Positions 1 through 22,154 of a stretch of DNA of 22,154 nt are shown here, piece by piece. A program made the position numbers and the translations under genes. Source of the stretch: a virus; IMG/VR virus record IMGVR_UViG_3300044911_000641, positions 1 through 22,154 of that record; one strand, given 5' to 3'. A model generated the notes under the pieces. The model worked only from the letters and a program-made list of their open reading frames with translations. It did no database searches and had not been told where the DNA came from. How positions within the stretch are numbered: position 1 is the stretch's first letter; each line of letters starts with the position of its first letter.

Positions 1-438
1 ACCAGAATAGGTCGTATGAGGAGCAAAGATGATTGCTTCTTTGACTACATCAGAAAAGTGATAGGTGATAGTGTTGGGGCAATAAGTGCTGTTTCCACCG
101 TATCCGATGAAATCACCTTGAATGATGTTATCAATCCTGGGGAGATTGTTGAAGCAGGCAATAAGAATCTCTGCAACGCGAGGAGTGTTACCGTGATTAC
201 GGAGAATGTCTTCAATGCTGTAATTTACCTTGATTTTCTTACGATTAAAAACTGATTTTGTCCCACAGAAGAACTTACCAGTCTCAGGGTCAGTTCCAAA
301 CACTACAGCCGGAGCACCGTCCATCTTTACACTGATGGTAGAATCAGCGGAGAACCAATCCAGAACAGACAGATTGCCCGTCAGGATTTCATCTTCAGGA
401 TGGTTCAGATGTTTGTTCTGCATTGGTTTGGTGCTCAT
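1..438 (-). CDS. N-terminal part of a KxDG-motif phage protein (DUF6267-like), cut by window edge
   Basis: The first 146 residues are visible and the gene runs off the left edge. The stretch ISVKMDGAPAVVFG (K38-G41 = KMDG) and a later QGDFIG (about 107-112) recall motif I (KxDG) and motif III of covalent nucleotidyltransferases, the DNA/RNA ligase fold. From memory this resembles the T4-type cyanophage family DUF6267; no search was run. The start ATG (436-438) lies inside repeat R1 and begins MSTKPM. It has no Shine-Dalgarno, and a second Met at residue 6 is an alternative start. A terminator lies just upstream, so repeat R1 or read-through must supply transcription. Enzymatic activity is an inference from motifs only. 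Confidence 0.72.
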   Translation of the reverse strand, partial: MSTKPMQNKHLNHPEDEILTGNLSVLDWFSADSTISVKMDGAPAVVFGTDPETGKFFCGTKSVFNRKKIKVNYSIEDILRNHGNTPRVAEILIACFNNLPRIDNIIQGDFIGYGGNSTYCPNTITYHFSDVVKEAIIFAPHTTYSG

Positions 439-468
439 ACTATAGGGACACTTTCAAGGGCCCAGTTA
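431..468 (-). repeat. GGGCCC repeat R1 (start-codon-associated element)
   Basis: First of seven copies. On the minus strand it reads AACTGGGCCCTTGAAAGTG then TCCCTATAGT then ATGAGCAC. It has one base change in the core (CCCTT instead of CCCCT). It sits between terminator 479-503 and the start of the partial gene 1-438, whose ATG is inside it. This is the only copy not directly behind a stop codon, which is an argument that the element acts on the gene downstream. Confidence 0.9.
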
Positions 469-478
469 CGTTCACAAT

Positions 479-503
479 AAAAAAGGCACTCATTAAGAGT
501 GCC
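479..503 (-). terminator. Intrinsic terminator after the 81-aa gene
   Basis: A perfect 7-bp stem, GGCACTC/GAGTGCC (485-491 with 497-503), has a 5-base loop. On the minus strand it is followed by six T. It ends the transcript of the gene at 514-759. Confidence 0.9.
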
Positions 504-513
504 CATTGTACCA

Positions 514-759
514 TCAAGCAGTTACTCGTTGAGTAGACAGTTGTTGATACTTTTCAGTCACATAATCAATGGTTTGCTTCACATAAGGAGCAATCATTGT
601 AGTGAACTTAGTCACATCTTCACGAAGTTTGTTGACTTCATACTGATGGATTTCCCAGCGAACCTTAATGTCTTGAATGTATTGCTGACGAGTGATAAGA
701 ACTTGGGGAACTTTCACTTCAGCAGCAACATTTGCGGTTTGCTTACGGGTGCGGGTCAT
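514..759 (-). CDS. Hypothetical 81-aa charged protein
   Basis: I do not recognise it. The protein is helical in character, with an N-terminal basic MTRTRK and an amphipathic middle rich in K, E, Q and V. There is no Cys, membrane segment or catalytic motif. The ATG at 757-759 is 17 bases after repeat R2 and has no Shine-Dalgarno. The gene forms a clean one-gene cassette: repeat R2, gene, terminator, then repeat R1 of the next gene. That packaging is typical of early accessory genes in T4-type phages, by inference. Confidence 0.72.
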   Translation of the reverse strand: MTRTRKQTANVAAEVKVPQVLITRQQYIQDIKVRWEIHQYEVNKLREDVTKFTTMIAPYVKQTIDYVTEKYQQLSTQRVTA

Positions 760-775
760 GCGGACCGTGTGAACT

Positions 776-811
776 ACACTACTGGTACACTTTCAGGGGC
801 CCAGTTTCAAT
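776..811 (-). repeat. GGGCCC repeat R2
   Basis: Minus strand: ATTGAAACTGGGCCCCTG then AAAGTGTACCAGTAGTGT. It begins at the stop codon (TGA 807-809) of the Dam gene and ends shortly before the start of the 81-aa gene. The arms ACTGG and CCAGT are complementary and could pair around a 15-base loop. Confidence 0.9.
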
Positions 812-1625
812 AGACTGCAATGAGTTCTTCTGCTTTCTTCCTACTACCACCTTTTGCTGCGATAGTCCTAGTTACCTGAATCGAATGGATTGTAGCATTT
901 TTGTAGAGTTCTTGTGTAACTGGAGTGTTATGATTTGATATGATTACTTTGATACCTTTTGCAGCAAGAGATTCTGCAAGTTGTGCTAATTCAATCTGCT
1001 GGTCATGAGTGAATCCATCAGTTGCATAATTTGTAAAGTTTGCAGTATCCGAGGCAGGGACATATGGTGGGTCAAAGTAAACAACGTCACCTGCTTCTAA
1101 GTCTTCATAAAGAGATGGATCTTCAAAAGAAAGTGATGTAAACCTTACCAGTTGTTTGGTGAGGAAGTACATCCTAAAGTTCATCATCTCTTCAGATGGG
1201 CACATTGGTTTATCATACTTGCCGAAAGGAACATTGAACATTCCTTTACTATTGTATCGTGACAATCCATTAAAGCAATGACGATTCAAGTAGATAAACA
1301 GTCGTGCTCGCTCAGTTGAATCTGTTGCTTGATTAAAGTGTTGTCTTAAATCAAGATATCCTTCCTTTGTGTTATTCTCTGGAGTGAATAGTTCCTCACA
1401 ATACTTGATGAAGTTATCATCGTTTGTATCTACAAGATTTTGGTAGATGGCAACCAAATCCTTATTCACATCATTAAGGATGTATTGCTCCGCAGGAGTA
1501 TTCAATGCTACAGCAAGACTGCCACCAAAGGGTTCACAGTAACGCTTTGGACAACCAATATGGGGAATAAGATGGGGCAGAACCCTTGTTTTATTTCCAG
1601 CCCACTTCAGAAAAGTCTTATTCAT
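807..1625 (-). CDS. dam: DNA adenine methyltransferase, Dam family (putative GATC)
   Basis: Transfers a methyl group from S-adenosylmethionine to N6 of adenine in double-stranded DNA; GATC is the usual target of this family. The 272-residue protein shows FLKWAGNK (5-12) and EPFGGSLAV (31-39), which form the SAM-binding signature, then ILNDVNKDL (about 49-57), NRHCFNGLSRYN (about 114-125) and the catalytic DPPY (175-178). I chose the ATG at 1623-1625, preceded by GGAA, because the family begins about five residues before this KWAG motif. A GTG at 1646 would add seven residues. It lies 88 bases downstream of the MutH-like endonuclease gene, probably in the same transcript, and repeat R2 follows its stop. 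Confidence 0.95.
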   Translation of the reverse strand: MNKTFLKWAGNKTRVLPHLIPHIGCPKRYCEPFGGSLAVALNTPAEQYILNDVNKDLVAIYQNLVDTNDDNFIKYCEELFTPENNTKEGYLDLRQHFNQATDSTERARLFIYLNRHCFNGLSRYNSKGMFNVPFGKYDKPMCPSEEMMNFRMYFLTKQLVRFTSLSFEDPSLYEDLEAGDVVYFDPPYVPASDTANFTNYATDGFTHDQQIELAQLAESLAAKGIKVIISNHNTPVTQELYKNATIHSIQVTRTIAAKGGSRKKAEELIAVY

Positions 1626-1713
1626 AATTTCATTCCAGGTTTCCACCCCTCTCTAGGACATTCTACTTGGATAACTCTTTTTTGTCCATTATTCCACCAT
1701 CACTATACTGATG

Positions 1714-2319
1714 TCAGAACAGATTACGTCCGAATTGTCCACACAGGTAGAATGCCATTCCCTTATCCTTTAGAGTCACATCTGCAAAGGTCAGTGGTGT
1801 ATAGTAACCGTTGGTTTTAGATGCTTTCGTGCGAATCTGCAGCAATCCGTTAGGTCCAGTGATGGTCGAAAGTTCTTTGCCAGCATTGAAAAGTGTACGA
1901 ATTCTGTTGCAAATGAACTCATAATCCTCACGCAGTTCCTGATAGTGTTCGGGATGAGTTTCCTCATTCAGAACAGCGCAACCCACATAATCGTTAGAGC
2001 GGGTGAAACCAACATACAGAGTTTGCTTCAGTTTCTGCCCGACTTTACTATCATCAAAAGACACAGAATCTTCGATGATTTCAGATAGGCAATGCTTCAA
2101 CTGTGTGGCAGCAATGCTTTCACCAACCGTGAAAGTCTTAATCTCTCCATCCTCTAGATCTTTGAGGTCAGAAGAGTTAGGAACACCGAGAACAGTTTCT
2201 AACAGTTGCCCGCGAGCACCTTTGTTCTTTCCAGGTTTGTCAAATACACTGAAGTCGGTTACTTTCAGTTTGCCAAATACTTGATTTGTGGTGAGTTTTC
2301 TCATAATTGTGGTGCTCAT
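1714..2319 (-). CDS. MutH/Sau3AI-like restriction endonuclease
   Basis: Probable DNA endonuclease of the MutH/Sau3AI fold, which cuts at GATC. GARGQLLE (E41) matches the GxxGQLLE helix of MutH, and D51 with E59-I-K61 (DGEIKTF) fits the D...ExK metal-binding site. At 201 residues it is close to MutH (about 229), without the second half of Sau3AI. The start lies inside repeat R3 (MSTTIM); Met6 is the alternative. The adjacent Dam gene, 88 bases downstream, makes a methylase/nuclease pair. No MutS or MutL is in the window, so a role in destroying unmethylated DNA seems likelier than mismatch repair. The family assignment is by motif only. Confidence 0.78.
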   Translation of the reverse strand: MSTTIMRKLTTNQVFGKLKVTDFSVFDKPGKNKGARGQLLETVLGVPNSSDLKDLEDGEIKTFTVGESIAATQLKHCLSEIIEDSVSFDDSKVGQKLKQTLYVGFTRSNDYVGCAVLNEETHPEHYQELREDYEFICNRIRTLFNAGKELSTITGPNGLLQIRTKASKTNGYYTPLTFADVTLKDKGMAFYLCGQFGRNLF

Positions 2320-2351
2320 AATACAGGTACAGTTTCAGGGGCCCAGTTTCA
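2312..2351 (-). repeat. GGGCCC repeat R3
   Basis: Minus strand: ATTGAAACTGGGCCCCTG then AAACTGTACCTGTATT then ATGAGCACC. It joins the stop of the 58-aa gene (2349-2351) to the start of the MutH-like gene, whose ATG at 2317-2319 is within it. Confidence 0.9.
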
Positions 2352-2525
2352 ATCAATGGGCAACTTAGCAGTGCTTTTGCCTTTCTTGTGGTCATCAATG
2401 AACTTCCTAGCAGATGCTTCAGTCCTACACACTTTCAGTTGCTCTCCATTATAGATTATCATTAGTTGCCGTCCATAAGGCACGGCTGCATATTCCATAT
2501 TCTTCCCGACAGTAAATCCGTCCAT
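2349..2525 (-). CDS. Small hypothetical protein (58 aa)
   Basis: An ATG at 2523-2525 opens a 58-codon frame. The protein begins MDGFTVGKNMEY, has a short beta-rich middle (GRQLMIIYNGEQLKVC) and a Lys-rich tail ending KLPID. Its stop overlaps the upstream edge of repeat R3, as the neighbouring genes do, which supports it as a real gene. No motif is recognised. It lies about 75 bases beyond the weak terminator after the helicase, so it may be expressed by read-through. Confidence 0.6.
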   Translation of the reverse strand: MDGFTVGKNMEYAAVPYGRQLMIIYNGEQLKVCRTEASARKFIDDHKKGKSTAKLPID

Positions 2526-2599
2526 AAGTTACACTTTCCAATAAATCGTGAATTTCGTTGCAGTGGATGGGTTCTAGGTCGTCCCCAGCGAAAATGCAG

Positions 2600-2623
2600 A
2601 AAAATCAGGTTTTGACCCCTGAT
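2600..2623 (-). terminator. Weak intrinsic terminator after the helicase
   Basis: A 6-bp stem ATCAGG/CCTGAT (2604-2609 with 2618-2623) has an 8-base loop. On the minus strand it is followed by TTTTC. It lies 24 bases past the helicase stop codon. The rest of the 120-base gap (2526-2646) shows nothing else. Confidence 0.55.
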
Positions 2624-2646
2624 GGCCACTGCATTCTCATTGAGAC

Positions 2647-3894
2647 TCACCTGCGAACCGTGCTGATGGCAGGTTCTCCCTGAACAAAGATGGTGTCTAC
2701 AACCGATTGAACTGCCTTGGCGGTGGTGATACCAACCTTAGAATACACAGGGATGCACACGAGTCCGAAACTCTTGGTGTATTGTCCCAGGTTGCCAGGT
2801 TGGATGCTACCATCGCGAAGACCTTTGGCGTCATCGTGATGCAGTCGGATGCAACGTCCGATGGTCTGGGAGATACCGATGAAGTCCATGTTACGCAGGA
2901 AAAGTACCGCTTCCAGACCGCTGACGTTGATACCTTCAGCCAGGATGCTGTGGTGCAGAACAACAAACTTCTTGTTGTTGTCCTTGCCCCAGGCAGATAG
3001 AGTGTCGAAGAATACTTCGCGGTTCACTTTCTTGCCGTCAATCACAGCACCAGTCTTGGCAGTGATGTACATCCAAGAGAAACCGCGAGACTCCAACTCA
3101 GAACAGAAGTCAGTCTCAGAAACCAGCGAAACAATCTGCTTGGTTGCCTTAGCACAAATCAGAATCTTGCTGACTTCGTTGTCATCAATCGTTTCCAGCA
3201 GATTCTCAGCGTCGCGGTCAAAGTTGGTTTGCTTGCTCTGTACCATCTCCAGTTGCTTGACGATAACTTTAGGGGGCACAATGAACCCACCAGCAACCAG
3301 TTCAGGAGCAGGAACTTTGCAGATTACCTGACCGTAAACTGCCGAATCATTCATGCCTGGTTTACCCACAGCAAGGGAATGTTTGGGGGTAGCAGTGAAG
3401 AAGTAGCAGCGACGTGCGTTAGCAGCAAAGTGCTCAGTTGCAGGGAAAAAGTGACGCTGAACAGAATTATGTGCCTCATCAAAGTAGATGGTATCCACAT
3501 CAATCTCTGCTACCTGAAGGCGCGACAGAGAGTTGTAGGTGGTTACAATCAGGCGATGATTGTCGGCATTTGCTTCAACCCACTTGCGAATCTCATAAGG
3601 GCGAGTAGAGGACTCATGATGCGTCTCCCCCGAGTGCACGTGGAAGACTTTAGCGTTGGTGATGAACTCCAGAAACTCAGCAGAGAGTTGCTCTGCAAGC
3701 AAAATGCGAGGAGCAACAACTACAATGGTCTTAGGAGTTTCAGACTGCAACTCACGCAAACAATCATAGATCATCTTCAGAGTCTTACCGCCACCAGTAG
3801 GAACAATGATTTGACCTTTGTTGTGCTTTTGCATAGCAGCAACGCCACGTTCCTGGTGAGGGCGAAGTTGGATTTGCATAGGGTTGGTGCTCAT
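2647..3894 (-). CDS. Superfamily 2 DEAH-box helicase
   Basis: ATP-dependent DNA helicase or translocase of the ResIII/UvsW type. In 415 residues it shows the Q-motif region RPHQERGV (11-18), Walker A PTGGGKT (32-38), DEAH (139-142), FTATP motif III (166-170), a second RecA-like domain with HHSILAEGINV (314-324) and motif VI QTIGRCIRLH (343-352). There is no attached nuclease domain. The start is inside repeat R4 (MSTNPM, no Shine-Dalgarno). UvsW of T4 acts in recombination and late origin control and is about 500 aa, so this is a compact relative or a restriction-type helicase. It lies upstream of the MutH/Dam pair, separated by one small gene. Confidence 0.92.
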   Translation of the reverse strand: MSTNPMQIQLRPHQERGVAAMQKHNKGQIIVPTGGGKTLKMIYDCLRELQSETPKTIVVVAPRILLAEQLSAEFLEFITNAKVFHVHSGETHHESSTRPYEIRKWVEANADNHRLIVTTYNSLSRLQVAEIDVDTIYFDEAHNSVQRHFFPATEHFAANARRCYFFTATPKHSLAVGKPGMNDSAVYGQVICKVPAPELVAGGFIVPPKVIVKQLEMVQSKQTNFDRDAENLLETIDDNEVSKILICAKATKQIVSLVSETDFCSELESRGFSWMYITAKTGAVIDGKKVNREVFFDTLSAWGKDNNKKFVVLHHSILAEGINVSGLEAVLFLRNMDFIGISQTIGRCIRLHHDDAKGLRDGSIQPGNLGQYTKSFGLVCIPVYSKVGITTAKAVQSVVDTIFVQGEPAISTVRR

Positions 3895-3925
3895 ACTATA
3901 GGTGCAGTTTCAGGGGCCCAGTATC
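3887..3925 (-). repeat. GGGCCC repeat R4
   Basis: Minus strand: TGATACTGGGCCCCTG then AAACTGCACCTATAGT then ATGAGCACC. It begins at the stop (TGA, 3924-3926) of the 65-aa gene and contains the helicase ATG (3892-3894). The TTGAAA seen at the upstream edge of R2, R3, R6 and R7 is absent here. Confidence 0.9.
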
Positions 3926-4121
3926 AGTTACTATTCTCTTTGTATCTCTGAAGGTCTTCAATCACACTTCTCATTATAGCATGACTGTATCCATTTGCAT
4001 AGCAAGGAGACTTCTCTATCTCATCAGAATTATAATCAACATTCGCACATACATCATAACCTCTCTGTAGAGTGTTGAGGATGCTATCGAACACATAATC
4101 AGGGATTTGAATGTAACTCAT
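3924..4121 (-). CDS. Hypothetical 65-aa protein
   Basis: Begins MSYIQIPDYVFDSIL and ends with a helical DLQRYKENSN. The frame is open 13 codons further up to 4160, but that part lies in the hairpin and T-run of terminator 4150-4185, so I place the start at 4119-4121. No known domain; two or three Cys and several acidic residues. It lies just downstream of a terminator and upstream of repeat R4. Confidence 0.65.
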   Translation of the reverse strand: MSYIQIPDYVFDSILNTLQRGYDVCANVDYNSDEIEKSPCYANGYSHAIMRSVIEDLQRYKENSN

Positions 4122-4149
4122 CGTTTTCAGTGGTTTGATACCTAAACAT

Positions 4150-4185
4150 AAAAATAGCACGCTCAGAGGTCAATCTAAGCGTGCT
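4150..4185 (-). terminator. Strong intrinsic terminator after the 75-aa gene
   Basis: A 12-bp stem (4156-4167 with 4174-4185, one G-T wobble) has a 6-base loop. On the minus strand it is followed by ATTTTTA. The 13 bases upstream read AACTGCCCACCAG, which resemble the box found upstream of two other terminators (13087-13116 and 17699-17725). Confidence 0.9.
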
Positions 4186-4198
4186 GGTGGGCAGTTAA

Positions 4199-4426
4199 TC
4201 AACCGCCGAACATTTCATCAAACAAGTCATTCATTTCACTCAGTTCATTCTTGCGGTCAATCATGTTTCTCATTTGAATAAGATGGTCTTGTTCCATCTT
4301 AAGTTTCATGAGTTGGTCGCCAAGATAGTGAAGTTTGTTGTTGATTTCCACTCGGTCCAAACCATCAACAGTGGTAACCATGTGTTCCATGCCGTTGATG
4401 ATTTGGGGTTTTTCGGAAACTTTCAT
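4199..4426 (-). CDS. Hypothetical 75-aa coiled-coil protein
   Basis: Starts MKVSEKPQIING. Residues from about 25 to 70 form a predicted amphipathic helix with regular L/M/I spacing, and the protein ends in DLFDEMFGG. The 75-aa protein at 8657-8884 has the same length and a similar Phe/Gly end (FGSFFGDM); common ancestry cannot be shown. It follows repeat R5 after a 10-base spacer without Shine-Dalgarno and is closed by a strong terminator, giving another one-gene cassette. Confidence 0.75.
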   Translation of the reverse strand: MKVSEKPQIINGMEHMVTTVDGLDRVEINNKLHYLGDQLMKLKMEQDHLIQMRNMIDRKNELSEMNDLFDEMFGG

Positions 4427-4436
4427 TATAAAGGTG

Positions 4437-4476
4437 CAGTGCTTATGCTACTGGTACAGTTTCAGGGGCCCAGTTA
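4437..4476 (-). repeat. GGGCCC repeat R5
   Basis: Minus strand: TAACTGGGCCCCTG then AAACTGTACCAGTAGCATAA. It starts directly after the TAG stop (4477-4479) of the 210-aa gene. The ACTGG/CCAGT arms are intact. Confidence 0.9.
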
Positions 4477-5109
4477 CTATTTGCCTGGGGTGAGTGAGGA
4501 TTGATATTCGCTTGCTGGTTTTTCTCTCTTTTTCTGCAAATCTGCTTGCAGTCTCTTACCAGTTCTTACAATTCTCTTCTTCTCATCTCTAGTATAAGGT
4601 CTCTTTTCACCTTTAGGAAGTAGTGAACCCTTAATCATATGGTCTTCTTTCTCTCCAGAAGTTTTCTTCTCAGGTGCTTTCTTTGAGAGAAGTTTAGTTG
4701 CTGCTTTCTCTGCTTCTTTTGCTTTTGGTTTCTCTGCTGATGGAGTTTGTCCTGATTTCTTTGCAGTAATTCTTGCCTGTGCTGCTTTTCTTCTTTCTGC
4801 CTTTACTTTTTCAGCATAAGATTGCTTAACTTCAGCACTTCCGCGCTCTTTGGTAGGTTGCTGGACACGGGAAGATGCTGGTTTTTGAGTACCAACATCT
4901 TTCCTCTCTTTGTAAGAAACAGGAACTCGCTTAACTTTACCAGTCTCGGGGTCCCTAACTGATTTCATCCTTCTCATTTCAGGAGCAGTCTTCTTGCGTT
5001 CTGCACCAACCTTTTGTCCATCACCACCGCGACGGATTTGTGATGAACCCATAACGCTAGCGTCATAGGATGCTTCAGTAAGAACCATAAACTCAGCAAA
5101 TGTTCTCAT
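4477..5109 (-). CDS. Lys-rich putative internal head protein with capsid-targeting N-terminus
   Basis: A 210-residue, highly basic, low-complexity protein full of K, R, A, E and S, with no folded-domain signature. It opens MRTFAEFMVLTE, then ASYDAS. This resembles the T4 capsid-targeting sequence (MKTYQEFIAEA type), and LTE followed by A fits the gp21 prohead-protease site (L/I-x-E). A late promoter (5133-5142) lies 24 bases upstream of the ATG. The inference is that it is packed in the prohead, trimmed after residue 12 and perhaps bound to DNA or injected. The alternative is a scaffold-like or other basic protein. Repeat R5 follows the stop. Confidence 0.8.
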   Translation of the reverse strand: MRTFAEFMVLTEASYDASVMGSSQIRRGGDGQKVGAERKKTAPEMRRMKSVRDPETGKVKRVPVSYKERKDVGTQKPASSRVQQPTKERGSAEVKQSYAEKVKAERRKAAQARITAKKSGQTPSAEKPKAKEAEKAATKLLSKKAPEKKTSGEKEDHMIKGSLLPKGEKRPYTRDEKKRIVRTGKRLQADLQKKREKPASEYQSSLTPGK

Positions 5110-5132
5110 CTTTCTTGACTATAGACCCTTTC

Positions 5133-5142
5133 AGGTATTTAG
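5133..5142 (-). promoter_or_regulatory. T4-type late promoter
   Basis: Minus strand CTAAATACCT, 24 bases before the ATG of the 210-aa basic protein. It matches the TATAAATA late box of T4-type phages at the TAAATA core, and the same CTAAATACCT occurs at 5951-5960. It lies just downstream of a terminator, which would insulate it from the upstream early genes. Confidence 0.7.
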
Positions 5143-5149
5143 TCAATAG

Positions 5150-5177
5150 AAAAGGTCCAGTTTCTCAACTGGACCTT
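5150..5177 (-). terminator. Intrinsic terminator after the 68-aa gene
   Basis: A perfect 9-bp stem AAGGTCCAG/CTGGACCTT (5152-5160 with 5169-5177) has an 8-base loop and is followed by TTC on the minus strand. It separates the 5186-5541 gene pair from the late promoter at 5133. Confidence 0.85.
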
Positions 5178-5185
5178 GCCTTTTG

Positions 5186-5392
5186 TTAGTTATCTTCCTT
5201 TAGTTTGTCTTGTGCAGATTTACTAATCTTACATACACGATCTGTTTCATAGAACCATTTTACTCGTTCTCGACGTGCTTGTAAAAGAATGTCGTATTGT
5301 TCCTGTTGAGCAGGAGTAAACTTAAAATCTTGACGACGATAAGTTTCTTTCAGTTCGTTCAGGTGAGAGAGCACGTTTACAGTTTCAGTCAT
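5186..5392 (-). CDS. Hypothetical 68-aa phage protein
   Basis: Starts MTETVNVLSHLNELK; the centre is FTPAQQEQYDILLQARRERV, a charged helix, followed by WFYETDRVCKIS. I recall similar small proteins in cyanophage genomes but no function. A TTG two codons upstream is possible, but the ATG at 5390-5392 lies two bases past the stop of the preceding 48-aa gene, which suggests translational coupling. A terminator follows. Confidence 0.75.
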   Translation of the reverse strand: MTETVNVLSHLNELKETYRRQDFKFTPAQQEQYDILLQARRERVKWFYETDRVCKISKSAQDKLKEDN

Positions 5393-5394
5393 AA

Positions 5395-5541
5395 TCAATA
5401 ATCGTAGTTGCTGTTGAGATAATCTTTCATATTGAAGTTGTTTTCCTCTTCAATGAGGTCGGTTAAGTCTTGTTCGATGAAATCAAATCCTGAGGTTTCT
5501 TCAATTTGAATGTCATCAAAGCAGTCCATAAAATCATTCAT
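5395..5541 (-). CDS. Small acidic protein (48 aa)
   Basis: Begins MNDFMDCFDDIQIEE and continues with many D and E residues (predicted pI very low), ending NSNYDY. The ATG (5539-5541) abuts repeat R6, and the stop is two bases from the next start. No Shine-Dalgarno is visible. Function unknown; strongly acidic small phage proteins are sometimes DNA mimics or inhibitors, but nothing here shows that. Confidence 0.65.
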   Translation of the reverse strand: MNDFMDCFDDIQIEETSGFDFIEQDLTDLIEEENNFNMKDYLNSNYDY

Positions 5542-5581
5542 GCTTACACTATTAGTACACTTTCAGGGGCCCAGTTTCAAT
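5541..5581 (-). repeat. GGGCCC repeat R6
   Basis: Minus strand: ATTGAAACTGGGCCCCTG then AAAGTGTACTAATAGTGTAA. It starts at the stop (TGA 5577-5579) of the 119-aa gene and runs into the ATG of the acidic 48-aa gene. CTAATAGT replaces CCAGTAGT, so the CCAGT arm is lost in this copy. Confidence 0.9.
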
Positions 5582-5936
5582 CGCGAGACATAATCGCTTT
5601 CATCTCTGCTCTCTTTTGTGCTTGCTGTGCTCTTGCTTCAGCACCAATTTCTTGTTGCACGTGTCTAGCTTGAACAGACTTTTGTATTGCCTGACGCTTT
5701 GCAATTTGTTGATTAAAATAAGTAGGTTTGGTTGTAGGAATTTGCTCTAATTGCAATTCCTTTTTCAATTCTTTCTTGAGTTGCTCACGTTCCCTTTGCT
5801 TTTCAATTCTTTCTTGTTGGGCATCTTTCTGCACTTGAACTCTCTCCTTCTGTGCTTGCATCTGGTCAAGTCTTCTTTGCTGAAGTTCTTGTCTTCTCTG
5901 TGCTAAGTCTTCAGATAGTTGGCGGAAAGTTTTCAT
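5577..5936 (-). CDS. Gln/Arg/Lys-rich coiled-coil protein, possible capsid-targeted internal protein
   Basis: 119 residues. After MKTFRQLSED comes an almost unbroken helix of Q, R, K and E, with heptad-like L/M spacing to about residue 75 and a second helical part to the end. The N-terminus resembles T4 internal-protein targeting peptides, and LSE (7-9) could be a prohead-protease site, though the following Asp is less typical. A late promoter (5951-5960) lies about 15 bases upstream of the ATG. It probably belongs to the virion head together with the 210-aa basic protein. Repeat R6 follows directly. Confidence 0.78.
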   Translation of the reverse strand: MKTFRQLSEDLAQRRQELQQRRLDQMQAQKERVQVQKDAQQERIEKQREREQLKKELKKELQLEQIPTTKPTYFNQQIAKRQAIQKSVQARHVQQEIGAEARAQQAQKRAEMKAIMSRD

Positions 5937-5950
5937 TTCTAATACTTTTT

Positions 5951-5960
5951 AGGTATTTAG
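5951..5960 (-). promoter_or_regulatory. T4-type late promoter
   Basis: Minus strand CTAAATACCT, in the short gap between the stop of the membrane-protein gene (5962) and the ATG of the 119-aa coiled-coil gene. It is identical to the box at 5133-5142. Confidence 0.7.
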
Positions 5961-5961
5961 A

Positions 5962-6240
5962 TTATTCAAACTCGAATGGTCTATTGATACCCCTTCTCGG
6001 TGGAGGTTGATATTCTGGAATTGCCTCACCTTCAATTACAACTACAGTTCGTTGATTCTTATCTGTTGGGTAGTGATGAGTTCTTAGTACACCATAAACA
6101 ATAAAACAGTTAGTGATAAGAATGGATAAAAACATCATAAGGCGAATGAGTGCTACTCTATCCGCCTCTTTATCACATTTACTTGCCTTTTCACCCAGGG
6201 ACTTCGCTAGCAATCGCCAAGCAGTTTTCTGTTTCTTCAT
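5962..6240 (-). CDS. Small single-pass membrane protein (92 aa)
   Basis: A basic N-terminus (MKKQKTAWRLLAKS) is followed by one hydrophobic segment (LMMFLSILITNCFIVYGVL, about residues 34-52) and a hydrophilic Pro-rich tail (IPEYQPPPRRG). No known domain. It overlaps the preceding gene by 50 bases, which is long; both frames look protein-like. Likely an inner-membrane protein of unknown role. Confidence 0.75.
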   Translation of the reverse strand: MKKQKTAWRLLAKSLGEKASKCDKEADRVALIRLMMFLSILITNCFIVYGVLRTHHYPTDKNQRTVVVIEGEAIPEYQPPPRRGINRPFEFE

Positions 6241-6466
6241 AGATTGATTGACGAGACTTAATGTACTGTAGTTCTTTCCACTGACTATTATAACAAATCA
6301 CAAGTAATCTTTCGTTTCTGTGAATGGGACAACATTCAAAGTTTACTTCATCTTTTGGGCGAACAACATACTCAATAGTAATGTATTCTTTATCCTTGAA
6401 ATAAACCCATCCTTCAACACCTTTCGTCCACACAACGTAGTCATTAACTTGTGGTTCATAAGTCAT
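6191..6466 (-). CDS. Hypothetical 91-aa protein, cyanophage type
   Basis: Begins MTYEPQVNDYVVW, followed by an EGWVYFKDKEYITIEY motif with a beta-barrel-like feel, a Cys/His pair (ECCPIHRN) and LLVICYNSQWKELQYIK. Similar proteins occur in T4-type cyanophages from memory, without function. I take the ATG at 6464-6466, which forms an ATGA overlap with the upstream stop, rather than a start three codons earlier. Confidence 0.78.
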   Translation of the reverse strand: MTYEPQVNDYVVWTKGVEGWVYFKDKEYITIEYVVRPKDEVNFECCPIHRNERLLVICYNSQWKELQYIKSRQSIYEETENCLAIASEVPG

Positions 6467-6756
6467 GAGAAACAACTCATCAGCGGGTTTAGTTTCAGCG
6501 GCATTGCGGTATAGTTCCGCGTGTCCGTGATATTTACACGAGCACCGACTGTCTTACTATTGATGGGGGAGAAGTATTCTCCAGATTTGGTGTTGTAGAA
6601 GGAATGAATAGTTCTTGTAGGAGCACCGCCATTATAGACAAACTTGCGAGTGTTACATAACCAAATACTGATAAAGTTACGTTTGAACTCTTCTGGTTCA
6701 TAATAATACCCATCGGGAGGAGAATGAATGAAAGAACTTGGGAGTTCAACAGTCAT
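6463..6756 (-). CDS. Hypothetical 97-aa conserved phage protein
   Basis: Begins MTVELPSSFIHSPPDGYYYEP. It includes IWLCNTRKFVYN, a basic turn (APTRTIHSFYN) and SGEYFSPINSKTVG. No catalytic motif. Its TGA overlaps the next ATG in the ATGA arrangement, and its start overlaps the coiled-coil gene upstream by 11 bases. Probably one operon from 7309 down to 5962. Confidence 0.75.
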   Translation of the reverse strand: MTVELPSSFIHSPPDGYYYEPEEFKRNFISIWLCNTRKFVYNGGAPTRTIHSFYNTKSGEYFSPINSKTVGARVNITDTRNYTAMPLKLNPLMSCFS

Positions 6757-6892
6757 AAAATCTATCTTTAGAGATGTACTTGATTTGCTCTTGAAGTCTT
6801 AGGATTTCATGTTGCTGTTCAGTAATCTTCTCTTGAAGTTGACTGATACGATCCTGGTATTGTTTTTTCAAATCAAATTCCAGGCGATTCAT
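6746..6892 (-). CDS. Short coiled-coil protein (48 aa)
   Basis: Begins MNRLEFDLKKQYQDR and continues as a single heptad-patterned helix (ISQLQEKITEQQHEILRLQ) to a short tail ending FYDC. Probably dimeric. The overlap with the next gene and the 14-base spacing from the upstream stop support translation. No function can be assigned. Confidence 0.65.
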   Translation of the reverse strand: MNRLEFDLKKQYQDRISQLQEKITEQQHEILRLQEQIKYISKDRFYDC

Positions 6893-6906
6893 TGAAGTGT
6901 TAATCA

Positions 6907-7137
6907 TCACACAGTAAAAGTTTCGACGACTCGGGATTCTTCTTCATCAACAAGAGCGAACTGCGATGCCTTCATTACATTTTCTCGAAGTTTACCATAA
7001 TGCTCTTCCCATTCACCATTGTCCCACTCGGCAATCAGGTCAAAACATTCATCATCATTTTCCGCGATTACATTTAGTAAACCACCGTCACTATGAGTTG
7101 ATGGTGCATGATAATCAACGATATACAGATACTTCAT
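6907..7137 (-). CDS. Hypothetical 76-aa acidic protein
   Basis: Begins MKYLYIVDYHAPSTHSDGG, then has an acidic centre (AENDDECFDLIAEWDNGEWEEHYG) and a C-terminal strand (SRVVETFTV). The beta-alpha-beta look is common among small T4-type phage proteins. An AAGGAG lies 16 bases upstream, farther than ideal. Function unknown. Confidence 0.72.
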   Translation of the reverse strand: MKYLYIVDYHAPSTHSDGGLLNVIAENDDECFDLIAEWDNGEWEEHYGKLRENVMKASQFALVDEEESRVVETFTV

Positions 7138-7195
7138 TGTTGCTTGTAAATTACTCCTTTAGTTTAATGTGAAAAGTGTTGGAAGTCAAGTGGGA

Positions 7196-7309
7196 TTACA
7201 GAATAAACTCATAGATGATGTAGTCACTTGTAACCTCATGTTCTTCAGCAAGTTGTTCCACAAAATCCCAGAATGCTTGCTCAGCTTCCATCAAATCTTC
7301 TTCAGTCAT
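7196..7309 (-). CDS. Tiny acidic protein (37 aa)
   Basis: MTEEDLMEAEQAFWDF begins a short acidic helix that ends YIIYEFIL. Despite its size it has the best Shine-Dalgarno in the window: AAGGAG seven bases before the ATG (7307-7309). It starts the leftward gene series, divergent from the plus-strand gene at 7360. Confidence 0.65.
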   Translation of the reverse strand: MTEEDLMEAEQAFWDFVEQLAEEHEVTSDYIIYEFIL

Positions 7310-7328
7310 TCAGATTCTCCTTTCAAAA

Positions 7329-7338
7329 ATAAATACCA
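7329..7338 (+). promoter_or_regulatory. T4-type late promoter for the only plus-strand gene
   Basis: ATAAATACCA on the plus strand, 21 bases before the ATG at 7360. It matches the late boxes on the other strand (CTAAATACCT, ATAAATACCT). Its presence in front of a lone rightward gene argues that both the gene and the motif are real. Confidence 0.72.
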
Positions 7339-7359
7339 AGTAACGACTTCTAGCACAGA

Positions 7360-7779
7360 ATGGAACCGAAGGGAAAATCTAGAGTAGCAATTCTAAAGGA
7401 AAGAATCAAACTACTCACTGACCCAGAGGAAATTATGTTAGAAATCGTTGATGTTTTTAAGGACCTAGAAATTATACCTGATGTTGGAATGTATTGCACA
7501 TTCATTTACAATGCTAAAAGTGTAAGAGATAGGTCAAAAGAAAGTGTAGTCCCATCGACAGGTAAAATCTTTTACGACCAACACCCATTAGTGCAAGTGT
7601 TGAGTGTGCAAAGATGGGGGTTTAGAGCATTTAACTATCATTGGACTGGTAGAGGTGAAGAAATCCACAACTACACCTGGGATGAGGTAGCAGGACAGTT
7701 GCACATAATCAAACCGAATGAAATGTCCTTTATGAGAACAGTTGATTATGTGAAGTTACAAAGATATCAAACCATTTAA
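7360..7779 (+). CDS. Hypothetical 139-aa late protein, only gene on the plus strand
   Basis: The N-terminal half is a charged helix (ILKERIKLLTDPEE). A beta-rich domain follows: GMYCTFIYNAKS, IFYDQHPLVQVLSVQRWGFRAFNYHW, then YTWDEVAGQLHII. The second half recalls small T4-type cyanophage proteins that share an F-x-Y...HPL...W-G-F...N-x-H-W pattern (from memory, function unknown). A late promoter precedes it, so a virion or assembly role is plausible. It converges on the 49-aa membrane gene with two bases between the stops and no terminator, so the two transcripts probably overlap. Confidence 0.82.
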   Translation: MEPKGKSRVAILKERIKLLTDPEEIMLEIVDVFKDLEIIPDVGMYCTFIYNAKSVRDRSKESVVPSTGKIFYDQHPLVQVLSVQRWGFRAFNYHWTGRGEEIHNYTWDEVAGQLHIIKPNEMSFMRTVDYVKLQRYQTI

Positions 7780-7781
7780 GG

Positions 7782-7931
7782 TTATTGTATAAGAGGTTTC
7801 TTTATGTTTTCCATTGCTTGCTGACGATAATATGATTTGTAGAGTTCATTATCCCTTTGAATTAGAAAGACATTCCACCCAATCATAGCAGCGAAACCTA
7901 ATGCAAAAGTGATGATGTACTTACGGTTCAT
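7782..7931 (-). CDS. Small membrane protein (49 aa)
   Basis: One N-terminal hydrophobic segment (YIITFALGFAAMIGWNVFLI, residues 5-24) after MNRK, then a charged tail (QRDNELYKSYYRQQAME). The ATG overlaps the upstream TGA in the ATGA arrangement, so it is translationally coupled to the 137-aa gene. Probable inner-membrane single-pass protein of unknown function. Confidence 0.7.
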   Translation of the reverse strand: MNRKYIITFALGFAAMIGWNVFLIQRDNELYKSYYRQQAMENIKKPLIQ

Positions 7932-8341
7932 GCTACGAGTGCTCCAGAGGGGATTTCAACAACTTCAGGAAGTTTGCTATCATCAAACTGATTCATATTG
8001 TAGCATACCCATTCACCATTGCGGAAGACATAGGCATACTCTTCACTGTTATTTGGGAGAAGATACTCGCAGAGGTCAGCATCAAGACGCGGGGGAGAAT
8101 CTTCACCACGCTCAGAGTAATACATTGGACCAGTTTCAGGGCGAGTTTCGTTCTTCCAACCACAGTTAGTCCAAGGAGAACTCATATCACCACCGTCAAT
8201 CAGTTCAGCAACTTTATCTTTGGTGGTGTAATGTGTGCGAAGAATGCGACCCATCCACTCAGGATAACCATCCCAGTGTGCGTATGCAGAGAGAATCGAA
8301 CCATCAGGAAGTTCAAGACCGATTCGTGAACGAGTCGCCAT
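7928..8341 (-). CDS. Conserved phage protein (MATRSRIGLEL family, 137 aa)
   Basis: A frequently seen phage protein of unknown function, recognised by the start MATRSRIGLELPDGS, then AHWDGYPEWMGRIL, VAELIDGGDMSSPW, SERGEDSPPR, EEYAYVFRNGEWVCY and the end PEVVEIPSGAL. Length is normal for the family as I remember it. Expression would start just behind repeat R7, whose edge is 11 bases before the ATG; no clear Shine-Dalgarno is present. It heads a two-gene unit with the 49-aa membrane protein. Confidence 0.85.
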   Translation of the reverse strand: MATRSRIGLELPDGSILSAYAHWDGYPEWMGRILRTHYTTKDKVAELIDGGDMSSPWTNCGWKNETRPETGPMYYSERGEDSPPRLDADLCEYLLPNNSEEYAYVFRNGEWVCYNMNQFDDSKLPEVVEIPSGALVA

Positions 8342-8352
8342 TTCAAACGTTT

Positions 8353-8393
8353 TGCTTACACTACTGGTACACTTTCAGGGGCCCAGTTTCAAT
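8353..8393 (-). repeat. GGGCCC repeat R7
   Basis: Minus strand: ATTGAAACTGGGCCCCTG then AAAGTGTACCAGTAGTGTAA. It begins at the stop codon of the 54-aa gene and leads into the 137-aa conserved gene. It is nearly identical to R2, about 7.6 kb away, and is the last copy in the window. Confidence 0.9.
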
Positions 8394-8557
8394 CAACCAC
8401 CCTTTTCTCTAAGACTGCGAACAAGATACTCAGTAAATGCTTCCATCTTCTCTGGGATTACTGCAGAAGGTTGTTGATTGATTGCTTTCTTCAATGCAGT
8501 CATTTCACTGAACTCTTCATCAGTGAGTTTTGTTTTTCCCTTTGAAGGCAGAGTCAT
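8393..8557 (-). CDS. Small hypothetical protein (54 aa)
   Basis: Begins MTLPSKGKTKLTDEEFSEM; a helix with AINQQPSAVIPEKMEAF follows, and it ends VRSLREKGG. Its stop abuts repeat R7, as for other genes in this part. The 99 bases upstream (8558-8656) hold no other gene; a TTAAATAA stretch there could be a weak late box, but I do not call it. Confidence 0.6.
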   Translation of the reverse strand: MTLPSKGKTKLTDEEFSEMTALKKAINQQPSAVIPEKMEAFTEYLVRSLREKGG

Positions 8558-8656
8558 ACTGTTGCTCCCGTGTTTATGCGCATATCATAACATTATTTAA
8601 GGGAGATATGCCGTTTCTTAATGTTGTCTTTATGTTAGTGTTACAGAGTGTTAAGG

Positions 8657-8884
8657 TTACATATCACCAAAGAATGAACCAAACATTCCAGCATCACCAG
8701 GTTTGCGATTCTCCAGTTTGTCCATAATATCTTCAGTTTTTTCTAGGTTATCTAATGCAAATAGAATATCTGCTAGTTGCTTAGATACAAATGGTTTTTC
8801 ATTGACCGCAGAAGTCCTAAGAGCATTACGAATGTGACTCTTTGCCTCTAGAAGTTCTTCGGTCAGTTTTTCGGAGAATGCCAT
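8657..8884 (-). CDS. Hypothetical 75-aa helical protein
   Basis: Begins MAFSEKLTEELLEAKSHI, continues helical (LADILFALDNLEKTEDIMDKL) and ends with a Gly/Phe tail, MFGSFFGDM. No domain recognised. The tail resembles that of the 75-aa protein at 4199-4426 (DEMFGG), but the rest is not clearly similar. Confidence 0.75.
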   Translation of the reverse strand: MAFSEKLTEELLEAKSHIRNALRTSAVNEKPFVSKQLADILFALDNLEKTEDIMDKLENRKPGDAGMFGSFFGDM

Positions 8885-8918
8885 AATTTTATTTTACTTA
8901 TAGTATTTTATCAGATTA

Positions 8919-9491
8919 TCAAATATTTTCTACTTCGGATTTCACTACCTTCTTGACAGTGAAAGAACCATTGGTGTTAGATACGAACTCTACAGTATCG
9001 CCTTCTACCCAACCAACACGTTCAAGAAGATCATCAGGAAGAGTAACAACACAATCTCCAGTTAATCCATCAACTTCAACAGGGAGAACCCACTTTCTAA
9101 CCTTATCTTTTCCCCACACATCACCATCCTCACTCACATAAGGTGGAGTAGTAACTATTGGATTAGTAAAGTTAATCTTATCATCATTCCAGAAACTATT
9201 CCAAGAAGTCATACACTCGGGTGATGTATCATTGGCATCACAAGTTGTAAAATCAACTACATCGTTAGTATGCAATTTGGGTTTAATTAAATCAGCGGTA
9301 CTAACACCAAAATGATGAGACAATACAGAAATTCTTGATAGTTTATCAAGATAATAAGAGTATTCTTCTTGGATTGCTTCCTTGACCGTATCGTAGATTT
9401 CTTCAGGTGTTGCTTCACTGGAAGAAATCGCATCGTGAAACCAATTAGAAAGATTCCCTAGAGAATACTTCTTATAGTCATCATTAGTCAT
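8919..9491 (-). CDS. Protein with C-terminal AbrB/SpoVT-like domain (190 aa)
   Basis: The N-terminal half is helical and acidic, ending in a short helix-turn-helix-like stretch (SHHFGVSTADLIKPK, 58-72). From about residue 133 a swapped-hairpin AbrB-like pattern appears: VLPVEVDGLTGDCVVTLPDDLLERVGW, then EGDTVEFVSN, split by a Gly-rich turn. AbrB-type domains bind DNA as dimers and occur in antitoxins and regulators. No toxin gene is next to it. It overlaps the zinc-ribbon frame by eight bases. A DNA-binding regulator is plausible. Confidence 0.78.
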   Translation of the reverse strand: MTNDDYKKYSLGNLSNWFHDAISSSEATPEEIYDTVKEAIQEEYSYYLDKLSRISVLSHHFGVSTADLIKPKLHTNDVVDFTTCDANDTSPECMTSWNSFWNDDKINFTNPIVTTPPYVSEDGDVWGKDKVRKWVLPVEVDGLTGDCVVTLPDDLLERVGWVEGDTVEFVSNTNGSFTVKKVVKSEVENI

Positions 9492-9708
9492 TGTCTTTTA
9501 CCTTAGGAGCATTACAGAGATTACAGTGGTATGAGAACCCTGTTTGAAAGTATTTTACACGTTGATAGTGCTGTTCGTCAAGTGGTTGTTCAACTCCACA
9601 GTTAGAGCACTTTCGTAGTCCCGATTCCAGTGTTTCCCCAGATTCTCCTTTCTTTCTTACGGAGTTTCTTAAGTTCTTTGTAAAGTTCTTTGATTTGCTG
9701 ATAAGCAT
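9484..9708 (-). CDS. Zinc-ribbon protein or frameshift extension
   Basis: The C-terminal half is a convincing zinc ribbon: LRKCSNCGVEQPLDEQHY, then FSYHCNLCNAPK, with four Cys in two CxxC pairs. Upstream of it the frame overlaps the 69-aa gene by over 100 bases and reads like chance sequence. The ATG at 9706-9708 gives 74 aa but has no proper Shine-Dalgarno; the frame stays open to 9807. Either it starts at a weak site, or a +1 shift joins it to the 69-aa gene. Such small ribbons often bind nucleic acid. The ribbon is real; the start is uncertain. Confidence 0.6.
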   Translation of the reverse strand: MLISKSKNFTKNLRNSVRKKGESGETLESGLRKCSNCGVEQPLDEQHYQRVKYFQTGFSYHCNLCNAPKVKDND

Positions 9709-9811
9709 CTTCTGGTGACATCTTATGTGCGATTTCAAGTCCTGCAATGAGACCCACTTTATCACCAAACCTTGCGAGTGCTCGTTCATATTGTGATAAA
9801 TTTTCATACAT
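9602..9811 (-). CDS. Hypothetical 69-aa helical protein
   Basis: Begins MYENLSQYERALARFGDKVG; it is helical with IKELYKELKKLRKKERR near the end and a less convincing tail after RIW. The ATG at 9809-9811 overlaps the stop of the preceding gene and has AAGGA ten bases upstream. The tail overlaps the zinc-ribbon frame, +1 relative to it, so the natural product may continue into the ribbon. Confidence 0.75.
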   Translation of the reverse strand: MYENLSQYERALARFGDKVGLIAGLEIAHKMSPEDAYQQIKELYKELKKLRKKERRIWGNTGIGTTKVL

Positions 9812-10025
9812 CGTTCTTAAATCCTTCAATGGTAATGATATCTATACGTGCATCAACAGCATCAATGGAACTCGAAAGTTCATAGAAGCAGATACTGTTC
9901 TCTACATTCTCCGCTTCAAGTGCTTCAATGCGTTCTTGTAGTTCAATGAGTTTGGAGTAAACATCAACATCTGCAATAGGAACTTCACTTGGAGAAAAGA
10001 ACCATTGAATAAACTTACTAATCAT
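9804..10025 (-). CDS. Hypothetical 73-aa protein with coiled coil
   Basis: MISKFIQWFFSPSEVP is an amphipathic or hydrophobic N-terminus, followed by a heptad-patterned helix (YSKLIELQERIEALEAEN) and a second helix. It may be membrane-associated. The ATGA overlap with the 45-aa gene upstream and the overlap with the gene downstream place it in a tightly coupled chain. Confidence 0.72.
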   Translation of the reverse strand: MISKFIQWFFSPSEVPIADVDVYSKLIELQERIEALEAENVENSICFYELSSSIDAVDARIDIITIEGFKNDV

Positions 10026-10159
10026 AATATTCCTATTTCTTTAATATACTGCTGATATCTCATAAAAGATTGAAGACGAACAGGAACTCCTAAACTTTCA
10101 CAACAACGACAGTATGAAATAAATTCCCACCAGGGACTTGTGGGGTCAGTATCACTCAT
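10022..10159 (-). CDS. Tiny protein (45 aa)
   Basis: Begins MSDTDPTSPWWEFISYCRCC; three Cys in five residues (C-R-C-C region) and aromatic residues give it a compact look; it ends YIKEIGIL. Both ends have ATGA overlaps with neighbours, the main support for its reality. Confidence 0.62.
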   Translation of the reverse strand: MSDTDPTSPWWEFISYCRCCESLGVPVRLQSFMRYQQYIKEIGIL

Positions 10160-10329
10160 AACAATTCACGCCAGAACTCTTCACCTTTTTGAAGTGCTAA
10201 AACTGCTGTTGTGTGTTCTCTTGCGTGCCTACCAAGATCTTTTTCTTCAAAGTAAAGATTAGACCGATAGACAGCACATCTAAACACATCAGCCCACAGT
10301 TGCTGATTCGGTGTTAGTTTTGGTTTCAT
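10156..10329 (-). CDS. Small protein with AREH motif (57 aa)
   Basis: Begins MKPKLTPNQQLWADVF, then CAVYRSNLYFEEKDLGRHAREHTT and a C-terminal FWRELL. The ATG lies inside the end of the 43-aa gene, and the stop makes an ATGA overlap with the next gene. It shares a C-A-x-Y...LY...AREH arrangement with the 57-aa protein at 11333-11506, so the two may be distant copies. Confidence 0.68.
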   Translation of the reverse strand: MKPKLTPNQQLWADVFRCAVYRSNLYFEEKDLGRHAREHTTAVLALQKGEEFWRELL

Positions 10330-10420
10330 TATGCAGTTCCTTCAATGCTTGCAATACTTCTTCGGTTTCTTCCCATTCCCAGGAATTACCATTCTTATCG
10401 ACAAAAGTGCGTGTAGTCAT
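10289..10420 (-). CDS. Tiny conserved phage protein (43 aa)
   Basis: Begins MTTRTFVDKNGNSWEWEE; TEEVLQALKELHNET follows. This short protein type, with an N-terminal strand-turn-strand holding a Trp pair and then a helix, is familiar from marine phage genomes (from memory). It overlaps both neighbours by 26-41 bases in different frames. Confidence 0.68.
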   Translation of the reverse strand: MTTRTFVDKNGNSWEWEETEEVLQALKELHNETKTNTESATVG

Positions 10421-10625
10421 ACTTTTTAAAACAAACAGAATTAAATTTACCTTTTATTCCACGAAACCTAAGTTTCGTGTGATATGAGTGAAGTTCTACC
10501 TTTTCAATGCGGTAGATGTCCCCCTCTATCATTACTTTTCGGGGGTCATCATTAGAACCCCAAGCAACTTGTTCATCGATACAACCAATGTAGATTGCTC
10601 GATCTCCTGCCTTAAAATCTTCCAT
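10395..10625 (-). CDS. Hypothetical 76-aa protein
   Basis: Begins MEDFKAGDRAIYIGCIDE; the pattern of short strands (YRIEKVELHSY, KLRFRGIKGKFN) suggests a small beta-barrel. A GTG at 10643 would add six residues; I prefer the ATG. A GGAGG lies upstream of both candidates, though farther than normal. Function unknown. Confidence 0.72.
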   Translation of the reverse strand: MEDFKAGDRAIYIGCIDEQVAWGSNDDPRKVMIEGDIYRIEKVELHSYHTKLRFRGIKGKFNSVCFKKYDYTHFCR

Positions 10626-10649
10626 TAGATATGTGTTAGGCACACATAT

Positions 10650-10859
10650 TTAGAGTTTACCTCCCACAAATGAATCATATGTTTGCGTTTTATCAAAACC
10701 ATCTTGAAGACCTTTAAGATACCATCGTGTTGCAGAAATACAAAGTTCTTCAGACAGTGAAGTAATAATACCCTTACCATCAGGATAGTGAGATTGCCAA
10801 GTGCCCCAACGTTTTTGCTCAACGTAGAACGCATCATCAATTAGTTTCTTTTCTGTCAT
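10650..10859 (-). CDS. Conserved phage protein (69 aa)
   Basis: Begins MTEKKLIDDAFYVEQKRWG, with a middle of ITSLSEELCISATRWYLKG and an end of DSFVGGKL. It looks like a small protein seen repeatedly in marine T4-type phages (from memory), with no assigned function. Its start lies inside the 3' end of the 55-aa gene upstream. Confidence 0.78.
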   Translation of the reverse strand: MTEKKLIDDAFYVEQKRWGTWQSHYPDGKGIITSLSEELCISATRWYLKGLQDGFDKTQTYDSFVGGKL

Positions 10860-11004
10860 TTTGTAATGTTAGTTGTCTTTGTAACTCGTACTGGACTGGA
10901 AGCAAATGGGCCGTGAAGAATGCTTCGTAGTTATTCTTACGAACAAGGTTAGAGATGTTTTCTATCTGCTGTAGGGCAAGGACAAGATTAGTTTTTGATG
11001 TCAT
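10837..11004 (-). CDS. Small helical protein (55 aa)
   Basis: Begins MTSKTNLVLALQQIENI, continues VRKNNYEAFFTAHLLPVQ and ends QRQLTLQNDRKETN. It has an all-helical pattern. The ATGA overlap with the stop of the 105-aa gene and a 23-base overlap downstream support it. Confidence 0.66.
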   Translation of the reverse strand: MTSKTNLVLALQQIENISNLVRKNNYEAFFTAHLLPVQYELQRQLTLQNDRKETN

Positions 11005-11318
11005 TTTTTACGCTTTGTAGTGCGAGCAGTGTTTCCAGCGGAATCCACGCTGGGTTTTCGTTTTTGAACTGAACTTGAACTTCTCTTACCCTTTGGTTTA
11101 GACTTTTGCTCCACACTTCCCTTGTTTGTTTTACGACTCCGAATGGGTTTTTCATCTCTGTAATCAATTTTGATGGTCTTAGTATCCAGTCTATACCTTT
11201 CTAGGTATTTGTCAAGGTGTTCCTGGCACTGGAAATGGCAGATTGTAGGATTCTTTTTCTCACCAAACTCCAAGCGAATTGGGAAGGTATCGTAGGGGAA
11301 TAATGAAGTGTCAATCAT
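11001..11318 (-). CDS. Hypothetical protein with basic tail (105 aa)
   Basis: The N-terminal 55 residues form a small domain (FPYDTFPIRLEFGEKK, then ICHFQCQEHLDKYLERYRL) with a C-H...C...H arrangement that might bind a metal. The last 50 residues are a disordered Lys/Arg/Ser tail ending TTKRKK, likely binding nucleic acid or acidic surfaces. The family looks familiar from cyanophages, function unknown. Confidence 0.78.
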   Translation of the reverse strand: MIDTSLFPYDTFPIRLEFGEKKNPTICHFQCQEHLDKYLERYRLDTKTIKIDYRDEKPIRSRKTNKGSVEQKSKPKGKRSSSSVQKRKPSVDSAGNTARTTKRKK

Positions 11319-11332
11319 CGTTTGATGGTTTT

Positions 11333-11506
11333 TTAAACATATCTGGGTTTCTCTGTATCAAACTGATAGAACTTCACATCTTTCATATCTAAACACATCC
11401 TTATCGTTTCGTGCTCTCTGTGTTCTCTTGCAGTTCCCTTATATAGTCCTCGCCTTTGATATGCACAGCACCAGACGTTGTAAAAGATTTTAGATTTCTC
11501 ATTCAT
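11333..11506 (-). CDS. Small protein with AREH motif (57 aa)
   Basis: Begins MNEKSKIFYNVWCCAYQRRG; LYKGTAREHREHETIRM follows. It is charged and Cys/Arg-rich at the N-terminus. The ATG overlaps the stop of the upstream 65-aa gene. Another frame in the same place gives a 33-aa product from 11502, which is less likely. Possibly related to the protein at 10156-10329. Confidence 0.66.
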   Translation of the reverse strand: MNEKSKIFYNVWCCAYQRRGLYKGTAREHREHETIRMCLDMKDVKFYQFDTEKPRYV

Positions 11507-11696
11507 CTTCGCTTAGTTCTTCTGGTGTAGGACGATACCAATTACCATCTTGGTCTTGTTTGAATCCAGCATTCAGTTTCTCACGACGTTCTGCTTCTTC
11601 AAACATTTCGTCGGGATATGGTTGTGGATTATTGAAGGCATTTAGAACTTTCTGATAATCTTCTTCGGATACTTTTGCTTGAATAGGTTTAGTCAT
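11499..11696 (-). CDS. Hypothetical 65-aa acidic protein
   Basis: Begins MTKPIQAKVSEEDYQKVL and ends DGNWYRPTPEELSEDE. Hydrophilic and acidic, without a recognisable fold. ATGA-type overlaps on both sides place it in the 11962-10837 chain. Confidence 0.72.
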   Translation of the reverse strand: MTKPIQAKVSEEDYQKVLNAFNNPQPYPDEMFEEAERREKLNAGFKQDQDGNWYRPTPEELSEDE

Positions 11697-11962
11697 CGGT
11701 CCTCATTGTAAAATACAAATCCAGTTGCGGTATCTTCATCATAATAGAAATACTCACTGAAAACTCCTGAAGTAAAATTAGCAAGACTTTCCAGTTCATC
11801 ACTCCCAGTAGAATGATAGCAGTTCTCTACAAAATTTTCAAGTGAACCAACAAACCCACAGCATCTATCGCCAAACTTTTCAATACTTTTGTCTGGGAAG
11901 AGTTCATAGTATACATCTAATACTTCTTGTCCGTATTCTTCTAGGATTTCTTCAAGGTTCAT
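11693..11962 (-). CDS. Hypothetical 89-aa acidic protein
   Basis: Begins MNLEEILEEYGQEVLDVYY, then has a Cys pair (DRCCGFVGSLENF) and a Tyr/Asp/Glu-rich end (YFYYDEDTATGFVFYNEDR). It is very acidic; such profiles can be protein-interaction or DNA-mimic proteins, but no evidence shows that here. Its stop overlaps the next ATG. Confidence 0.74.
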   Translation of the reverse strand: MNLEEILEEYGQEVLDVYYELFPDKSIEKFGDRCCGFVGSLENFVENCYHSTGSDELESLANFTSGVFSEYFYYDEDTATGFVFYNEDR

Positions 11963-11971
11963 TCTTCAATC

Positions 11972-12169
11972 TCATTGCTTCAGTTCCTCAGCAAGTTGTA
12001 GTAAATCATTCTTATCAAGAACAACTCTTCCATCTTGAGCATTATAAGACCTTACACAGTCAGCTGCAAGTGAAAGAATAGCAGCGACTAGTTTCTCTTC
12101 AGTATCAGCACCTTGATTGTTTCGTTGGTCCCATACGAAACTCATAAACTCTTGTGATCTATCAGACAT
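11972..12169 (-). CDS. Conserved small phage protein (65 aa)
   Basis: Begins MSDRSQEFMSFVWDQRNN, with TEEKLVAAILSLAADCVRSY and a last helix LDKNDLLQLAEEL. The frame is open 29 codons further, but I take the ATG at 12167-12169 because GGGGGA stands seven bases upstream. From memory it is common in T4-type cyanophages, function unknown. Confidence 0.78.
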   Translation of the reverse strand: MSDRSQEFMSFVWDQRNNQGADTEEKLVAAILSLAADCVRSYNAQDGRVVLDKNDLLQLAEELKQ

Positions 12170-12170
12170 T

Positions 12171-12623
12171 TTAGTTCCCCCAGTATTCATATCTAAAACC
12201 TTTTGGTGTAGAGTAATGAATGTGAACCACATTACTACATCTACGGATGTACTCACTACAGACCCTACACGGTCTAGCGTATCTTAGTTCTCGTCCTCCG
12301 TGACCACCAACACGACACACGATAATCGTATCAGCATCTTCTTTTGCTTTGATTAGGGATGATACCTCTGCATGAAGATAAGACTTCATTTCTAGTTGAG
12401 GGTCATTCCATATTTTTGCTGCGTTCTTTGCTGCCCAGTATTGAACTGGATGTGTGCGGTTGTAATCATTCACTGCAGAAGAAACAATGCGATTTTTCCT
12501 TAGAAGAACTGCACCAATCTTCTTTGGTGCATTAGACGCCATTGCGACTGCTACAGTTTGATTCAGAACACTCTTTTTAAGATGAGACTTATGAGAACGC
12601 TGAACGGAAAGGTCAACAATCAT
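12171..12623 (-). CDS. Cytidine/deoxycytidylate deaminase-like protein
   Basis: 150 residues with the deaminase zinc signature: HAE (84-86, SYLHAEVSSL) and P-C-x-x-C (117-122, ARPCRVC). His84, Cys119 and Cys122 would hold zinc and Glu86 is the proton shuttle. T4 dCMP deaminase supplies dUMP for thymidylate synthesis; this protein may do likewise, or deaminate free or RNA cytosine, since the substrate cannot be read from the sequence. It is shorter than T4 Cd (193 aa). Its start overlaps the preceding stop (ATGA), and the last codons run close to the next gene. Confidence 0.85.
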   Translation of the reverse strand: MIVDLSVQRSHKSHLKKSVLNQTVAVAMASNAPKKIGAVLLRKNRIVSSAVNDYNRTHPVQYWAAKNAAKIWNDPQLEMKSYLHAEVSSLIKAKEDADTIIVCRVGGHGGRELRYARPCRVCSEYIRRCSNVVHIHYSTPKGFRYEYWGN

Positions 12624-13060
12624 TGCTCTTCGTTACTCATCGCATTCATCTCTTCTTCAGTATAATCAGGAGAATCAGGATTTTCGCACCTAGAAAGTTT
12701 TGCTTTCAGGTCACGAACTTGTTTTTCCAGTTCATAATTCTTGTTCTCCAGAGGAATAACTTTGTTGCTATATTCTTCTGCAAGATACAAGTCATACTCA
12801 TCAGCAACCTTTTTCATATCCTCAAAACTACGCATATCATTGAAGGCAAGGTGACAAGCACCTTTCATAATACCAAATTCATTATGTCCCATCGTGCGAG
12901 CAATGGTTCCAAAGAAACGGAACAGTTGCATTGAGTTGATATCTTCGGTGGGAATTTCAAAGGTATAATGTTCTTCGGGAAGTATCTCATCATCATAAAC
13001 TCCACCAGTATGAGTCCATTCAGTGTCGTAAGATACTTTGAGTCGTGCTTTGTAGGTCAT
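12620..13060 (-). CDS. Hypothetical 146-aa protein with C-terminal coiled coil
   Basis: Begins MTYKARLKVSYDTEWTH; the first part is beta-like (YTFEIPTEDINS), the second helical (LFRFFGTIARTMG, then FEDMKKVADEYDLYL), and a coiled coil (LENKNYELEKQVRDLKAKL) precedes an acidic tail. The frame extends to 13153, but that part runs through terminator 13087-13116, so I use the ATG at 13058-13060. Unknown function; coupled to the deaminase. Confidence 0.75.
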   Translation of the reverse strand: MTYKARLKVSYDTEWTHTGGVYDDEILPEEHYTFEIPTEDINSMQLFRFFGTIARTMGHNEFGIMKGACHLAFNDMRSFEDMKKVADEYDLYLAEEYSNKVIPLENKNYELEKQVRDLKAKLSRCENPDSPDYTEEEMNAMSNEEQ

Positions 13061-13086
13061 TGCTCTGGATTTGTATGTACCTACTA

Positions 13087-13116
13087 TAAAACCCCCTGAA
13101 GAAAAAATCAAGGGGT
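13087..13116 (-). terminator. Intrinsic terminator after the HNH gene
   Basis: A stem ACCCCTTGA/TTCAGGGGGT (one bulge) around a T-rich loop is followed by TTTTATAG on the minus strand. It comes 10-15 bases after the HNH stop. The box ACACTTTCTAAACTGTCCAC is just upstream (13118-13137). Confidence 0.75.
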
Positions 13117-13138
13117 CAGTGGACAGTTTAGAAAGTGT
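13116..13138 (-). promoter_or_regulatory. Terminator-associated box, copy 1
   Basis: Minus strand ACACTTTCTAAACTGTCCAC then TGA, directly ahead of the terminator stem. It is nearly the same as 17725-17747 (three C/T differences), which also precedes a terminator. The first part encodes the end of the HNH protein (TTC, then TAA). Function unknown. Confidence 0.6.
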
Positions 13139-13601
13139 ATTCCTTCCACTCATCTATCTTGCAGTTGATGAGTGCAAACTGCATTTTATTGTAGGGTGCT
13201 TGTGGTTTCCTAATAAGTTTCATATTGGTATGCTCCAATAACTTATCACCTTTCTTAGTGTTGCAAGATGAACAGGCAACAGTAAGATTCTCCCATGAGT
13301 CATCACCACCTTTACATCTTGGGATTACATGGTCAATTGTAAGTCTTCTGGTAGATCCACAATACATGCAGGTATTGTTATCCCTCTTATAAATCATCGC
13401 ACGGGATGGTTTAGAAGAAATAATTTTGGATAGGGGAACCTTCACATAATTCAAAAGACGAATTACGCGATTAGAAAGAATCTGTGCTTTTTCTTTGAGT
13501 AATAATACAATTGCTCTTCTTCCGCTAGCGATATTTAATGGTTCGTAAGAAGAGTTTAATACTAAAACCGTTGTGTTCGGGTGGATTGTTGTTCCAGTCA
13601 T
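13128..13601 (-). CDS. HNH endonuclease (157 aa)
   Basis: Free-standing HNH nuclease of the type common in cyanobacteria and their phages. The N-terminal module (TVLVLNSSYEPLNIASGRR, then IVLLLKEKAQIL) precedes the HNH domain: CMYC (78-81), TIDHVIPRCKGG with catalytic D90-H91, WENL (N105) and CSSC (110-113). The two CxxC pairs bind structural zinc. It makes nicks or breaks in DNA and may be a homing nuclease, but no intron or split gene is visible around it. A terminator follows closely. Confidence 0.93.
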   Translation of the reverse strand: MTGTTIHPNTTVLVLNSSYEPLNIASGRRAIVLLLKEKAQILSNRVIRLLNYVKVPLSKIISSKPSRAMIYKRDNNTCMYCGSTRRLTIDHVIPRCKGGDDSWENLTVACSSCNTKKGDKLLEHTNMKLIRKPQAPYNKMQFALINCKIDEWKEYTF

Positions 13602-13625
13602 ACCTTTATTAGAGGTTCACATTAT

Positions 13626-13928
13626 CTAGTCAGGTCTCTCATCATTATGAAAGAAATCTACGATATCGTCAATACTATGAGAACCATCAAGGTGTGTAGA
13701 TGGGTCTGGATTTCCTAAATCCATTGCGTTCATAAAGGCATCAAGACTATCCTCATGCATATTAGGATTTAATGCTGTTCTACGTGCTTTGCGAAGAATA
13801 GATGCTGCTGAACGGTTATGATTTGCAAGTTTTTCTGCCCAGATAATATCACTTAGTTCTACAGTTTCCCCTCTTGAAATTCTACCACAGATTTCTTCAA
13901 GACGTTGACGATAAGCATTTGATAGCAT
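13626..13928 (-). CDS. Hypothetical 100-aa late protein
   Basis: Begins MLSNAYRQRLEEICGRIS; a helical, basic middle (WAEKLANHNRSAASILRKARR) is followed by a disordered acidic tail with several Asp/His. The frame stays open to 13982, but the extra 18 codons cover the late promoter (13951-13959) and terminator, so the ATG at 13926-13928 is preferred. The late box suggests a structural or assembly role. A resemblance to small cyanophage virion-associated proteins is from memory. Confidence 0.77.
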   Translation of the reverse strand: MLSNAYRQRLEEICGRISRGETVELSDIIWAEKLANHNRSAASILRKARRTALNPNMHEDSLDAFMNAMDLGNPDPSTHLDGSHSIDDIVDFFHNDERPD

Positions 13929-13950
13929 AAAAACTTGTCCAGATATAGTG

Positions 13951-13959
13951 TTATTTATT
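13951..13959 (-). promoter_or_regulatory. T4-type late promoter
   Basis: Minus strand AATAAATAA, 22 bases before the ATG of the 100-aa gene and directly past the terminator of the 412-aa gene. It keeps the TAAATA core of the other late boxes but lacks the CC that follows in four of them. Confidence 0.6.
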
Positions 13960-13970
13960 TTTAATTGCAA

Positions 13971-13993
13971 GAAAGGGGTCATTGAAGACCCCA
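13971..13993 (-). terminator. Hairpin terminator after the 412-aa gene
   Basis: A 6-bp stem GGGGTC/GACCCC (13975-13980 with 13987-13992) is followed on the minus strand by TTTC. The poor T-run makes it a moderate call. It lies 11 bases past the stop. Confidence 0.6.
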
Positions 13994-14003
13994 GGTAACT
14001 TTA

Positions 14004-15242
14004 TCAGTCTTCGTGTCGAACAACAGGTAGTTTTGCTGCTTCAATGAAGGATTGACGAAGGATGATATCCACTTTCTTTAGAAAATTTGCAAAATCTTTT
14101 CCATCAGTAATTGGAATCGCACTACTATAAGTTTGATTGAATTTCAGATTGTTTTGTTTGCAATATTCGTTATAGAGACTTACAAAACGACAAACAAAAA
14201 GAGCAGCGCCTTTGATAATACGATTACCTTGAATAATATCACTTTGACGTAGACATTCGACAACAGGAACTTGGGAGAGAATGGAATGAGACATTCCTTG
14301 CTCTTCCATCATTTTACGAATTTCAAGAGCACCTTTTTTTCTATCTGCAAAATAGTGCTTCATCATATCATAGAATGAATCTATTCCGTCATTCTTTTCA
14401 TTCACTACTTCAATATGAGGACTAAAGACTGATAAAAAGATTGCACCACCTCTTACAAAGTTTCCATAAACATTTTTATCACATTCCTCATCAAGAAAGA
14501 CTTTAGTTTGCACATCAAGGAATTTCTTTACATATTCTTCCCCAGCTTCTTTTCTTGCGCGGTCAATATAAGTATGAGAAGTGCAGTTAAACTTTGCGTT
14601 TTCTAATGTACCTGCAATTCCAATCGAATATGGTTTTAGGAAGTTATAAATGTTAACTGCCCATGGCTGCTTGGAGTGATATGCGGATTTAAACTTATCA
14701 TCGCTACTTTGATTCGTGCGAAAACTAGCATCTGCATTGTGATTTTCTGCTTCGACACGAACCATTTCTTCTTCACTGATGCCTTCTTTGTGAAAGTTCA
14801 GAGTAAGGGAAATTCTTTCATTTTCGTTTTCTGTTACTGCATAAAGCATTGAGATTCGATTGTTACCCTGTGTTGTAACAACTACTCCATTTGGACGAAG
14901 ATATCCAGAAAGAACACCTGCAGCACCGTGAGAGAATCCTCCCATAGCATTTAAGTCTCTTTCTTGATTACCATATTTCAATGCACCCCCACGATTATAT
15001 TCGGGGTCTGTCTGACAGTCACCAATTCGTGCTGCTACGATTATACTATCTTGACCTTCATATTCACCCCTAGAGTAGGCTACAATAACATCTTCCATTT
15101 TTGGAAGGTTATCAGTAGGTGCTTTATCAAGTACAGATAGTTTTGATAGTTGTTCTTTTACATTATCATCAACTTTTTCTTTGTAAAGTTGAACAAGATT
15201 CAAAAGTCGTGCATAAAAGAGACTTTGAGCCACAGTAGTCAT
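14004..15242 (-). CDS. Unknown 412-aa protein, possibly ParB/DndB-like
   Basis: The largest gene of the 9-17 kb region. RPNGVVVTTQGNNRISMLY (115-133), followed by ENHNADASFRTNQ (166-178), recalls the GxxR pocket of ParB/DndB-type nucleotide-binding or DNA-binding folds, but the match is loose. A helical C-terminal half (IRKMMEEQGMS, FANFLKKVDIIL) has no motif I know. A Shine-Dalgarno GGAAGG precedes the ATG, and two hairpins lie in the 96 bases upstream, so the gene may have a structured leader. Function not assigned. Confidence 0.82.
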   Translation of the reverse strand: MTTVAQSLFYARLLNLVQLYKEKVDDNVKEQLSKLSVLDKAPTDNLPKMEDVIVAYSRGEYEGQDSIIVAARIGDCQTDPEYNRGGALKYGNQERDLNAMGGFSHGAAGVLSGYLRPNGVVVTTQGNNRISMLYAVTENENERISLTLNFHKEGISEEEMVRVEAENHNADASFRTNQSSDDKFKSAYHSKQPWAVNIYNFLKPYSIGIAGTLENAKFNCTSHTYIDRARKEAGEEYVKKFLDVQTKVFLDEECDKNVYGNFVRGGAIFLSVFSPHIEVVNEKNDGIDSFYDMMKHYFADRKKGALEIRKMMEEQGMSHSILSQVPVVECLRQSDIIQGNRIIKGAALFVCRFVSLYNEYCKQNNLKFNQTYSSAIPITDGKDFANFLKKVDIILRQSFIEAAKLPVVRHED

Positions 15243-15280
15243 AATTTACCTTCCTTTGGTTTCGGTAATAATTTTAATAA

Positions 15281-15352
15281 ATCGACTGTTATGAGATTTA
15301 AGTCGATGTTGAAATCATAGCGTGACTTTAGAGTTCCGTCAAGCTATTTCAA
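15281..15352 (-). other. Two hairpins in the leader of the 412-aa gene
   Basis: The gap 15243-15338 holds no gene. ATCGACT/AGTCGAT (15281-15287 with 15301-15307) is a 7-bp stem with a 13-base loop, followed by TTATT on the minus strand. A larger arch, TTGAAAT with ATTTCAA (15309-15315 with 15346-15352), extends by AGC/GCT with a small bulge and spans the end of the upstream gene. It could be a weak terminator pair or an RNA leader. Confidence 0.45.
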
Positions 15353-15821
15353 GTTTTGTATCAGTCACGTTGTCTTTTCCTAACACCCGAACCATTAAAT
15401 CCAATGAGCGTTGATGAGGTCTTTGTTTCCAACCGTACCACTTACTTACCTTCCCATTTTCATAAGGAGGAATTTTTCCTACAGAATAATACTGACCTGC
15501 AGTTACATCATAAATCTTATCTTCGTATTGTAACCACCAATGATAATCTCCACGATAATCCTTACCACACATCGGAACCAAGCAATCAGTATCCATCAAG
15601 TAATAAAGTGCTTGTGATGAATGATAGCAATGACCATACATCGGATTAGTTTTATTTTCTTCTCTATACTTTGGTGTTAATAAGTCTGGAGTAAGTTGTC
15701 TTTCAATCAAACCCATTACCAGAGACATATTGTTTTCTGAATACCGATAAGGTTCGAATGTAATCTTTCGAACCTGAAATACCGTATTATCTTTATATCT
15801 TGGTCTCTCTACAGTTTTCAT
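15339..15821 (-). CDS. Cys-His-Asp protease/transglutaminase-like protein
   Basis: 160 residues with an ordered triad: C65 in GHCYHSSQALYYLM, H94 in DYHWWLQYEDK, and D105 in IYDVTAGQYY. This order and spacing are typical of the papain/transglutaminase-like fold. Similar proteins are seen in phages (from memory), with no known substrate. It could modify a host protein or act as a peptidase; activity is inferred. The stop codon region takes part in a hairpin. Its ATG overlaps the stop of the membrane protein upstream (ATGA). Confidence 0.78.
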   Translation of the reverse strand: MKTVERPRYKDNTVFQVRKITFEPYRYSENNMSLVMGLIERQLTPDLLTPKYREENKTNPMYGHCYHSSQALYYLMDTDCLVPMCGKDYRGDYHWWLQYEDKIYDVTAGQYYSVGKIPPYENGKVSKWYGWKQRPHQRSLDLMVRVLGKDNVTDTKLEIA

Positions 15822-16051
15822 TTTTTATTCATTTCTTCCATCATTTCTTTGGCGAGTTTCATAGACCTTCGCCACATCATATACTTTGCCCAGGGCATCC
15901 TTGGGTTCATCCACACCCACCACTTTATCTTCTGGTATTGTACCTTAGCAAGTTCCGTAAGAAGATAAAATCCCCTAGCAACTGATTGATCAGTAAGTAT
16001 CAGGTAAGCAATACAGAAGAATATAACGAAGTAAATGTAATGAGCACTCAT
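15818..16051 (-). CDS. Small membrane protein with basic tail (77 aa)
   Basis: MSAHYIYFVIFFCIAYLILT is one N-terminal transmembrane segment, followed by SVARGFYLLTELAK and a Trp/Met/Lys-rich amphipathic tail (KWWVWMNPRMPWAKYMMWRR). Proteins of this kind recur in T4-type cyanophages (from memory), function unknown. Overlaps with both neighbours (ATGA) suggest a coupled operon. Confidence 0.78.
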   Translation of the reverse strand: MSAHYIYFVIFFCIAYLILTDQSVARGFYLLTELAKVQYQKIKWWVWMNPRMPWAKYMMWRRSMKLAKEMMEEMNKK

Positions 16052-16218
16052 TTCCTTATTGTCTTCAAATATTCTAACACAGTATCCCGAACTTCCATCA
16101 ACTCATTGTAACACTTTTGATTATGAGCACAGTTACGAAGTTCAGAGTCTGGTTTATGAACACTTTCAATAAAAAGGTCAAGACCACGATTCCATTTAAC
16201 TTCTTTAGATTCTTCCAT
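16048..16218 (-). CDS. Small hypothetical protein (56 aa)
   Basis: Begins MEESKEVKWNRGLDLFIES; two Cys (RNCAHNQKCYNELM) and a C-terminal helix (VRDTVLEYLKTIRK). The stop forms an ATGA overlap with the membrane-protein gene. No function recognised. Confidence 0.66.
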   Translation of the reverse strand: MEESKEVKWNRGLDLFIESVHKPDSELRNCAHNQKCYNELMEVRDTVLEYLKTIRK

Positions 16219-16245
16219 GTTTAGACAAATAAAATGTTTTGAGTA

Positions 16246-16476
16246 TCAGCAGGGAACTGTTTTTACCTCAGTCCATCTTCGTATATATCCTGGTTGATAA
16301 TAGTACCCTGGAACTTGTTCTTCGTAATGATAGGTCCTATTACATAGACGCTGTTGATAGTAATAAGGTCTATAATAGTAATAGTTTCCGTTATTAAATG
16401 GTCGCCAGAACTGATTCCAAGTAATCGCACCTGCTGGTAATGGAACTAATAATAGAAGTAGCGGAAGTAATCTCAT
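16246..16476 (-). CDS. Exported Tyr-rich protein (76 aa)
   Basis: MRLLPLLLLLVPLPAGA is a clear Sec signal peptide with an AGA-type cleavage site. The mature part is Tyr-rich (NNGNYYYYRPYYYQQ, then YHYEEQVPGYYYQPGY), with Cys residues at LCNRT and at the very end (TVPC) that could form a disulfide. A periplasmic or envelope-attached role is inferred; similar small exported proteins occur in cyanophages from memory. It is the second of three consecutive exported-protein genes. Confidence 0.8.
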   Translation of the reverse strand: MRLLPLLLLLVPLPAGAITWNQFWRPFNNGNYYYYRPYYYQQRLCNRTYHYEEQVPGYYYQPGYIRRWTEVKTVPC

Positions 16477-16646
16477 TTTTTATCGTTCTTAATAACAACA
16501 GGGCAGAATGGAATAGTCTTACGAATTTCTTGGATAATTTCAGTTTTTTGAATTGGTGTTAGTCCTGATACACTAACTAAACGATTAATGATTTTTAAGG
16601 CATCACTGCAGCTAATAATGGTTGTTGTAAGTAACAGAGCAACCAT
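16473..16646 (-). CDS. Small exported or membrane protein (57 aa)
   Basis: MVALLLTTTIISCSDALKII gives a short hydrophobic N-terminus that could be a signal peptide or lipoprotein-like start (IISC), followed by a charged helix (GLTPIQKTEIIQEIRKTI) and a Cys-containing end. GGGAG six bases upstream is a good Shine-Dalgarno. The stop forms an ATGA overlap with the Tyr-rich gene. Confidence 0.72.
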   Translation of the reverse strand: MVALLLTTTIISCSDALKIINRLVSVSGLTPIQKTEIIQEIRKTIPFCPVVIKNDKK

Positions 16647-16672
16647 GTCTTTCTCCCTTATTCTACCACTAT

Positions 16673-16861
16673 TTAATCTCCAAAGTACTTAACAAACTCT
16701 AAGCATTCTTTAAATTCTTCCCACTCCTTATCAGTGAAGTTATCACTTGCATAAGGAATTCCAACGATTGCTGCACATAAACGATTTACATTGATTGGAT
16801 ACACTTCCTGAGAGAATGCTGTGGTTGGAATAAAAACTAAAAGAGCAATCAGTTTCTTCAT
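16673..16861 (-). CDS. Small exported protein (62 aa)
   Basis: MKKLIALLVFIPTTAFS is a typical signal peptide with cleavage near AFS-QE. The short mature part (EVYPINVNRLCAAIVG, then EEFKECLEFVKY) has two Cys that may pair. Likely periplasmic. The ATG overlaps the stop of the 66-aa gene upstream. Confidence 0.78.
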   Translation of the reverse strand: MKKLIALLVFIPTTAFSQEVYPINVNRLCAAIVGIPYASDNFTDKEWEEFKECLEFVKYFGD

Positions 16862-17058
16862 CGAATAACTTCCCAGTACTTATCGTTTTCTTCCTTAATC
16901 CAAAAGATGTAATCGTTAGCAATGGACTGTAGGAAAATCTTTTCGTCTTGTTTTGAAATTACTTTACAAGAATGCAGTCCATTCATTTCACAGTCAAAGA
17001 TGTCCTTTGATACTTTAGTTTTCGGTTTTACGTAGATGAATTGACTTTTGAGTTTCAT
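16858..17058 (-). CDS. Hypothetical 66-aa protein
   Basis: Begins MKLKSQFIYVKPKTKVS; short strands with two Cys (DCEMNGLHSCKVI) and FWIKEENDKYWEVIR at the end. No motif. It heads the chain of exported proteins; the 85-base gap upstream (17059-17143) holds no gene. Confidence 0.72.
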   Translation of the reverse strand: MKLKSQFIYVKPKTKVSKDIFDCEMNGLHSCKVISKQDEKIFLQSIANDYIFWIKEENDKYWEVIR

Positions 17059-17143
17059 GAGTGTCTTAAAGGGTTTTAAAGTGAGCTTACAGAGTGCTTA
17101 TCAACCTCGACAAGGGTTATTGTACAGGGTTTTGGGAGGGTAG

Positions 17144-17566
17144 TCAAGCACCTAGAGATTTGATATAATCCTCATAGAGTTCTTGTTCCTTTTGGTATGC
17201 TTCTAACTCCCACGGATGGTTCTCATAATCCAACTGGGAACAATCAATCCCTTTCCAGCAACGAATACCTCTCTTATCTCTTAAGTCTCCACGAATGTGT
17301 TGATAGCAGTGATAAAGTTCGTGGAAAAGTGTAGTGAAATATTGTTCTTCCTTAAGACCTGATTGAAGTTCGATAAGGAAATCCCGTGGTCTCCAGTTGC
17401 AATCTTGAACCGAGCACCATCCAATCACCTGTTCCCTCTTAAGACCCCTGTGAAGGACTTCTACGGTGATATGGTGTCTGGGTAGGTAAGTCTTGCAGAA
17501 CCAGGTTACAGCGTCTCTGCAGCGTCTCTGGGAGAACCCATAACCTGATGTATAAAGTTCAATCAT
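17144..17566 (-). CDS. Zinc metalloprotease-like protein (SprT/WSS1 type, HExxH)
   Basis: 140 residues. The active-site helix is TLFHELYHCYQH (79-90): H82, E83 and H86 fit HExxH, with H90 a possible third ligand. The fold size and location of the motif suit SprT-like or small Mpr-type peptidases. These act on DNA-bound proteins (SprT) or on cell-envelope substrates; the substrate here is unknown. The ATG overlaps the stop of a 34-aa membrane peptide gene (TAATG), so the two are translated together. Confidence 0.85.
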   Translation of the reverse strand: MIELYTSGYGFSQRRCRDAVTWFCKTYLPRHHITVEVLHRGLKREQVIGWCSVQDCNWRPRDFLIELQSGLKEEQYFTTLFHELYHCYQHIRGDLRDKRGIRCWKGIDCSQLDYENHPWELEAYQKEQELYEDYIKSLGA

Positions 17567-17670
17567 TAGATTATAAAATCAAGGACTGCTTTGGTAACCT
17601 GTGTGGTCCAATGAATTAAAACTATCAGTGACCCTAGGAAAACAATACGGTCTAAACTGGAGTACCTCAT
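17566..17670 (-). CDS. Tiny membrane peptide (34 aa)
   Basis: MRYSSLDRIVFLGSLIVLI starts a single hydrophobic segment, followed by HWTTQVTKAVLDFII. Its TAA overlaps the ATG of the metalloprotease gene (TAATG). The frame is short, so it could be chance, but the overlap favours translation. Confidence 0.5.
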   Translation of the reverse strand: MRYSSLDRIVFLGSLIVLIHWTTQVTKAVLDFII

Positions 17671-17698
17671 CGGTCTCTGATGAACTGTAGATACTATA

Positions 17699-17725
17699 AG
17701 ACCCCTGGGAGTTAGCCAGGGGTCT
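17699..17725 (-). terminator. Hairpin terminator after the Kelch-type fibre gene
   Basis: A perfect 10-bp stem (AGACCCCTGG/CCAGGGGTCT) has a 7-base loop. A weak T-run (TATAG) follows on the minus strand. Box copy 2 lies directly upstream. Confidence 0.8.
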
Positions 17726-17747
17726 CGGTGGACGGTTTGGAAAGTGT
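17725..17747 (-). promoter_or_regulatory. Terminator-associated box, copy 2
   Basis: Minus strand ACACTTTCCAAACCGTCCAC then CGA, immediately ahead of the terminator stem. It matches 13116-13138 except for three C/T differences. Here it is non-coding, so its conservation is not due to protein sequence. Confidence 0.6.
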
Positions 17748-17760
17748 CTTATGTGGGTTC

Positions 17761-19041
17761 TTATGAGAGACCACCGTGTGCCGAGGAACACGCAGCAGGT
17801 CGATTACGTGCTACAGTTAAGTCTCCAAAGTCAGTTGCATTACCTTCTGATGCTATAGTAATGTAATCTATTACGTTTTGGCCTAATGGTGATATATAAC
17901 CACCACCAAAGACACCTCTGGTGCTTGATGAACATGCAGATATCCAAAAACGTGCTACTGTTAAATCTCCAAAGTCAGTAGCATTACCTGTAGTTGCTAT
18001 GGTGATGTAATCTATTGTGTTTGTTGTTGGAGAACCACCACCAAAGACACCTCTAGTACTTGAAGAGCAAGCTGCTAGTCGAAAACGTGCTACAGTAAGG
18101 TCTCCAAAGTCAGTAGCATTACCTGTAGTTGCTATGGTGATAAAGTCTATTGTGTTTGTAGTTCCTGATGGAGTATCAAAACCTCCACCAAAGACACCTC
18201 TGGTACTTGAGGAACATGCAGCAAATTGTTGACGTGCTACCGTAAGGTCACCAAAATCAGTAGCATTACCGGTGGTTGCTATGGTAATATAGTCTATTGT
18301 GTTTGTGTTTGCTGGAATATAACCACCACCAAAGACACCTCTGGTACTTGAGGAACATGCGGCAGGATGAGCACGTGCTACAGTAAGGTCACCAAAGTCA
18401 GCAGCATTACCGGTGGTTGCTATGGTGATGTAGTCTAATGTGTTTACTATTGTAACATATGGTGTTGGCGTATAACCACCACCAAAGACACCTCTAGACC
18501 CTGAAGAACACGCTGCTAAACCAATACGTACTACGGTAAGGTCTCCAAAGTCGATTGCGTTACCTGTAGTTGCTATAGTAATGTAATCTATTACGTTTGA
18601 TACTGGATTACCGCCACCAAACATACCACGATCACCAGCATCTTGTGATGATAGTGCAGCTTGTAACCACGTGGTACCAGTATAAAACTCCAAACTATTA
18701 ATAATAGTATTATATCTTATAGAACCAGTAATCGGAGTAACAGGTCTTTGGTCTGTTGTGCCACTAGGAATATCTAAATCAACAGTAGCAACTAAAGTAG
18801 TAGCTGTAATGATACCAATGGTATTTACGCTTCCTGTAGTACCAATACCAACACCAGTTAATTGAGAACCATCGCCTCTATAAGAAGTCGCAGTAATAAC
18901 TCCTACAGTTAGATTAGGACTTCCACTTAATCCCGTTGCAGTTCCCGTTACATTTCCAACGAAACTAGTAGCAGTTACAATACCAGAAAAACTTGCTCCT
19001 GCCGATACATTACCTATAAGTTGAGCTCTAGTAACCGACAT
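17761..19041 (-). CDS. Tail-fibre protein with six Kelch-like repeats
   Basis: 426 residues. The N-terminus MSVTRAQLIGNVSAGASF...IVTATS is shared with the fibre at 20902-21969. After a connector (GDGSQLTGVGIG, then FYTGTTWLQ), six repeats of about 45-50 aa follow, each with IDYITIATTGNATDFGDLTVAR, a variable triplet, then ACSSSTRGVFGGG. They could form a beta-propeller. The C-terminus ends SSAHGGLS. A late promoter (19055-19064) is 14 bases upstream and a terminator follows. It is a likely host-binding fibre of T4-type cyanophages; the receptor is unknown. Confidence 0.88.
   Translation of the reverse strand: MSVTRAQLIGNVSAGASFSGIVTATSFVGNVTGTATGLSGSPNLTVGVITATSYRGDGSQLTGVGIGTTGSVNTIGIITATTLVATVDLDIPSGTTDQRPVTPITGSIRYNTIINSLEFYTGTTWLQAALSSQDAGDRGMFGGGNPVSNVIDYITIATTGNAIDFGDLTVVRIGLAACSSGSRGVFGGGYTPTPYVTIVNTLDYITIATTGNAADFGDLTVARAHPAACSSSTRGVFGGGYIPANTNTIDYITIATTGNATDFGDLTVARQQFAACSSSTRGVFGGGFDTPSGTTNTIDFITIATTGNATDFGDLTVARFRLAACSSSTRGVFGGGSPTTNTIDYITIATTGNATDFGDLTVARFWISACSSSTRGVFGGGYISPLGQNVIDYITIASEGNATDFGDLTVARNRPAACSSAHGGLS
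17800..18640 (-). repeat. Six tandem DNA repeats within the fibre gene
   Basis: Units of about 130-150 bases, aligned on AAGTCTCC/AAGTCACC and CACCAAAGACACCTCT on the plus strand. Much of each unit is nearly identical at DNA level, while the spacer and the triplet after VAR change. Such arrays can gain or lose units by recombination. Confidence 0.85.
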
Positions 19042-19054
19042 TTCTTTATTTTTT

Positions 19055-19064
19055 AGGTATTTAT
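19055..19064 (-). promoter_or_regulatory. T4-type late promoter
   Basis: Minus strand ATAAATACCT before the fibre gene start (ATG 19039-19041), with the A-rich AAAAAATAAAG between. Its first base touches the stop codon of the oxygenase gene upstream. Confidence 0.75.
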
Positions 19065-19633
19065 TAAGATTGCTTCTGCATTGCTAGGAATGGTCTTCCA
19101 TCATAAAGTTGGTCTTTATAAGGTCCATTACCATCCACATAATGTAGAAATGCCTGAAGATACCATTGGTTCTTAAAAGGTTCTCTCCAGTGATATAAAT
19201 CACATCCGCGATATAAACAAAGGTCTCCTGGATTTAATTTAATTTCAGTTGAATCTGATTTATCCTCATTCTTACTGAAGTAGATTGGATTAATTTCTTC
19301 GCCTTCAGGAAAACCTAATGAAAGAGTTGCTGAGATTTCACATGAAGGACGGTCACGATGAATAACTAACTCATCCTTTTCTTGATAAAGTCTTGTGTAA
19401 GTGTATTGTGGCAATAGTCTTAGACCTACAAGTTCACTTAGAGGTTTACATGACTTTCCAAGAACTGTTTCAATCAATGGGTCAGCATAAAATGAGTAAC
19501 TGAAGGGTGCTTGAGGGTCAACAGTTGCTTGTTGTGCATTAATTCTTACGAAGAAATACTCTTGAATAAAACTTACGAACTCTGGTTCTAGGAAGTTTCT
19601 AATAACTTGATATCCGTTTTCTTTAAAACTCAT
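19064..19633 (-). CDS. 2OG-Fe(II) oxygenase-like protein (189 aa)
   Basis: Probable iron/2-oxoglutarate dioxygenase. IHRDRPSCEISATLSL (91-106) gives the H92-x-D94 iron pair in a conserved strand, and H148 in GDLCLYRGCDLYHWREP is the third ligand. The usual Arg about 10 residues later is not evident; a Lys (FKNQW) may serve. Its partner gene upstream is a second oxygenase, eight bases away. I chose the second ATG (19631-19633), five bases after GAGG. It probably hydroxylates protein or sugar side chains; the adjacent fibre is a candidate substrate by position. Confidence 0.83.
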   Translation of the reverse strand: MSFKENGYQVIRNFLEPEFVSFIQEYFFVRINAQQATVDPQAPFSYSFYADPLIETVLGKSCKPLSELVGLRLLPQYTYTRLYQEKDELVIHRDRPSCEISATLSLGFPEGEEINPIYFSKNEDKSDSTEIKLNPGDLCLYRGCDLYHWREPFKNQWYLQAFLHYVDGNGPYKDQLYDGRPFLAMQKQS

Positions 19634-19640
19634 CATAACC

Positions 19641-20315
19641 TCACTTAAATGCTGGTCCATGTGTCCAACCAACTAAGGTATATCGTGTACCTTGAGTAAC
19701 TGGTTTAACTTCATGTAATGTATAAGATGGGAAGAAAACTACTCTTCCTTTTTTCTTTCCAATGATTGTTGGTTCCTTCCCTGTATATAAACATAAGTCT
19801 CCACCTTCATATTCACTGGGGTCTGAAAGTTGCACAACAAGACTTAACTTACGATTTTCTGGTAGATAAACTCCCATCATTGGGTCAGTGTGCTTATCAT
19901 AGAACCCACTTTCCTCTTCCTTATACTTTGTGAATTGGAAAGTTTCTAACTTAGTTAAGTCAAACTTAAAGTGTTGCTCATTAACTTGATTGACTACATC
20001 AGTAATTCGTTGATAAATCCACTCAGTGTATCTATTGGGGAACATCCAAGCAAGTTTGCAAGCACGAATATCCTTATTGACTGAACCAATTGTTCCACCA
20101 ATTTCTGCTTGCTCTTCAACGTAAAGATTTCCAAGTTTGATGATTTGATTGACCTCATCTTCACCAAATACATCATCTACGAATGCAAAGGGTTGGTAAT
20201 CGTGATTTTTTAAATACCAAAATTCCTGAGTTTTATTTTTAAAATCATCAGGATTTATGACTGGTGGTATCTTATTGAGGTCGAATTTTTGTTCAGTAAA
20301 ATATGATGAAATCAT
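19641..20315 (-). CDS. Prolyl 4-hydroxylase-type 2OG-Fe(II) oxygenase (224 aa)
   Basis: A clear P4H-like dioxygenase common in T4-type cyanophages. YDKHTDPMMGVY gives H142-x-D144; VVQLSDPSEYEGGDLCLY is the core strand; HEVKPVTQGTRYTLVGW gives H201 and the 2OG-binding R211. It uses O2 and 2-oxoglutarate to hydroxylate an amino-acid side chain; the exact target is unknown. A TTG two codons upstream is possible, but I use ATG 20313-20315. It belongs with the neighbouring oxygenase and fibre genes. Confidence 0.92.
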   Translation of the reverse strand: MISSYFTEQKFDLNKIPPVINPDDFKNKTQEFWYLKNHDYQPFAFVDDVFGEDEVNQIIKLGNLYVEEQAEIGGTIGSVNKDIRACKLAWMFPNRYTEWIYQRITDVVNQVNEQHFKFDLTKLETFQFTKYKEEESGFYDKHTDPMMGVYLPENRKLSLVVQLSDPSEYEGGDLCLYTGKEPTIIGKKKGRVVFFPSYTLHEVKPVTQGTRYTLVGWTHGPAFK

Positions 20316-20342
20316 AATCAAAAAGAAGTTACATTATCTAGT

Positions 20343-20888
20343 TTAGATTGAAATGGTTGTCTCTGGCCATCCAGTGGTGAAATCGTAAGTAATGATATAT
20401 TCAAAATTATTTAAAGAATTGATTTTATTTGAGTGTTCTATTTCAACTGATTGCTTATCCTCATTGAATTTCTTAAGAGCACTAATCATTAACTTAAAAT
20501 CATCTCCAGTAAATTCTTTTCCATCAATTTCTACTACATCATCAACACCAGAAATTACAAGACTTAATGCAGTCTTATATTCAGTCAGTCTTGCAAAATT
20601 CATTGGAAGACCATTGATTGTTGGATTTAATTCCAAAGCATATGATGAAAGTTGCTGTGTCTTGGTTATCATTGAGTGATACCAATCAGCATAAGATGGA
20701 AATTTCTTATCTGGATTTTTATTGAATTGATTTGTGTTTGGATCATAAAAGTCACCTTCTGAAATATTGAAGGGACATGGGATATACTTAGATGCTACTT
20801 CAGGACAAAAACAGTCTTGAATGGAGAAACCATCTGGTTCTTTAAAGACATCTTTTACTTGGTTGTTTTCTATGAGTGCGTAACGCAT
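20343..20888 (-). CDS. Putative fibre-associated protein (181 aa)
   Basis: Begins MRYALIENNQVKDVFKE, a short N-terminal strand found in many fibre-assembly or fibre-tip proteins (from memory). A YDPNTNQF turn, a helical middle and a C-terminal TYDFTTGWPETTIS follow. I do not recognise a known domain. GGAGG nine bases before the ATG makes a strong Shine-Dalgarno. Lying between two tail-fibre genes, it is most likely a fibre chaperone or structural accessory. Confidence 0.72.
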   Translation of the reverse strand: MRYALIENNQVKDVFKEPDGFSIQDCFCPEVASKYIPCPFNISEGDFYDPNTNQFNKNPDKKFPSYADWYHSMITKTQQLSSYALELNPTINGLPMNFARLTEYKTALSLVISGVDDVVEIDGKEFTGDDFKLMISALKKFNEDKQSVEIEHSNKINSLNNFEYIITYDFTTGWPETTISI

Positions 20889-20901
20889 GGTTTTTACCTC
20901 C

Positions 20902-21969
20902 TTACCATTCTACGATGACGATACCGGGACCACCGGCACCACCGGCACCCGCTACAAGAAAACCTCCAGCTCCACCACCACCACCGCCACCAATGCCACC
21001 GACGCGACCAAATTCATTTGATGGACTACCTACACCTCCGCTGCCACCACCACCGACGCTTAATCCACTTTCAAAAATATCAAAAGGAAATCTATTTACA
21101 AAACGTCTTGTAGTTACTGGGGTTGATGTTCCGGGAACACTTGAACCTGAACCATTTCCTTTTTGAGTTCCGGAAGCACCACCAGATGCACCAAAACCTC
21201 CTCCAACTCCTGTTGGTGGGAAAACACTTGGCGAAACTGATGGACCTGTAGCTCCTGTTGCATTAAAATCTCCATTGATACCAGATCCACCTGTTCCTCC
21301 AAAGATAATTGATCCGTTTGAACCGCCAGTTGCCGAAACCTCACTTCCAAAAGAACTTGTTCCTCCACCTGGAGTTCCTACAGTAATAGAGTAAGTTCTT
21401 GGTGCAGAGAAACTGGTGATTACTTTATGAGCATATCCTCCACCACCTCCACCACCACCTGCAACTCCGGGGTTGCCGCTTGGACCTAATGTTGATGGAC
21501 TTCCATTACCACCAGCACCAATAACTCTTACGCGAATTGATGAAATGCCCGGATTAACTGTAAATGTTCCTGGAGAGTCATACACTCTAAAATTACCAGT
21601 TCCAAATACTTCTAATCTTCCATTACCACTATCACTTCTAAGACCTACAGAATCAAAACCAATTAGAATAGAATCACGTCCACCTATAAAAGTATTGATG
21701 TCTGCCCAGGTAACACCAACTCCAGTAGACTGAAGATATTGTCCTGCGTTACCAGTGCTATTACCTACAGTAATTGTTGATGTTACTGTAATAATTCCAA
21801 CATTAACGTTACCGGTTACATTACCGGTTACATTACCAGTTACATTTCCCGTCAAATTACCAGTTACATTGCCAGTTAAATTCCCATTAAAACCAGTTGC
21901 TGTTACTATACCAGCAAATGCAGAACCGCTAACAACATCGCCTACTAATTGTGCGCGAATTATGGACAT
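20902..21969 (-). CDS. Glycine-rich tail-fibre/adhesin-like protein (355 aa)
   Basis: The N-terminus MSIIRAQLVGDVVSGSAF...IVTAT matches the other fibre; a run of NVTGN/NLTGN pentapeptides follows (residues about 28-60). The middle (SVGLRSDSGNGRLEVFG) leads to a glycine-rich end: NPGVAGGGGGGGGYAHK, GGGGSGGVG, GIGGGGGGGAGG, closing GGPGIVIVEW. Poly-Gly loops resemble the receptor-binding tips of T-even gp38 adhesins, by analogy. A late promoter (21985-21994) lies 15 bases upstream. It is probably the host-recognition tip of a fibre. Confidence 0.85.
   Translation of the reverse strand: MSIIRAQLVGDVVSGSAFAGIVTATGFNGNLTGNVTGNLTGNVTGNVTGNVTGNVNVGIITVTSTITVGNSTGNAGQYLQSTGVGVTWADINTFIGGRDSILIGFDSVGLRSDSGNGRLEVFGTGNFRVYDSPGTFTVNPGISSIRVRVIGAGGNGSPSTLGPSGNPGVAGGGGGGGGYAHKVITSFSAPRTYSITVGTPGGGTSSFGSEVSATGGSNGSIIFGGTGGSGINGDFNATGATGPSVSPSVFPPTGVGGGFGASGGASGTQKGNGSGSSVPGTSTPVTTRRFVNRFPFDIFESGLSVGGGGSGGVGSPSNEFGRVGGIGGGGGGGAGGFLVAGAGGAGGPGIVIVEW
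21785..21895 (-). repeat. Short tandem repeat coding NVTGN pentapeptides
   Basis: On the plus strand about eight units of 12 bases are seen, such as CCGGTTACATTA and CCAGTTACATTT, with small changes. In protein they read G-N-V/L-T repeated. The unit is prone to slippage or recombination, which would alter fibre length. Confidence 0.75.
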
Positions 21970-21984
21970 TGTATTTCTTTTTAT

Positions 21985-21994
21985 ATCTATTTAT
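21985..21994 (-). promoter_or_regulatory. T4-type late promoter
   Basis: Minus strand ATAAATAGAT, 15 bases before the ATG of the glycine-rich fibre. It has the ATAAATA core; AG replaces the CC seen in four other boxes. Confidence 0.65.
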
Positions 21995-22017
21995 TATATC
22001 AATACTCTTTTAGTATC

Positions 22018-22154
22018 TTATGAAACTAAGGTTATGATTACTTGTCCATGAGCACCTGACCTTGCTCCAGATGTATTTGTTTGACTGGTTCCATTATTAT
22101 AGGAACCTCCACCTCCACCGTTTCCATAATAAGATCCACTACCTCCACCGCCAT
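22018..22154 (-). CDS. C-terminal end of another glycine-rich fibre protein, cut by window edge
   Basis: The last 44 or so residues are visible: a GGGGSGSYYGNGGGGGSYN region, then TSQTNTSGARSGAHGQVIIT and the stop TAA (22018-22020). The poly-Gly loops and the short final strand match the style of the fibre downstream, so it is probably a second adhesin-type protein. A weak 5-bp hairpin (ATACT/AGTAT) follows the stop at about 22003-22017. Confidence 0.75.
   Translation of the reverse strand, partial: GGGGSGSYYGNGGGGGSYNNGTSQTNTSGARSGAHGQVIITLVS

Follow-up and report, generated by a model that had tools for sequence, protein, structure and literature searches.

The window analyzed here, a 22 kb virus record (22,154 nucleotides), is a fragment of a T4-like cyanophage, and the closest relatives of its helicase and of the gene at 7928-8341 are found in T4-like cyanophages. 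The seven minus-strand copies of a GGGCCC-centered element reported in a preliminary description of this DNA are all present. The copies, together with an intrinsic terminator and the gene that follows the last copy, are as follows.

437-466, minus strand: copy 1; core 466-452 (one mismatch), hexamer TAGTAT 442-437, in-frame ATGs at 438 and 423
484-504, minus strand: intrinsic terminator just upstream of copy 1 (fold z -5.16)
776-805, minus strand: copy 2; core 805-791, hexamer TAGTGT 781-776, gene start 759
2318-2347, minus strand: copy 3; core 2347-2333, hexamer TATTAT 2323-2318, in-frame ATGs at 2319 and 2304
3893-3922, minus strand: copy 4; core 3922-3908, hexamer TAGTAT 3898-3893, in-frame ATGs at 3894 and 3879, helicase gene downstream
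4445-4474, minus strand: copy 5; core 4474-4460, hexamer TAGCAT 4450-4445, gene start 4426
5546-5575, minus strand: copy 6; core 5575-5561, hexamer TAGTGT 5551-5546, small ORF start 5541
8358-8387, minus strand: copy 7; core 8387-8373, hexamer TAGTGT 8363-8358, gene start 8341
Start 8341, minus strand: gene after copy 7; cyanophage cluster GC66, phrog_1987

The exact core, ACTGGGCCCCTGAAA, occurs in six of the seven copies, copy 1 having one change. The copies are confirmed as real, nonrandom, and co-directional: none of 100 shuffles of the window reached seven core matches (mean 0.34). As had been described, GGGCCC is confined to the repeats (seven occurrences in the window, all within copies), and six copies directly follow the previous stop codon, the exception being copy 1, which comes after the strong intrinsic terminator at 504-484. 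The TGTACC said to follow the core is exact in four copies, the other three reading TGTCCC, TGCACC, and TGTACT. The claim that every copy lies just before a start codon needs correction, however, for copies 1, 3, and 4, which extend past the start and contain an in-frame ATG at core+28 (hereafter ATG28) as well as a second in-frame ATG at core+43.

Several other features of the window were recorded. The minus-strand basic proteins encoded at 4477-5109 and 5577-5936 begin with MRTFAEFM... and MKTFRQ..., starts that we take to resemble the capsid-targeting start of T4 internal head proteins. A late-promoter-like site, CTAAATACC, is located just upstream of each (5134-5142 and 5952-5960, minus strand), and the early region therefore seems to contain late-type genes. 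In addition, five to six tandem repeats of ~135-157 nt with 72-80% identity are present at 17783-18627, within a minus-strand coding region (17761-19041), and positions 7360-7779 hold a 139-codon open frame on the plus strand, in a region that is otherwise minus-strand.

The preliminary description proposed a search of related genomes, and the element is present both in IMG/VR relatives and in cultured cyanophages. The exact core was detected in 100 stretches of IMG/VR contigs, with the copies on one strand per contig. A 219 kb IMG/VR record with T4-type capsid, terminase, and DNA polymerase genes carries 12 copies at a looser match, 11 of which fall within ~14 kb, the remaining one lying toward the opposite end of the contig. 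Similarly, the right part of the element, AAAGTGTNCCTATAGTATGAGCA, occurs in the cultured phages S-SM2 and SynMITS9220M01 in 10 to 12 copies each. The core plus the hexamer had zero matches in the prokaryote genome contigs searched, an absence that speaks against a host origin of the element. A literature search on GGGCCC repeats in cyanophages returned nothing relevant, and the published work on the S-CREM1 non-coding RNA proved unrelated.

Alignment of 394 non-identical copies, picked by the core alone, gave a consensus of roughly AACTGGGCCC[CT]TGAAA[GC]TG[TC]NYC[AT][AG]TAGT[AG]T[GA]AGCAC, in which T24, A25, and T29 are conserved at 95-97%. The element consists of two parts, a variable left box (ACTGGGCCC[CT]TG in this genome) and the common right part. 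While the left box is nearly constant inside one genome, it diverges across genomes: the identical right part is preceded by TTACTCACCTCT in SynMITS9220M01 and by GGGGGGTCGCCT in S-SM2, and a scan with the right part only recovered at least 120 stretches with many different left boxes, the family including TGGGCCC, TGGGGCC, AGTAACC, ACTCACC, GGGGACG, GGATCC/G, and others. Pairs of left boxes with at most 2 mismatches in 10 make up 94% of the pairs within contigs vs 27% of those between contigs, in a sample that is biased because a single box served to find many of the contigs. The distance from the core to the hexamer TA[GT]T[AG]T is fixed in 403 of 412 copies, and the copies without the usual hexamer mostly have TATAAT, TATAGT, or TATGAT 2-3 nt upstream. 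Downstream start codons, by comparison, stand at a variable distance, mainly core+43 to +52. Position 15 of the element is G or C even inside one genome, and core+22-23 occurs in two states, AG and TA. Judged by its sequence in hundreds of relatives, one half of the putative switch is common to them and the other half is virus-specific, as though each genome had a key of its own.

We favor, with a probability of about 0.58, the reading that the element is a phage-specific early-region promoter of a T4-like cyanophage, with the layout of a T4 middle promoter. Among the options offered in the preliminary description, the early promoter is the best supported. The promoter would sit before many separate genes of the early region, and the genome-specific box (here ACTGGGCCC[CT]TGAAA, roughly -36 to -22) would replace the -35 hexamer, while the TA[GT]T[AG]T hexamer (core+24 to +29) would serve as the -10. 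Transcription presumably uses the host RNA polymerase, and the box would probably be read either by an activator specific to the phage or by a modified form of that polymerase. Early expression is presumed because of the genome region, in which the copies form one co-directional group. None of the seven copies appeared in the list of sigma-70 consensus sites with a -35 TTGACA and a 16-18 nt spacer. Copies occur directly after terminators or after genes with the late-promoter-like CTAAATA, so a new transcript start would be needed there. Against the promoter reading, the fourth place of the hexamer is T, unlike TATAAT, and a search for an activator of the box found none.

The start codons pose a further difficulty. 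ATG28 shares bases with the hexamer. It occurs in 74% of the copies with an in-frame downstream start vs 14% of those in which that start is out of frame, and is therefore translated. Of 662 copies, 174 were assigned to a class with ATG28 as the sole start codon; this class is somewhat overcounted, as a few of its members have ATG or GTG at core+43. These ATG28-only starts conflict with the promoter reading because a transcript starting ~7 nt past the hexamer would lack that codon. With ATG28 kept in frame and the only start in about a quarter of the copies, some transcripts must begin upstream, and the same sequence would thus also be borne on transcripts coming from upstream. Many of the ATG28-only copies are explicable by read-through from upstream promoters; those behind terminators, among them the copies before the DUF6267 gene directly behind intrinsic terminators in several phages, do not readily fit this. 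ATG28-only copies are rarer after genes with a late-promoter-like site (5/45, 11%) than elsewhere (23-25%), a difference that is not decisive because mostly one gene family is involved.

Since the copies behind terminators are hard to explain in this way, a compact promoter keeps a modest minority share of the probability. Here, the left box and the AAA would form a recognition and melting region, RNA would start at about core+15 to +25, and ATG28 would be read from a very short leader, which agrees with the ATG28-only starts and with the in-frame constraint on ATG28. The layout also resembles that of the 15-bp Syn5 promoter followed by G. Such a promoter would need a polymerase or factor other than the sigma-70 holoenzyme, however, and neither a single-subunit nor another phage RNA polymerase was found, although the Pfam look-up was weak and detected no control. 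Moreover, position 15 can be either G or C in copies from a single genome, and the rigid spacing to the -10-like hexamer and the TATAAT replacements would need another reason. The narrower proposal that the element is the promoter of a Syn5-like single-subunit RNA polymerase draws on a specific likeness, ATTGGGCCCCTGAAA and ATTGGGCACCCGTAA agreeing at 12 of 15 positions with a G after both, yet it is highly improbable. In 23 element-bearing records (mostly fragments, one of 219 kb), no such polymerase was detected with PF00940, a family search that recovered no control, or with the Syn5 protein, a search that recovered its Syn5 control. The other left boxes of the element family are also unlike the Syn5 promoter.

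Two further explanations place the function outside transcription initiation. An RNA-level element bound by a phage protein, that is, a translational operator, a ribosome-loading leader, or a processing site in a polycistronic mRNA, would fit the position between stop and start codons and the translation of ATG28, and an RNA-binding protein co-evolving with its target could account for a genome-specific box. However, the seven copies folded no better than shuffles (z-scores -0.64 to 1.95), a search of the element against Rfam gave zero matches, and the AG/TA alternation at core+22-23 disrupts the only stem that several copies show. The RNA leader or translational operator of the preliminary description is unlikely, and less likely than the promoter, because deviant copies carry TATAAT-like hexamers, which point to DNA. 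The same folding and Rfam results speak against the stem-loop cassette suggested there by analogy with the PeSLs of T4-type phages; like these, the element is a short intergenic repeat in a T4-like phage, but it has neither a stem-loop nor a sigma-70 -35. A mobile or recombination cassette with gene shuffling as its main role is very unlikely. The same downstream families do follow many upstream families, and the presence of the element is tied more closely to the family of the downstream gene (entropy 0.38) than to that of the upstream gene (0.50; shuffled 0.72), so the element does accompany its downstream gene. On the other hand, gene order at the copies gave no clear excess of shuffling: the identity of the downstream gene is alike at element and other junctions (0.38 vs 0.44 averaged by family; 33% vs 26% of all pairs). 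Boxes are homogeneous within genomes; among the 73 contigs that have at least four copies, only 3 hold a foreign box, in one copy each. Given the similar adjacency and the rarity of foreign boxes, a shuffling-hotspot cassette is unsupported.

In T4 middle promoters, a MotA box of the TGCTT type replaces the -35 and stands at a fixed distance from the -10 before many genes. The promoter proposed here likewise has a phage-specific box at the -35 place and is repeated before genes, and the fixed distance is found in 403 of 412 copies between the box and a -10-like hexamer whose -10 role is putative. The box differs in that its sequence is unrelated to the MotA box, which was not found among the left boxes of the element, and in that it varies from genome to genome. 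T4-like cyanophages have been reported to lack motA and/or asiA (PMC5780444).

The corresponding region of other T4-like cyanophages (Syn9, P-TIM40, S-PM2, P-SSM2, S-SSM4, Bellamy, S-SKS1, and S-SCSM1) has boxes resembling A[CG]TGGCACA or TGTCACA, with TATAATA-like hexamers ~30 nt downstream. These boxes are often preceded by TGTGCCA or TGTGACA (pattern TGTGMCA...TGGCACA), and terminator-like hairpins lie between such boxes in several copies. Doron et al. 2016 reportedly describe a novel early-gene regulatory element in Syn9 and P-TIM40, of which these boxes are candidates; like the present element, it is reportedly repeated before genes of the same genome region. The Syn9/P-TIM40-type boxes are similar across lineages, often in an inverted repeat, and farther from the -10, whereas the present element is compact and near the start codon and has a hypervariable box. 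S-B43 has TTACTCACCTC with GTGACAG just upstream, an arrangement that may link the two layouts. In S-CRM01 (~16130-24960), seven upstream regions have repeats with an 11-bp period (CTAATGG/TTTAAGG) ahead of TTATTGTAGCTACAT-like sequences; these repeats are unlike those of other lineages and reminiscent of the Pho box.

In a co-variation screen of box type against protein families, in which ancestry was not controlled, the families of the window genes at 4477-5109 and 2349-2525 ranked first (0/300 shuffles). The sequence of the protein at 4477-5109 tracks the box type more than expected, a link confounded by ancestry. As an injected-type basic protein from the same region, it is a candidate for an immediate-acting activator, but only a lead. 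The 58-aa protein at 2349-2525 (minus strand) has a predicted fold of strands and one helix (mean pLDDT 80) with no clear DNA-binding sign. Its family is present in ~100 related contigs, and the element never stands in front of it.

T4-like cyanophages are abundant, and how they switch their early genes is poorly known. A common promoter frame in which the box is swappable and particular to each genome suggests that the activator co-evolves rapidly, and makes this activator searchable. We tentatively propose that a lineage of T4-like cyanophages may run its early genes by a private system, in which a rapidly diversifying activator would be paired with a box that is uniform in each genome and different between genomes. 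The elements could also offer orthogonal promoters for cyanobacteria.
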